From positions 868,001 to 932,000 of the forward strand of contig NZ_CP100351.1 of assembly GCF_024204645.1 (NCBI RefSeq): 64,000 nucleotides of DNA, in the 5' to 3' direction. The notes under the pieces are model-generated. The model did not search any database. It was not told where the DNA came from and saw only the letters and a program-made list of their open reading frames with translations. Positions within the stretch are counted from its first letter, which is position 1. Each line of letters opens with the position of its first letter. The stretch comes from Desulfomicrobium sp. ZS1 (GTDB taxonomy: Bacteria; Desulfobacterota; Desulfovibrionia; Desulfovibrionales; Desulfomicrobiaceae). Positions 1 to 64,000 of the stretch are shown one piece after another. The position numbers were made by a program, and so were the translations under genes.

Positions 1-51
1 TATGCTTGTCAGGAAGCATAGAGCAAGAATAAGAAGAACTGCACGTCTCAT
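1..51 (-). CDS. Partial CDS: signal peptide of an exported protein (cut by left edge)
   Basis: Reading leftward from an ATG at 49-51, the strand encodes MRRAVLLILALCFLTSI before the window ends. Two arginines followed by an uninterrupted hydrophobic run look like a Sec signal peptide or lipoprotein leader. The function cannot be judged from 17 residues. No strong ribosome binding site is visible. The 130 bp between this start and the divergent CBS-ACT gene should hold both promoters. Confidence 0.45.
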   Translation of the reverse strand, partial: MRRAVLLILALCFLTSI

Positions 52-182
52 AGTTTTCAAGCGGACCTGTTTTTAGGGACGGTTATTTCCGGTAATGGAA
101 CCAAGGATATAGCAAAAAGGATGAAGGCTGTCACTGCACTTTACGTAAAGGGATTCACCCGAACGACTCAAAGGAGATTATC

Positions 183-836
183 ATGTATGTAGGCCTTGCC
201 ATGGACAGACACGTCCCCACCATCACTTCCGATACGCTGATTATCAAAGCGGATCGCATGATGGAGGAGAATAGACTATGGATTTTACTTGTTGTTGAAG
301 ACGGCAAGCTCAAGGGATATGTGGCTAAAGAAGATATCCGGGCTGCGTTGCCATCCGGTGCAACAACATTCAGCAAGCATGAAATTAATTATCTCTTGTC
401 CAGAATGACGGTAAAAGAGCTGGTGCGAAGCTCAATGCCCACGGTGACTCCTGAAACGGAAATCGAAGTTGCGGCAAAAATTATGCATGACAAGGATCTG
501 GCCGGTCTGGCCGTGGTCGACACGAAAAGCCGACTCAAAGGCTACATCAGCCGGGGTTCCATGCTGGCCGTGCTGGTGGAGGAAATGGGCCTGGAGCTTG
601 GCGGCTACCGTATCGTCATCGAAGCTGAGGATCGCAAGGGCCTTATGGCCGAGATCAGCAGGCTTTTTTTCGATCTGGGCGTGAACATTCTGTCCACGTC
701 AACTTTTTTTCGTGGCAACCAACGTTTGCTGGTCTTTCGTGTGCGCACCGACGATTCCGAAGGCCTTGAGCGCGTGCTGACGGACAAAGGATACAAGATC
801 GCAGGGCCGGAGCGTTTTGAGCAGGAATGGTCGTAG
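183..836 (+). CDS. CBS domain pair plus ACT domain protein
   Basis: This 217-residue cytoplasmic protein has two CBS motifs (roughly residues 7-60 and 78-132, the second starting near the VRSSMPTVTPETEI stretch) followed by a C-terminal ACT domain (about 141-210, starting GGYRIVIEAEDRKGLMAEIS). In known families CBS pairs bind adenine nucleotides and ACT domains bind amino acids, so a ligand-sensing regulatory role is inferred; no catalytic domain is present. The start is supported by AAAGGAG 6 bases upstream of the ATG. The gene stands alone and is followed by a terminator hairpin. Confidence 0.85.
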   Translation: MYVGLAMDRHVPTITSDTLIIKADRMMEENRLWILLVVEDGKLKGYVAKEDIRAALPSGATTFSKHEINYLLSRMTVKELVRSSMPTVTPETEIEVAAKIMHDKDLAGLAVVDTKSRLKGYISRGSMLAVLVEEMGLELGGYRIVIEAEDRKGLMAEISRLFFDLGVNILSTSTFFRGNQRLLVFRVRTDDSEGLERVLTDKGYKIAGPERFEQEWS

Positions 837-877
837 TTCCTTTTTTTGCTGAGATTTGATTCGAACATAAGCGAAAC

Positions 878-917
878 CGGCCATGAACAAGATGTTTGTG
901 GCCGATTTCGTTTTTTT
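878..917 (+). terminator. Intrinsic terminator after the CBS-ACT gene
   Basis: The arms CGGCCA and TGGCCG, with a further AACA/TGTT pairing inside, are followed by a run of seven T. It lies 41 bp after the CBS-ACT stop codon. Confidence 0.65.
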
Positions 918-936
918 GGTCCGGAGGACAGGACTG

Positions 937-1251
937 TTATTTGATGTACGAGCAGCAGTAGTCGGTCACTGCCAGGATTTTTAGGGAAAATCTGGCGTTG
1001 GCCGGAACTTCGAAAGCCATGCCGCCGCTGATGTGTTTCCAGGCCGTTTCGCCGGGCAGGAGTATTTCCAGTTCGCCGGACAGGATCTCCATCAGTTCTT
1101 TTTCGGCAGTCCCGAATTCGTAGTCCCCGGGCAGCATGATGCCTAGGGTTTTTTTGGATCCGTCGGGAAAAACAAGGGTGCGGCTGGTGACCTTGCCGTC
1201 AAAATAGACGTTGGCTTTCTTGAGCACGGTGACGTTTGCAAATTCAGTCAT
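937..1251 (-). CDS. ppnP: Pyrimidine/purine nucleoside phosphorylase (PpnP, DUF1255)
   Basis: A 104-residue single-domain cupin-like protein, the usual size for the PpnP/YaiE family. These enzymes cleave nucleosides with phosphate to give free base and (deoxy)ribose 1-phosphate. Family sequence is clear in [30 protein letters not shown](I/L)[11 protein letters not shown] and the [13 protein letters not shown] end. The ATG at 1251 was chosen because the family begins just before this point; the open frame extends to 1425 without family similarity. Confidence 0.88.
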
Positions 1252-1350
1252 GAGTGTTCTCGCTGCGGGGTTGGGGTGCGTGTTCGATGCTGCCTTGCAG
1301 CGCATCGCTTCCTGGATTGCGTCAACTTTGCGGCCGGGCGCGCATGATTG

Positions 1351-1372
1351 AAAAGGCCCGCGCGGGCCTTTT
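1351..1372. terminator. Palindromic terminator between ppnP and the M23 peptidase gene
   Basis: AAAAGGCCCGC is directly followed by its reverse complement GCGGGCCTTTT, a perfect 22-bp palindrome immediately 3' of the peptidase stop codon. The T run is only four long, so efficiency is uncertain. Confidence 0.5.
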
Positions 1373-1373
1373 C

Positions 1374-2681
1374 TCACTCCAGCTTGGAGGTGATGTTGTG
1401 GTCGATCCACTGCGCGTCCCACCATTCGATGGGCTGCACCTCGATGCCGGAAATCAGCATGCCGAAGTGCAGGTGGTCTCCGCCGGCCATGCCCGTGGCA
1501 CCGGTCTTGCCGAGAACCTGTCCGCGCTGGATCATATCCCCTTTCTGCACATGGATTTCGCTCAGGTGCGAATACAAGGATTGCAGTCCGAATCCGTGGT
1601 CGATGACGACCACGTTGCCATAGATGCCCATGAATTCGGCCAGGATGATGCGCCCGGTGTTGCCGGCCGGAACGGGGGAGGCCGCGAGGGAGGCGAGGTC
1701 CACTCCGAGATGGGTCTGGTTGTCCACGGCCTTGCCGTCATACTTGTAGGTGCGGTTGTCGGCGAAGGCCGCCATGGGCGCGCTGTTGGGCAGGCGGATG
1801 AACGTGCCGTCCCAGAGCTTCTGGGGCACGGTGTCCTTGCCGAGCTGGACCAGGGAAGCGACGTTTTTGGCGCGAAGCTCGGAGTTGACTTTGAGGAAAA
1901 TGTCTATGGGCGACGTGGCATCGGGATAGAGGTCCGCGAACTGTCCCATTTTGGATTGCAGAAAATTGTCGGAGATATTGATGTCGTCATGTCTGAATTT
2001 CTTCAGCAGAGGGCGAAAGTTGAAGCCCACCGTGGATTCGTTGCCGGCCAGATCGCTGGCCACCAGGATCGGGGTGACGGCCTTGGGGTCGACGTTGAAG
2101 GGCAGGGCGAAGAAGCACAGAAATTTTCCGGGCTGATAGGGGTAGCCGGGGAAAAAGTGATCGCCCAGCCTGACGCCGCTCGTGACCAGCTCTTCGTTGG
2201 TGCTGTAAACCACCAGGCCGGTTCCGCCATGATTGACGTTATGCTGGCCGGAGAGAACGGAAATGACGGGCGGCTTGGAGTCGAGATCCAGTTGGCGCAC
2301 GATCTGCGCCCGGTTGCCGCGTCCCAGACGGTGCCAGGAGGTGTCCTTGACCGTGATCGTCAAGGTCAGGGCTTCGTTCCTGAGCCCGGTTTTGGGGAGA
2401 GAGAATTCCTCGCGCAGCTCCTTGGTTTCGTCGGGCAGGGTCGTATTCATGATGTCGATGCTGTTGGTGCCCTGGGTGGCGACAACCTGCAGGCTGCGCA
2501 ATGCGGAATCCTTGTCTGCGGCCGTGATGGTGAACACGGTTCTGGCGCTGGCCGTGGTTTGTTCCGGGGTCAGGGAAAGAGTCGGCGGAGTCCACTCTGC
2601 CTTGACGTAATACACGGCTCCAAGGGCTCCCAGAAGGAGTAGAACGACAAGAAAAAAGGCTGTAGAGATACGGTTTTTCAT
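1374..2681 (-). CDS. Membrane-anchored M23 family metallopeptidase
   Basis: A 435-residue protein with an N-terminal membrane anchor ([20 protein letters not shown]), a long central periplasmic region and a C-terminal LytM/M23 domain. The zinc-site motifs HLGVD (HxxxD) and GGDHLHFGM (HxH) are both intact, so an active murein endopeptidase is likely. It probably acts in the periplasm on peptidoglycan cross-links. The ATG at 2681 (MKNRIS) sits directly before the hydrophobic anchor; the open frame extends 34 codons further without support. Confidence 0.85.
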
Positions 2682-2833
2682 ACCAATGCTCGTTGTTTGA
2701 GGTCTTGTATGTGGGGATGGCGGGCTAAAGGCCGCGCAGGTCCGGATGTCAGGCTCGAAAAGGGACGCAAAAATACGCCGCAAACATGGACATGCTACGG
2801 AGGAGGTTCGATTTTGGCAAGTTTTGAGGTTTT

Positions 2834-3655
2834 TTAAATCTTAATTAGCTGATTTCCCATTTGTTTCAGCATGTTATTCCGGGCCAGGCTTTGTCGCCAG
2901 ACTTGAGGGATTTGGTCCCGGCCATACCACGCGCCAGCCAGTTGGCCGTATGCGGCCAAGGCGCGCGGGCCATGCGGGAAGCATTTGATACCGCCTGCGG
3001 CAAAGGAATCGCTATCGCGAAATGCGCTCATGGCCGCCTGCAAGGAGGCAGCGGTTCCTGATTCGGCTGGGCGCGGGGCATCCGAACACAGGTCGGCGAT
3101 TTCGGGACTGAGGTCTGGAAGCTGTGGCCGCAAAACCAGCGATTTATCTGTGGAGTGCAGGGCCTCGAAAATCATGACCGCCAGAAGCCGGCAAGCGTCC
3201 AGGCTCTGGAGAGATGAGTGCGTGGTGGCGGTGGATTTGGCGCATGCATCGAGCATTGCTTCCCTGGAATTCGTGAAATACATGACCACCGGTGCCACCC
3301 GGGCCAAGCAGACATCGCCCTGGGTCTGGATCTCGTCCAGCGGGTTCCAGGTACGCTCGAAGCGCATGATGGCCTGTTTTACGGTTTCGTCTATGAAGTC
3401 GCAGGTCTCGGTGGAGCTCAGATAGCCGTAGCGGAACCAGCTTGTGTAGCGGACCATCTGATCGCGCTGGTCGATGCCGCCGCTTTCGATCAGGCTCTCA
3501 GCGAGGCTGAGCGCCATGGACGTCCCGTCGCCCCAAAGACCTGGAATCAGCGGCGCATTTTCGGATACGCTGGCGGGGTTTGATCCTGCCAGCGCTTCAC
3601 AAACCGCAAGGCCGACCAGACTGCCGAGGGCCTTATCCGAATCAGGCTTTGGCAC
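2834..3655 (-). CDS. ADP-ribosylglycohydrolase-like protein, catalytic residues apparently lost
   Basis: A 273-residue all-helical DraG/ADP-ribosylglycohydrolase-type sequence and last gene of the hydrogenase operon. The fold is suggested by GSLVGLAVCEAL near the N terminus, PGLWGDGTSMALSLAESL, and a C-terminal GGIKCFPHGPRALAAYGQLA followed by AGAWYGRDQIPQVW. In active members the second motif is TDDT and the last has GDxDT; both aspartate sets are replaced here, so a non-enzymatic role is inferred. A GTG start at 3655 is chosen because AGGAGG precedes it by about 9 bases; it overlaps the end of hypC. Confidence 0.65.
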   Translation of the reverse strand: MPKPDSDKALGSLVGLAVCEALAGSNPASVSENAPLIPGLWGDGTSMALSLAESLIESGGIDQRDQMVRYTSWFRYGYLSSTETCDFIDETVKQAIMRFERTWNPLDEIQTQGDVCLARVAPVVMYFTNSREAMLDACAKSTATTHSSLQSLDACRLLAVMIFEALHSTDKSLVLRPQLPDLSPEIADLCSDAPRPAESGTAASLQAAMSAFRDSDSFAAGGIKCFPHGPRALAAYGQLAGAWYGRDQIPQVWRQSLARNNMLKQMGNQLIKI

Positions 3656-3920
3656 GATCAAGCTCCTCCTGTTCGTATTTGCGCTGCACTTCGTCATAGG
3701 CGTTGGCCAGATCACGCAGAATGGTCAGGGATTCCTGCGCTTCCTTCAGGTCGAGCTTGCGGATGGCAAACCCTGCATGAATGATGACATAGTCGCCAAG
3801 GGCCGCCTCTCCGTCGAGGAGCATGAGGGACGCGCTGACGTAGGTTTCGCCTTCTCCGACGCGGCACTGGGCGGCGCCGTTTTCGATGGATTCAATTTTG
3901 GCAGGAATGGCCAGACACAT
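3642..3920 (-). CDS. hypC: HypC/HupF family hydrogenase maturation chaperone
   Basis: A 92-residue protein starting MCLAIPAKIESI, the HypC signature in which the N-terminal Cys2 is required to carry the Fe(CN)2CO precursor and hold the large subunit open. It has the usual beta-barrel region plus a slightly longer charged helical tail. GGAG lies 5 bases before the ATG. It lies 9 bp after hynD and overlaps the next gene. It could be the operon-dedicated form (HynC/HupF) rather than the general HypC. Confidence 0.88.
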   Translation of the reverse strand: MCLAIPAKIESIENGAAQCRVGEGETYVSASLMLLDGEAALGDYVIIHAGFAIRKLDLKEAQESLTILRDLANAYDEVQRKYEQEELDRAKA

Positions 3921-3929
3921 GATAACTCC

Positions 3930-4427
3930 TTAGTTCGGGGTGCAGGTTCCGCCGGCGGATTCGATTTCGCGGACAACGGACTCTATCATTACGGGCATGG
4001 ACGAGACAGCTGCCGGCGAAAGTTCCAGGGCCATGGAATCGTAGTCGAAGGGCTCCATGCCGATGACCACGGCTTCGGGACGGTTTCCGACAAGTTCGCA
4101 CATGCCTAAAGTATCGACAAGGTCGGTCTGGTGCATGGAGTCGCGAAAGGCCAGACTTTTACGCAGATCTTCGCCCAGAAGTCGGTAGACGGAGCCGGGC
4201 TTGTCGTCGCAGAGAACCGCGTCGCAGACGATCAGGTAGTCCGATTCGAGAATCGGTCCCATCAGCTTGGTGCCGAGGGTGCCGCCATCCATGAGAGTGA
4301 CGTTGTTTGAAAATTTGAATTTTTCCTGCATTTGTTCAATGCAGCGCACGCCGATGCCTTCATCGGTGAAAAGAATGTTGCCTACGCCAAGAACGAGAAT
4401 GCGTTTGTCAGTCATGAACGTATCCAT
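3930..4427 (-). CDS. hynD: [NiFe] hydrogenase maturation endopeptidase
   Basis: This HyaD/HycI-family protease removes the C-terminal tail of the large subunit after nickel insertion. The nickel-sensing residues are recognisable: Glu in LGVGNILFTDEGIGV, Asp in VCDAVLCDD and His in MHQTDLVDTL. Length (165 residues) is normal. A second ATG four codons later (4415, MTDKRILVLG) matches the usual family N terminus equally well, and neither start has a strong ribosome binding site. It is separated from hynA by a hairpin. Confidence 0.85.
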   Translation of the reverse strand: MDTFMTDKRILVLGVGNILFTDEGIGVRCIEQMQEKFKFSNNVTLMDGGTLGTKLMGPILESDYLIVCDAVLCDDKPGSVYRLLGEDLRKSLAFRDSMHQTDLVDTLGMCELVGNRPEAVVIGMEPFDYDSMALELSPAAVSSMPVMIESVVREIESAGGTCTPN

Positions 4428-4482
4428 GTTTGAGAAATTAAAAAGAAATGCTACGCAAATTTGTGGAATGCTTCAAGGGAGG

Positions 4483-4508
4483 AAAGGGCCCCGATTTCGG
4501 GGCCCTTT
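4483..4508 (-). terminator. Hairpin between hynA and hynD
   Basis: The perfect 11-bp arms AAAGGGCCCCG and CGGGGCCCTTT surround a 4-base loop, 4 bp beyond the hynA stop. The following tract (TCCTCCC on the transcribed strand) is poor in T. It is likely a partial terminator or a 3'-end stabiliser that lowers maturation-gene transcript relative to the structural genes. Confidence 0.5.
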
Positions 4509-4512
4509 TCTT

Positions 4513-6222
4513 TTACAGGATCTTGAACTTGCGGACCTGGTTGGTCTTGGAGTCGATGACGTGCACGCCGCAGGCGATGCAGGGGTCGTAGGAGTGAACA
4601 GTACGGAGGATTTCCACCGGACGTTCGGCATCGGCGATCGGGGTGCCCATGAGCGCTTCTTCGACAGCGGAAAGCTTGCCTTCCGCGCAGCGCGGTCCGA
4701 GGTTCCAAGTGGACGGAACGACCAGCTGGAAGTTTTCGATCTTGCCGTTCTTGATCTTGATCCAGTGGCTCAGTGCACCACGGGGAGCGGTGACATAACC
4801 AACGCCTTCGGCCTCGTCGGGCATCTTCCAATCCTGGTAGATCTTGGTGTTGCCGCTTTTTACGTTCTCGGCCAGTTCGTTGACCCAGTCCATGAGCTTG
4901 TCGGCCACGACTTTGGTTTCGATGCCGCGCGCGGCGGTCCGGCCCAGGGTGGAGAAGAGGGCCTCGGGGCCGACGCCGAGATAATTAAGGACATAATCGA
5001 CCAGTTTCTTAACTTCCGGATGGCCCTTGCCGTAGGCTACCAGTACGGAGGCCAGCGGGCCTGTTTCCACGGAGGTCTTGCCGTAGCGGGGCGCCTTCAT
5101 CCAGGAATAGCGGTCACGGTCTTCGTAAGCGGTGTACTGCGGTTCGGTCACGCCCTGGTAGGGATGATAATCCTTGTCGCCCTGATACCAGCTGTGGCGG
5201 ACGTGTTCGGTGATCAGTTTGGGATCGAAGGATTCGACCTGGCCGATGTTGCGGTTGAAGATGACTCCGGGAGGCAGCCAGCGGCTGTTCAGGTCGCTTT
5301 CGACGGTCGGGAATTCGCCGAAGGTCAGGAAGTTGGTGGTTCCGCCGATACCGGCCCAGTCTTTGTAATAGGACGCGACGGCCAGAAGATCCGGGATGTA
5401 GCATTCATCGATGAACTGCTTGGTTTCCTGGAACAGGCCCACGAATTCGGAGATGCGTTCGTTGGTAAGGCTCTCGTAACAGGTCACGCCGCCGACTACG
5501 GTGAACTGGGTGTGCGGGTTTTTGGCGCCGAAAACGGCCATGGCCCGGGCTGCCTTGACCTGCAGATGCAGGGCTTCGAGGTAGTGCGCGGTAGCGATGA
5601 GATTGACTTCCGCCGGCAGATAGTAGGCCTTGTGTCCGCCCAGGAAGTAGGCGTTGGTGAAGATGCCGAGCTGACCGGAGTCGACCAGGCTCTTGACCTT
5701 GTCCTGTACGGCTTTCAAGTCTTCGGCCTTGGTCACGCGGGTCGAGATGGAGTTGGCGATGGATGCGGCCTTTTTGGGATCGGCGGTCAATGCGCCGGTG
5801 ACATCCACCCAGTCCAGGGCATGCAGGTGATAGAAATGCACGATGTGGTCATGCAGGTACTGAGCGGCCAGAACCAGATTACGGATCAGGCGCGCGTTAT
5901 CAGGCAGATCTTTGTCCACGCCGACGGCATTGTCCACGCAACGGGTGGAAGCCAGGGCATGGGTATAGGTGCAGACACCGCAGGAGCGCTGGGTGAAATG
6001 CTGCGCATCGCGGGGATCGCGGCCTTTGAGAATCAACTCCAGTCCACGGAAAAGCTGGGAGCTGGACCAAACGTTGGTGACCTTGCCCTGGTCCACTTCG
6101 ACTTCGATTTTGAGGTGACCTTCGATTCGGGTAACGGGATCCACGATGATGGGTCCCTTGAAGTTTGTATCCATTGGGGTGGCGATAACACCCGGAGCTT
6201 GGTTGGGTTTGCAACCGGACAT
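4513..6222 (-). CDS. hynA: Periplasmic [NiFe] hydrogenase large subunit
   Basis: A 569-residue catalytic subunit that oxidises or produces H2 at a Ni-Fe centre. The nickel ligands are all cysteines: C81 and C84 in RSCGVCTYTH, and C548 and C551 in DPCIACGVH. The 15-residue tail after His554 is the piece removed by the maturation protease. There is no in-frame TGA at the last motif, so this is the [NiFe] and not the selenocysteine form. The N terminus MSGCKPNQAPG and the RIEGHL motif resemble Desulfovibrio HynA. GAGGAG precedes the ATG. It lacks its own signal peptide and should be co-exported with HynB. Confidence 0.95.
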   Translation of the reverse strand: MSGCKPNQAPGVIATPMDTNFKGPIIVDPVTRIEGHLKIEVEVDQGKVTNVWSSSQLFRGLELILKGRDPRDAQHFTQRSCGVCTYTHALASTRCVDNAVGVDKDLPDNARLIRNLVLAAQYLHDHIVHFYHLHALDWVDVTGALTADPKKAASIANSISTRVTKAEDLKAVQDKVKSLVDSGQLGIFTNAYFLGGHKAYYLPAEVNLIATAHYLEALHLQVKAARAMAVFGAKNPHTQFTVVGGVTCYESLTNERISEFVGLFQETKQFIDECYIPDLLAVASYYKDWAGIGGTTNFLTFGEFPTVESDLNSRWLPPGVIFNRNIGQVESFDPKLITEHVRHSWYQGDKDYHPYQGVTEPQYTAYEDRDRYSWMKAPRYGKTSVETGPLASVLVAYGKGHPEVKKLVDYVLNYLGVGPEALFSTLGRTAARGIETKVVADKLMDWVNELAENVKSGNTKIYQDWKMPDEAEGVGYVTAPRGALSHWIKIKNGKIENFQLVVPSTWNLGPRCAEGKLSAVEEALMGTPIADAERPVEILRTVHSYDPCIACGVHVIDSKTNQVRKFKIL

Positions 6223-6273
6223 ATGTACTCTCCTCTGATTTCGGTAAATGTTGAGCCTTGAGCAACAGCCTTC

Positions 6274-7233
6274 TTATGCTTCTTCGTAGAAGGGGGAAGC
6301 GGAGTCCCAGAAATCGGGTTCACTGCAGCCGATACATGGATGGCCGGCCTGAACCGGCCAGTTCGTCTGGTTGAACTTGACCTTTGGGCAGTTGTTGTAG
6401 GTCATGGGGCCTTTGCAGCCGAGCTTGTAAAGGCACCAGCCATTGCGGGCCTCTTCCGAATCAAAGGAGGGTGCGAATTCGCCGGCTTCGTAATGGGGCA
6501 GACGCTCGCACTGTTCGTGCACGGTTTCTCCGTAGAACATGATCGGACGGTTCACGGAGTCCATTTCCGGAATGGCCATGTTGTGGGTCAGGAGATGAAC
6601 GATTGTTCCAACCAGGTTGTAGGGGTTGGGGGGGCAACCGGGAATGTTGATTGCGTTGACGCCGAGATGCTTGAGTGCGTCGTTGATGCCCTTGGCATCG
6701 GTCGGGTTGGGACTCGCGGCCTGAACGCCGCCGTACGTGGCGCACGTACCGTAAGAGATCGTGGCGATGGCTTTTGGCACGACTTCGGAACAGATCTCAA
6801 GCATGGTCCGTCCTGCGACCTTGCCGTAGATGCCGTTGTCCTTGGTCGGGATGGCGCCTTCAACAACGCACACGAAGCCGTTAGGAGAGTTTACGGCCGC
6901 GTGCAGCGCTTCTTCAGCCTTGTGGCCGGCGGCTGCCATGATGGTTTCATGGTAGTCGAGGCTGATAGTGTCCAGAATCAGGTCGTCGATAAAGGGACGA
7001 ACAGCGCGGAGAATGGATTCAGAGCAGCCTGTGCATTCCGCGTTATGCAGCCAGACCACGGAAGGACGCCTGGGAGAAGTCAGCGCCAGGGCGATTTTAT
7101 TGGCAAATGACGCCTCCATACCCATGACCGCAGCGATTGTGGTGCAGAACTTCATGAAATCTCGGCGGGAGACCCCACTTCTTTCCAACCGCTCATCGGC
7201 CCCGGGTTTGCCTAAACCTACAGAAACCTTCAT
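6274..7233 (-). CDS. hynB: Periplasmic [NiFe] hydrogenase small subunit (Tat exported)
   Basis: A 319-residue electron-transfer subunit carrying the Fe-S clusters. A twin-arginine signal ([11 protein letters not shown] at 23-24) is followed by a hydrophobic stretch to about residue 50. Cluster cysteines are visible in [44 protein letters not shown] and PCIGCSEP. The Tat signal exports the folded HynAB dimer to the periplasm, where a tetraheme c-type cytochrome is the usual acceptor. GGAGG precedes the ATG. First gene of the operon hynB-hynA-hynD-hypC and the ADP-ribosylglycohydrolase-like gene. Confidence 0.95.
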
Positions 7234-7276
7234 AACACACCTCCATCAGTGTATGAATAAAAGACAGGTAACAATT

Positions 7277-7366
7277 GTTGTTGACCTGTCATGTCCACAA
7301 TCAGCTAGGATGTTCGTCGAATTCGTGTTGTTGACCCGTGGTGTCCACAATCAGCAAGGACGTCCG
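7277..7366 (-). promoter_or_regulatory. Two tandem 40-bp direct repeats upstream of hynB
   Basis: Copy 1 is 7277-7316 and copy 2 is 7327-7366, with a 50-bp period and 34 of 40 bases identical. The shared core includes GTCCACAATCAGC. A small palindrome AACAATTGTT (7270-7279) abuts copy 1. The copies lie 44-133 bp before the hynB start. Placement suggests a regulator binding site or duplicated promoter element; the regulator is unknown. Confidence 0.5.
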
Positions 7367-7761
7367 GTGAATATTTCCTTTTCTTTCCCGTTACATGGCT
7401 CTGTATGGGAGGTCAATACGTATCCCTAAAAAAATGATGTAGTATCACAGTTTTAGATATAGAAGGCGCCACGCATCACAGTGGCTGATTTGAATGCGCA
7501 AGTGTTATTATTTTAATTTCTGTGTTACCAAAGAGAAGTGTTTTGTCTGCCGAAAGACGTGGAGATTATGTTTCTCTTTTTTCGTTATTTCGGTAAGTTG
7601 AAAGATTCGATCCGGGCACGGGCACGAAGGTCTGGTTTTTGAATTGCCGGAAAGGGCTTTTCCCATTCTTGAACTTAGGCGAAAGCCTGCGTAGGGATAT
7701 GATTGTCTTGCTACGATGGACCCCGCGTGCGTCCGTCAATCCCGTTGGAAGGAGTTGCCAT
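7367..7761. other. Intergenic gap between hyn promoter region and nitroreductase
   Basis: About 395 bp of AT-richer DNA. No convincing gene, repeat or RNA was seen. It should contain the nitroreductase promoter. Confidence 0.5.
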
Positions 7762-8421
7762 ATGGACAAGCAGATCATTCTTGATGCCTTCATGTTTCGC
7801 CATGCCTGCAAGGAATTTGACCCGGATATCAAGATTTCCGAAGAGGATTTTCTGTTCATTCTGGAAACCGCGCGTTTGTCTCCCAGCTCCTTCGGGTTTG
7901 AGCCGTGGCAGTTTCTGGTTGTCCAGGACATGAACTTTCGCATGAAACTCCTGCCCCACACCTGGGGCGGCAAGGGGCAGATTCCTACGGCGAGTCATTT
8001 TCTGGTTTGCCTGGCCATGAAAACGCCCCTGCTCAAGTTCGACAGCCTCGGCATCGCGGATTTCATGCGTCAGATCCAGGAATTGCCCGAGGATCGGATC
8101 ACCGCGCGTACGGAATATTACGCCACGTTTCAGCAGTCGGATTTTCGCCTGCTGGACAGCGACCGGGCCATGTTCGACTGGGCTGGCAAGCAGTGTTACA
8201 TCGCCCAAGCCAATATGATGACGGCCGCGGCATTGATCGGAATCGACTCCTGTCCCATCGAAGGTTTTGCCCAGGATAAGGTGGACGAGGTGCTGGCGGA
8301 GGATTTCGGCGTTGATCTGAATGAATTCGGGGTGGCCTACATGCTTGCGTTCGGGTATCGGGCCAAGCCTCCGAAGCGAAAGACGCGCAGGCCGTTAGAA
8401 CAGATGGTCCGCTGGTTCTAG
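7762..8421 (+). CDS. Nitroreductase family protein (NAD(P)H-dependent, FMN)
   Basis: A 219-residue flavin oxidoreductase of the NfsB/NOX type. FMN-contact patterns are present: RHACKEFDPD near the N terminus, ETARLSPSSFGFEPWQFLVV, and the IGIDSCPIEGF segment followed by a GYRAKPPKRKTRRP tail. Such enzymes transfer hydride to nitroaromatics, quinones or flavins; the physiological substrate is not predictable. The ATG at 7762 is preceded by AAGGAG; the open frame extends 41 codons upstream without similarity. Confidence 0.88.
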   Translation: MDKQIILDAFMFRHACKEFDPDIKISEEDFLFILETARLSPSSFGFEPWQFLVVQDMNFRMKLLPHTWGGKGQIPTASHFLVCLAMKTPLLKFDSLGIADFMRQIQELPEDRITARTEYYATFQQSDFRLLDSDRAMFDWAGKQCYIAQANMMTAAALIGIDSCPIEGFAQDKVDEVLAEDFGVDLNEFGVAYMLAFGYRAKPPKRKTRRPLEQMVRWF

Positions 8422-8432
8422 GTGTACATTAC

Positions 8433-17405: not shown

Positions 17406-19067
17406 TCAGGATGCCAGGGTGGTGATGACGCCGGGGCGCATCTGGCAGCGGACGCGGATGTTGCGGCCGATGGTGTAGTGTCCCTCGACCATGTTGAAGG
17501 CGTCGGCCTGGATGACCTGGATGTCGCCGTCCTCGGCCGGGATGCCCTGGCGGTCCAGTTCGGCCCGCAGCAAGGTGGTGGCGTCGTGCACGGCCTCTTC
17601 CAGGGTGTAGGTGCGCTTGACGGTCTTGTGGATGCCAAGGCCCGGCACCGTGAAGCTGCCGCGCGAGGTGTCCACGGTCAGAACCAGGGACTGGGTCGGC
17701 CGGGTCAGGCATGCGCCGATGGCGTTGGCCACCTCGGCGTGCCTGGGGGCCACCACGGGCAGGCCGAAGGTTTCTTCCAGGAGCGGGACCATGGCTACGG
17801 CCGGTCCGCCGATGACCAGGATGCTTGCGGGGCGTACCACCCGGTCCTCCAGAATTTCTTGAATGGTGTAGACCGGACGGGCATTGATGGCCGTCAGAAA
17901 AGCGGAAACCCTTTTCTTCAGAATGTCCATGGCCAGGCTGACAGCCTGTTCGGCACACTCGCGGGCGGAGAGCCCCTGGATCATGGCCACTTCCTTGATG
18001 CCCTTGGCCGAGCGTTCGCGGTCGCCGAAGGCGGCGTGGCCGAGGACGTTCATGGCGTCCATGAGCGCCGGGGCGGGGCCGCCGGCAGCCATGCACGGCC
18101 CGTGACGATCCGGTCCGACCCGAAGTTGCCCATCGCGGGAGCTGATGAACGAGTCTCCGCCGATGCCGATGGATTCGACCTTGAGTGCCCGGACCAGGGT
18201 CGGGTGTTCGCCGATGGAGATGCCGTCGCGTTCAAGCAGGGGCACGCCGTCGAGCAATACGGCCATGTCCGTGGTCGTGCCGCCGATGTCGAGGATCAGC
18301 GCGTCCTCGGTCACCGGAGAGGTGCTGAGGATGCCCATGACCGAGGCTGCCGGGCCGGAAAAGATGGATTGCACCGGGATTTCCCGGGCCAGCTTGAGTG
18401 GCATGGTCCCGCCGTCGGCCTTGACGATGTTGATGTCGGCCTGAATGTTCAAGTCTTTGAGGCTTTGCTCCAGGGCGTCGGCAAAAGCGTTGAAGGTCCG
18501 CCATACGGCGGAGTTGTAATAGACGGTGCTGATGCGCCGTCCGAAATTCAGCGATTCGGATACGCGGTGTCCCTGGGTCACGAAATCGCTCTGAGGGGCG
18601 AGGGCCTCGGCAATGGCCGTTTCCTGTTCAGGATTGCGTGTGCAGAACTTGCCTACCACCCCGTAGACACGGATGCCTTCTTCGCGGCAGCGCGCGGCCA
18701 TGGGCCTGATCTGATCCACCCGGACCTTGGCGGAGATGGCCCCACGATGGTCAACGCAACCGGACAGGATATGGTACTGGTTGCCCAGCGCGTAGGCGTT
18801 CGCGTCGATTCCCGGTCCGGGAATGACGAACATGCCCACTTTTTCGGTGTGGCCGGTGACGATGGCGTTGGTGGATAGGGTAGTGCTCAGGTTGATGGTG
18901 CGGATTTCCGCGCTCTTGCAATCTTTCAGGATGGCGCGCAACGCCTCGGTGATGGTCGCGAGCAGGTTGTCGTGATCCGTGGGGACCTTGGCCATGGCTT
19001 CCACCCGGCCGTCCCGGATGCAGACGCCGTCCGTGTGGGTTCCTCCGACATCGATTCCGATAAGCAT
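17406..19067 (-). CDS. Hydantoinase A/oxoprolinase family ATPase
   Basis: A 553-residue protein of the HyuA/acetone-carboxylase-beta superfamily. The N-terminal phosphate-binding loop LIGIDVGGTHTDGV and a second DIGGTTTDMAVL motif form the ASKHA-type ATP site. Family members hydrolyse or carboxylate cyclic amides or ketones with ATP, but no HyuB partner is present here. The ATG at 19067 was chosen because AAGGA lies 8 bases upstream; an ATG three codons earlier has its Shine-Dalgarno site too close. The partner gene is an HDAC-type amidohydrolase, suggesting joint breakdown of an acylated amide. Confidence 0.85.
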   Translation of the reverse strand: MLIGIDVGGTHTDGVCIRDGRVEAMAKVPTDHDNLLATITEALRAILKDCKSAEIRTINLSTTLSTNAIVTGHTEKVGMFVIPGPGIDANAYALGNQYHILSGCVDHRGAISAKVRVDQIRPMAARCREEGIRVYGVVGKFCTRNPEQETAIAEALAPQSDFVTQGHRVSESLNFGRRISTVYYNSAVWRTFNAFADALEQSLKDLNIQADINIVKADGGTMPLKLAREIPVQSIFSGPAASVMGILSTSPVTEDALILDIGGTTTDMAVLLDGVPLLERDGISIGEHPTLVRALKVESIGIGGDSFISSRDGQLRVGPDRHGPCMAAGGPAPALMDAMNVLGHAAFGDRERSAKGIKEVAMIQGLSARECAEQAVSLAMDILKKRVSAFLTAINARPVYTIQEILEDRVVRPASILVIGGPAVAMVPLLEETFGLPVVAPRHAEVANAIGACLTRPTQSLVLTVDTSRGSFTVPGLGIHKTVKRTYTLEEAVHDATTLLRAELDRQGIPAEDGDIQVIQADAFNMVEGHYTIGRNIRVRCQMRPGVITTLAS

Positions 19068-19308
19068 AAGTCCCATCCTTGGGCTGACTGTTGGCTGCGA
19101 CGGTTGCTGCAGCTCCCGGAGGTCTCAGCGGTTCTTCAATGATCTTGGGGCTGAGGCTTCGGGCTTGTGTTTTTTTCAGGTCTGTCGCACCCCGGAGCGG
19201 GAACACAATGGCGGGGCGCAGGCAAGAAACACAAGTTGCTTTTTCAAGTTGCATATTTACCGGACTGAAGACGAAGCGCAAGTAGAATTCAGTAAAAGGA
19301 GGGAAATC

Positions 19309-20103
19309 ATGGATAAACAGTTGGTGAACGGTTTTTTGGCCTGTGTCCGGCAGGCAGGCGGGGTGGTGCGTACGCAGTGGAACGACGCCAAGGAGATCAC
19401 CTTCAAGGGGCGCATCGACTTGGTCACCCAGACCGACCTGGCAGTGGAGAAGCTGCTGCTGGCGGGATTGCCGGCATTGCTCCCCGGGTCCACTGTCCTG
19501 GCCGAGGAGTCACATGAGTCCCTTGATCCCGGCGCGTTGACCTGGATCGTGGATCCGGTGGACGGCACCACCAACTACGCCCACGGTCTGCCTATCGTGG
19601 CCGTGTCCGTGGCCCTGTGGAAGGACGGGCAGGTTGCCCTGGGCGCGGTCTATGTGCCTATGCTTGAGGAACTTTTTTGGGCAGTGCGCGGCCAGGGCGC
19701 TTTTTTGAACGGATCGCGCATCGGCGTCAGCACGGAAGGAAATATGCAGAATTCCCTCATCGCCACTGGATTTCCGTATTCCTTCTATACCGAGGTGGAT
19801 CAGATTTGCCTGCGGCTGCGGCGGGTCTTGCTGGCCTCCCAGGGCATCCGGCGTCTGGGTTCGGCGGCCGTGGATCTGGCCTACACGGCCTGCGGACGGT
19901 TCGAGGGCTACTACGAGACTGGTCTCAAACCCTGGGACACGGCGGCCGGCTGGCTGCTGGTGGAGGAAGCGGGAGGGACGGTCAGCGGACTGGACGGCGA
20001 CTACGGTCTTGGCGGCCACATGATCGTGGCCACCAACGGCTCCATTCATGATGAACTGCTGGCCTTGCTCCGTCTTGAGGGCGCAGCGGACTGCGCCTGC
20101 TGA
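19309..20103 (+). CDS. Inositol monophosphatase family protein
   Basis: A 264-residue Mg-dependent, Li-sensitive-type phosphatase. Metal ligands are visible in LAEESHESL, WIVDPVDGTTNYAHGLP and the late GLKPWDTAAGWLLVEEAGG. Substrates in bacteria include inositol 1-phosphate, NADP or PAP; the choice cannot be made here. AAAGGAGGG precedes the ATG at 19309 (MDKQLVNGF); the frame extends upstream without similarity. Confidence 0.9.
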   Translation: MDKQLVNGFLACVRQAGGVVRTQWNDAKEITFKGRIDLVTQTDLAVEKLLLAGLPALLPGSTVLAEESHESLDPGALTWIVDPVDGTTNYAHGLPIVAVSVALWKDGQVALGAVYVPMLEELFWAVRGQGAFLNGSRIGVSTEGNMQNSLIATGFPYSFYTEVDQICLRLRRVLLASQGIRRLGSAAVDLAYTACGRFEGYYETGLKPWDTAAGWLLVEEAGGTVSGLDGDYGLGGHMIVATNGSIHDELLALLRLEGAADCAC

Positions 20104-20310
20104 TCAGATGCCGACTTTCAAGGAAGAGGAAAGCGGGATGAGGTCTCCCTTGGAGTTGTAGAGCGATTCGTTTTCCGCACCTTCGCCGAACGTATCGTTG
20201 TCCTGGGTCTGGTTCTTCTGTTGTCTCTTCTTCTGGTGTCCCATGTCCCAGGACAGCTGGCTTTCCCGCCATCTTCCCTGAGCCTGGGGTTTATCCACGC
20301 GTAAACTCAT
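20104..20310 (-). CDS. Small hydrophilic hypothetical protein (68 aa)
   Basis: The frame from the ATG at 20310 is preceded by GAGGAGG, a strong ribosome binding site. The protein is polar and Gln/Asn/Lys-rich (MGHQKKRQQKNQTQDNDTF) and ends LIPLSSSLKVGI, with no transmembrane segment. I do not recognise it. It follows the next small gene in the same direction beyond a terminator, so it is probably transcribed alone. Confidence 0.6.
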   Translation of the reverse strand: MSLRVDKPQAQGRWRESQLSWDMGHQKKRQQKNQTQDNDTFGEGAENESLYNSKGDLIPLSSSLKVGI

Positions 20311-20420
20311 CTTCGCCTCCTCGGCCGTCCTTGGCCACGGGTAATGCGTCAAAAGGGGGCGTCCATGCCCTGTATGAGGTATCGGACGATTGGCGAAAAA
20401 CTTGAATATCGGGCGCAAAA

Positions 20421-20456
20421 GAATACAAAAGGCCCCGGATGCAGGCATCCGGGGCC
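20421..20456 (-). terminator. Intrinsic terminator after the duplicated-motif small gene
   Basis: GGCCCCGGATGC and GCATCCGGGGCC form a 12-bp stem with a 2-base loop, followed on the minus strand by TTTTGTATTCTTTT. A second perfect hairpin (ATTGCGGGG/CCCCGCAAT, 20459-20479) lies just upstream of it. Confidence 0.75.
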
Positions 20457-20498
20457 GGATTGCGGGGATTCCCCGCAATGAGCGTCATGTTCCATGCC

Positions 20499-20789
20499 TC
20501 ATCCCAGATCATCAAGGATGGTGCCCCGGCCCGTATAGGTGGGCATGAGCACATCCTTTTGAAATGAATATGAGTTCTGATTCCTGTTCTGATGATGGTG
20601 AGTGTTTGCGTTCATGGTGTCGAGCGTCTTGGTGACCACGGCCGCCCCGAATGTTTCCTTGTCAAAGGGCTGAGCATTTGAGGCACTGTCGCCGTTCATG
20701 TAGTCGAGAGTCTTCCCGACCACTGCGGCTCCGAAGGCCTGCTTTGCGTAGCCCCGGGAATTGCCCCCGGAGATCCCATCTATGTCCAT
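20499..20789 (-). CDS. Small protein with duplicated FGAAVVxKTLDxMN motif (YjfB-like?)
   Basis: A 96-residue soluble protein. GGGAGGAG precedes the ATG at 20789. It contains an internal repeat: QAFGAAVVGKTLDYMN and, 29 residues later, ETFGAAVVTKTLDTMN, joined by a Ser/Asn/Gln-rich linker, then a His/Asn/Gln-rich stretch. The MDI start plus V-x-K-T-L-D-x-M recalls the short YjfB putative motility family, which normally has one such helix; this assignment is tentative. Confidence 0.6.
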   Translation of the reverse strand: MDIDGISGGNSRGYAKQAFGAAVVGKTLDYMNGDSASNAQPFDKETFGAAVVTKTLDTMNANTHHHQNRNQNSYSFQKDVLMPTYTGRGTILDDLG

Positions 20790-21044
20790 AACTCCTCCCT
20801 TAATTTCAGAACATGACGCCTGATCAAACCTATCGGCAGAAATACATGAAAACTTGAGGTTGGGAAAGGGGATATCGAAAAGGAGGTGGACGCCTGCTGA
20901 CCGCAAAGCCGCTGCTGGACCTGAGGCGGCTGATAAAAAATATTCTGGGATATTTTGAGTGGAATTCGGACGGAGACTCCTGCTGATTCGCGAACGTTCC
21001 GTCTACCACGGAGTCATCCTCGCGAAGGCGGGAATCTTCTTGTT

Positions 21045-21890
21045 TCAGCTCGTGAACCAGCGCAGTCCCGGCATGCCGGGCAAGAGGCCCCGGCTTGTGC
21101 AATGTTCCCCAAAAAGGGCCAGGGATGCCTGCTCTTCGGGCCCAAGCCCGTAACTCATGGCCCGCCAATAGCGCAGCAGGTCCGGGCTGGTCAGCCAGTC
21201 CGGGAGCTCGGGCAGGCGGGAAAGGGTTTCGAAATGGCTGTCCAGATTGGCGGTTATGCCCCCGATATGTTCCTGCAGGACGGCCAGGAGCGCGCGGGTG
21301 GGAGCGGGCAGGGCGCGGCGCACGATCCAGACCGCAAAAACAAAGGGCAGCCCGGTCCAGTTTGACCACTCGGTGGCCAGGTCGAAAATGTGATAGCCCA
21401 CTGGCGGTTCGACGAAATGGCGTAGGGCGAGGTTGCCGATTTCAAGGAAGGGGCGTCCGGTGGACAGGCCGCTTCCGGGTTCGACGGTCTCCCAGTGCGG
21501 TTCGGGCAGACCCCATTTTTGGCTCCACAGGACCTTCAAGAGGGCCGTGGACGTGGCCGATGCTCCAGTCAGGCAGACCGGCCCTGGATTGCGGTCAAGC
21601 CACGCGGGCAGTTCCTCTGGGGAGGCCGGGGAGAGAAAGAGGACGCTCTGGACTTCTTCACGGGCACAGATGGATGCGCCGGGCAGCAGTTCGTAGTTTT
21701 CGGCGTGCAGGAGGTATTCGAAAGAGGACGAGGGCGATATGTCCAGTTCGCCGGTGAGCAGATCGCGGTTCAGCTTGCTGGGGTGGCCGGGCACATAGTG
21801 AAAATCCGGACCTTCGGGACAGATTTTGGCCAGGAGGTGGAAAACGTGCCAGATGTTGAGATAGTCGATTCTGCCGATTTGAAGTGTCAT
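21045..21890 (-). CDS. mqnA: Chorismate dehydratase (MqnA), futalosine menaquinone pathway
   Basis: A 281-residue periplasmic-binding-protein-fold enzyme that converts chorismate to 3-enolpyruvylbenzoate, the first step of the futalosine route to menaquinone. The start IGRIDYLNIWHVF, the SPSSSFEYLLHAENYELLP region and the PFVFAVWIVRRALP segment fit the MqnA family. The ATG at 21890 has no Shine-Dalgarno sequence and lies only 6 bp after the T run of the adk terminator. Confidence 0.85.
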   Translation of the reverse strand: MTLQIGRIDYLNIWHVFHLLAKICPEGPDFHYVPGHPSKLNRDLLTGELDISPSSSFEYLLHAENYELLPGASICAREEVQSVLFLSPASPEELPAWLDRNPGPVCLTGASATSTALLKVLWSQKWGLPEPHWETVEPGSGLSTGRPFLEIGNLALRHFVEPPVGYHIFDLATEWSNWTGLPFVFAVWIVRRALPAPTRALLAVLQEHIGGITANLDSHFETLSRLPELPDWLTSPDLLRYWRAMSYGLGPEEQASLALFGEHCTSRGLLPGMPGLRWFTS

Positions 21891-21896
21891 GATGCA

Positions 21897-21923
21897 TAAA
21901 AAAGGCGGGGTCGTCCCCGCCTT
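21897..21923 (-). terminator. Intrinsic terminator after adk, abutting the mqnA start
   Basis: AAGGCGGGG and CCCCGCCTT pair over a 4-base loop and are followed on the minus strand by six T. It lies 25 bp beyond the adk stop and immediately upstream of mqnA. Confidence 0.8.
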
Positions 21924-21948
21924 GATGGTCGTGAGATGAGCGCCTGGC

Positions 21949-22617
21949 TTACAGCTGAGCCATGAGGGTGGCGCGAATGTCGTCGATGGGGCCTTCGCCG
22001 TCAAGTTCAATGTACTTGAAGCCGAACTCCTTGGACAGGTTCTTGTAATAGTAGGAAGCCGCCAAGGTACCGGTTTTGGTATCGTAGTAGATGTTGTGGC
22101 GCTTGTCGATGGCATCTTCGTCCTGGTCGTCGGCGCGGGCGGTGAGCTCGCCGCCGCAGACGCGGCATTTGTCGCCGTTGGGCTTGATGGCGTCGATGAA
22201 TATGTTGTTGGGGTGGTTGTTGTCGTTCTTGCAGAGGCGGCGACCCATGATGCGGTTCTTGGCCACTTCGCGGGGCAGGAGGATTTCAATGACGAAGTCC
22301 AGCTTCACGCCGTCGGCCTGCAGGGCTTCCCACAATTTCTGGGCCTGCACGATGGAGCGGGGGAACCCGTCCAGCAGCCAGCCGTTGGGGCTTGCACTCT
22401 TCAGTACGTCGAGAACCATGGGAATGGTGATGTCGTCAGGAACGAGTTCTCCACGATCGATGAAAGCCTTGGCCTTCATACCCAGTTCCGTGCCGCCGCC
22501 GATGTGCTTGCGGAAAATCGCACCGGACTCGATGTGGTCCAGATCGTACTTCTTCTTCACCAGGGAGCCCTGGGTTCCCTTGCCGCTGCCGTTGGGTCCG
22601 AAAATCAGAATATTCAA
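21949..22617 (-). CDS. adk: Adenylate kinase
   Basis: A 222-residue kinase that interconverts ATP + AMP and 2 ADP. The P-loop is ILIFGPNGSGKGTQ, the AMP-lid region has DGFPRSIVQAQKL, and the lid carries LCKND...CRVCGGEL, whose cysteines may bind zinc. The start is TTG at 22617, placed by GGAGG nine bases upstream and by the family N terminus. Confidence 0.93.
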   Translation of the reverse strand: MNILIFGPNGSGKGTQGSLVKKKYDLDHIESGAIFRKHIGGGTELGMKAKAFIDRGELVPDDITIPMVLDVLKSASPNGWLLDGFPRSIVQAQKLWEALQADGVKLDFVIEILLPREVAKNRIMGRRLCKNDNNHPNNIFIDAIKPNGDKCRVCGGELTARADDQDEDAIDKRHNIYYDTKTGTLAASYYYKNLSKEFGFKYIELDGEGPIDDIRATLMAQL

Positions 22618-22756
22618 GGCGTAAACCTCCTGTAAAAAATTTCACAAAGTACTATAGTCAGCCCTTGAGGCTGTCAATGAAAGATCGGAAGCGCGCTTGT
22701 CAGGACTCATCGGCGTGCGTAGAGTCCGTATATGTTCGTAGTTAACGGAGGGGCGC

Positions 22757-23563
22757 ATGGGACTTTTGGATGAATGGGGTAACGCTTTGGTGGAAGAGGG
22801 ACTGCGCGAGGCGGCAGACACTTTTTTCGGGGCGCGCACGGCTCTTGATGAAGAGATCGTTTTTTTCGAGTCTCAGGTAGCCAGGCTAAGGACCCAGGCT
22901 GAAGACATCCGCTCATGGTTCGCGGGACTCAATTGCCTGCTTGGGTCCGAGTCCGGCACTCGCCTTGTTTTTGATTCCCTGGGCGTGACCCTTGATGATC
23001 CTGCTCTCTACACGCACCAGATTTGCAGCCTGCAGTTCCGCAGGCCGCGCAGTTTTACCCGTAAGGGCCTTTTCGTCAAAACCGTGTGGGAAATCTACGA
23101 ACCTCTGGCGCGTATGATCGAATCCTACATGCACGGGACCCCCTATTCCGACTCGCTTCATCCCGGCCGGGTCATGATCACCGTCAACCACGACCATCTG
23201 CGCAAGCTCTGCGACGAGATCAACACCCGCATTCAAAGCGTCAACGAGTCCAACCGCCCGTCCGAATCCCTGGCTTTTGCCAAACGCATGGATCAGAATC
23301 AGGTGTTCAAGGAGTCCGTGACCGGCGGCGGTGGGCAGGCCTGGACCCTGGATCAGGATCTGGCCTACCCTTCGCTGGTTTTTGAGAACTACGCCCTGCC
23401 CGCCTTCCCCGACCTGCCGCTGGATTCCGCGTCCCGCTCGGTGCTCGAAGAATGCTGCGCGAAGATTTTCAGCAGTCGGCGAGACCATGTGGACGCCATC
23501 CTGAACGAGGTCTTTGACCCGCAGGACAAGACGGTCTGCATACTGGATCGGAGCGGGCAGTAG
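22757..23563 (+). CDS. Hypothetical protein (268 aa)
   Basis: A soluble protein without a signal peptide. The N-terminal 55 residues (GLREAADTFFGARTALDEEI, FFESQVARLRTQAEDI) are predicted helical or coiled-coil. Other features are a MITVNHDHLRKLCDEINTRI helix and a C-terminal CCAKIFSSRRDHVDAILNEVF. No known family is recognised. GGAGG lies 6 bases before the ATG. It stands divergent to adk. Confidence 0.7.
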   Translation: MGLLDEWGNALVEEGLREAADTFFGARTALDEEIVFFESQVARLRTQAEDIRSWFAGLNCLLGSESGTRLVFDSLGVTLDDPALYTHQICSLQFRRPRSFTRKGLFVKTVWEIYEPLARMIESYMHGTPYSDSLHPGRVMITVNHDHLRKLCDEINTRIQSVNESNRPSESLAFAKRMDQNQVFKESVTGGGGQAWTLDQDLAYPSLVFENYALPAFPDLPLDSASRSVLEECCAKIFSSRRDHVDAILNEVFDPQDKTVCILDRSGQ

Positions 23564-23712
23564 CCTGGAATGCCCCTTGTTCTGTTTTCAGATTCGCCCT
23601 CTGTCATCCATAAAATTTGGTCCATAATTGTGTTTTCGTCTAAAGTCTGACAAGTGATACTATGGTTTGTGATTCTTTTGAGTGTACGGACCGCGAAATA
23701 GAGGAGGCGACA

Positions 23713-23994
23713 ATGCAGGTGAAAGCGAGCGAACTCTTGGCGAGGATCAGGGAAATGTATCCGGAGATCGAGAAGAACGGCATCCAGACATTGTGTTTTT
23801 ACGACGAAAAGACCGAAGCTTGGGTGGTGGAATTCACGCAAGAGGAACATTCCCTGGAAACCCATCTGGACAAGAAGGATGTCGAGGACTGTCTGGCCGG
23901 GAAAAAATGCATTCACATGGGCGTTCAGATCGGCCGATTCGTGGAAAGCTATTGTCTCAAAGATGACGTCTGCCCGACCGACATCAAAAAGTAA
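23713..23994 (+). CDS. Hypothetical small protein (93 aa)
   Basis: A short acidic protein from the ATG at 23713, preceded by GAGGAGG. It contains FYDEKTEAWVVEF, then HLDKKDVEDCLAGKKCIHMGVQIGRF-type sequence with four cysteines overall, perhaps metal binding or a disulfide. No family is recognised. The open frame extends 17 codons upstream without a ribosome binding site. Confidence 0.6.
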   Translation: MQVKASELLARIREMYPEIEKNGIQTLCFYDEKTEAWVVEFTQEEHSLETHLDKKDVEDCLAGKKCIHMGVQIGRFVESYCLKDDVCPTDIKK

Positions 23995-24475
23995 TCTATC
24001 GTCTGGGTCTGTGAGGTCAGGAAATTGCCAGCCCACGACAATCGGCATCCGCCGGTTTTAATCCGGGATGCGCATTGGTGAATGAAATCCGGCGCGCGTT
24101 GAAAATAGTGCGAACAGTATGGGGCGGTTGGCCGTCGGACCGATTCTCATCGGTTCAGCCATAAGGGAACAGGGGATTTCAGTTTTACAGGCTGAAGTCC
24201 CTTTTGGCTTTTATGGCGGCCGGTTCGGGTTTGCGGATCTGTTTTTCGATTCTTTGACCGGCTTCGATCTTTTGAAATGAGATAAGGTTTTTTGGAAATC
24301 CTCAACGCTCACAACGCACTTCCGATATGGGCTTTCACGTATTCGACATGTTGTCGCACCCGATGGGCGGGGCTTTCTCTACTCTTGTATAATCGGATGG
24401 CTCTATCCCGCTAGTGTTCCGGAAAACCTTGTCTCAGAGGACTCACGAGTCGTGCGGGCGTGCTTGCACAACCGC
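23995..24475. other. Intergenic region between a hypothetical gene and the ABC permease gene
   Basis: About 480 bp with no convincing coding frame. It contains one terminator-like hairpin (24173-24201) and otherwise nothing that I can name. Confidence 0.5.
24173..24212 (+). terminator. Terminator-like hairpin
   Basis: GGGATTTCAG and CTGAAGTCCC pair with one G-T wobble and are followed by TTTTGGCTTTT. It lies 180 bp after the small hypothetical gene, which may have a long 3' end. Confidence 0.4.
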
Positions 24476-25258
24476 CTACCGCATCCATCGTTTGCGGTGG
24501 TACCTGTACAGCCCCAGTTCCAGCACAATGAAGAGGATGATGGGCACGGCCAGGAAGACCAGAGTGATAAGCGCTCCGAGGCCCCGGTTGGAGGAGGTGA
24601 TGAGCGGGAAGAGATAGCCCGTGAAGGACGCGACGCTTCCGCCTCCGATCAGAAAGACCAGGAAATATTCGGAGAACGCCACCAGAAAGACCACGCTTGC
24701 GCCCGCCGCCATGGCCGGGAGGAGCTGCGGCATCTCCACTTCCAGAAAGACTCGCCGTTTTGATGCGCCCAGGTTGCGGGCGCAGACTGCGTACTCGCGG
24801 CCCATGAGGGTGTAGCCCGTGGTCAGGGCGCGCAGCATGTACGGGTAGCCGATCATGGACAGGACCAGGATCACGCCGGGCGTGGTGTCGGCCAGGCCAA
24901 TTTTGATGAAGATGAAGTGCAGGCCCATGGAAAAGGTCATGGCCGGAACCAGGGCCGGGAGCAGGAGCAGGCCTTCGAGCAGGTTTTTGCCGGGGAATGA
25001 ACGGAAGGCCAGCACCTGTGCGGGCAGGATGGTCATGGCCAAGGTCACGGCCACGGTCGTCAGGGAATAGCCCAGGGAACTGGCCAGCGCCGTCAGGAAC
25101 GGTTTTGGGCGAGCCGCGAGGAAACGGAGCCCGTCAAAAGTCAGCTCCGGCAAAAGTTCGGGAAAACGCCAGCCGGGCGCACCGGCCTGCAGGATCAGCA
25201 CGACGACCGGCAGCAGGAAGAGGAACGCCAGAACGATGATGGTCGGCGCGTGTTTCAC
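24476..25258 (-). CDS. ABC transporter permease 2 (YnjC C-terminal-half type)
   Basis: A 260-residue inner-membrane protein with about six helices and the permease EAA-like loop AVCARNLGASKRRVFLEVEMP. The GTG start at 25258 overlaps the TGA of the upstream permease (GTGA), indicating translational coupling. In E. coli YnjC both permease halves are fused; here they are two genes. Part of a four-gene transporter operon. Confidence 0.82.
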   Translation of the reverse strand: MKHAPTIIVLAFLFLLPVVVLILQAGAPGWRFPELLPELTFDGLRFLAARPKPFLTALASSLGYSLTTVAVTLAMTILPAQVLAFRSFPGKNLLEGLLLLPALVPAMTFSMGLHFIFIKIGLADTTPGVILVLSMIGYPYMLRALTTGYTLMGREYAVCARNLGASKRRVFLEVEMPQLLPAMAAGASVVFLVAFSEYFLVFLIGGGSVASFTGYLFPLITSSNRGLGALITLVFLAVPIILFIVLELGLYRYHRKRWMR

Positions 25259-26118
25259 AGTTTGCGCCTCCAGCCGTCGAGGTAGGCGGCGAAGCGGTTG
25301 TAGAGCATGGCGAAGAGGGCGGCGAAGACGAACATGAGCGTCAGGATGGCCATGGCTTGGGGGCGCTGGCTCAGGTCGCGCTGGAAGAAGATGTCGAAGA
25401 CGCGGATGGAGAGCATACCGGGGTGCGACTCCCCGAGCACGAAGGGGATGTCGAAGGAGCCGAAGGCGTACAGGAAAAGGATGATGAAGGCGCTGTGCAT
25501 GGCCGGCAAGAGGCGCGGCAGGGTCACGGACCGGAAGGTGCGTAAGGGGCCGGCCCCGAGCATGCGCGCGGTCTGGATCAGCCGGATGTCGAAGCCGAAG
25601 AGCACGGCACCGATCAGGAGCAGGGCGAAGGGCACGCCCTTGAGCAGAAAGGCCAGGATCATGCCCAGGCCGCTGCCGGTGTGCAGGATGCTGGGAAATT
25701 CCTCCGGCGAGGAGATGATCCCTGTCTGGAAGAGAACCGAGGCCACAAGGCCGGTCCGGCTGAGCAGCAGCAGGACCAGGAAGGCCACCGCCACGTGGGG
25801 CAGGATGAGCCCGACTTTCGAAACCACGCCCACCCTGCGCAGGCTGGGCGGCATGCGCCACAGGGCCAGTGCCAGGACGGTGCCGCCCAGGACCGAGCCC
25901 GTCGCCGAAAAAAAAGCCACGGATAAAGACAGGCCAAGAGACTGCCGTATGCCCTGATCCTGGATCAGGGTCTGGTAGTGTTCAATGCTGACCTCCCCTG
26001 ATCCCAGCGGCAGGAAAAGGCCCAGGCTCTGGGCCAGGGTCAGGGCCAGACCTGCGCAGAAGAGGGCGCAGTAGGGCAGCAGCAGGGGGAGAAGACCGTG
26101 GATGATCCCGCGTTTCAT
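25255..26118 (-). CDS. ABC transporter permease 1 (YnjC N-terminal-half type)
   Basis: A 287-residue membrane protein with about six helices and the loop QTARMLGAGPLRTFRSVTLP, which contacts the ATPase. The ATG at 26118 is preferred over a TTG two codons upstream. It starts 12 bp after the substrate-binding protein stop and overlaps the second permease by 4 bp. Confidence 0.82.
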   Translation of the reverse strand: MKRGIIHGLLPLLLPYCALFCAGLALTLAQSLGLFLPLGSGEVSIEHYQTLIQDQGIRQSLGLSLSVAFFSATGSVLGGTVLALALWRMPPSLRRVGVVSKVGLILPHVAVAFLVLLLLSRTGLVASVLFQTGIISSPEEFPSILHTGSGLGMILAFLLKGVPFALLLIGAVLFGFDIRLIQTARMLGAGPLRTFRSVTLPRLLPAMHSAFIILFLYAFGSFDIPFVLGESHPGMLSIRVFDIFFQRDLSQRPQAMAILTLMFVFAALFAMLYNRFAAYLDGWRRKL

Positions 26119-26130
26119 GAGCAATGCCTG

Positions 26131-27342
26131 CTAGTGCCCGAGGATGATCGTGTCCCAGTCCCGCTCCAGAAGCTCCAGATATTCGGAAGCGATCTCCGGC
26201 ACGGCGGCCGCTGATAGCGCATCCGCGCCAAGAGTGGCCGCGCCCAGGTCCACCGCCTCGAAGGCCTGGCGCTGCGCCTCGTCCAGCTTCCCGATCTCCA
26301 GGGCGGGCAGGTCGCCCCAGTTTTCGGGCTTGAACTTGGAGAGCTGCGCTTCGGGGCTCATCAGGAAATTGGCCAGGACCATGGCTCCGGCCTTGTTCGG
26401 TGCGTTGAAGGGAATGGCCGTGAAATGGGTGTTGAAGATGGCCCCCTCGGCCAGGACAAAGGTCTTCGCCGTGTCCGGATAGGTCTTTTCCAGGATTTTC
26501 ATCTGGGCGTGGGCCGGGTGATAGGACATGGCCATGTCGATCTCGCCGCGTGCGAACAGGGTGTCCAGGGCGGCCGCGTTTTTGGGATAGGTCCGGCCTT
26601 CCTGCCACAGATAGGGCTTCAGCTCACCGAGCCAGGCAAAGGTGAGGGGGGCGTTCTTGGCGTAGAGGTCGGGGTTGAAGCCGACCATATATTGTTCGTG
26701 GCCGCCGGTGGTGGCGTAGAATATCTGGCGCAGAAAGGCCGAGCCCGTGAAGTCCGGGGGCTGCGGGTAGGTAAAACGTCCCGGATTGGCCCTGATCCAG
26801 TCCGCAAGTTCGGCCAGCGTGGCCGGCGGAACGGGGGTGCGCTGCGTGTCGTACTCGAACACGAACTGGGCCTGGCCATAGGGCGCTTCAAATCCGTTCA
26901 CGGGGAAACCGAAATCATGGGCCGATTTCTGCGGGTCGTACCAGGCCGTAAAATTGGGCAGCCTGTCCGTGAAAGGCCCGAAAAGCACCCCGGCCTGCAT
27001 GGAGTTCTTGAAGTTCTCGCCGTTGATCCACAAGAGGTCCATGGTTCCCGTGTTCTTGCTCGCCGCCTTTTCGGTCAGGAGCTTGTTGACGAAGACCGGC
27101 GCGTCCATGGGCACGCGCACCACGTTTATGTCATGCAGGCGCTTCATTTCGCCGGCCACATAGGTATCGACCCACTGGTTGATCTGGGCGCTGCCGCCCC
27201 ACATGTGCCAGCGCACCTCCGTGCCACGCGCGAGGTTTTCCAGACTCGCGTAGTCCTGCCGGAGCACGGACTCCTCGTGCGGAGCCTCGGAACACCCGGC
27301 GGTCAGGGCCAGAAAGAGGGAGAGAAAAAATATTACGCGCAT
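26131..27342 (-). CDS. YnjB-type ABC transporter substrate-binding lipoprotein
   Basis: A 403-residue lipoprotein (lipobox LALTAGC near residue 17). WHMWGGSAQINQWVDTYVAG, VNKLLTEKAA and DLLWINGENFKN match the YnjB family (COG4134), whose substrate is not established; thiamine has been proposed for similar systems. GGAGG precedes the ATG at 27342. It overlaps the ATPase gene by 10 bp. Confidence 0.82.
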   Translation of the reverse strand: MRVIFFLSLFLALTAGCSEAPHEESVLRQDYASLENLARGTEVRWHMWGGSAQINQWVDTYVAGEMKRLHDINVVRVPMDAPVFVNKLLTEKAASKNTGTMDLLWINGENFKNSMQAGVLFGPFTDRLPNFTAWYDPQKSAHDFGFPVNGFEAPYGQAQFVFEYDTQRTPVPPATLAELADWIRANPGRFTYPQPPDFTGSAFLRQIFYATTGGHEQYMVGFNPDLYAKNAPLTFAWLGELKPYLWQEGRTYPKNAAALDTLFARGEIDMAMSYHPAHAQMKILEKTYPDTAKTFVLAEGAIFNTHFTAIPFNAPNKAGAMVLANFLMSPEAQLSKFKPENWGDLPALEIGKLDEAQRQAFEAVDLGAATLGADALSAAAVPEIASEYLELLERDWDTIILGH

Positions 27343-28307
27343 GAATCCTCCGGGAAAGAGTCGCCCACAATCGGCGGATACTGGTTTGAAATGTGGATGC
27401 GCACCCTGTCGCCGGGCTGGGCCATGGGTTCCAGGGCGTAGATCACAAGCTCCTGATCCAGGACGCGCACGGTGTAGGAGAGATAGTGGCCCGCGAAGTG
27501 CGCGGCCGTGACGGTGCCGGGTCCGTCCACATCCTTTTGCAGGCGCAGGGCTTCCGGTCGCAGCCAGCACGTCTCAAGCCCCAGGAGCCGGGCCAGGGAA
27601 TGGCCGATGGTGTTGACCGGACCCAGAAAGCGGGCCGTGTCCATGTCCACGGGCCGCCGGTAGACCTCCAGCGGCGGAGCGAATTGCCGCAACCTGCCTC
27701 CGAGCATGACCCCGATGCGGTCGGACATGGCAAGTGCTTCCTGCAGGTCGTGGGTCACGCAGATCGTGGTGATGCCGAAGGCGCGCTGGGTGGAGCGGAT
27801 GAAGAGGGCAGTCTCCATCTTCAGGTTGCGGTCGAGGTTGGCGAAGGGTTCGTCCAGGAGCAGCAAGGATGGTTCCAGGACCATGGCCCGGGCGATGGCC
27901 ACGCGCTGCTTCTGCCCGCCCGAGAGCTGGGCCGGGTAGGCGCCGGCCCGGTCCTCAAGATGAAAATAGCCAAGCAAAGGCATGACCTTACCCTGGATGG
28001 CGGCCTTGGACAGCCCGCGCGCTTTCAGGCCGAAGGCGATGTTCTGGAACACCGTCATGTTCGGGAAGAGCACGTAGTCCTGAAAGACCAGGATGGCCTG
28101 GGGCTTGCCTTCGTCCAGATGTTCGACCGTCCCGCTGTCCGGGATCTGGAGTCCCGCGATGATGTGCAGGAGCGTGGTCTTGCCCGCGCCCGAGGGACCG
28201 ACCAGGGACACGAGGCCGCCCCGGTCCACGTCGAAGCTCACGCCCTCAAAGACCGTGTCCGCGCCGAAACGTTTGCCCAGGGCCTTTACCCGCAGCAGAA
28301 CATCCAT
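27333..28307 (-). CDS. ABC transporter ATP-binding protein (YnjD-like)
   Basis: A 324-residue ATPase with Walker A SLVGPSGAGKTT, signature [15 protein letters not shown], Walker B LLLLDEPFANLD and a C-terminal regulatory extension of about 100 residues, as in spermidine/thiamine-type importers. The ATG at 28307 was chosen over a TTG at 28325 that overlaps the previous gene. It heads the ATPase-SBP-permease-permease set. Confidence 0.88.
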   Translation of the reverse strand: MDVLLRVKALGKRFGADTVFEGVSFDVDRGGLVSLVGPSGAGKTTLLHIIAGLQIPDSGTVEHLDEGKPQAILVFQDYVLFPNMTVFQNIAFGLKARGLSKAAIQGKVMPLLGYFHLEDRAGAYPAQLSGGQKQRVAIARAMVLEPSLLLLDEPFANLDRNLKMETALFIRSTQRAFGITTICVTHDLQEALAMSDRIGVMLGGRLRQFAPPLEVYRRPVDMDTARFLGPVNTIGHSLARLLGLETCWLRPEALRLQKDVDGPGTVTAAHFAGHYLSYTVRVLDQELVIYALEPMAQPGDRVRIHISNQYPPIVGDSFPEDSCA

Positions 28308-28314
28308 GGGTCCG

Positions 28315-29430
28315 TTAGCGTTCAAGAGCCTGGAAATGGCGCATGAAGCGGCGATCGATATAGTCTTTAAGTAAAAATCCCATCCAGTTGCGGAAGACGA
28401 ATCCCCCTTTGCTGAAGATGGCCGTGTCGTCGCCCAGGTTGAAGAGCAGCAGATATTTTCCGCCGGGATCGAAGCGCTGCATCCGGGTCCCGTTCAAGGC
28501 GGCGCGCACGTTGCGCAGCAGGACGGGGTTTTCGCGCACCGCATAGACGCCGACCTTGTCCAGGGCCCCGGGCTCGAAGTCGATGCAGTCGCCGCCGCCG
28601 AAAATTTCGGGGTGTTTCACGCTTTGCAGCCACTGGTTGACCAGGAGCCCGCCCGTGATGCCGGTGGGCAGCCCGGAGTCGGTGAAGATGCGCGAGGGTT
28701 TGACGCCCGTGGCCACGAAGATGAGATCCGGGTGATGTTGCCTTTCGCCCTGGAGGATGACGCCATTGCGGATTTCGTCCACATAGCCGTCTTCATTGAT
28801 TTCGACTTTCTGGCGGGCAAAGGATTCGCGGGCCAGTTTTCCGATTTTTTCCGGAAAGCGGCCAAGCAGCTCCCGGCCGGCGAAAAGGGTGATGCGCGGC
28901 TCGTGCCGCCCTTTGAGTTTGGCCAGCTTGCGCACGTTGCCGGCGATTTCAAGGGCGGCCGGACCGCCTCCGACCACGGCCACATGAGGCCGGGTGCGCG
29001 TGGCGCAAAGCGAGATTACGGCCCGCTGCGCCTCCTGCAGGCGTTCGATGGGCTTGACCGTGAACACGTTTGAGATGTCGCCGTGGATGTTGTCGAAGGG
29101 GATGAAGCTGCCCGCGTTGCAGGACAGCACATCGTAGTCCATGACTTGGCCGGAAGCCAGGGTGACCTGGCGCTGGTCGGCGTTTATGCGCACGACTTTG
29201 TCCCGTACGAAGCTCCCGCCCATGCCCTCGACCACGTATCGGGTCGCGAAACGGATTTCGGCCGGGGTGTAGGTCGTGCCGAGCATGCCCGGACCCATGC
29301 CGGAGTAGTAATGATAATCGGAGGGCTGGACGACGGTGACCTCGTGTCCTTCCCGGACCAGATCGCGCATGTGGGCCAGGATGGTCATATGTGCATGGCC
29401 GCCTCCGGCCAGAAGCAGTTTTTTAGCCAT
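28315..29430 (-). CDS. NAD(P)/FAD-dependent oxidoreductase (NDH-2 / SelD-associated type)
   Basis: A 371-residue two-dinucleotide-binding oxidoreductase. The FAD site is KLLLAGGGHAHMTILAHM and the NAD site is HVAVVGGGPAALEIAGNVR; a late GDCIDFEPG completes the FAD fold. The GGGHAH start resembles the oxidoreductase domain fused to some selenide-water dikinases and NDH-2-like quinone reductases. GGGAGA precedes the ATG at 29430. It ends 7 bp before the transporter ATPase start and is probably first in that operon. Confidence 0.85.
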   Translation of the reverse strand: MAKKLLLAGGGHAHMTILAHMRDLVREGHEVTVVQPSDYHYYSGMGPGMLGTTYTPAEIRFATRYVVEGMGGSFVRDKVVRINADQRQVTLASGQVMDYDVLSCNAGSFIPFDNIHGDISNVFTVKPIERLQEAQRAVISLCATRTRPHVAVVGGGPAALEIAGNVRKLAKLKGRHEPRITLFAGRELLGRFPEKIGKLARESFARQKVEINEDGYVDEIRNGVILQGERQHHPDLIFVATGVKPSRIFTDSGLPTGITGGLLVNQWLQSVKHPEIFGGGDCIDFEPGALDKVGVYAVRENPVLLRNVRAALNGTRMQRFDPGGKYLLLFNLGDDTAIFSKGGFVFRNWMGFLLKDYIDRRFMRHFQALER

Positions 29431-29561
29431 GGTCTTCTCCCGTGGTGATATTTCGGAACAGGCAGGTCGCTTGCCCATGTTTAACCATAATCCCCGGGTG
29501 GATGCAATGATCTGACGGGGTTTCCCCTGCCGTTATCGGGCGCGAAGATGACGGCCGCGCT

Positions 29562-30506
29562 TCAATCCTGGACTGACTCGCCAGGCGAGTACCAGGCGTC
29601 GAAGAGCTGGCGGGCGATGGTCTCGGTAGAGGGCAGGGCGAACTCTCCCGAGGCCAGCAAGGCCGGGATTTCATGGCGGGCAAACCAGCGGGCGTCCTCG
29701 AGTTCGGTTTCATCGATATGAATATCCGTGGTCGTGGCGCGGGCATGAAAGCCGAGCATGAGCGATCCGGAAAACGGCCAGGGCTGGGAGGAAAAATAGC
29801 GCACATCGCAAATTTTTATGCCGGTTTCCTCCATGACCTCGCGCAGGACCGCGTCCTCGGCGCTTTCGCCTGGCTCCACATAGCCGGAGAGGGCCGAATA
29901 AACCCGAGGTTTCCAGGTGCTCTGGCGGCCGAGCAGGCATTTGTCGCCATGGCTGTCTGCGTGATGCACCAGCACGATCATGGCCGGATTGACGCGCGGG
30001 AAATGCTGCGCACCGCACTCGGGGTTTGTGCAGGTTTGCGCCAGGGAACCGGGCCTGATCGCGGTAGGGTGGCCGCAAAGACTGCAGAAACGCGCCAAGC
30101 TGTGCCAGCCCGCCACGGCGCGGGCGTAACCGAGCAGGGCGGCCATCTGATTAGGCAGCGCCGCCGCGTGCTGACGCAGCGGCACGAAGACGCCCAGGCT
30201 GCCCAGACACTGCGTAGTGCTCGCCGGCAGCCGCTCAATGTTGATGGCGAAGTAACGGCTGCTCCCGTCTTCGCCCAGCAGCATGGCCTGCAGGTGTCCC
30301 TGGTCGCATTCTCCCAGCATTTGCGCGGCGAGTAGCAGCGGTTCATTCTGAGCCGCGTCAAAAAGGATTTCGTCTCCCCTGACCACGACATAGAGGGCGC
30401 GGCCCGAGGTCAGGCCCCAGTCCGGCGCGTCGGGGCGCGGCATGGGTTTGCGGTTCAGGACCAGACCGGCAAAGGTGTTGAGGGCAGAGCGGGAGTAATT
30501 ATCCAT
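29562..30506 (-). CDS. nudC: NAD(+) diphosphatase / RNA deNADding Nudix hydrolase
   Basis: A 314-residue NudC. It has a zinc ribbon (FCSLCGHP and CTNPECG), the Nudix box GYVEPGESAEDAVLREVMEE, and the NADH-specific SQPWPF motif. NudC splits NAD(H) into NMN(H) and AMP and removes NAD caps from RNA. The start lacks a strong Shine-Dalgarno sequence. The following gene is a radical SAM protein read in the same direction. Confidence 0.92.
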   Translation of the reverse strand: MDNYSRSALNTFAGLVLNRKPMPRPDAPDWGLTSGRALYVVVRGDEILFDAAQNEPLLLAAQMLGECDQGHLQAMLLGEDGSSRYFAINIERLPASTTQCLGSLGVFVPLRQHAAALPNQMAALLGYARAVAGWHSLARFCSLCGHPTAIRPGSLAQTCTNPECGAQHFPRVNPAMIVLVHHADSHGDKCLLGRQSTWKPRVYSALSGYVEPGESAEDAVLREVMEETGIKICDVRYFSSQPWPFSGSLMLGFHARATTTDIHIDETELEDARWFARHEIPALLASGEFALPSTETIARQLFDAWYSPGESVQD

Positions 30507-30560
30507 GAGGCACTCGGATGGGCGGCTTTGTGTTCGGCGCGGGTTGTGCGCGGGGCGTAT

Positions 30561-31454
30561 TCAGCGTTGTGCCCTGCTTTTGAACCTGCGGCAATAGGTG
30601 CAGTGGCGGCAGATCTCCTCCACCAATTGCCCGGCCGCGAACCCTGCGGCCATGGCGCGGGCTCTGGGTGAATCCAGGATGTCGGCCAGGGGGGCGTCAT
30701 GGAGATTGCCGAGCGCAATGCGGCCGTCCGCGTCCAGGCAGCACGGGCAGACCGTACCGTCGGCCAGGATGGCGCAGTGCGTGGAGAGGGCGTGGCAGAA
30801 GCCGTGTTCACGCTCCTGCGTGGTCAGATCGCCCGGCCAGTCAAAGACCGTGTCCAGATGCAGATAGGCGCGGCCCGCGAGCTTGGCGCTCTTGCGTCCC
30901 GGCGGGAGGTGCGGAATTTCGCAGCCAAGGCTTGCCGCGATGCATGCCAGCACCGCTGCGTTGAAATCGCTGCGCGCGGGAGCGTGCAGGCTGTCCAGGG
31001 TCCAGAGACGAAAATTGATGTAGAGTTCGGGCCGCAGGCTGAGCGCCTGTCTGCTGAACTCCAGGATCGCATCCAAGGTGCCTTGATCGAGGCCATCGCC
31101 CCGGCGCAGGGACTGCATGGAGAAGTTGATCTGCCGCAGAGCCCGGTTTTGCAGCAGCAGGCCCGATTTTTCGGGCAGCAGGGTGGCGTTGGTGGTCAGG
31201 TTGACCTGTATCCCGGCGTCCGCGCACAGGTCCATGATCGTCCCGAAATGCGGATGCAGGAGCGGTTCGCCCAGGACATGCAAACAGACCTGGCCTGTCA
31301 GCGGGGCGATCTGCCGCAGGACCTGCTCGAAAAAGGCCGGGTCCATGCTCGCTGGGCGACGCGTGGTTCCGGCGCAGAAATCGCAGCGCAGGTTGCAGAT
31401 GTTTGTGATCTCCACATAGATCCGCTGGAAACGCAAAGCAGGATCGTTGGTCAT
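30561..31454 (-). CDS. Radical SAM/SPASM protein
   Basis: A 297-residue protein with the cluster motif ITNICNLRCDFCAGTTR (C-x3-C-x2-C) near residue 20, HVLGEPLLHP and NLTTNATLL of the SAM-binding barrel, and a C-terminal SPASM-like region (CPCCLDADG and CRHCTYC) that should hold an auxiliary cluster. Such proteins modify peptides or activate enzymes, but no precursor peptide was recognised nearby. AAGGA precedes the ATG. Confidence 0.85.
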   Translation of the reverse strand: MTNDPALRFQRIYVEITNICNLRCDFCAGTTRRPASMDPAFFEQVLRQIAPLTGQVCLHVLGEPLLHPHFGTIMDLCADAGIQVNLTTNATLLPEKSGLLLQNRALRQINFSMQSLRRGDGLDQGTLDAILEFSRQALSLRPELYINFRLWTLDSLHAPARSDFNAAVLACIAASLGCEIPHLPPGRKSAKLAGRAYLHLDTVFDWPGDLTTQEREHGFCHALSTHCAILADGTVCPCCLDADGRIALGNLHDAPLADILDSPRARAMAAGFAAGQLVEEICRHCTYCRRFKSRAQR

Positions 31455-31519
31455 ATGGTCCTTCGGCTCCGCCCGGATGACGGGGATTTGCGGCTGTACG
31501 CGCGTGCTCCTTCGGGACG

Positions 31520-31546
31520 AAAAAGCCCCCGTCGCGAAACGGGGGC
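31520..31546 (-). terminator. Intrinsic terminator of the paaK-ACT operon
   Basis: GCCCCCGT and ACGGGGGC form an 8-bp stem with a 6-base loop, followed on the minus strand by five T. It lies about 50 bp beyond the ACT protein stop. Confidence 0.75.
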
Positions 31547-31597
31547 CAGGAGTGACGGCATGAACCTGCCCAGCTTTGGGCGCGGCGCGGTTGTCTT

Positions 31598-32029
31598 TTA
31601 CAGGGTGTAGAGTTCGTCTCCCGAAAGGATGCGCACGTTGTTCTTTTGCAGCACCTCAATGGCCTGGTCCGTGCGATCGAAGCGGAAGATGAGGATGGCG
31701 TTGCGCCCACTCTGGGTCACGAAGGCGTACATGTACTCCACGTTCACGCCGCCGGCATTGAGCATTTCAAGGATGGTATGCAGCCCGCCGGGACGATCCC
31801 CCACCTCGGCGGCCACTACATTGGTGCGGCCTACGGTGAAACCCTTGGCTTTGAGCACTTCCTTGGCCTTTTCGTTGTCGGTGACGATGAGGCGCAGAAT
31901 GCCGAAATCGGAGGTGTCGGCCAGGGACAGGGCGCGGATATTGATCTGGTTTTCGGCCAGGGTCTTGGTCACTTCGGCCAGGCGGCCGGCTCTGTTTTCC
32001 AGAAAAACGGAAATCTGTTCAACTTTCAT
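31598..32029 (-). CDS. Tandem ACT domain protein
   Basis: A 143-residue protein made of two ACT domains (about 1-70 and 70-143): [20 protein letters not shown] opens the first and [15 protein letters not shown] opens the second. It has no catalytic domain and probably senses an amino acid or aryl compound. GGGAGG precedes the ATG at 32029. The paaK/ACT pair is a common arrangement and suggests aryl-acetate or aromatic amino-acid metabolism. Confidence 0.88.
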
Positions 32030-32080
32030 GATTCCTCCCGGTCTGGGGTGGGGGCGCGGGATTGGCACCGGCCCTCTTGT

Positions 32081-33382
32081 TTACGAGTTGCGCAGGTCGA
32101 TGATGCGCTTGGCCTTCCCCTCGGAGCGTTCAATGCTCTGCGGTTCGGACAGGGTCACCTTGGCGGTGACGCCCAGGAATTCCTTGATATTTTTTTGTAT
32201 CTTGGCTTCGATACGCTGTAAATGCCTGATCTCGTCGGAGAAGAGCTTTTCGTCCACTTCCACCTTGACCTCAAGCATATCGAGGCTGCCCTGGCGGGTC
32301 AGGATGAGCTGGTAATGCGGGGCCACGCCCTGGGTTTCGAGGAGGATGGTCTCGATCTGCTGCGGGAAGACGTTTACGCCGCGAATGATGAGCATGTCGT
32401 CGCTGCGGCCCTGGATGCGGGAGATGCGCCGGTGCGTGCGGCCGCAACGGCAGGGGATGGCCTCGATGCGCGTGATGTCGCGGGTGCGGTAGCGGATGAG
32501 GGGCTGGGCTTCCTTGGTGATGGTGGTGATGACCAGTTCGCCGGATTCGCCCAGGGGGAGCTGCTCGCCTGTTTCAGGGTCGATGATCTCGATCAGGAAA
32601 TGGTCCTCCCAGATGTGCAGGCCGTCCTGGGCATCGCAGCATTCCATGCCCACGCCCGGACCCATGATCTCGGACAGGCCGTAGATGTCGAGGGCTTTGA
32701 TCTGGAGCTTAGATTCGATCTCCGAGCGCATCTTTTCGCTCCAGGGTTCGGCCCCGAAAATGCCCGTATGCAGCTTCAGATCGTCGATGCTCATGCCTGC
32801 GGCGAGGATGGATTCGTACAGAAAGAGGGCATAGGACGGGGTGCTGCACAGGATGGTCGAGCCGAAGTCGCGCATGAGCATGACCTGGCGCCGGGTCCCG
32901 CCGCCGGAGATGGGCAGGATGGTCGCGCCCAGGCGCTCCACGCCGTAATGCATGCCGAGGCCCCCGGTGAAGAGGCCGTAGCCGTAGGCATTGTGCACGA
33001 TGTCGCGGCGGCTGGCGCCCGCGCACATGAGTGAACGGGCCATCAGTTCGGCCCAGGTGTTCACGTCGCGCTGGGTGTAGCCCACCACCGTGGCCTTGCC
33101 CGTGGTGCCCGAGGAGGCGTGCACGCGCACGACGTTGTCGCGGGGCACGGCGAAGAGTCCGAAGGGGTAGTTGTTGCGTAGGTCCTGCTTTTCAGTGAAG
33201 GGCAGGTATTTGAGGTCGTCCAGGGAACGGATCTGCTCCGGCCGGATGTCCATCTCGTTGAATCTGTTCTGGTAGAAGGGTACGTTGTAATAGACTTTTT
33301 CAACCATGGCCTTGAGCCGCCGCAGTTGCAGGGCCTCCAGTTCTTCCCGGGGCATGGTTTCGTTCGAAACGTCGTAAAGCAT
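32081..33382 (-). CDS. paaK: Phenylacetate-CoA ligase family enzyme
   Basis: A 433-residue AMP-forming aryl-CoA ligase. The ATP motif [19 protein letters not shown] and the C-terminal [20 protein letters not shown] are characteristic. It activates phenylacetate or a related aryl acid in the cytoplasm. The ATG at 33382 is preceded by GGAGG, itself abutted by a T-rich terminator (33398-33439). Co-transcribed with the ACT gene 51 bp downstream. Confidence 0.88.
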
Positions 33383-33397
33383 GGCTCGACCTCCAGG

Positions 33398-33439
33398 TAA
33401 AAAAATAAAAAAAGCCGCGAACAAGGGGCTGTTCACGGC
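33398..33439 (-). terminator. Attenuator-type terminator in the paaK leader
   Basis: On the minus strand, GCCGTGAACA and TGTTCGCGGC pair around the loop GCCCCT, and the stem runs into TTTTTTTATTTTTTT. The paaK ribosome binding site follows directly, and no upstream gene in this direction exists, so it should act inside the paaK leader. Confidence 0.7.
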
Positions 33440-33474
33440 AGTTGAATCATTCGCGCGGTTGGCGCTACACCGTG

Positions 33475-33568
33475 GCCCCTTCTAAGGGGCTTCTAAATAT
33501 CGGGAAAAGGGCTGAATCGATAATATACCGCATTGCAGATCTATGCCTTGACCCGTCGCATTCGTCAA
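33475..33568 (-). promoter_or_regulatory. Putative paaK promoter and upstream competing hairpin
   Basis: On the minus strand TTGACG (33563-33568) and CATAGA (33540-33545) are separated by 17 bp, fitting a sigma70 promoter. Downstream, GCCCCTT and AAGGGGC (33475-33490) form a hairpin whose AAGGGGC arm could instead pair with the GCCCCTT loop/stem of the terminator at 33398-33439. Confidence 0.45.
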
Positions 33569-33655
33569 GGTTTGCCTCATTGCCCTGCAAGGAGAATTGA
33601 CGTAGAAAATATGAGTTTGAGCGATAAAATAGCATATGGAGTGTAAGCGAACCTT

Positions 33656-34018
33656 ATGGAAGAAAAGATTGAACAGATAGTGACCTGGCTTTCGGACAAG
33701 AAGGGAACCAACATCAAGGCCCTTGACGTGCGGGGGCTTTCTCCGCTGACCGAGACCATGATATTTGTCACGGCCAGATCGGCCAAACATGCTCAGTCCC
33801 TGGCGGACGAAGTCATGCAGAAGCTGGCGGAAAAGAAATGGGAGTTTTTCGGCGTCGAGGGCATGCAGGCCGGCCAGTGGGTGTTGGTCGATTGTAACGA
33901 CGTCATCGTGCATGTTTTCCAGGACGAGATGCGTTCCATGTATAATGTTGAAGGGCTCTACTCCAAGGCAGAGGTTATGGAATTGCCGGCAAGCGTCACG
34001 GCCGGGGAAGGAAAATGA
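33656..34018 (+). CDS. rsfS: Ribosome silencing factor (RsfS/Iojap)
   Basis: A 120-residue RsfS that binds ribosomal protein uL14 and blocks subunit joining in starvation. Family patterns: ALDVRGLSPLTETMIFVTARS, AKHAQSLADEV, VEGMQAGQWVLVDCNDVIVH and YNVEGLYS. No strong Shine-Dalgarno sequence precedes the ATG. It overlaps gpmI by 4 bp (ATGA), so the two are coupled. Confidence 0.92.
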   Translation: MEEKIEQIVTWLSDKKGTNIKALDVRGLSPLTETMIFVTARSAKHAQSLADEVMQKLAEKKWEFFGVEGMQAGQWVLVDCNDVIVHVFQDEMRSMYNVEGLYSKAEVMELPASVTAGEGK

Positions 34019-35547
34019 AAAAGCCCTGCGTGTTGCTTATCCTTGACGGCTGGGGCAAAGCCGCCCCTGGGCCGGGCAACGCGGTCAGTCTGGCCCATAC
34101 CCCGCGCATGGACGCCCTTCTTTCCGGCCACCCCAAAGGGGAACTCAAGTGCATGGGCCGGGACGTGGGTCTGCCTGACGGCCAGATGGGCAATTCCGAG
34201 GTCGGACACCTGAACCTCGGAGCCGGGCGCATCGTCTACCAGGACATCATGCGCATCAACCTGGCCATCGAAGACGGCTCCCTGGCCGTTAATCCGGTGC
34301 TGGCCGATCTTGCGGTCAAGGCCAAGGGAGCCTCCGGTCGGGTGCATCTCATGGGCCTAGTCTCCGACGGCGGGGTGCACAGTATGCAGAGTCATCTCGT
34401 GGCGCTGATTCAGGCCTTGAGCGATCAGGGCGTCGCGGACATCTGCGTGCACGCCTTTCTGGACGGCCGGGACACTCCGCCGCGTAGCGGACTGGGCTAT
34501 ATCAAAGAACTGGAGGTCGACTTGGCCCGCATGGGCGCGGGACGTATCGTCACGGTTTCGGGGCGCTACTACGCCATGGACCGCGACCAGCGCTGGGACC
34601 GGGTCGAGCTGGCCTATGCGGCCCTGACCGAAGGGCGGGGGCTGACCGCTCTGAGCGCGCCCCAGGCCGTGAGCGACGGTTACGAGGCCGGAGAGAATGA
34701 CGAGTTTGTCAAACCGCGCGTGATCTTGCAGGACGGTCAGCCTTCGGGCCTGATCCGGGACGGCGACGCCGTGCTCTTTTTCAATTTCCGGGCGGACCGG
34801 GCGCGAGAATTGACCAGGGCGCTGACCGAGGACGAGTTCACCGGTTTCAACCGACCACGCAAACCCGTCGTGTCGGCCTTCGCGACCATGACCCGCTACG
34901 ACAAGAGCCTTGACCTGCCCGCGCTTTTTCCACCGGTCAGTCTGGACCGCATCCTTGGCCAGGTCGTTTCCGAACGGGGATTGCGCCAGTTGCGCACTGC
35001 TGAAACGGAAAAATACGCCCACGTGACGTATTTTTTCAACGGCGGCCAGGAAACCCCGTTTCCCGGCGAGGACCGCGAGTTGTTGCCTTCGCCCAAGGAT
35101 GTGCCCACCTACGACTTCAAGCCGGAGATGAGCGTGTACAAGATCACGGATACGCTGGTTGCGGCCTTGGAATCAGGGAAATACGATCTGGTGGTCTGCA
35201 ATTTCGCCAATCTGGACATGGTCGGGCATACCGGCGTCATCCCGGCGGCGATCAAGGCTTGCGAAGCCGTGGACCAGTGCCTGGGGCGGGTCATGGATTG
35301 CGTGACGGCTTTGGGCGGTACGCTCCTGGTCACGGCGGACCACGGCAACGCCGAGGACATGCTGGACGAGCAGGGCAACGTGAAGACCTCCCATAGCTTG
35401 AACCCCGTGCCTTTTGTCTATGTGGGGCCGGGAAACTTCAGGGTGCGCGACGGCCGCCTGGCCGACGTGGCGCCGACCATCCTGGGTATTCTGGGGATTG
35501 AGAAGCCTGTGGAGATGACCGGGGAGAGCCTTTTGCTGCCGCTCTGA
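34015..35547 (+). CDS. gpmI: 2,3-bisphosphoglycerate-independent phosphoglycerate mutase
   Basis: A 510-residue glycolytic enzyme of the alkaline phosphatase superfamily that uses two Mn ions. Features: LLILDGWGKAAPG (metal Asp), the phosphoserine motif DGQMGNSEVGHLNLGAGR, SDGGVHS, DGRDTPPRSG, and late VVCNFANLDMVGHTG and TADHGNAEDM. Full length. Ends 45 bp before a terminator. Confidence 0.95.
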   Translation: MKKPCVLLILDGWGKAAPGPGNAVSLAHTPRMDALLSGHPKGELKCMGRDVGLPDGQMGNSEVGHLNLGAGRIVYQDIMRINLAIEDGSLAVNPVLADLAVKAKGASGRVHLMGLVSDGGVHSMQSHLVALIQALSDQGVADICVHAFLDGRDTPPRSGLGYIKELEVDLARMGAGRIVTVSGRYYAMDRDQRWDRVELAYAALTEGRGLTALSAPQAVSDGYEAGENDEFVKPRVILQDGQPSGLIRDGDAVLFFNFRADRARELTRALTEDEFTGFNRPRKPVVSAFATMTRYDKSLDLPALFPPVSLDRILGQVVSERGLRQLRTAETEKYAHVTYFFNGGQETPFPGEDRELLPSPKDVPTYDFKPEMSVYKITDTLVAALESGKYDLVVCNFANLDMVGHTGVIPAAIKACEAVDQCLGRVMDCVTALGGTLLVTADHGNAEDMLDEQGNVKTSHSLNPVPFVYVGPGNFRVRDGRLADVAPTILGILGIEKPVEMTGESLLLPL

Positions 35548-35592
35548 TCAGGAGGCGCGTGTCTGAAATAGCCCCTCGCTAGGGGTTGCGAT

Positions 35593-35618
35593 CCGCCGGG
35601 AAACCGGCGGTTTTTTTT
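35593..35618 (+). terminator. Intrinsic terminator after gpmI
   Basis: CCGCCGG and CCGGCGG pair over GAAA and lead into eight T. Confidence 0.85.
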
Positions 35619-35647
35619 GGAAAGGGTGCGGTTTTTGTTTGGTTGGA

Positions 35648-35826
35648 GTGGAGGGGCGGGTCGGTCCGGTCAGGCCGCTTCGAAACTCCCTCGCGGGCCT
35701 CGTAAGGCTGAATCGTTGCGTGCAGGACGTGAATGGGGTGCAATGCGAGCGGCAACGATTCCGCCAACGATGCCTGGCTCGGTCAAACAGTCGAATCGGC
35801 CTGACCGGACCGACCCGCCCCTCCAC
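35648..35826. mobile_element. 179-bp MITE-like element with perfect 30-bp terminal inverted repeats
   Basis: 35648-35677 (starting GTGGAGGGGCGGGTCGGTCC) is matched base for base by the reverse complement of 35797-35826. Nested inside is a second inverted repeat, GAATCGTTGC (35710-35719) and GCAACGATTC. There is no coding frame. No target-site duplication was clear. The structure fits a non-autonomous mobile element or a strongly folding RNA. Confidence 0.6.
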
Positions 35827-35871
35827 GGTACTTTAGAGGAGCTTAAATAAAGATTCGTCAGTAAACACTCA

Positions 35872-35925
35872 AACTCCCCTCCTGCCAAGGAGGGGTGCCC
35901 GAAGGGCGGGGTGGTTGCTTCTTCA
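35872..35925. repeat. 54-bp direct repeat, copy 1
   Basis: Starts AACTCCCCTCCTGCCAAGGA, contains the hairpin-forming GCCCGAAGGGC, and is identical over 54 bp to copy 2 at 36081-36134. A related inverted sequence (CTCCCCCTTGGCAGGGGGAG) follows at about 35955-35975. Confidence 0.8.
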
Positions 35926-36080
35926 AGGGGGAATACCCCCTCCCCCTTCGGGTACTCCCCCTTGGCAGGGGGAGAGTCAGATTGTGCTTGCCGCGTATAG
36001 TCCTTCTTCAGGTTGGATTCGAGCATCCATAACATGCCGCTGACGCATAAAAACGCCAGTCAACGTCCTGCCCACGCTCC

Positions 36081-36134
36081 AACTCCCCTCCTGCCAAGGA
36101 GGGGTGCCCGAAGGGCGGGGTGGTTGCTTCTTCA
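36081..36134. repeat. 54-bp direct repeat, copy 2
   Basis: Identical to 35872-35925. A separate GTCATCCCCGCGAAGGCGGG repetitive palindrome follows at about 36186-36211. The region has no gene and is a hotspot for REP-like sequences next to the IS21 insertion. Confidence 0.8.
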
Positions 36135-36432
36135 GAAGGTAGGGGTCCTGCGAAATATCAATGAAGAAATGGTATTGGAGTTGCGTCATCCCCGCGAAGG
36201 CGGGGATCCATCCCATTGTTTTTTTTTTAGAGTCTTCATTCTCTGTTGATCAGCACCCCTATGAAGCCAAAACGTCGGCACCCTAATGGAGCCAGTTCAT
36301 CGGCACCCTTAATGGAGCCACTTGGTGTGCACCCCTAATGGAGCCACCTTGATTTTGAGAGAGCCATAAAAACACTTCGCTCGGACTTCCTCACCGCCTA
36401 TCCCGGACCTCCTGAAACACAAGGAGGAAGGG

Positions 36433-37962
36433 ATGGCCAACAGGAGGTTCGCAATGCACGAAATACGTCACGTCATCGCCCGGATGCGACTAGGCGAGTC
36501 TGACCGGGATATTGCCCGCGCAGGCGCAATGGGGCGGCCTAAAGCCGCGCAGCTTCGCGTCCTGGCGTTGGAGCAAGGCTGGCTGGACCGCAGTCAACCC
36601 CTCCCGCCCAACGATGTCCTGGAATCCCTGCTTCAGCTCCCAAGGAGAACGCAACCATCACAGTCCCTGGCAAAGCCCTTTGTCGACCAGATCTGCACAT
36701 GGGCCGACGAGGGGATACAGATCACGACGATCCATCAGGCTCTGGTCGAACGTTACGGCTTCACTGGAAGCTACGACTCGGTGCGACGCCTGCTCAAGAG
36801 CCACCAGAAGTCAGCGCCGGTAGCCACTGTCTTCCTTGATCATCCTCCAGCCGAGACCGCCCAGATCGACTTTGGCGCAGGCCCCGTCATCACCGACGTC
36901 CATAACGGCGAGGTCATGAAGACGTGGTTCTTCGTCATGACGCTCCCGTGCAGTAAGCACATGTACGCCGAGCTGGTCACCAACCAGCGCGTGGAAACCT
37001 GGCTGGGCTGCCATCGCCGGGCTTTCGAACATTTCGGCGGCACGCCACTCAAGACAGTCATCGACAACCCCAAGTGCGCCATCACCCGCGCCTGTTACTA
37101 CGAGCCAGAAGTCCAGCGGGCTTATGCCGAGTTTGCCGAGGGGTACTCCTTCCTGGTCTCCGCATGCCCTCCGCGTGACCCGCAAAAAAAGGGCGTCGTC
37201 GAATCGAACATCAAATACGTCAAAAACAGCTTCGCAAAGTTGCGAGAGTTCCGCAGTCTGGCTGACGCCAACCGCCAACTCCACGAATGGGTCATGGGCA
37301 TAGCCGGAAACCGCATTCACGGCACGACCAAGCAGAAGCCCTTGGTTCGTTTCGCCGAGATGGAGAAGGATTTCCTGCGTCCCCTGCCGGATATCGCGCC
37401 CGAACTGGCAGCATGGGCATCGGTGAAGTTGCATGGCAACTGCCATGTCCAGTTCGAAAAAGCCTTCTATTCCGCCCCATTCACGCTGGTCCACAAGTCT
37501 CTCTGGCTGCGTGCCACGGAGAAGACCGTGCAGATCTTCCATGAACAAAAACTCGTGGCTACTCATCCCCGGCTGTCAAAACCTGGCGCACGCAGCACGG
37601 TGCAGGACCATTTGCCGCCGGAAGCCACGGCTTACCTGATGCGTGATCCGCAGTGGTGCTTGGCTCAGGCTGAAAAAATCGGAGAACGCTGCCTGGAACT
37701 GGTCCATGATCTCTTTACCCACCGCGTCCTCGACAACCTGCGAGCTGTTCAAGGTCTGCTGCAACTTCAGGGTCGTTACGGCAAACGACGACTGGAGGCG
37801 GCCTGCGCCAGAGCCCTGGATCACGGAGCCGGAACGTACCGCAACGTGAAGAATATCCTGGAGAAGGGTTTGGACCAACAAAACCTCTCCCTGCCAATCG
37901 CCCTGCCTGATGCCTACGGCGGAACGTCCCGCTTCACCCGCAACTCTGACCTGCTCAACTAA
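36433..37962 (+). CDS. istA: IS21 family transposase IstA
   Basis: A 509-residue DDE transposase. An N-terminal helix-turn-helix region (IARMRLGESDRDIARAGAMG) is followed by a catalytic core with Asp in AQIDFGAGPV, a second Asp in LKTVIDNPK and Glu in KKGVVESNIKYVK. The C-terminal beta-barrel region begins near VKLHGNCHVQ. GGAGG precedes the ATG; a second ATG seven codons on also has one. No frameshift is visible, so it may be active. Confidence 0.93.
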   Translation: MANRRFAMHEIRHVIARMRLGESDRDIARAGAMGRPKAAQLRVLALEQGWLDRSQPLPPNDVLESLLQLPRRTQPSQSLAKPFVDQICTWADEGIQITTIHQALVERYGFTGSYDSVRRLLKSHQKSAPVATVFLDHPPAETAQIDFGAGPVITDVHNGEVMKTWFFVMTLPCSKHMYAELVTNQRVETWLGCHRRAFEHFGGTPLKTVIDNPKCAITRACYYEPEVQRAYAEFAEGYSFLVSACPPRDPQKKGVVESNIKYVKNSFAKLREFRSLADANRQLHEWVMGIAGNRIHGTTKQKPLVRFAEMEKDFLRPLPDIAPELAAWASVKLHGNCHVQFEKAFYSAPFTLVHKSLWLRATEKTVQIFHEQKLVATHPRLSKPGARSTVQDHLPPEATAYLMRDPQWCLAQAEKIGERCLELVHDLFTHRVLDNLRAVQGLLQLQGRYGKRRLEAACARALDHGAGTYRNVKNILEKGLDQQNLSLPIALPDAYGGTSRFTRNSDLLN

Positions 37963-37972
37963 GGACACAGCA

Positions 37973-38731
37973 ATGAACCCCATGCCTCAACTCACGCCGC
38001 ACCTGAAACAACTCCGCCTCTCCGGCATCCTGGACTCCCTGGAGATCCGCAACCGTCAAGCCGTGGAACAGAAGCTCGCCTACACCGATTTCCTGGCCCT
38101 GCTCATCGAAGACGAGATCGCCCGCCGTGAGCAGCGCAAACTCGTCATGAGGCAGCGCCGGGCCGGCATCAACGCGCAGAAGACGCTCGAAAGCTACGAC
38201 TTCACCTTCAACCTCGGGGTGAACCAGGCGCAGATCATGGATCTGGCCACCTGTCGCTACCTGGAGGAGAAGGTCCCGGTGCTCATCGTCGGCCCCTGCG
38301 GCACCGGGAAGAGCCACCTTGCCCAGGCACTGGGCCACATCGCCGTACGTCGCGGCTACGACACCGTGTTTGCCTCCCATGCTAAGCTGCTGGGCCAGCT
38401 CGCCTCAGCACGGGCCGTGGGCAACTTCGAGCGCAAGCTGGCGGCACTGACCAAGGCAGACCTGCTCATCATCGACGACTTCGGTCTCAAGCCCATGCGC
38501 CCCGGGCAGGACGAAGACTTCCACGACGTCATCGCGGATCGCTACGAGCGGCGGCCAACGATCATCACGAGCAATCTGGACTTCTCGGAATGGAACGACG
38601 CCTTCCACAACAAACTGCTGGGGGCAGCCACTCTCGACCGGATCAAGCACGGCGCCTATCAGATCATGCTGGACGGCAAGAGCTACAGGACTCCTCGCAT
38701 GGATGTTTCTCCTTGCAGAGGCGACTCATAA
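37973..38731 (+). CDS. istB: IS21 helper ATPase IstB
   Basis: A 252-residue AAA+ ATPase that selects targets and activates IstA. Walker A is VGPCGTGKSHLAQAL and Walker B is LLIIDDFGLKPM; the C terminus has ITSNLDFSEWN and the sensor-like GAATLDRIKHGAY. The ATG at 37973 has AAGGA upstream and lies 10 bp after the istA stop. Confidence 0.93.
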   Translation: MNPMPQLTPHLKQLRLSGILDSLEIRNRQAVEQKLAYTDFLALLIEDEIARREQRKLVMRQRRAGINAQKTLESYDFTFNLGVNQAQIMDLATCRYLEEKVPVLIVGPCGTGKSHLAQALGHIAVRRGYDTVFASHAKLLGQLASARAVGNFERKLAALTKADLLIIDDFGLKPMRPGQDEDFHDVIADRYERRPTIITSNLDFSEWNDAFHNKLLGAATLDRIKHGAYQIMLDGKSYRTPRMDVSPCRGDS

Positions 38732-38822
38732 ACACATAACTAGACGAGGTCGTCCGAGCGAAAATCTCTCACTTTTGCTGGCTTCATTAGGGTGCCGATC
38801 GGTGGCTCCATTAGGGTGCTGA

Positions 38823-39194
38823 TCAACATTCTTCCAGGGCGACGTAGTTTTTCGCCTCAAAGCGCGGGGTGCAGATGGCCAGGAAGATGAGGTCGCAGGC
38901 GCTGGTGCAGGTGATGCGCTGTCTGCAACCGGCGGGAATGACGACCACGTCGCCGGGGGCTACGCTTTGCGGCGGCAGGTCGCCGATTTCCACCAGCCCC
39001 GTTCCTTCAAGGATCACGTAGCGCTCCAGCGTATCGCGCAGGGCGTGCCAGACCGTGGTGCGTCCCGGTTCGACCCGGGCGCGGGCCAGGGACGCGGCCG
39101 GGTCATGGTCGCCGTTGGAGAGTTCGGTGATGAAGCACCCTTCCCGGAAGTGGTATTCGCTCTTTGGATTGAGCTTCAGAATGCACGGCTGCAT
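38823..39194 (-). CDS. Cupin domain protein, 3' end replaced by IS21
   Basis: A 123-residue single cupin barrel: VEPGRTTVWHALRDTLERYVILEGTG and PPQSVAPGDVVVIPAG carry the two cupin motifs. Metal ligands (His in VWHAL, Glu in LERYVIL) are mostly present. The last codons TGT TGA lie inside the IS21 terminal repeat, so the original C terminus, probably only a few residues, has been replaced. It starts 2 bp after the CHAP-like lipoprotein gene. Confidence 0.82.
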   Translation of the reverse strand: MQPCILKLNPKSEYHFREGCFITELSNGDHDPAASLARARVEPGRTTVWHALRDTLERYVILEGTGLVEIGDLPPQSVAPGDVVVIPAGCRQRITCTSACDLIFLAICTPRFEAKNYVALEEC

Positions 39195-39196
39195 GG

Positions 39197-39916
39197 CTAT
39201 CTCAGGATGAAACCGCTGATTTTAAGGTCTTTGGCCCAGGTTTTCCATGCGCCGCTTAGGAAGTTGGCGGTCATGGTCTTCGGGTTGAACAGAACTTTGG
39301 CGTCCAGGTCCAGGTGGCATTTGCGGTCAAAGTTGGTGTGGCTGAAGCGCAAGGTCCAGGTGCCGTCCGGGTTCGGGCAGGCTTCTTCCACGTAGCCGAG
39401 GTGGCCGGTGGGCATCTTGCGGCGCGTGTTGACACCGATGACCATGATGGATCCGGCCTTGGGGATGGACGTGGTGGCTTTGTTCTTGCGCGCGCACTTG
39501 AACCATTCCACGGGGCCGGTGTCGCCCAGACGGCAGGTCATGATGCCGCTGCGGCAGCGGGCGTAAGGCACGCATTGCGGCTGGCAGCGGCCGGTTACGG
39601 TCTTGCCCTTTGAATTTTTGGTCGTCTTGCCGGGCTGGAGCTTGAAGCAGTCCGCCCGGTTCTGGTCGGGACTCACTGTCTCGCATTCAAGACAAGGCGG
39701 CTCTTCGGCGGACTCAGGCTTGAGTCCGGGTTTGGCTTGCGGTGCCACGGACGGTTTGGGGATATCCGCAGCCGGCGGAGCTTTGGGGATATTCGTCACG
39801 CTTTCGCCGTGCATCCGGGCGGGTTGCGAAGGCTGGGGGACGGTCTTTGCGCAGCCAAAGAGCATCGACAGGAAAAAGACGAGGAAAAGCGGAACCGTTT
39901 TGGCGGAAAAAGGCAT
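39197..39916 (-). CDS. Lipoprotein with CHAP-like amidase domain
   Basis: A 239-residue protein with a lipobox (SMLFGC, Cys22), a Pro-rich linker (to about residue 80) and a cysteine-rich C-terminal domain. The order QCVPYARCRSG, then AGSIMVIGVNTRRKMPTGHLGYVEE, then WTLRFSHTNF matches a CHAP amidase with nucleophile Cys in QCVPYAR and His in GHLGYVEE. It probably acts on peptidoglycan from the outer membrane. GGAG precedes the ATG. Confidence 0.68.
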   Translation of the reverse strand: MPFSAKTVPLFLVFFLSMLFGCAKTVPQPSQPARMHGESVTNIPKAPPAADIPKPSVAPQAKPGLKPESAEEPPCLECETVSPDQNRADCFKLQPGKTTKNSKGKTVTGRCQPQCVPYARCRSGIMTCRLGDTGPVEWFKCARKNKATTSIPKAGSIMVIGVNTRRKMPTGHLGYVEEACPNPDGTWTLRFSHTNFDRKCHLDLDAKVLFNPKTMTANFLSGAWKTWAKDLKISGFILR

Positions 39917-40016
39917 TGGAAACTCCTGAGGCGGGGGTGTGATTGCCGGGCCTGATTATGCGCAAGGCAGAACCGCGTCAATCGGGTTCCGGTCAGGTGC
40001 CGGGCGAATTTCGGAC

Positions 40017-40043
40017 AAAAAAAAGCCCGTCGGTGACGGGCTT
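40017..40043 (-). terminator. Intrinsic terminator after the RRM protein gene
   Basis: AAGCCCGTC and GACGGGCTT enclose a 3-base loop, followed on the minus strand by eight T. Confidence 0.85.
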
Positions 40044-40064
40044 CCTCATGATCGAACAGTCCGC

Positions 40065-40322
40065 TTAGTAGCGGGGGCGGCTCTCACGGGGCTGAGATTC
40101 GTTGACTTTCAGGGTGCGGCCCTGAAGATCGGTGCCGTTCACTGCCTGGATGGCCTTGCGGGCGCCTTCGTCATCCATCTCGACAAAACCGAAACCGCGT
40201 GAGCGGCCGGTGGCGCGATCTTCGATGACGTGAGCAGAGGTGACTTCGCCGTACTGGGAAAACAGGGACTTCAGGTCGGCATCGGTGGTCGACCAGGACA
40301 GATTTCCAACGTAGATGTTCAT
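40065..40322 (-). CDS. Single-RRM RNA-binding protein
   Basis: An 85-residue RNA recognition motif protein. RNP2 is NIYVGNLSW and RNP1 is RSRGFGFVEM, both intact with the aromatic residues that stack on RNA. The short basic tail ends QPRESRPRY. Such proteins are common in cyanobacteria and deltaproteobacteria and are often cold-responsive. The 320-bp upstream gap may hold a long leader. Confidence 0.92.
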   Translation of the reverse strand: MNIYVGNLSWSTTDADLKSLFSQYGEVTSAHVIEDRATGRSRGFGFVEMDDEGARKAIQAVNGTDLQGRTLKVNESQPRESRPRY

Positions 40323-40644
40323 AGACTAGACTATAACTCCGAAAAAAAAAGGTAAGAAAAATGCGGATATTTCGGCTGGAAACAACTACCAGCTGGCCCG
40401 CACCAGCGCCACGTTCACTTCCCATGAAATGGCATGACGCTTCAAGACTTTTTTATTAATTAGTAGTGGGCTGTTCGCCTGTCAATATTTTTTTAGGATT
40501 GCATCGCGTGTGGCCGGACTCAAAGAGGGTACATGATTGTGCCCCGGGCCATTCCGGGCGGGTGCGAAAGAAGAAAGGGCTGAAGCAAACGCGGTCCTTG
40601 CGTGCGTAAAAAAAATCGCCGGAAAGGGCTTTCTTTATTTTTTT
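40323..40644. other. Intergenic region between the RRM gene and the EamA transporter
   Basis: About 320 bp, AT-rich near 40440-40500 (TTTTTTATTAATTAGTAGTG). It should contain the RRM promoter and perhaps a structured leader. A short GAAAGGGCTTTC palindrome near 40622 lies beyond the EamA stop and may be its terminator. No gene was seen. Confidence 0.45.
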
Positions 40645-41544
40645 TCAGCTTGATTCGTGTGCATCCGCGAATTTTTGCACCACGGTGCCGACCAGGATGA
40701 AGGCCAGCCCGACCAGGGTGGATGCGTAGATGGTCTCGCCAACCAGGAAATGAATTATGAAGAGGGACAAAAACGGAGCCAGATAAATCAGGTTGCTGAC
40801 CTGCGCCGTGGTCCGCGACAGGCGCAGGGCCGACATCCAGAGGACGAAGGTCACGCCCATCTCGAAGACGCCGATATAGACCGCGCCCAGAAATCCTGGT
40901 CCGTTGGGGATCAGCGAAATGCCGGACAGGAGTGCCCACGTCCCGGTATAGATCGTACCGCAGCAGAAATTGAGCAGCAGGCGCAAGGTCGGGTCCATGG
41001 TATCCCTGACTCCGAAAATCCAGAACAGGGCCCAGATGACCGTGCTGCCCATGGCCAGAGCAAAGCCCAAGGGGTTTTCCATCTCAAATCCCAGCAGATC
41101 GCCGTGGGTGGAGATGATGAGCGCTCCGAGATAACCGAGGCCCATGGCCAGAATCTGCAGGCCGCGCAGGCGCTGCCCAAGGAGCGGGATGGCCAGGAGG
41201 CTCATGGTGATGGCCCAGGTGTAGTTGATGGCCTGGGCTTCCTGGGCGCGGAGCAGGTCGTAGGCGCGGATTAGCACAAGGTAGTAGAGGAAGGGGTTGA
41301 GGCCGCCCAGGAATAGCGAGAAGCGGGCTTTCTTGAATGACAGCCGTGTCAGATCTCCCATCTTTCCCTGGAGGGCCAGGATCAGGAGCAGGACCAGCGC
41401 CGAGGTCAGGCTGGCGTAGAAGAGTAGCGGCTCCGGCCCGAGGTGGCGCAGTGACAGCTTGAAGGCCGTGGCCACGGTCGACCACAGGCAGACCGCTGCA
41501 AGTCCGCAAATATACGCTTTCTTCTGGTTCTTCTGCATTTCCAT
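40645..41544 (-). CDS. EamA/DMT family transporter
   Basis: A 299-residue inner-membrane protein with ten predicted helices in two EamA repeats (first from YICGLAAVCLWSTVATAFKL, second from ALAMGSTVIWALFWIFG). Family members export amino acids or metabolites. The ATG at 41544 (MEMQKNQKK) was chosen just ahead of the first helix; no strong Shine-Dalgarno sequence is present, and the frame extends further upstream without support. Confidence 0.85.
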   Translation of the reverse strand: MEMQKNQKKAYICGLAAVCLWSTVATAFKLSLRHLGPEPLLFYASLTSALVLLLILALQGKMGDLTRLSFKKARFSLFLGGLNPFLYYLVLIRAYDLLRAQEAQAINYTWAITMSLLAIPLLGQRLRGLQILAMGLGYLGALIISTHGDLLGFEMENPLGFALAMGSTVIWALFWIFGVRDTMDPTLRLLLNFCCGTIYTGTWALLSGISLIPNGPGFLGAVYIGVFEMGVTFVLWMSALRLSRTTAQVSNLIYLAPFLSLFIIHFLVGETIYASTLVGLAFILVGTVVQKFADAHESS

Positions 41545-41750
41545 GGGGGCCGGTGATGTGTTGCGGTTTTTGAAAAATGAATATACCGATGTACATGTCA
41601 CAATGCTGCAAATCATTCGGCATTTGGAAGTGTTGTGCCGCACAATGAACTGGTTTTGGCCACTTGAAAAAGCAGGTCGGCCTGGGCGGTTCATGGTTAC
41701 TTGTGGGGGAACCTGAATTTTTGTCAAACGTTTTCATGAGGATGAACAAC

Positions 41751-42494
41751 ATGCTGAAACGCGCTGCTTTTGTGATCGCCTGCCTTCTGTGCATGGCTGC
41801 CGGTCCGGCCTTGGCCGAGGAAAAAGTCCTGTTGAACGGCATTGACGCCAACTATCCTCCGTTCGCTTACGTCGATCAGAGCGGCAAGCCCAGCGGCTTC
41901 GACGTGGAAGCGGTGGACTGGATCGCGGCCAAGATGGGCTTCAAGGTCAAGCACGTGCCTGTGGACTGGGATGGCATTATCCCCAACCTGCTGGCCAAAA
42001 AGATCGATTTCATCTGCTCCGGCATGACCATCACCGACGAGCGCGCCGCGCAGGTCAATTTCACCGCCCCCTACTGGGAAGTGAAGAACGTGTTCGTGAC
42101 CAAGAAGGATTCCGCGCTCAAGGCCGAGGAAATCTATGGTCAGGAGCTGACAGTGGGCATGCAGGCCGGTACTTCCGAAGCCAAGTGGATGGCCGACGAG
42201 AAGGAAAAGCAGGGCTGGAAGTTCACCATCAAGCTGTATGATTCCGCTCCCATGGCCATCGAAGACCTGGTCAACGGACGCCTCGATGCCGCCGCCATGA
42301 ACTATCCCCCGGCCCGCGACGCCGAGAAGAAGCGCCCCGTGCAGATCGTCGGCATTTTCGGCGAAGTTGAGCCTTTTGGCGCTGCCGTGCGCAAGGAAGA
42401 CAAGGAACTGCTCGACACGCTGAACAAGGGCTTCGAACTGCTCAAAGCCGATCCCTACTGGGAAGAACTCATCGCCAAGCACCTGAACAAGTAG
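41751..42494 (+). CDS. Polar amino-acid ABC transporter substrate-binding protein
   Basis: A 247-residue periplasmic protein with a cleavable Sec signal (AACLLCMAAGPALA-like, ending ALA near residue 20). The SBP family 3 signature is visible: DANYPPFAYVDQSGKPSGFDV, DWDGIIPNLLAKKIDFICSG and MTITDERAAQVNFT. The ATG at 41751 has GAGGA 8 bases upstream. First gene of an SBP-permease-ATPase-permease operon; a terminator follows it. Confidence 0.9.
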   Translation: MLKRAAFVIACLLCMAAGPALAEEKVLLNGIDANYPPFAYVDQSGKPSGFDVEAVDWIAAKMGFKVKHVPVDWDGIIPNLLAKKIDFICSGMTITDERAAQVNFTAPYWEVKNVFVTKKDSALKAEEIYGQELTVGMQAGTSEAKWMADEKEKQGWKFTIKLYDSAPMAIEDLVNGRLDAAAMNYPPARDAEKKRPVQIVGIFGEVEPFGAAVRKEDKELLDTLNKGFELLKADPYWEELIAKHLNK

Positions 42495-42515
42495 TCCGAC
42501 CGTTTTTTGAAACCT

Positions 42516-42554
42516 CGGGAAGGCCTGGCAATGCCCCGGCCTTCCCGTTTTTTT
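42516..42554 (+). terminator. Terminator between substrate-binding protein and permease genes
   Basis: CGGGAAGGCC and GGCCTTCCCG form a perfect 10-bp stem with a 12-base loop, then seven T. It likely makes the binding protein transcript more abundant than those of the membrane components. Confidence 0.8.
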
Positions 42555-42585
42555 GCCAAGCCACGCCAAGGATTCAGCCCTGATC

Positions 42586-43254
42586 ATGAACGAAACCGTC
42601 ACCGTCCTGCTGGACGCCATGCCATATGTGCTGCAGGGCGCGACCGTCACTGTGATCGCAGTGGTCGGCGCAATGTTTTTGGGTCTTTTTATCGGCGTGC
42701 CTCTGGCCGTGGGGCAGGTTTACGGCCCGTGGGCGGTGCGGACGTTATGCGGCCTTTACGTATGGTTTTTTCGCGGCGTGCCGATTCTGGTGCTGCTTTT
42801 TCTTTTCTATTTCGGGCTCTTCAACCTTGTGGGGCTCAATCTGAACGCAGTGGCGGCGGCCACCATCGTGCTCGGCATGACCAGCGGAGCTTATCAGTCA
42901 CAAATTTTTCGCGGCTCCATCCTGTCCCTGTCCAAAGGCCAGCTGAAAGCGGCTCGGGCCCTTGGCATGTCGGACGGTCTGGCCATCCGTTCCATCATTC
43001 TGCCGCAGGCCTTGCGCCTGTCCATCCCCGGCTGGTCCAACGAGTATTCCATCATATTGAAGGATTCGGCCCTGGCCTTTGTGCTCGGGGCGAGCGAGAT
43101 CATGGCGCGGACGCATTTCGTGGCTTCGCGGACCTATCAGCACCTGCCTATGTACGTCAGCGCGGCAGTGCTTTATTTCTTATTGACCTGGGCCGGGGTC
43201 ATTGCCCTGCGTGCCCTTGAAAAACGTTTCAGAATAAAGGGTTATGTGCATTAA
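42586..43254 (+). CDS. Polar amino-acid ABC transporter permease
   Basis: A 222-residue HisM/GlnP-type permease with about five helices. It shows the conserved WFFRGVPILVLLFLFYFG and AARALGMSDGLAIRSIILPQALR loop. The ATG at 42586 is preferred; a TTG start at 42553 would fall in the terminator. It ends at the first base of the ATPase gene. Confidence 0.88.
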   Translation: MNETVTVLLDAMPYVLQGATVTVIAVVGAMFLGLFIGVPLAVGQVYGPWAVRTLCGLYVWFFRGVPILVLLFLFYFGLFNLVGLNLNAVAAATIVLGMTSGAYQSQIFRGSILSLSKGQLKAARALGMSDGLAIRSIILPQALRLSIPGWSNEYSIILKDSALAFVLGASEIMARTHFVASRTYQHLPMYVSAAVLYFLLTWAGVIALRALEKRFRIKGYVH

Positions 43255-44027
43255 TGGCGAATACGAACACAAGAAATCCGCTCATGCGGGTGCAGGGCAT
43301 CTCCAAGGTGCTGGGCGGGCGCGAGATACTCAAATCCGTGAGCCTTGATCTTTATGAAGGCGAAATGAAGGTGCTCATCGGTCCCTCAGGGGGCGGCAAG
43401 AGCACGCTCTTGCAATGCATGAACTATCTTATCGTGCCCGACCGGGGCGAAATCGAGCTGGACGGCAGGCGCGTTGATCCGCGCAAAGCCCGCGAGCTGT
43501 GCGAATTTCGCCAGCAGGTGGGCATGATCTTCCAGGATTTCAATCTCTTCGACCATCTGACCGCTTCGGAAAACGTCAGCATCGCCCTGCGCAAGGTCAA
43601 GGGCATGAGCCGCGCCCGGGCCAAGGCCCGCGCCAAGGCCGAACTGGAGCGCGTCGGCCTGGCCGACAAGGGGCATCTCTATCCGGCGGAGTTGTCCGGC
43701 GGGCAGAAGCAGCGCGTGTCCATCGCCCGCGCCCTGGCCATGGATCCCAAGGTCATGCTGCTGGACGAGCCGACCTCGGCCCTGGATCCGGAATTGGTCA
43801 GCGAGGTGCTGACCGTCATCCGCGGGCTGGCCCAGAACGGCATGACCATGGTCATGGCCACGCACCAGATGGGGTTCACCCGCTCCCTGGCCGATGAGGT
43901 GCTTTTCATGCAGGAGGGCAGGATCATCGAGCAGGGCAGCCCCAAGGACCTTTTGGCCGAGGGGTCGGGCACCCGTACCCTTGATTTCTGCTCCCAGATT
44001 CTTGATGTCGAGGGCGCCTGCGCATGA
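43254..44027 (+). CDS. Polar amino-acid ABC transporter ATP-binding protein
   Basis: A 257-residue GlnQ/HisP-type ATPase. Walker A is VLIGPSGGGKSTLLQ, the Q-loop is MIFQDFNLFDHLT, the signature is LSGGQKQRVSIARAL and Walker B is VMLLDEPTSALDPE. It overlaps the permeases on both sides (TAATG and ATGA), indicating coupling. Confidence 0.93.
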   Translation: MANTNTRNPLMRVQGISKVLGGREILKSVSLDLYEGEMKVLIGPSGGGKSTLLQCMNYLIVPDRGEIELDGRRVDPRKARELCEFRQQVGMIFQDFNLFDHLTASENVSIALRKVKGMSRARAKARAKAELERVGLADKGHLYPAELSGGQKQRVSIARALAMDPKVMLLDEPTSALDPELVSEVLTVIRGLAQNGMTMVMATHQMGFTRSLADEVLFMQEGRIIEQGSPKDLLAEGSGTRTLDFCSQILDVEGACA

Positions 44028-44692
44028 ACGAGGAGTTCATCTTTCTGCTGGAGCGTCTGGTGCCCGCCCTGAACAAGGGGGTGCTGGTCAGCCTGCAGCT
44101 TATCGTTCCATCGGCCATTCTGGGCATTATCTTCGGAGTGGTGGTGGGCGCTTGCCGAGCTTTCGGCGGCGGTGTGCTGCGCGCCCTCGCCAACGGTTAC
44201 GCCGCGCTTTTCCGGGGCACGCCACTGGTGATTCAGCTTTTCATCCTCTATTTCGGCCTGCCGAACGTGGGCATCTATTTTCAGCCGTACACGGCGGCCG
44301 TGCTCGGCTTCACCCTGTGCAGCGCGGCCTACCATTCGGAGTACATCCGCGGCGGGCTCCTCTCGATCAAGCGCGGCCAGGTGCTGGCGGCCCAGGCACT
44401 TGGTTTCTCGACCTTCACGACCCTGATCTGGATCATCATCCCCCAGGCCTTTCGCCGGGCGCTACCGGGTTGCGGAAACGAGATCGTATATCTGATCAAG
44501 TATTCGTCCCTGGCCTACGTCATCACCTGCTTCGAGCTGACCGGCCAGGCCAAGATCGTGGCCAGCGAAAGCTTTCGCTTCAGCGAGGTCTTCATGGTCG
44601 TGGGCGTCTATTATCTGCTTCTGGTCAGCGTGGCCTCCTATGGCCTGCGCAGGCTGGAGAAGAGGCTGGAAATTCCCGGCTTCGGCCATTAG
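44024..44692 (+). CDS. Polar amino-acid ABC transporter permease (second)
   Basis: A 222-residue permease homologous to the one upstream, with ALFRGTPLVIQLFILYFGLP and AAQALGFSTFTTLIWIIIPQ as the conserved loop regions. The two permeases should form a heterodimer. Confidence 0.9.
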   Translation: MNEEFIFLLERLVPALNKGVLVSLQLIVPSAILGIIFGVVVGACRAFGGGVLRALANGYAALFRGTPLVIQLFILYFGLPNVGIYFQPYTAAVLGFTLCSAAYHSEYIRGGLLSIKRGQVLAAQALGFSTFTTLIWIIIPQAFRRALPGCGNEIVYLIKYSSLAYVITCFELTGQAKIVASESFRFSEVFMVVGVYYLLLVSVASYGLRRLEKRLEIPGFGH

Positions 44693-44734
44693 ACGTTACA
44701 GAATACATCGCAAAAATCGCGAGAGATCCTGAGT

Positions 44735-44831
44735 GTCATTCCCGCGAAGGCGGGCCATGTCAGGCTTCGCGTGAAATCCATTTTTTTCGTGCGGTTAAAA
44801 AGGCGTGGATCCCCTTCTTCAAAGGGATGAC
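44735..44831 (+). repeat. 97-bp dispersed repeat, copy A
   Basis: Begins GTCATTCCCGCGAAGGCGGG and ends TTCTTCAAAGGGATGAC. The first 48 bp are identical to the reverse complement of copy B (48485-48581), and the last 26 differ by one base. The ubiquitous GTCATTCCCGCGAAGGCGGG family is recognised; it forms imperfect hairpins. Confidence 0.85.
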
Positions 44832-44984
44832 GACGTGTTGCAGTGACATTCGTGAGCATGTCCTGGATCCAGACTATATTACTTCATGCGGCGGCTTTGG
44901 GGCTGCAGCTCTCATTCCCGGTTTATCCGCAACGGCTGAATCGGTGAGCATAAATACAATCTATCCATATTCGAGGTTATTTTC

Positions 44985-46667
<1,683 letters not shown>

Positions 46668-46678
46668 CATAACGTGAT

Positions 46679-46714
46679 GAACCCGGCCCGGAATAATTCG
46701 GCCCGGGTTCTTTT
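46679..46714 (+). terminator. Intrinsic terminator after ettA
   Basis: GAACCCGGCCCG pairs with CGGCCCGGGTTC with one internal mismatch around GAATAATT, followed by TTTT. Confidence 0.75.
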
Positions 46715-46783
46715 CAATTGTGGCGGGTAGTGGTATTTATGTGAACCAGTGATGGCATACTCAATTTTGTCCATGAGGAGAAC

Positions 46784-47239
46784 ATGATGAATACACAAAG
46801 TCTTGCCTGTAAAGTGCTCGTGCCTGCATATGGCATCATTGTGGCCGGCAGTATTTTCGAAAATCTGCTCCTTGGCACTGACTGGTTTTTGCTCGGTTCG
46901 GTGATCGGATTTTTATGGCTGGCGGCGGGCTTGGTCGGTCTGACGCTGGCCGTGCGCGAGTTGAGAAAAAGCGAGGGCTACATGCTGGTCGAGTCCGGTC
47001 CCTTCGCCTGGAGCCGCAACCCGATCCTGGCCGCCAATCTGCTTGGCATAATGCCTGGGCTTTGCTTGGTCCTGAACACCAATGTGGGGATTCTGGGCAT
47101 TGCTGTCGGAATTTTTCTTTTTTCCAAAAACGTCGGCGCCGAAGAATTGGAACTCGAAGACCAGTTCGGCGAGATTTATCAGGCTTACCGCGAACGGGTC
47201 AGCCGTCTGCTCCCCCTTCCATCCTGTCTGGAAAATTGA
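46784..47239 (+). CDS. Isoprenylcysteine methyltransferase-like membrane protein
   Basis: A 151-residue integral membrane protein of the ICMT/phospholipid methyltransferase type. It has about four helices and the C-terminal signature GPFAWSRNPILAANLLG and EELELEDQFGEIYQAYRERVSRLLP. The SAM-dependent methyl acceptor is unknown. GAGGAG is just upstream of two consecutive ATG codons (46784 and 46787). Confidence 0.82.
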   Translation: MMNTQSLACKVLVPAYGIIVAGSIFENLLLGTDWFLLGSVIGFLWLAAGLVGLTLAVRELRKSEGYMLVESGPFAWSRNPILAANLLGIMPGLCLVLNTNVGILGIAVGIFLFSKNVGAEELELEDQFGEIYQAYRERVSRLLPLPSCLEN

Positions 47240-47254
47240 TCCCTGCACGATGAC

Positions 47255-47280
47255 GGCAGCCTTCGGGTTGCCTTTTTTTT
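47255..47280 (+). terminator. Intrinsic terminator after the methyltransferase gene
   Basis: GGCAGCC and GGTTGCC pair (one G-T) over TTCG and lead into eight T. Confidence 0.8.
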
Positions 47281-47309
47281 AAAGAAAAAAGCGCCCGTGT
47301 GGGGCGCTT
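47281..47309 (-). terminator. Intrinsic terminator after the lipoprotein gene (minus strand)
   Basis: AAGCGCCC and GGGCGCTT pair over a short loop and are followed on the minus strand by a six-T run. It serves the leftward lipoprotein gene, back to back with the terminator of the rightward methyltransferase gene. Confidence 0.75.
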
Positions 47310-47334
47310 CGTCAGGATCATGTCTGCTTTTTTT

Positions 47335-48210
47335 TCAGTAAGATAGAACCAACTGCATTGTGCTGATCCTCTGGATCTGTTTTCCGTATTCCCTGATTTC
47401 CTGCAGGTCATAGCTGTCGTCCTGAACTGCGGATGCGACATGCGCATTGGCTTTTTGCAAAATGGCCATGGCCTCATGAATCCGTGCGCCTATGGCGTGG
47501 ACGCGGATGCGAGATTCCTGCGCCAGCACGTAAGCTTTCACCGCCTCTTTCCTTTCGAGCAGGGTGTACGTGTCTTGGGTGTCGATAAAGGCCGAGGAGA
47601 TGATCTCAAGTTTCATGGCCGTGTCTGCATAGGTTTGCAAATAGCTGGTTGAAGATTCGTCCAGGGAAAAATCGGCCAGCAGTCTGTTTGTAAGAGACGT
47701 TATGGAATCCGCAAAGGCCAGCACAATACCCTTGATGGTTTCGGACTTTCTGCGTGCTGTCCACGAGGCATCAAGCCCCAGCGTGACGTTTTGCACGACT
47801 TCTTCCTGGGCGCGGGTCAGTTCCGGCCCCAATGTCTCGGTGATGTTGTCCAGGAAAACTCGTGCTGACCTGCGTACCATCTCGGTGCGATCGTCCGCTG
47901 CAAGACGTATGAGCAGGTCGCCGTACATGCGCAGCGATTTGCAAGCGGCAACCCGCATGGCCGTTGTTTCGGCAAGGGCCGACTCGTCGTAGGCCCAGTT
48001 GTCTGTATTTTTCGATCTGTCGAGAAGCACGAGCAACGAGTTCATTTCGATGACTTCGCTACGCATGGAGAGAAACTCGGATTCGCTCATGCGCCCGACC
48101 CTCTCCGTGGCTAGGCCGAAGCTCTCCATGGCGTTGCGTTGTGTCGCGTTCGTGGCGCAACCGGAAAGGAATGCGCAAACAGTGATGCACGCGATCAGTA
48201 TATATTTCAT
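47335..48210 (-). CDS. Lipoprotein of unknown function, mostly helical
   Basis: A 291-residue lipoprotein with a clear lipobox (AFLSGC, Cys18). The rest is predicted helical, with long heptad-like stretches such as ESEFLSMRSEVIEMNSLLVL and VVQNVTLGLDASWTARRKSE. No family is recognised. The ATG at 48210 (MKYILIACI) has AAGGGA upstream; the frame extends 7 codons further. Confidence 0.7.
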   Translation of the reverse strand: MKYILIACITVCAFLSGCATNATQRNAMESFGLATERVGRMSESEFLSMRSEVIEMNSLLVLLDRSKNTDNWAYDESALAETTAMRVAACKSLRMYGDLLIRLAADDRTEMVRRSARVFLDNITETLGPELTRAQEEVVQNVTLGLDASWTARRKSETIKGIVLAFADSITSLTNRLLADFSLDESSTSYLQTYADTAMKLEIISSAFIDTQDTYTLLERKEAVKAYVLAQESRIRVHAIGARIHEAMAILQKANAHVASAVQDDSYDLQEIREYGKQIQRISTMQLVLSY

Positions 48211-48705
48211 GTTACGATCCCTTGAGCGCAAAGGCTGTCTTTAAAGGCATAATTTGCCAGATAAACAGCAATTCATTTATACATGCGGTATGCGTTTGAA
48301 TCAAGAGGGTTTTCAAAATAAATGTTGTCATACATTTTTTTATGGTCTGAATTTGATTGAAGATGTCTTTGAGCTTATATCAATGACATGCTCGGATTAT
48401 TTGCATGCAGCGGTACAAGTTTCATGATTTTATGGGATGTGGACGGGTGATATATTCGTATTACAGATGGAACTTTAAAAAGTTGTCATCCCCTTGAAGA
48501 AGGGGATCCATCCCTTATTAACTATCTGAAAGCAATGGATTTCACGCGAAGCCTGACATGGCCCGCCTTCGCGGGAATGACGCGCGTACTCTCTCGCGTC
48601 TTTTTGCAGTGGCCTCATTACATAGCGCATGAAACTGGTGCCGAATGTAGATTCTGCGATGGAAGTCACGGTTGGGCTTCGCGTGACGTGACGAAAAGCC
48701 CGCGA
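48211..48705. other. Intergenic region with repeat copy B
   Basis: About 495 bp. Apart from the 97-bp repeat at 48485-48581, the left half is AT-rich and should contain the lipoprotein promoter. No gene was seen. Confidence 0.5.
48485..48581 (-). repeat. 97-bp dispersed repeat, copy B (inverted relative to copy A)
   Basis: The reverse complement begins GTCATTCCCGCGAAGGCGGG and is identical to copy A for 48 bp, then diverges in the middle and matches again at the end. Copies A and B form inverted repeats around the ettA-methyltransferase-lipoprotein segment. Confidence 0.85.
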
Positions 48706-49428
48706 TCAGGTTTCAATGATGAATTGCACACGCTCGGACGCAAAGCGTGTTTCGCAGAACTCTATGGGCCATTCTCTGGGATCGACGTTGATGCTTTCCG
48801 TGACCAGTACCGGCCGGGTTTTGGGCTGGCGCAGCATGCGGGCCTCTCTGGCCGTGGGCAGGCGGCTTGAGATGTGCGTGCTTTTGCGGCGGTAGTCCAT
48901 GACCCCGTAATGGCGTAGCGCCTGTGTCACGGAGCCGGTCTCTCGGAAACGATCATCCAGGCCCGGAAAGCGGGCTTGGGGAAAATGAGCGCTGGCCAGG
49001 CAGATGCGCACTCCGTCGGCCTCGCCGAGGGTTTCGAGCACGATGACGGGTTCGCCTTTCTCCAACTCCAGCGCCCTGGCAACCTCAGTCGTGGCAAGGA
49101 TGACGCCGGACGAGACAAGCTCCCCTCGCGGTTTTCGTTCCTGGCGAAGCAGGTTCTCGTGGAAGCGGGTGCGCGCGCCCACCGCATAGTCGATGACCTG
49201 TTCGCGCACGAAGCTGCCGCTGCCCTGTTCCGTGCGAATCAGCTCCTTTTCCGCGAGCAGGGTCAGCGCCCGTCGCACCGTATGGCGGTTGACCCCGAAG
49301 CGCTCGGCCAGTTCTAACTCCGTGGGCAGCTTGCTGCCGGGCGGAAGTTCGCCCTCCTTGATCTTGAACTCCAGCCAATCCTGAATCTGCCGCCACAGGG
49401 CCACCCCGTTTCTGCGCTGTAACTCCAT
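48706..49428 (-). CDS. phnF: Phosphonate utilisation transcriptional regulator PhnF (GntR/UTRA)
   Basis: A 240-residue GntR/HutC-family regulator. The N-terminal winged helix contains LPTELELAERFGVNRHTVRR, and the C-terminal UTRA ligand domain includes ETLGEADGVRICLASAHFP. GGGAGG precedes the ATG. It is divergent from phnG across 102 bp that contain an operator-like palindrome; it probably represses the phn operons until a phosphonate or phosphate-linked signal binds. Confidence 0.9.
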   Translation of the reverse strand: MELQRRNGVALWRQIQDWLEFKIKEGELPPGSKLPTELELAERFGVNRHTVRRALTLLAEKELIRTEQGSGSFVREQVIDYAVGARTRFHENLLRQERKPRGELVSSGVILATTEVARALELEKGEPVIVLETLGEADGVRICLASAHFPQARFPGLDDRFRETGSVTQALRHYGVMDYRRKSTHISSRLPTAREARMLRQPKTRPVLVTESINVDPREWPIEFCETRFASERVQFIIET

Positions 49429-49485
49429 CGCCGCCTCCCCGAATGCAAATTGTCACATAATGCTGAGACTTCAGTCCCAGTCGAA

Positions 49486-49507
49486 AGACATAGATGTCTA
49501 TACAAAT
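49486..49507. promoter_or_regulatory. Candidate PhnF operator between phnF and phnG
   Basis: AGACATAGATGTCT (49486-49499) is a perfect palindrome, and the overlapping TGTCTATACAA (49495-49505) matches the GTCTAKACAA sequence upstream of phnC (63255-63264) in all ten positions. Mycobacterial PhnF is known to bind TGGTATAGACCA, the reverse complement of TGGTCTATACCA, which shares the GTCTATAC core. Confidence 0.5.
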
Positions 49508-49530
49508 TTTCATATTGTGGAGTTTTCGTG

Positions 49531-49980
49531 ATGTCAACTGAAGAGACAACGAGGCAGGAGTGGATGGCCGCCCTGGCCCTGGCTCCGGAAGTCCGCTTGC
49601 GGGAAGCCTGGGACAGTCTGGACGCGCAGCCGCGCTACAAACTCGTGCGCGGGCCGGAAACGGGGCTGGTCATGGTCCGGGCTCGGACCGGCAACAACGG
49701 GGAGCGCTTCAACCTGGGCGAGATGAGCGTGACCCGCTGCACGGTGGCCCTGGACCACGGGGTCATGGGGCACGCCTTCATCGGCGGACTTTGCCATGAG
49801 CACGCCCGTCTGGCGGCGGTGTTCGACGCCTTGCTGCAACTTCCTGAAAGGGGCGAGGAGCTGTGCCGCACGCTGATCGATCCGTTGCAACGGGAACGGC
49901 AGACGCATTTGGCCAGGCGGCAGGACGAAGTGCATCCGAGCAGGGTCGATTTCTTCACCCTGGTGCGGGGGGACGAATGA
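49531..49980 (+). CDS. phnG: Carbon-phosphorus lyase complex subunit PhnG
   Basis: A 149-residue subunit of the PhnGHIJ core that cleaves the C-P bond after ribosylation. MVRARTGNNGERFNLGEMSV and CTVALDHGVMGHAFIGG are family signatures. The ATG at 49531 has GGAG 8 bases upstream. First gene of the rightward operon; its stop overlaps phnH. Confidence 0.93.
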   Translation: MSTEETTRQEWMAALALAPEVRLREAWDSLDAQPRYKLVRGPETGLVMVRARTGNNGERFNLGEMSVTRCTVALDHGVMGHAFIGGLCHEHARLAAVFDALLQLPERGEELCRTLIDPLQRERQTHLARRQDEVHPSRVDFFTLVRGDE

Positions 49981-50585
49981 TGCTGCAATCCATCCCCGCC
50001 GGTTTTGCCCGCCCGGTTTTTGAAAGTCAGGGCACGTTCCGCGCCATTCTTGATGCCATGTCGCGCCCGGGCAGAGTCGTGCCGCTTCCCGTTCAGGCCG
50101 AAGGACCGCGTGGTTGGAGCGGGGGCATGGCCTCCGTGGTCCTGACCCTGTGCGACATGGACACCCCGGTCTGGCTCGATGCTCAGACAGCCACCGACGA
50201 CGCCCGGCGTTTTCTGCGTTTTCACTGCGCATGTCCGCTGATCGACGAACCGGCAAAAGCTTCCTTCGCCGTGGTCATGAACCACGCGCTCATGCCGTCC
50301 ATGGACGCGTTTTCACTGGGCAGCGCCGAGTATCCCGAAAATTCGACCACCGTGCTGCTGGCCACGGACTTTGATGCCACCCCGGGCGAAAGCATCAGCG
50401 TCACGGGGCCGGGAGTGGACGGCCAGGAACGCCTGCCCCTTTCCTGGCTTCCTCCCGGGTTCGTCACCGCCTGGCGCGGTAACTGCCGTCTTTTTCCCCG
50501 GGGCGTGGACCTGATCCTTGTCAGCCAGGCCCACGTCGTGGGCTTGCCCCGGACCCTTCAAATGGAGGACCGGTCATGTATGTAG
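49977..50585 (+). CDS. phnH: Carbon-phosphorus lyase complex subunit PhnH
   Basis: A 202-residue PLP-transferase-like fold subunit without PLP. GFARPVFESQGTFRAILDAM, DTPVWLDAQT and GAEYPENSTTVLLATDF-like sequence are present. The ATG at 49977 overlaps phnG (ATGA); an extra ATG follows directly. Confidence 0.92.
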   Translation: MMLQSIPAGFARPVFESQGTFRAILDAMSRPGRVVPLPVQAEGPRGWSGGMASVVLTLCDMDTPVWLDAQTATDDARRFLRFHCACPLIDEPAKASFAVVMNHALMPSMDAFSLGSAEYPENSTTVLLATDFDATPGESISVTGPGVDGQERLPLSWLPPGFVTAWRGNCRLFPRGVDLILVSQAHVVGLPRTLQMEDRSCM

Positions 50586-51718
50586 CTGTCAAGGGCGGCG
50601 AGAAGGCCATTGCCTCCGCGCACAAGTTGCTGGCCCGTGAGCGGCGCGGCGACGAATCAGTGCCGGAAATTTCCCTGGAACAGATCCGCGAGCAGCTGTC
50701 TTTGTCCGTGGACCGGGTCATGAGCGAAGGCTCCCTCTACGACCCGCACCTTGCGGCCCTGGCCGTGAAGCAGGCGAGGGGCGACCTGATGGAGGCCATT
50801 TTTCTGCTGCGCGCCTACCGCACGACCTTGCCGCGCTTTGGCTACGCCCTGCCCGTGGACACGTCACGGATGCATGTTCGCCGCCGCATTTCCGCGACAT
50901 TCAAGGATGTTCCGGGAGGCCAGGTGCTCGGGCCGACCTTCGACTACACGCATCGTTTGCTTGATTGGGGCCTGGCCGGGGCACAGGAGCAGGAGGGTGG
51001 AGCCTCCGCGCCGACGGAGATCGACGAAGCGATCACCACGCCTGGCACGCCTGGCACGCCTGGCACGCGCGGCACGCCCGGCACGCCGGACATGCCGCGC
51101 GTGCTCGATGTGCTTGGCCGCGAAGGCATCATCGAATCCGAAGGCCGGGGCGACGATTCCGAACCGGGCGACTTGACCCGTCATCCCTTGACCTTGCCCG
51201 CCGGGCGCTCCATGCGCCTGCAGAATCTGGCCCGTGCCGACGAGGGATTTCTGCTGGCCATGGGCTATTCCACCCAGCGTGGCTTCGGCAATTCCCACCC
51301 TTTTGTTGGGGAAATCCGTATGGGCGAGGTGGAAATCGAGTTTGTGCCCGAGGAACTGGGGTTTCCCGTGACCATCGGCGAGATCACCCTGACCGAGTGC
51401 GAGACTGTGAACCAGTTCATCGGCTCCGGCGACGCCCGCTTCACGCGCGGCTACGGCCTGACCTTTGGTCAGGGCGAACGCAAGGCCATGAGCATGGCCC
51501 TGGTGGACAGGTCGCTTCGCGCCGGGGAGCTGGGCGAGGAGGTGCGCGGCCCGGCCCAGGATCAGGAATTTGTCCTCTATCACAGCGACAACGTCGAAGC
51601 CTCGGGCTTTGTGCAGCATCTGAAGCTGCCGCATTACGTCGATTTCCAGTCCGAACTGGCCCTGGTGCGCGGACTGCGTAAGGACGCCGCAGGTAAGGAG
51701 GAATCTCATGAACGCTGA
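50576..51718 (+). CDS. phnI: Carbon-phosphorus lyase complex subunit PhnI, with Thr-Pro-Gly insert
   Basis: A 380-residue subunit (E. coli about 354) that with PhnG/H/L links the phosphonate to the ribose of ATP. Family motifs: MYVAVKGGEKAIASAHKLL, SEGSLYDPHLAALAVKQARG and DEGFLLAMGYSTQRGFGNSH. At about residues 155-171 it carries TTPGTPGTPGTRGTPGTPD, a collagen-like run encoded by tandem 9-bp ACGCCTGGC units (51038-51087) absent from the family. Confidence 0.92.
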   Translation: MYVAVKGGEKAIASAHKLLARERRGDESVPEISLEQIREQLSLSVDRVMSEGSLYDPHLAALAVKQARGDLMEAIFLLRAYRTTLPRFGYALPVDTSRMHVRRRISATFKDVPGGQVLGPTFDYTHRLLDWGLAGAQEQEGGASAPTEIDEAITTPGTPGTPGTRGTPGTPDMPRVLDVLGREGIIESEGRGDDSEPGDLTRHPLTLPAGRSMRLQNLARADEGFLLAMGYSTQRGFGNSHPFVGEIRMGEVEIEFVPEELGFPVTIGEITLTECETVNQFIGSGDARFTRGYGLTFGQGERKAMSMALVDRSLRAGELGEEVRGPAQDQEFVLYHSDNVEASGFVQHLKLPHYVDFQSELALVRGLRKDAAGKEESHER

Positions 51719-52562
51719 AGCCATGCCCGGTTACAACTATGCCTATCTGGACGAGCAGACCAAGGGCATGATCCGCCGTGCCATTTTGAAAGCCGTGGCC
51801 ATCCCCGGCTATCAGGTTCCCTTCGGTAGCCGCGAGATGCCCCTGCCTTACGGCTGGGGTACCGGCGGCATTCAGATCACGGCCGGCATCATCGGGCCGG
51901 ACGACGTCCTGAAAGTCATCGACCAGGGCGCCGACGACACGACCAACGCGGTTTCCATCCGTTCCTTTTTCGCCAGGACGGCGCAGGTGGCCACGACCAC
52001 AGTCACGGAAGAAGCCACCGTCATCCAGACCCGGCACCGTATCCCGGAAGCGCCACTCAAACCCGGCCAGATCCTCGTCTATCAGGTGCCCATCCCCGAA
52101 CCCCTGCGCTTCATGGAGCCGAGTGAATCCGAGACACGGACCATGCACGCCCTGGAGGAATACGGGGTCATGCATGTCAAGCTCTATGAGGACATAGCCG
52201 TGCATGGTCGTATCGCCACCAGCTACAACTATCCCGTCAAGGTCGAGGATCGCTATATCATGTGTCCGTCCCCCATCCCCAAATTCGACAACCCCAAAAT
52301 GGACGACTGTCCGGCCTTGCAGCTTTTCGGCGCGGGCCGCGAAAAACGCATCTATGCCATCCCGCCCCACACCAGGGTGAGGAGCCTGGATTTCGAGGAC
52401 CATCCCTTCGAGATCCAGTCCTGGGACGAGGCCTGCGCCATCTGCGGATCGCGGGACAGTTTTTTAGATGAGATTATCACCGACGACCGGGGCGGACGCT
52501 TGTTCGTCTGCTCGGATTCGGATTATTGCGCACGGCGCGTGCGCGGGCAGGAGGATAAGTGA
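51708..52562 (+). CDS. phnJ: Carbon-phosphorus lyase, PhnJ (radical SAM)
   Basis: A 284-residue radical SAM enzyme that breaks the C-P bond of ribosyl phosphonate. The late cysteines ACAICGSRDSF and FVCSDSDYCARR are the cluster and radical sites of this unusual C-terminal arrangement. VPFGSREMPLPYGWGTGGIQ is another family signature. GGAGG precedes the ATG, which overlaps phnI. Confidence 0.94.
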   Translation: MNAEAMPGYNYAYLDEQTKGMIRRAILKAVAIPGYQVPFGSREMPLPYGWGTGGIQITAGIIGPDDVLKVIDQGADDTTNAVSIRSFFARTAQVATTTVTEEATVIQTRHRIPEAPLKPGQILVYQVPIPEPLRFMEPSESETRTMHALEEYGVMHVKLYEDIAVHGRIATSYNYPVKVEDRYIMCPSPIPKFDNPKMDDCPALQLFGAGREKRIYAIPPHTRVRSLDFEDHPFEIQSWDEACAICGSRDSFLDEIITDDRGGRLFVCSDSDYCARRVRGQEDK

Positions 52563-53335
52563 TGGACGCTGAACTGCTTCGCGTCACGGGATTGACTCGC
52601 TACTACGGAAACCGCGTCGGCTGCCGCGACGTGAATTTCACCCTCTGGCCGGGCGAGGTGCTGGCCATTGTCGGTGAATCGGGTTCGGGCAAGTCCACGC
52701 TGTTGAGTCTTTTGTCCGGACGCCTCATGCCTACCAGGGGAGAGGTGTCCTACCGGGACCGGGATGGACGCTGGCTGTCCCTGGCCGAACTGTCCGAGGC
52801 CGACCGCCGCCGCCTGCAACGCACGGATCTCGGCGTCGTGCACCAGAATCCGCGCGACGGGCTGCGCATGCGCGTCAGCGCCGGAGGCAACATCGGCGAG
52901 CGCCTCATGGCCTTGGGAGATCGCCATTATGGCCGGATTCGCGGGGCGGGCCTGGACTGGATGGAGCGGGTCGAACTGGACCAGGCCCGCATCGACGATC
53001 ATCCCTCGGCCTTTTCCGGCGGCATGCAGCAGCGTTTGCAGATCGCCCGCAACCTGGTCACGGAGCCGCGCCTCATTTTCATGGACGAGCCCACCAGCGG
53101 TCTCGACGTCTCGGTTCAGGCCAGGCTCCTGGACCTCTTGCGCCATCTGGTCTCGTCCCTCGGGCTGGCCGTGGTCCTGGTCACCCACGATCTGGCCGTG
53201 GCCCGCATCCTGGCCCATCGCATGATGGTCATGCGCGGCGGTGAGGTCGTGGAAACGGGCCTGTCCGATCAGGTCCTGGACGACCCGTGCCACCCCTACA
53301 CCCAGCTTCTGGTCTCATCCATTTTGCAAGCGTGA
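52562..53335 (+). CDS. phnK: Phosphonate C-P lyase system ATP-binding protein PhnK
   Basis: A 257-residue ABC ATPase without a transmembrane partner that docks on the PhnGHIJ core. Walker A is [15 protein letters not shown], signature FSGGMQQRLQIARNL, Walker B LIFMDEPTSGLDV. The ATG at 52562 has GGAGG 7 bases upstream and is adjacent to a GTG in the same frame. Confidence 0.92.
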   Translation: MDAELLRVTGLTRYYGNRVGCRDVNFTLWPGEVLAIVGESGSGKSTLLSLLSGRLMPTRGEVSYRDRDGRWLSLAELSEADRRRLQRTDLGVVHQNPRDGLRMRVSAGGNIGERLMALGDRHYGRIRGAGLDWMERVELDQARIDDHPSAFSGGMQQRLQIARNLVTEPRLIFMDEPTSGLDVSVQARLLDLLRHLVSSLGLAVVLVTHDLAVARILAHRMMVMRGGEVVETGLSDQVLDDPCHPYTQLLVSSILQA

Positions 53336-53342
53336 GGCATCC

Positions 53343-54035
53343 ATGAATGTTCCCATGATTTCTATACGTTCCCTGGCCAAGACCTTTGTCCTGCACACCC
53401 AGGGCGGGACATGCATCCGCGCCTTCGACGGCGTGGATCTCGACGTCGCGGCCGGGGAGTGCGTCGCCCTGCACGGCCCCTCCGGCGCGGGCAAGTCGAG
53501 CCTGCTGCGCTCCATCTACGCCAACTACCGGCCCACAACGGGCAGCGTCGTCGTCAGCCATGACGGAGGCGGCGTGGACATGACTGTGGCCCAGCCCCGG
53601 ACGGTTCTCGACGTGCGCCGCCGCACCCTTGGCTATGTGAGCCAGTTCCTGCGCGTCATCCCCCGCGTCTCCTCCCTCGATCTGGTGGCCGAGCGTCTCG
53701 CCGCCATGGGCGTGGACCTGGACCAAGCCAGGGACAGGGCCGGGCGGATGCTGGACCGCCTGAACATCCCCGAGCGTCTGTGGTCCCTGGCCCCGGCGAC
53801 CTTCTCGGGCGGGGAGCAGCAGCGCGTCAACATCGCGCGCGGCTTCATCCGTGACTATCCAATCCTGCTCCTCGACGAGCCCACGGCCTCCCTGGACGGA
53901 GAGAACCGCAGCACCGTCGTGGACATGATCCTCGAAGCCAAGAAACGCGGCGCGGCAGTGGTGGGCATTTTTCACGACGACGACGTACGCGGGCGGGTCG
54001 CCGACCGCTGCCTGCTGCTGAACAGGCCGGAGTAA
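53343..54035 (+). CDS. phnL: Phosphonate C-P lyase system protein PhnL
   Basis: A 230-residue ABC-type ATPase. Walker A is LHGPSGAGKSSLLRSIYANY, signature FSGGEQQRVNIARGF, Walker B ILLLDEPTASLD. PhnL supports the ribosylation step and stabilises the core. The ATG at 53343 follows phnK by 7 bp. Confidence 0.92.
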   Translation: MNVPMISIRSLAKTFVLHTQGGTCIRAFDGVDLDVAAGECVALHGPSGAGKSSLLRSIYANYRPTTGSVVVSHDGGGVDMTVAQPRTVLDVRRRTLGYVSQFLRVIPRVSSLDLVAERLAAMGVDLDQARDRAGRMLDRLNIPERLWSLAPATFSGGEQQRVNIARGFIRDYPILLLDEPTASLDGENRSTVVDMILEAKKRGAAVVGIFHDDDVRGRVADRCLLLNRPE

Positions 54036-54038
54036 GCC

Positions 54039-55181
54039 ATGAGTGAAATGATCCTTGCCAACGCCCGCATCGTCCTTGAGGGCGAGACAGTCCTGGGCGC
54101 CGTGAGCGTGCGTGACGGCCTGATCCACGATGTCTCCCCCAGCGCGTTCGCTTGTCCGAACGCCGTCGATCTCGGCGGCGACCTGCTCATTCCCGGCCTG
54201 GTCGAACTGCACACCGACAATCTCGAAAAGCTGCTCCTGCCCCGGCCCGGCGTGCTCTGGCCCTCGGCCCGGGCCGCGCTTCTGGCTCACGACGCGCAGC
54301 TTGTCTCCGCCGGGATCACTACCGTTCTCGACGCCCTGTCATGTGGGCAATACTACGAGAAAAGCGACCGTCGGGCCATGCTCGACCTGACCTTGACCGC
54401 CCTGCATGAGCTGCGGCCCACCGGACATCTCCGCGCCGAGCATTTTCTGCACGTGCGCTGCGAAATCTCCGATCCCGACATGCCGCGCCTCTTCGAACCC
54501 TTTCGCGACATGGACGACGTGCACCTTGTCTCGCTCATGGACCACACCCCCGGGCAGCGGCAGTTTGTCGACACGGACGCCTATCGCACGTATTACAGCA
54601 AGGACCGGCAATGGTCGGACCAGGAATTCGAGGCCGAATTGACCCGCATGCAGGAGGCGCAGAGGCGTTTCGCCGGAGCACACGCCGAGGACATCCTGCG
54701 CTGGTGCCGGACTCGCGGCGTGCCCGTGGCCAGCCACGACGACGCCACGACCGGTCACGTGGACTGGGCCCACGGCCAGGGCATCGTCATCAGCGAATTT
54801 CCGACCACCATGGACGCCGCGCGCCGCGCCTGCGAACTTGGGCTTTTGACCCTCATGGGCTCGCCCAACGTGGTCCGAAACGGCTCCCACTCCGGCAACG
54901 TGTCCGTGCGTGAGGTGGCCAAGGCTGGACTCCTGGGCGGCCTGTCCTCGGATTACGTGCCCGCGAGCCTGCTGCACGCAGCCTGGATCCTGCACGCCGA
55001 AGTCGGTTTGCCCCTGCACGAGTCCATGGCCCTAGTCACACTCAATCCGGCCCGAACCCTGGGCCTGTACGACCGGGGCCGCATCCACCCCGGCCTTAAA
55101 GCCGACCTCGTGCGCGTCCACATCGACCGCGACCTGCCGGTGGTGCGCCGGGTCTGGCGGGATGGGGTGCGGGTGTATTAA
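54039..55181 (+). CDS. phnM: Alpha-D-ribose 1-methylphosphonate 5-triphosphate diphosphatase PhnM (copy 1)
   Basis: A 380-residue amidohydrolase-fold enzyme that releases diphosphate from the ribosyl phosphonate triphosphate. Metal-site pieces: IPGLVELHTDNLEK, LMDHTPGQRQF, VASHDDATT, SSDYVPASLLHAAW. GGAG precedes the ATG. A distinct homologue is at 59322-60458. It ends 10 bp before a tandem repeat array. Confidence 0.94.
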   Translation: MSEMILANARIVLEGETVLGAVSVRDGLIHDVSPSAFACPNAVDLGGDLLIPGLVELHTDNLEKLLLPRPGVLWPSARAALLAHDAQLVSAGITTVLDALSCGQYYEKSDRRAMLDLTLTALHELRPTGHLRAEHFLHVRCEISDPDMPRLFEPFRDMDDVHLVSLMDHTPGQRQFVDTDAYRTYYSKDRQWSDQEFEAELTRMQEAQRRFAGAHAEDILRWCRTRGVPVASHDDATTGHVDWAHGQGIVISEFPTTMDAARRACELGLLTLMGSPNVVRNGSHSGNVSVREVAKAGLLGGLSSDYVPASLLHAAWILHAEVGLPLHESMALVTLNPARTLGLYDRGRIHPGLKADLVRVHIDRDLPVVRRVWRDGVRVY

Positions 55182-55190
55182 CGGTGAAAC

Positions 55191-56357
55191 GGATTTCGGG
55201 GACGACACACCGTAGGGGCGAAAAATTTTTCGCCCCTACACGGAATCACGAAAATTTTCCGCCAATAATGACCACGGCGGAACCCCGTAGGGGCAGGCCT
55301 ACGTGCCTGCCCAATTTTCGGCGCACGGCCAGGATGACCGCATAGGGCCGGAAGAAGGGGCGGTTACGTGGGGCAGGAAGAAGGGCGGCCACGTAGGGTC
55401 GCCCCTACGATGTCGATATCATGGCGTTGATCCGGTACCGGAATCCGGGGCGACACGTTGTAGGGGCGAAAAATTTTTCGCCCCTACACGGAATCACGAA
55501 AATTTTCCGCCAATAATGACCACGGCGGAACCCCGTAGGGGCAGGCCTACGTGCCTGCCCAATTTTCGGCGCACGACCAGGATGACCGCATGGGGCCGGA
55601 AGAAGGGCGGCCACGTGGGGCAGGAAGAAGGGTGGCCACGTAGGGCCGCCCCTACGATGTCGATATCATGGCGTTGATCTGGTACCGGAATCCGGGGCGA
55701 CACGTTGTAGGGGCGAAAAATTTTTCGCCCCAACCCATGGAATCACGAAAATTTTCCGCCAACACCGACCACGGCGGAACCTCGTAGGGGCAGACCTACG
55801 TGTCTGCCCAATTTTTCGCGCACGGCCAGGATGACCGCATAGGGCCGGAGAGAAGGGGCGGTTACGTGGGGCAGGAAGAAGGGCGGCCACGTAGGGCCGC
55901 CCCTACGATGTCGATATCATGGCGTTGATCCGGTACCGGAATCCGGGGCGATACACCGTAGGGGCGAAAAATTTTTCGCCCCAACCCATGGAATCACGAA
56001 AATTTTCCGCCAACACCGACCACGGCGGAACGCCCGTAGGGGCAGACCTACGTGTCTGCCCAATTTTCCGCGCACGGCCAGGATGACCGCATAGGGCCGG
56101 AAGAAGGGCGGCCACGTAGGGCCGCCCCTACGATGTCGATATCATGGCGTTGATCCGGTACCGGAATCCGGGGCGACACGTTGTAGGGGCGAAAAATTTT
56201 TCGCCCCTACACGGAATTACGAAAATTTTCCGCCAACACCGACCACGGCGGAACCTCGTAGGGGCAGACCTACGTGTCTGCCCAATTTTTCGCGCACGGC
56301 CAGGATGACCGCATAGGGCCGGAGAGAAGGGCGGCCACGTAGGGCCGCCCCTACGGA
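55191..56357. repeat. Five-copy tandem array of about 225-250-bp hairpin-rich repeats
   Basis: Units begin near 55191, 55442, 55689, 55940 and 56165. Each holds the palindrome GTAGGGGCGAAAAA/TTTTTCGCCCCTAC (or a variant), a GTAGGGGCAGGCCTACGTGC-type hairpin, a linker starting CGCACG and a facing GTAGGGGCGGCCCTACGTGG-type hairpin, then CGATATCATGGCGTTGATC and GGTACC. Short open frames in it mirror the repeat and are not genes. It interrupts the phn operon between phnM and phnN. Confidence 0.88.
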
Positions 56358-56398
56358 TAACATGGGAAAATTTTTTATTATTTTGCAACAGGATTCTT

Positions 56399-56953
56399 AT
56401 GTCAAAACTGATCTACATCATGGGGCCTTCAGGCTCCGGCAAGGACTCTCTCATGGGCGAGGCCCGTCTACGGCTTGCCGCCGAAGCGCCTGTCGCCTTC
56501 GCGCATCGTTATATCTCCCGCCCGGCCGATGCGGGGGGGGAAAATCATGTCGCTCTGAGCCGGGCCGAATTTCAGCTTCGTTTGTCACGCGGCCTTTTCG
56601 CCCTGTCCTGGGAAAGTCACGGTTTCGCTTACGGCATCGGCCGCGAGATAGACATCTGGATGGAGGCGGGACTCAGCGTGATCGTGAACGGCTCGCGCGA
56701 GGCGTTGCCCGAAGCGCTCAAGGCCTACCCGGATCTGCTGCCCGTGCTGATCGATGTGCCTGAGCACATTTTACGGGAGCGGTTGGGCGCGCGCGGGCGG
56801 GAAAATGCCGGGGAAATCGAGGCCCGGCTGGTGCGGGCGCGTTTGTCCGTGATCGAAACGCCTGGCCTGGTGCGCTTCGACAACTCAGGCCCTTTGGCCG
56901 AACGGGGCCAGGCCCTGGCCGAGCTTATTCTTGAAACAGCCCTGTCCTCCTGA
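56399..56953 (+). CDS. phnN: Ribose 1,5-bisphosphate phosphokinase PhnN
   Basis: A 184-residue guanylate-kinase-like enzyme that makes PRPP from ribose 1,5-bisphosphate. P-loop [33 protein letters not shown] and [20 protein letters not shown] match the family. AGGA precedes the ATG. First gene after the repeat array, so it relies on read-through or a promoter in the array. Confidence 0.9.
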
Positions 56954-56958
56954 AAACC

Positions 56959-57570
56959 ATGACCATGCTCTCCTCCGAACCAACCATCCACCCCACGGCC
57001 ATGGTCGTCGATAGCACCCTTGGCGCTTGGACCGAGATCGGCCCACAGACGGAGATAATTTCCTCCACCATAGGCGACTATTCCTACCTCTGCGATCGCT
57101 GTCACGTCATGTATACGCAGGTCGGCAAGTTCTGCTCCATCGCCAATCACGCCCGCCTGAATCCGAGCAACCACCCGACTTGGCGGGCCACCCAGCACCA
57201 CTTCACCTATCGCAGTTCCAAATTCGGCATGGGGCCGGATGAAGACGAATTCTTCGCCTGGCGCAAGGAACATGGCGTAGTGCTTGGGCATGACGTCTGG
57301 ATCGGGCACGGAGCCCTGATCATGCCCGGTGTGACCGTGGGCACGGGGTCGGTGGTGGCTTCGGGCGCGGTGGTCACCAAGGATGTGCCGGACTACGCCA
57401 TCGTGGCCGGAGTCCCGGCCAAGCCCATCAAGTATCGCTTCCCAAGCGAAATTCAGGAAAAACTCCTGGCCCTGGCCTGGTGGGACTGGGAACACGGGCG
57501 GCTTGCGGCGGCGCTGAATGATTTTCGCGAGATGGGGGTGGGGGCGTTTGTGGAGAAATACGCAGGATGA
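56959..57570 (+). CDS. Phosphonate-locus hexapeptide transferase
   Basis: A 203-residue left-handed beta-helix acyltransferase of the phosphonate-associated type (TIGR03308-like). Hexapeptide repeats run from [19 protein letters not shown] through [20 protein letters not shown] and [11 protein letters not shown], with the CoA-site loop in between. Substrate unknown; family members are placed in phn operons. It starts 5 bp after phnN. Confidence 0.82.
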
Positions 57571-57627
57571 GGGGACGGTGCGGGCAAGTGATGAGATGAC
57601 ATCCGAGGCATGCACGTTGTGCGCTGG

Positions 57628-57657
57628 TTGACAATAATGTATATTGTGGTAATATAC
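57628..57657 (+). promoter_or_regulatory. Promoter and overlapping palindrome of the BrnT module
   Basis: TTGACA (57628-57633) and TAATAT (57650-57655) are 16 bp apart. A perfect inverted repeat GTATATT-GTGGT-AATATAC (57639-57657) covers the -10 element, which suits autorepression by the toxin-antitoxin complex. The predicted transcription start falls at or within a few bases of the brnT ATG (57662). Confidence 0.6.
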
Positions 57658-57661
57658 AAAT

Positions 57662-57973
57662 ATGATTGATTTGGCACAGGTAGAAGGCTTTGACTGGGAC
57701 GAAGGCAATGCGCGTAAAAACGCGGAAAAACACGGTGTCTGTCAGTCTGAAACGGAGCAGATTTTCTTTAATGAACCTTTGCTGGTGCTGGAAGACTGTA
57801 AGCACAGTCAAAGCGAAGCTCCCTACCATGCCCTTGGCGTAACCGATGATGCGCGTTTGTTGCACATCACCTTTACATTGAGGGGTGCCGGTGTCCTGAT
57901 CCGGGTGATTTCCGCCCGTGATATGCAGCGTAAAGAGAAGGCAGTTTATGAGCAGATTAAAAGAGATGCCTGA
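57662..57973 (+). CDS. brnT: BrnT family type II toxin
   Basis: A 103-residue RelE-like ribonuclease toxin. FDWDEGNARKNAEKHGV at residues 10-26 and the C-terminal RVISARDMQRKEKAVYEQIK are the BrnT signatures. No Shine-Dalgarno sequence precedes the ATG. It overlaps the downstream antitoxin gene. Confidence 0.88.
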   Translation: MIDLAQVEGFDWDEGNARKNAEKHGVCQSETEQIFFNEPLLVLEDCKHSQSEAPYHALGVTDDARLLHITFTLRGAGVLIRVISARDMQRKEKAVYEQIKRDA

Positions 57974-58223
57974 ATTCAAAACCGAGGCGGAGGAAAGAGA
58001 ATTCTGGGAAAGCCATGATTCCACCGATTACGTGGACTGGCGTCTGGCCCGGCCAGTTTTTCTTCCGAACCTAAAGCCCTCAACCAAAACGATATCGTTA
58101 CGTTTGCCGGAAGCGTTGCTTGACCGTATCAAAATTGAGGCGAACAAACGCGACATGCCGTATCAGTCGCTTATAAAGGCTTGGCTTGCAGAAGACGTGG
58201 ATGAAAGCCGCCGCGTGAGATAA
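57948..58223 (+). CDS. BrnA/CopG-like antitoxin
   Basis: A 91-residue partner of BrnT. MPEFKTEAEEREFWESHDST and NLKPSTKTISLRLPEALLDR, then ANKRDMPYQSLIKAWLAED, give a neutralising N-terminal region and a ribbon-helix-helix DNA-binding domain. The ATG at 57948 lies inside brnT (26 bp overlap), so both are translationally linked. Likely represses the palindromic promoter at 57639. Confidence 0.85.
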   Translation: MSRLKEMPEFKTEAEEREFWESHDSTDYVDWRLARPVFLPNLKPSTKTISLRLPEALLDRIKIEANKRDMPYQSLIKAWLAEDVDESRRVR

Positions 58224-58364
58224 GCCTCGAACGACATCAGCAACCCCGCGATTTATCTTCGTCCCATTCTTTTGATCTTCAGCACGAACGTGTGGCACGC
58301 AAGTTTTTCATTTTTTGCGTGTGTCTTTCGCATGCAAGCCTTTTTCCCTTCGGTCGATTTCAAA

Positions 58365-58413
58365 AAAAACTATGGCTGCGATGAGTTCGCTCAACTTGCT
58401 GAATCCATAGTTT
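58365..58413 (-). terminator. Terminator of the phnC-DUF1045 operon (minus strand)
   Basis: AAACTATGG (minus: CCATAGTTT) at 58367-58375 and CCATAGTTT at 58405-58413 pair around a 29-base loop that can itself fold; on the minus strand the stem runs into eight T. It lies 100 bp beyond the DUF1045 stop. Confidence 0.55.
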
Positions 58414-58514
58414 CGTGGATCAAAATCAATCCCGACCGTTTTCATCGGACGTACGCAAGCGCAAACGCCACGGAGGACAAACCGTGTGACCGACATTGTC
58501 AAGAAATGTCTGTT

Positions 58515-59219
58515 TCAGGTTTTCTGGACGAGGGTGATCCGTTTCAGGATGGTGAAGGGCTTTTCCGGGCATGTCTGACGAAACACGCAGATCTCCCGCA
58601 CCGGGACGGGCCTGTGCAGTACGGGGGCGAGGAGGGGGGTGAGGGCGGCGTGGATGCGTTCCCGTTCTTCGGGGTCGTGGATGCTGCCGGTCAGGGTCAG
58701 GTGGAAGCGCATTTCTTCCAGTACGTAGGGGTATCCCCAAAGGTTGAGCAGGCGCTCCTGGTTCGGGGTCAGGCCCTTGGCGCGGCGGCGGGCGAGTTCC
58801 TCTGGCCGGGGAGGGCGTCTCAAGCGGTCCGGGACCGTGACGCAGATGCGGGCCAGGTCTTCCAGGTCAGGGCACGGCGCGGTCAGGGTCAGGGCGAGGA
58901 AGGAGCCGATGCGTGCAAGCTCAAGTCCGGGTAGGTCGAATGATCGTATCTTTGAGGCGATCATGGCCGTGTTTTCCAGCAATTCCGTTTTATCATGCTG
59001 CTCGGCCAGAAAGAAGGGCGGCTTCAAGGTGGCGTGCAGCCCGTAGTGCCTGGGCGAGGCGGTCAGCTCGGCCAATCGCGCGGGCTCGATGCCCGGGATG
59101 GCCGGTTGCTTCAGGGCAGCTCCCGTGCGTGCGCAGCGGCCCAGGATGGCCGAGCAGACGCTTTCGAGTTCGGATCCTTCAGGCGGCGCGAAATATATGG
59201 CGTAGCGTGCTTCGGACAT
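58515..59219 (-). CDS. Phosphonate metabolism 2H phosphoesterase (DUF1045)
   Basis: A 234-residue protein of the Phn-operon DUF1045 family (TIGR03223-like). The paired HxT motifs GLHATLKPPF and RFHLTLTGSI mark the 2H phosphoesterase fold. It may hydrolyse a cyclic ribose phosphate, the job done elsewhere by PhnP, which is absent here; this is an inference. Start ATG at 59219 (a GTG two codons upstream is possible). Last gene of the leftward phn operon. Confidence 0.85.
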   Translation of the reverse strand: MSEARYAIYFAPPEGSELESVCSAILGRCARTGAALKQPAIPGIEPARLAELTASPRHYGLHATLKPPFFLAEQHDKTELLENTAMIASKIRSFDLPGLELARIGSFLALTLTAPCPDLEDLARICVTVPDRLRRPPRPEELARRRAKGLTPNQERLLNLWGYPYVLEEMRFHLTLTGSIHDPEERERIHAALTPLLAPVLHRPVPVREICVFRQTCPEKPFTILKRITLVQKT

Positions 59220-59321
59220 GTTCACATCATGCGGATCGAGAGTGGTTCGTTATCATGACTTTCCCCAATTGATAGGGTGCAGGGGGCGCGCCCCCTGCCC
59301 GCCGGAGGCATGTCTTCAATA

Positions 59322-60458
59322 TTACATCACCTGTCTGCCTTCACGCCATACTGCGACAACCACGGGCACGTCGTCCACCATGCGCACGCGCAGGAGGTCG
59401 GCGCGTTTGCCGGGGAGCAGTTCGCCCCGGTCGCTCAGGCCCAGGGCGTGGGCCGGATTGGCGGTGACGGTGGCCAGGGCCTTGTGCAGGGGCATGCCCA
59501 GGCGCTGGGCCATGACAAAGGGCGCTTGCAGGAGGCTGGCCGGCATGTAATCGGATGAGAGGATGTCCACCAGTCCGTCGGCGGCCAGGGCCAGGGCCGA
59601 GACGTTGCCCGAGTGGGATTCTCCGCGCACCACGTTGGGAGCGCCGAGGACAGTTGAGAGACCCAGCTCACGAGCCCTGGACGCGGCTTCGCGGGTGGTG
59701 GGGAATTCGGCGATGCCCATGCCCAGGCGCGCCGTCTCTTCCACGTGTTCCACCGTGGTGTCGTCGTGGCTGGCCAGGGGAAGGTCGCGCTCGCGGCACA
59801 GGTTCAGGATCGTTGTCCTGTTTGGCTCGGCATGGCTGGCTTGTACTGCCCGCAGACGGTCGATCTCGGCCAGGAGTTCATCGTCGGTCCATTTTTTGTC
59901 GGCGTGAAAAGAACGGTATTTTTCCAGGTCGCTCCACTGCCGCTGGCCCGGGGTGTGGTCCATGATGGAAACCAGGCGCAGCAGTTCATGGTCCATGACG
60001 GAGGAAAACATCTCCACCACGGCCTTGTCGGCCAGTTCGCAGCGGATGTGCAGCAGGTGCTCGGCGCGCAGCAGGTTGTTATTCCTGGCCAGGGCCAGAG
60101 CTTCCAGGGTGGCTGTGAAAATTTCGCGGCGCATGCGCTTGGCGCTGAATTCTCCCGCGCTGACCGCGTCGAGCACCGTGGTGATTCCGGCTCCGACCAT
60201 GTGCGTGTCGTGGGCCATGATGGCGGTGAGGCTGGTCGGCCAGCGTACGCCGGAGCGGGGCAGGAAGTGCTTTTCGATGTTGTCGGTATGGATCTCGACC
60301 AATCCAGGCAAGAGGTAGTCACCTTTGAAATCGAGGGCTTCGGAACCGGCCGTGTCCGAGTCGATGTCCATTATAAGCCCGTCCTCGGTTCTGAGAGAGC
60401 CGTGAAACACTTCGTCAGGCGTGACCAGACGGGCATTGGTGCAGCAGAGAGATGGCAT
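59322..60458 (-). CDS. phnM: PhnM-type amidohydrolase (copy 2)
   Basis: A 378-residue homologue of PhnM with the same metal motifs: LPGLVEIHTDNIEKH, IMDHTPGQRQWSDLEKY, LASHDDTTVEHV and SSDYMPASLLQAPF. The two copies are clearly divergent and not recent duplicates. It lies 14 bp after phnE and should be transcribed with phnCDE. It may act on a different ribosyl substrate or be redundant. Confidence 0.92.
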   Translation of the reverse strand: MPSLCCTNARLVTPDEVFHGSLRTEDGLIMDIDSDTAGSEALDFKGDYLLPGLVEIHTDNIEKHFLPRSGVRWPTSLTAIMAHDTHMVGAGITTVLDAVSAGEFSAKRMRREIFTATLEALALARNNNLLRAEHLLHIRCELADKAVVEMFSSVMDHELLRLVSIMDHTPGQRQWSDLEKYRSFHADKKWTDDELLAEIDRLRAVQASHAEPNRTTILNLCRERDLPLASHDDTTVEHVEETARLGMGIAEFPTTREAASRARELGLSTVLGAPNVVRGESHSGNVSALALAADGLVDILSSDYMPASLLQAPFVMAQRLGMPLHKALATVTANPAHALGLSDRGELLPGKRADLLRVRMVDDVPVVVAVWREGRQVM

Positions 60459-60471
60459 GATGGCGTCCGGT

Positions 60472-61275
60472 TCAGAGAAAGAGTTTGCGCAGGCGTTGGG
60501 AAACCAGGTCGATGAGGGTCACGGAGATGATGATGAAAATCATGATGGCGCAGGTCTGGGCGAAATAAAAGCCGCGGATCATCTCCCACAAAACGACGCC
60601 GATGCCGCCCGCCCCGACGATGCCGAGCACCGTGGCCGAGCGTACGTTGGATTCAAAGCGGTACAGGGAATAGGAGATCCACAAGGGGAGCACCTGCGGG
60701 ATGACTCCGAAAATGACCTCTTCGATCACGGTTGCGCCCGTTGCGCGGATGCCTTCCACAGGCTGGGGGTCGATGGCTTCCACTGCCTCGGAGAAAAGCT
60801 TGGCCAGCACGCCGGTGGTGTGCACCCAGAGCGCCAGCACTCCGGCAAAAGGGCCAAGACCCACGGAGACCACGAAAAGCATGGCGAAGACCACTTCGTT
60901 GATGGCCCGGCATGCGTCCATGATGCGGCGGACGGGTTGGTAGATCCACCAGGGTGCGATATTTTCGGAGCTGAGAATGCCGAAGGGCACTGCGCAGATC
61001 ACGGCCAGGAACGTTCCCCAAACCGCAAGGTGGAAGGTTACGATGATCTCATCGAGGTAGAGTCTCCAGTCGGAAAAATTTGGCGGAAAAAAATCACCCG
61101 CCAGGGTGGCCATGTTGCCTGAATCTTTGATCAGGTCCATGGGGCGCATGTCCGCGCCTTCCCAGGACCAGGCCAGGATGGCCATGACAATGGCCCAGCC
61201 CGTCAGTTTGGTCAGGGACGACTGCACGCTGCGGGGTGGGCGATTGTCGACAAGAATCGTGTTCTGAGCTGTCAT
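60472..61275 (-). CDS. phnE: Phosphonate ABC transporter permease PhnE
   Basis: A 267-residue inner-membrane permease with about six helices. The loop [31 protein letters not shown]-like region ([20 protein letters not shown] and after) is typical of PhnE. AAGGA precedes the ATG. Forms the channel with PhnC and PhnD. Confidence 0.92.
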
Positions 61276-61335
61276 GAATGCATCCTTGGATGCGGCCGGC
61301 TTGTTATGTCCGGCCGCATAGGGTGGAAGAGATGT

Positions 61336-62301
61336 CTAGATTTTGGCTTTGATGGCGTCGAGCTTGGCGTCGATTTCCGCGAGCGTCTTGGTCTTTTCTT
61401 CGGCGGACATGGCCGTATCGCCTTCAACCTTGACGCGCTTCTTGAAGAGTTCAAGCTGACGGATGGGTAGAAGCTGGTCGTCGTTGGATTCCTTGAACGG
61501 AGCCCAGCCCAGGGCTTTGAGCACGGCGACTTCGCTTTCCTTGCCGGTGGCGCCGTAGGTCATGAGAAAATTCTTGAGCTTGGCCTTGGTGGCCTCGGGC
61601 AGATCCTTGCGCCAGACCAGCGGATCGCTGGGGATGAGCGGGGAGGTCCACACGACCTTGATCATGCCGCGTTTGTCGGGGTGGGTCACGTTCAGGCGAG
61701 CCAGGTTTTCGCTGTTGTTGGTGGCCACATCGACCTGCTTGTTGGCCACGCTCAAGGCGTTGGTCTCGTGGTTCGCGGAAACCACGTTCTTGAAGATCTT
61801 CTTGGGATCGACCTTGTTCACCGCGAACACGTAGTAGCTGGGTACCAGAAAGCCGGAGGTGGAGTTGGGGTCGCCGTTGCCAAAAGAGAGGGAGGCGGCG
61901 TTCTTGAGCACGTCTTCCAGGGAGTTCAGCGGAGAATTCTTGTGCACGATGAGGTGGGAATAGTATCCGGCTTCTCCGTCGGCGGGCACGGTCTGGGCGA
62001 AGATCTGGCCATCGGCGCGGTCCACGGCCTCCATGGCGCTCTTGTTGCCGTACCAGGCCACCTGCACCTTGTTGAAGCGCATGCCTTCGATGATTCCGGC
62101 ATAGTCGGAGGCGAAGAACGCGTTGATTTTAAGTCCGGTGGCCTTTTCCATGTCGGAAAGGAAAGGTTCCCAAATGGTTTTCAGGTTCATGGAGGCTTCG
62201 GTGGAAATGATGCCGAAGTTGATCTCTTTCATCTCGGCGGAAGCGGTCTGGACGCCAAAAAACGCCAGAAGGATGAACAGGCCACATAATTTGCGAAACA
62301 T
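61336..62301 (-). CDS. phnD: Phosphonate ABC transporter substrate-binding protein PhnD
   Basis: A 321-residue periplasmic binding protein with a Sec signal peptide (MFRKLCGLFILLAFFGVQTA). INFGIISTEASMNLKTIWEP, AWYGNKSAMEAVDRADGQIF and GNGDPNSTSGFLVPSYY are the phosphonate-binding family features. AGGAG precedes the ATG. The 60 bp before phnE contain no obvious terminator. Confidence 0.93.
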   Translation of the reverse strand: MFRKLCGLFILLAFFGVQTASAEMKEINFGIISTEASMNLKTIWEPFLSDMEKATGLKINAFFASDYAGIIEGMRFNKVQVAWYGNKSAMEAVDRADGQIFAQTVPADGEAGYYSHLIVHKNSPLNSLEDVLKNAASLSFGNGDPNSTSGFLVPSYYVFAVNKVDPKKIFKNVVSANHETNALSVANKQVDVATNNSENLARLNVTHPDKRGMIKVVWTSPLIPSDPLVWRKDLPEATKAKLKNFLMTYGATGKESEVAVLKALGWAPFKESNDDQLLPIRQLELFKKRVKVEGDTAMSAEEKTKTLAEIDAKLDAIKAKI

Positions 62302-62330
62302 TTTCTACTCCTTTGAAGTGCGGATGGTCG

Positions 62331-63173
62331 TTATGCCGCGGCAGGTGCCGGGGCGGGTTGGTTCTGGTTGCTTCTGGACTGCTGGCGCATGGCGTTGTCC
62401 ACGGCGGGAGAGAAAAGTTCCTCGGTTTCCGATCCGTAGATTTCTTTCAAAAAGGATGGGGTCAGGGCGGTACTGGGGCCGTCATAGACAACGCGGCCCT
62501 GCCGCAGGGCGATAGTTCGGGGGCAGTAGCGGATGGCGTATTCGACTTGATGCAGGGAGACGACGACGGTTATTTTGTCTTCGCGGTGGATCTGGGCCAG
62601 GATGTCCATGACTATGCGGGATGACTCGGGATCAAGGGAGGCGATGGGTTCGTCGGCGAGCAGGACCTTGGCGCGCTGCGTCAGGGCCCGGGCAATGGCC
62701 ACGCGCTGTTGCTGACCGCCGGAAAGGGTCGAGGCGCGCTGCCAGGCCTTGTCCGCCATGCCGACCCGGGCCAGGGACTCCATTCCCAGACGGCGTTCAA
62801 CTGGTGGAAAGAGGTTGGAAACGGACCGCCAGGTAGGCACCCGTCCCAGAGTGCCCATGAGCACGTTGGTCATGACCGAGAGGCGGTCCACCAGATTGAA
62901 CTGCTGGAAGATGACCCCCACCTCGGTACGGACCTGGCGGGCGTTTCTCGACAGGCGTCCATCGCGCTGCATGATGCGGCTCAAAACCTCGATCTGGCCG
63001 CCGCTGCCCGTGTCGCAGCACATGAGGCCCGAAATGTGGCGCATGAGGGTCGATTTGCCTGAACCGGAAGAGCCGATCAGGGCGACCATCTCGCCGCTCT
63101 CCACGGTGGCGTTGATATTGTCGAGTCCCTTGGTGTTCTTGAATGTCTTGGTCAGCTGCTTGATCTGAATCAT
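62331..63173 (-). CDS. phnC: Phosphonate ABC transporter ATP-binding protein PhnC
   Basis: A 280-residue ATPase. Walker [21 protein letters not shown]-loop [12 protein letters not shown], signature [15 protein letters not shown], Walker [16 protein letters not shown] Gln/Pro/Ala-rich tail ([10 protein letters not shown]) is unusual. The ATG at 63173 has GAGGAAA upstream. First gene of the leftward phnC-phnD-phnE-phnM-DUF1045 operon. Confidence 0.93.
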
Positions 63174-63573
63174 GATGTTTCCTCGCGTTTCGCTTTTACT
63201 AAGAAACATCTGTGACGGGAGCGTGTCCGGCCCATGACAAGTCTGTCTCAAGTGGTCTAGACAACTTGTTGTTTTGTCTTGTGTTTTTAACGTGCGCCGC
63301 GTTGCCTGAACCGCTCGTGGCAGCTGCCGGACTCAGGGTCGGCAACGAAGAGCGAAAAAACGCACGCAACAAGCAGAGCGTCGGCGAAAGTGAGATTGAA
63401 TCCGGAACATGTTGAAATGTTGCGTGTTCTGCTCGGGGTTGCCCGCTCTTGCATATTGCCTTAATTCCCGGACCGGGTGTGTATGTTCGTTTTTTTTCCG
63501 GGTACAGCCGCATTCTTTTATTAAGGAGCGGCAAGGTGCCCGGCTCCACTGTCAATCCCTTTGAGGCCCTGGT
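63174..63573. other. Regulatory gap between phnC and the right-edge gene
   Basis: About 400 bp with divergent promoters. It contains the candidate PhnF operator at 63249-63268 and otherwise no recognised gene or RNA. Confidence 0.5.
63249..63268. promoter_or_regulatory. Candidate PhnF operator upstream of phnC
   Basis: CAAGTGGTCTAGACAACTTG is a 20-bp palindrome with 18 of 20 positions symmetric. Its GTCTAGACAA core matches the TGTCTATACAA site at phnG and the known PhnF consensus core. It lies 76-95 bp upstream of phnC. Confidence 0.55.
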
Positions 63574-64000
63574 ATGTCGCACAAGTTGATACGAAAAGAT
63601 GTCGCTCCGGTTTACGACAGGATAGTCGCCAATTTTTTGCAGAACCAGAACGGATCTTTTTTTCTGGTCACCAATGACGAGATATTCGTGCGTACGATGC
63701 GCGGAGCATTGCGCACCATGGGGCTGAATTACGATTCTTTATTCGTGGCCCATGTTTCTTCCGATATATGGAAAAAGTGCAGGGACCTTTTGGAAGAAAG
63801 GTCGCAAGTGGTCATGTTTATCGAATCGAAAATCAATGGAAGATCGAATGTTTTCGACTTTAAGTCATTGAAGGACAGTTTTGGAAACAGGCTGAAGATA
63901 ATATGCATAACACCGGAAGTTTCAGAAGAGCATGTGTCTTTTATTGCGGAAAACGATGTTGATTCAATAATAGTCAAGCCTATTTCAATAAACAACATAA
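63574..64000 (+). CDS. Partial CDS: response-regulator-like protein (cut by right edge)
   Basis: An uninterrupted frame from ATG 63574 (preceded by GAGG) to the window end, 142 codons. It reads MSHKLIRKDVAPVYDRIVAN, then SFFLVTNDEIFVRTMRGALR, MGLNYDSLFVA, VMFIESKIN and a late SIIVKPISINN. The pattern LVTND...VKPIS resembles a degenerate receiver domain (no acidic pocket and phospho-Asp is seen where expected). AT content rises through the gene, unlike the phn genes next to it. Full function unknown. Confidence 0.65.
   Translation, partial: MSHKLIRKDVAPVYDRIVANFLQNQNGSFFLVTNDEIFVRTMRGALRTMGLNYDSLFVAHVSSDIWKKCRDLLEERSQVVMFIESKINGRSNVFDFKSLKDSFGNRLKIICITPEVSEEHVSFIAENDVDSIIVKPISINNI

Follow-up and report, generated by a model that had tools for sequence, protein, structure and literature searches.

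The window analysed here is a 64,000-nucleotide stretch of a Desulfomicrobium genome (G000) assembled as a single 3.87-Mb contig. Within it lies a C-P lyase (phn) operon that is interrupted by a tandem array of hairpin-forming repeats. The array is preceded by phnM (positions 54039 to 55181 of the window, + strand) and followed by phnN (56399 to 56953, + strand), and the gap between the two genes is 1217 bp. The sequence-only reading had proposed that an array separates phnM from phnN in an otherwise tightly packed operon, and this is confirmed: both genes scored above the cut-off of their NCBIfam models (TIGR02318 and TIGR02322, respectively), and the other gaps among the genes examined were −118 to +5 bp, the −118 bp value depending on an ORF start that was probably set too far upstream. 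NCBIfam also supports phnF, phnG, phnH, phnK, phnL and a hexapeptide transferase gene. The frames presumed from their place to be phnI and phnJ gave no NCBIfam match. A 9-bp tandem repeat (5.7 copies, 51037 to 51087) lies within the presumed phnI frame, and a second phnM-like gene, whose product is 49% identical to PhnM, is found on the opposite strand at 59322–60458.

The array extends from 55212 to 56357 on the + strand and consists of five units, each with the order A, B (a second inverted repeat), C, D and spacer. Five head-to-tail copies of 225–250 bp starting at 55191 had been described; the five tandem units stand, but the fifth is truncated (175 bp) and the array starts at 55212. Unit 1 (55212–55459, 248 bp), unit 2 (55460–55706, 247 bp), unit 3 (55707–55957, 251 bp) and unit 4 (55958–56182, 225 bp) each carry a spacer of ∼50 bp after D, and unit 5 (56183–56357) ends after D, without the D-to-A spacer. 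A ∼25-bp internal stretch found in units 1–3 is missing from units 4 and 5. TRF reported the array as a single row of period 251 with 3.7 copies and 93% matches, spanning 55190–56122.

The A element, a 28-bp palindrome that belongs to both strands, is located at 55212–55239, 55460–55487, 55707–55734, 55958–55985 and 56183–56210. It is perfect in three of the five copies and has one mismatch in those starting at 55707 and 55958, in keeping with the perfect or near-perfect palindrome first noticed. The C element is a GTAG-REP on the + strand (55287–55312, 55535–55560, 55784–55809, 56036–56061 and 56258–56283), and the D element is a reversed GTAG-REP on the − strand (55383–55408, 55630–55655, 55881–55906, 56106–56131 and 56329–56354). 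The GTAGGGGC hairpin is present twice per unit, forward as C and reverse as D; these are the two facing hairpins of the earlier description. The GTAGGGGC motif occurred at 21 sites in the window, 18 of them inside the array, when compared with a mean of 1.18 and a largest value of 4 in 100 shuffles.

Repeats often break assemblies, and in one relative (G006) both contigs stop within the phnM–phnN spacer, so an assembly artefact was considered as the source of the tandem copies. We regard it as very improbable. The five aligned copies differ from each other by ∼3–8%, plus indels, which argues that they are not assembly duplicates; in addition, the contig is unbroken over 3.87 Mb and a one-unit version is present at the same site in D. 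baculatum.

In the A element the GTAG tag stands at both ends of the perfect copies and can pair with CTAC in the palindromic ones; A is a GTAG-REP with a 4-nt loop that can be read from either strand. In C and D, GTAG is followed by an 8-bp stem and a 6-nt loop, with one mispair each in the D stems of units 1 and 2, and together they form an inverted, REPIN-like REP pair in every unit. The folding analysis covered 91 GTAGGGGC sites from 28 loci, 19 of them in G000 and the other 9 at the phn site of relatives, with each palindrome counted once per strand. At 85 of these sites GTAG adjoins a stem in which 7 or all 8 pairs form, closed by a loop of 4 or 6 nt. With no prior filter on pairing, the loop was of 6 nt at 57 sites, of 4 nt at 28 and of neither length at 6. 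The loci used for REP folding and array counts were mostly picked for matching the repeat, and their rates apply to them rather than to whole genomes. As background, 3 of 218 GTAG sites in positions 1–55000 of the window combined a 6-nt loop with 7 or more of the 8 stem pairs; they are members of a single REP cluster (15983–16072), the second of this family in the window.

The background folding was restricted to REPs in which 7 or more of the 8 pairs form; compensatory change was analysed in a less filtered sample of 34 distinct genus REPs, picked by eye among the matches listed, from which G011, G012, G000, G013 and the greater part of G007 are absent. The search pattern fixed the outer four stem pairs only, and the changes were located at pairs 5, 6 and 7. 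In these 34 REPs among the matches listed, 97.8% of the stem cells were paired, two-sided cell changes numbered 38 (shuffled mean 12.1; 0 of 500 shuffles as high), the covariation score was 0.339 (0.119 in shuffles; 0 of 500 as high), and stem pair 7 occurred as AU, CG, GC and UA, all four Watson-Crick types, with no mispair. In the same 34 listed REPs, the number of pairs changed on both sides (3 vs. 2.4 shuffled; 249 of 500) and of further pair types (6 vs. 6.8 shuffled; 490 of 500) was not above chance. Compensatory change in the GTAG REP is thus seen in three of five measures, which were above all 500 shuffles, and not in the other two. No Rfam family matched positions 46000–60000 of the window up to E = 1.

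The units had been likened to dispersed intergenic repeats, and a genome-wide pattern search bears out a dispersed, putatively intergenic family that is tandemly amplified within the operon. The 6-loop pattern gave 19 + 18 matches in G000 vs. 0 + 2 for the reversed control, and the 4-loop pattern gave 9 + 14 exact matches (palindromes counted on both strands). Several REP clusters overlap mechanically called ORFs. The copies in G000 amount to tens, from exact patterns only with degenerate copies left out, below the >100 copies per genome that REPs usually reach (PMC2817692). This does not exclude them from the class, because in the available part of that paper the figure is qualified by "usually" and Table 2 has lower counts. 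Across the order (297 genomes), the exact 24-base A core was present in 11 genomes, namely in 9 of the 16 of the genus and in G017 and G041, which belong to two other genera.

The further claim that tandem amplification is unusual did not hold. In addition to the array described here, TRF (period at least 60; 37 sources, mostly chosen for holding the repeat) detected REP arrays at eleven places, namely the phn site of G004 and ten sites elsewhere in G000, G001, G004, G007 and G012. Copy numbers, that of the present array included, range from about 1.9 to 5.3. Tandem REPIN clusters have also been published. The accessible text of PMC3116915 (Bertels and Rainey 2011) describes 16 of them in P. 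fluorescens SBW25, the largest with four REPINs and >700 bp, and the head-to-tail repetition of REPINs including flanking sequence is the same. When compared with those clusters, the phn array has five units, extends over 1.15 kb, lies within an operon and carries a second REP type (A) in each unit. GTAG REPs, as presented in the sections of PMC3733652 available (Di Nocera et al. 2013), are mostly intergenic and form clusters in which single or dimeric REPs are reiterated together with the DNA next to them; the unpaired GTAG tag, stem-loop size, inverted dimers and tandem clusters are shared with the phn array, although, unlike there, the A copies are palindromic through the tag. The array is therefore a new example of a published class, the tandem REPIN cluster, and not a new system, and it adds the genus Desulfomicrobium to the map of GTAG REPs. 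D. alkenivorans is a sulfate reducer. A species of this name is mentioned in the portion of PMC3733652 available, although the string "Desulfo" is absent from the main text of that paper. The Desulfomicrobium literature, in the portions accessible and with PMC3035215 and PMC12306157 included, did not yield an account of the repeats.

RAYT genes were searched for with two models. PF01797 gave 29 matches in 9 of the 16 genus genomes, and none of the 29 had GTAGGGGC in its locus. The absence of a RAYT link suggested by this result was overturned by NF047646, which matched 42 places in 12 of the 16 genomes and revealed divergent RAYT-like genes among the REPs. With NF047646 or a search with the G007 protein, RAYT-like genes having GTAG REPs in or beside them were found in 8 of the 16 genomes (G000, G001, G002, G006, G007, G009, G012 and G013), and all eight score below the NF047646 cut-off of 80 bits. 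A REP-linked RAYT was present in 7 of 8 REP-rich genomes vs. 1 of the 8 others (Fisher two-sided 0.010, uncorrected for kinship), where REP-rich means at least 5 strand hits of the exact A core, a cut set after the data had been seen. The exception is G004, which is REP-rich and had no REP-linked RAYT at E ≤ 1e-20. RAYTs have HUH and tyrosine catalytic motifs, and the corresponding sequences, PNHVH or PNHIH and YIxxNP, were recognized in six of six genus RAYT frames, which are putatively catalytic.

A REP was found inside the unbroken RAYT frame in six of the eight genus genes. An in-frame GTAG REP or REP pair is carried by the RAYT-like genes of G000 (G000:C1:2432224-2432910, L146) and of G002, G012, G007, G013 and G009 (loci L203, L201, L205, L206 and L209). 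In G000, G002 and G012 the REPs are of the 6-loop type and lie both within the frame and beyond it, the frames of G007 and G013 have one 4-loop REP inside and one at the stop, and that of G009 has two 4-loop REPs inside. In G006 the gene is split over two frames with a REP within the second, and in G001 both loop types occur outside the gene and no REP inside. REP subtype and RAYT thus mostly match, 4-loop REPs going with the G007 and G013 type and 6-loop REPs with the G000, G002 and G012 type. In a tree of seven genus RAYTs the last three group together (100/100), and the G001 protein is not firmly placed with those of G007 and G013. Since G000 has only a 6-loop-type RAYT at the thresholds used, its A copies are orphans.

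With the G007 frame as protein query, relatives were obtained in 15 of the 297 genomes at E ≤ 1e-20, 8 of them in the genus. In the seven other genomes, all ten RAYT loci (two of which overlap) had GTAGGGG-type hairpins in or beside the gene. The hairpins were within the frame at eight of the ten loci (L216, L227, L217, L224, L225, L226, L230 and L233), which belong to five of the seven genomes (G053 twice, G045 three times, and G024, G070 and G036), and in G017 and G021 they were found only beside the frame or at its edge. The REP sequence at these loci varies by genome. In G045, a genome in another family, 6-loop REPs also accompany two RAYT frames that look alike by eye.

An origin of the repeats as MITE-like elements of some other transposon, rather than as RAYT-tied REPs, would suit the perfect palindrome in three of the five A copies and the lack of a PF01797 gene near GTAGGGGC. 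We consider it unlikely in view of the RAYT-model genes that lie among the REPs, mostly with matching subtype, both within and outside the genus, and of the agreement of the GTAG tag and stem with published GTAG REPs. These data favour, with a probability that we put at ∼0.82, a view of the phn array as a REPIN/BIME cluster in which GTAG-tagged REPs of two RAYT-linked subtypes were tandemly amplified in this lineage. It is a hybrid of both subtypes, and from their linkage the A (4-nt loop) and C/D (6-nt loop) REPs were probably spread by two cognate RAYTs.

The RAYT genes flanked by REPs and the hybrid BIMEs with REPs of two RAYTs have counterparts in PMC2817692 (Nunvar et al. 2010), which also gives four cases of BIMEs enclosing the 3′ end of a rayt gene. 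The present RAYT genes differ in that most of those examined hold a REP or REP pair in frame, a feature not found in the available text of that paper. A wider and tentative reading, which we hold to be rather improbable as a whole, is that in the Desulfovibrionales a RAYT gene would contain its own target, with the REP or REP pair placed in frame a short way downstream of the HUH motif; that the gene itself, because it holds its target, would be a source of the element, with gene and REP changing together; and that two RAYT lineages of different loop specificity would have co-built hybrid tandem arrays such as the phn array, in which phnN output would be set by how many hairpins there are. The occurrence of REPs within RAYT genes merits a separate study, and the match between loop type and RAYT type makes REP recognition testable.

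To place the tandemly amplified REP cluster among its relatives, the phnM–phnN region was compared in 16 genus genomes, one per species, and was matched in ten. The spacer measured 1217 bp in G000, 329 bp in G002 (D. baculatum), 368 bp in G007 (a MAG), 267 bp in G012, 679 bp in G004, 143 bp in G013 and 68 bp in G003. REP elements were present at the junction in eight of the ten matching genomes (G000, G001, G002, G004, G006, G007, G012 and G013), and the 68-bp spacer of G003 contained no REP. G002 and G007 have a single unit each, with the order A-B-C-D-spacer-A′, G013 has a lone A palindrome adjoining phnN, and the REPs of G012 are C, D and a further C; those of G004 and G001 are mixed in other ways, again with A beside phnN. 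The five-unit state was found in G000 only, among the genomes compared, and the number of units differs between species. Outside the genus, the median phnM–phnN gap was 34 bp over 52 loci, with two gaps >200 bp; these are the 52 of 77 loci at which phnN follows phnM on one strand at a distance of <1500 bp.

In G001 (L136, G001:C22:26900-31500) phnF to phnM are gone from the site except for the phnM tail, and the order is a lipoprotein-like gene, the tail of phnM, the cluster of REPs, phnN and the beginning of the hexapeptide gene, with ∼612 bp of REP-bearing DNA from the stop of the phnM tail to phnN (654 bp when the tail is counted). The G007 junction (L137, G007:C131) is a mosaic: the phnM tail (93 nt) is nearest to G003 (97%), the REP unit resembles the units of G000 and G002, and phnN is nearest to G002 in its first 60 nt (98%) and, from about nt 121, to G003 in nearly all windows, which could reflect either interspecies exchange or a chimeric MAG contig. 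In G015 only a phnM-like protein with 48% identity was found, and it is taken to be the second phnM.

Because G002, G007, G013, G004 and G001 all have A beside phnN, this position of A looks old. The comparison suggests that REPs entered the phnM–phnN gap in an ancestor shared by several Desulfomicrobium species, and that the starting point may have been a single unit with A at each end, as in D. baculatum today. Since the relatives show one unit, one palindrome or none, the array probably grew in the G000 lineage. The passage from one to five units would be most simply explained by unequal recombination, or by replication slippage, between direct A copies, and we infer that unequal recombination is the simplest route. 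The terminal A, to judge from the junctions, would have been lost later. One idea is that the ends of D and A′ recombined and A′ was thereby removed, as the short homology CCCTACG in A′ of D. baculatum may suggest.

With gaps disregarded, the aligned G000 units are 91.9–97.3% identical to each other and share 90.8–95.9% identity with the G002 and G007 units, and phnN is 88.1% identical between G000 and G002. In the unit tree, the G002 and G007 units fall between units 1–2 and units 3–5, with weak local support (0.67–0.97). Because units 1–2 and 3–5 form two groups around them, growth does not appear to have been one simple burst, and this grouping indicates that exchange or old variants may have contributed. 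The series from none to one palindrome, one unit and five units illustrates how tandem REP clusters may grow.

If transcribed, the array would be predicted to fold into strong hairpins: unit 1 has a predicted fold of −115.6 kcal/mol (z = −4.67; 0 of 200 shuffles as stable), and 909 nt of the array gave z = −10.05 (20 shuffles). Such folding indicates that hairpins can form, not that they act. The hairpins could form a 3′ barrier for the phnG–M mRNA and lower phnN expression, so that phnN might be attenuated or the mRNA upstream of the array stabilised, two effects raised by the sequence-only reading, and a role of the array in phn expression is a fair hypothesis. Sites resembling terminators (4 vs. 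2.4, sd 1.6, in shuffles) were not above chance, and promoter-like sites were at chance level.

These folds bear on whether the array is a selected regulatory device, in which the hairpins would protect the phnG–M mRNA from 3′ decay and/or terminate transcription early, keep the level of PhnN below that of the C-P lyase core and let copy number tune the ratio. Besides the stable folds of unit 1 and of the 909 nt, the presence of REPs at the junction in eight of the ten matching genomes points in this direction, as does a precedent from E. coli, where intercistronic hairpins guard the upstream mRNA (PMC5927463, in the part available). The malE–malF junction described there likewise has strong hairpins between genes of an operon, and a likeness in working with the predicted phn hairpins is possible. 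Against such a device, the REP-free spacer of G003 and the single palindrome of G013 argue that it would be dispensable, terminator-like sites are not enriched, similar arrays occur at other loci, and G001 retains the REP cluster and phnN although phnM has been lost there save for its tail. We therefore view the device as doubtful. In the preferred reading, that of an amplified REP cluster, any effect on expression is regarded as a by-product and not as the reason for the array. The junctions of the different species are natural constructs with which to ask whether the number of hairpins between two genes alters their relative expression. Elsewhere in the window, two tandem repeats 2.4 kb apart (36253–36346 and 38779–38824) have in common a 17-base reverse-complement stretch in their units.
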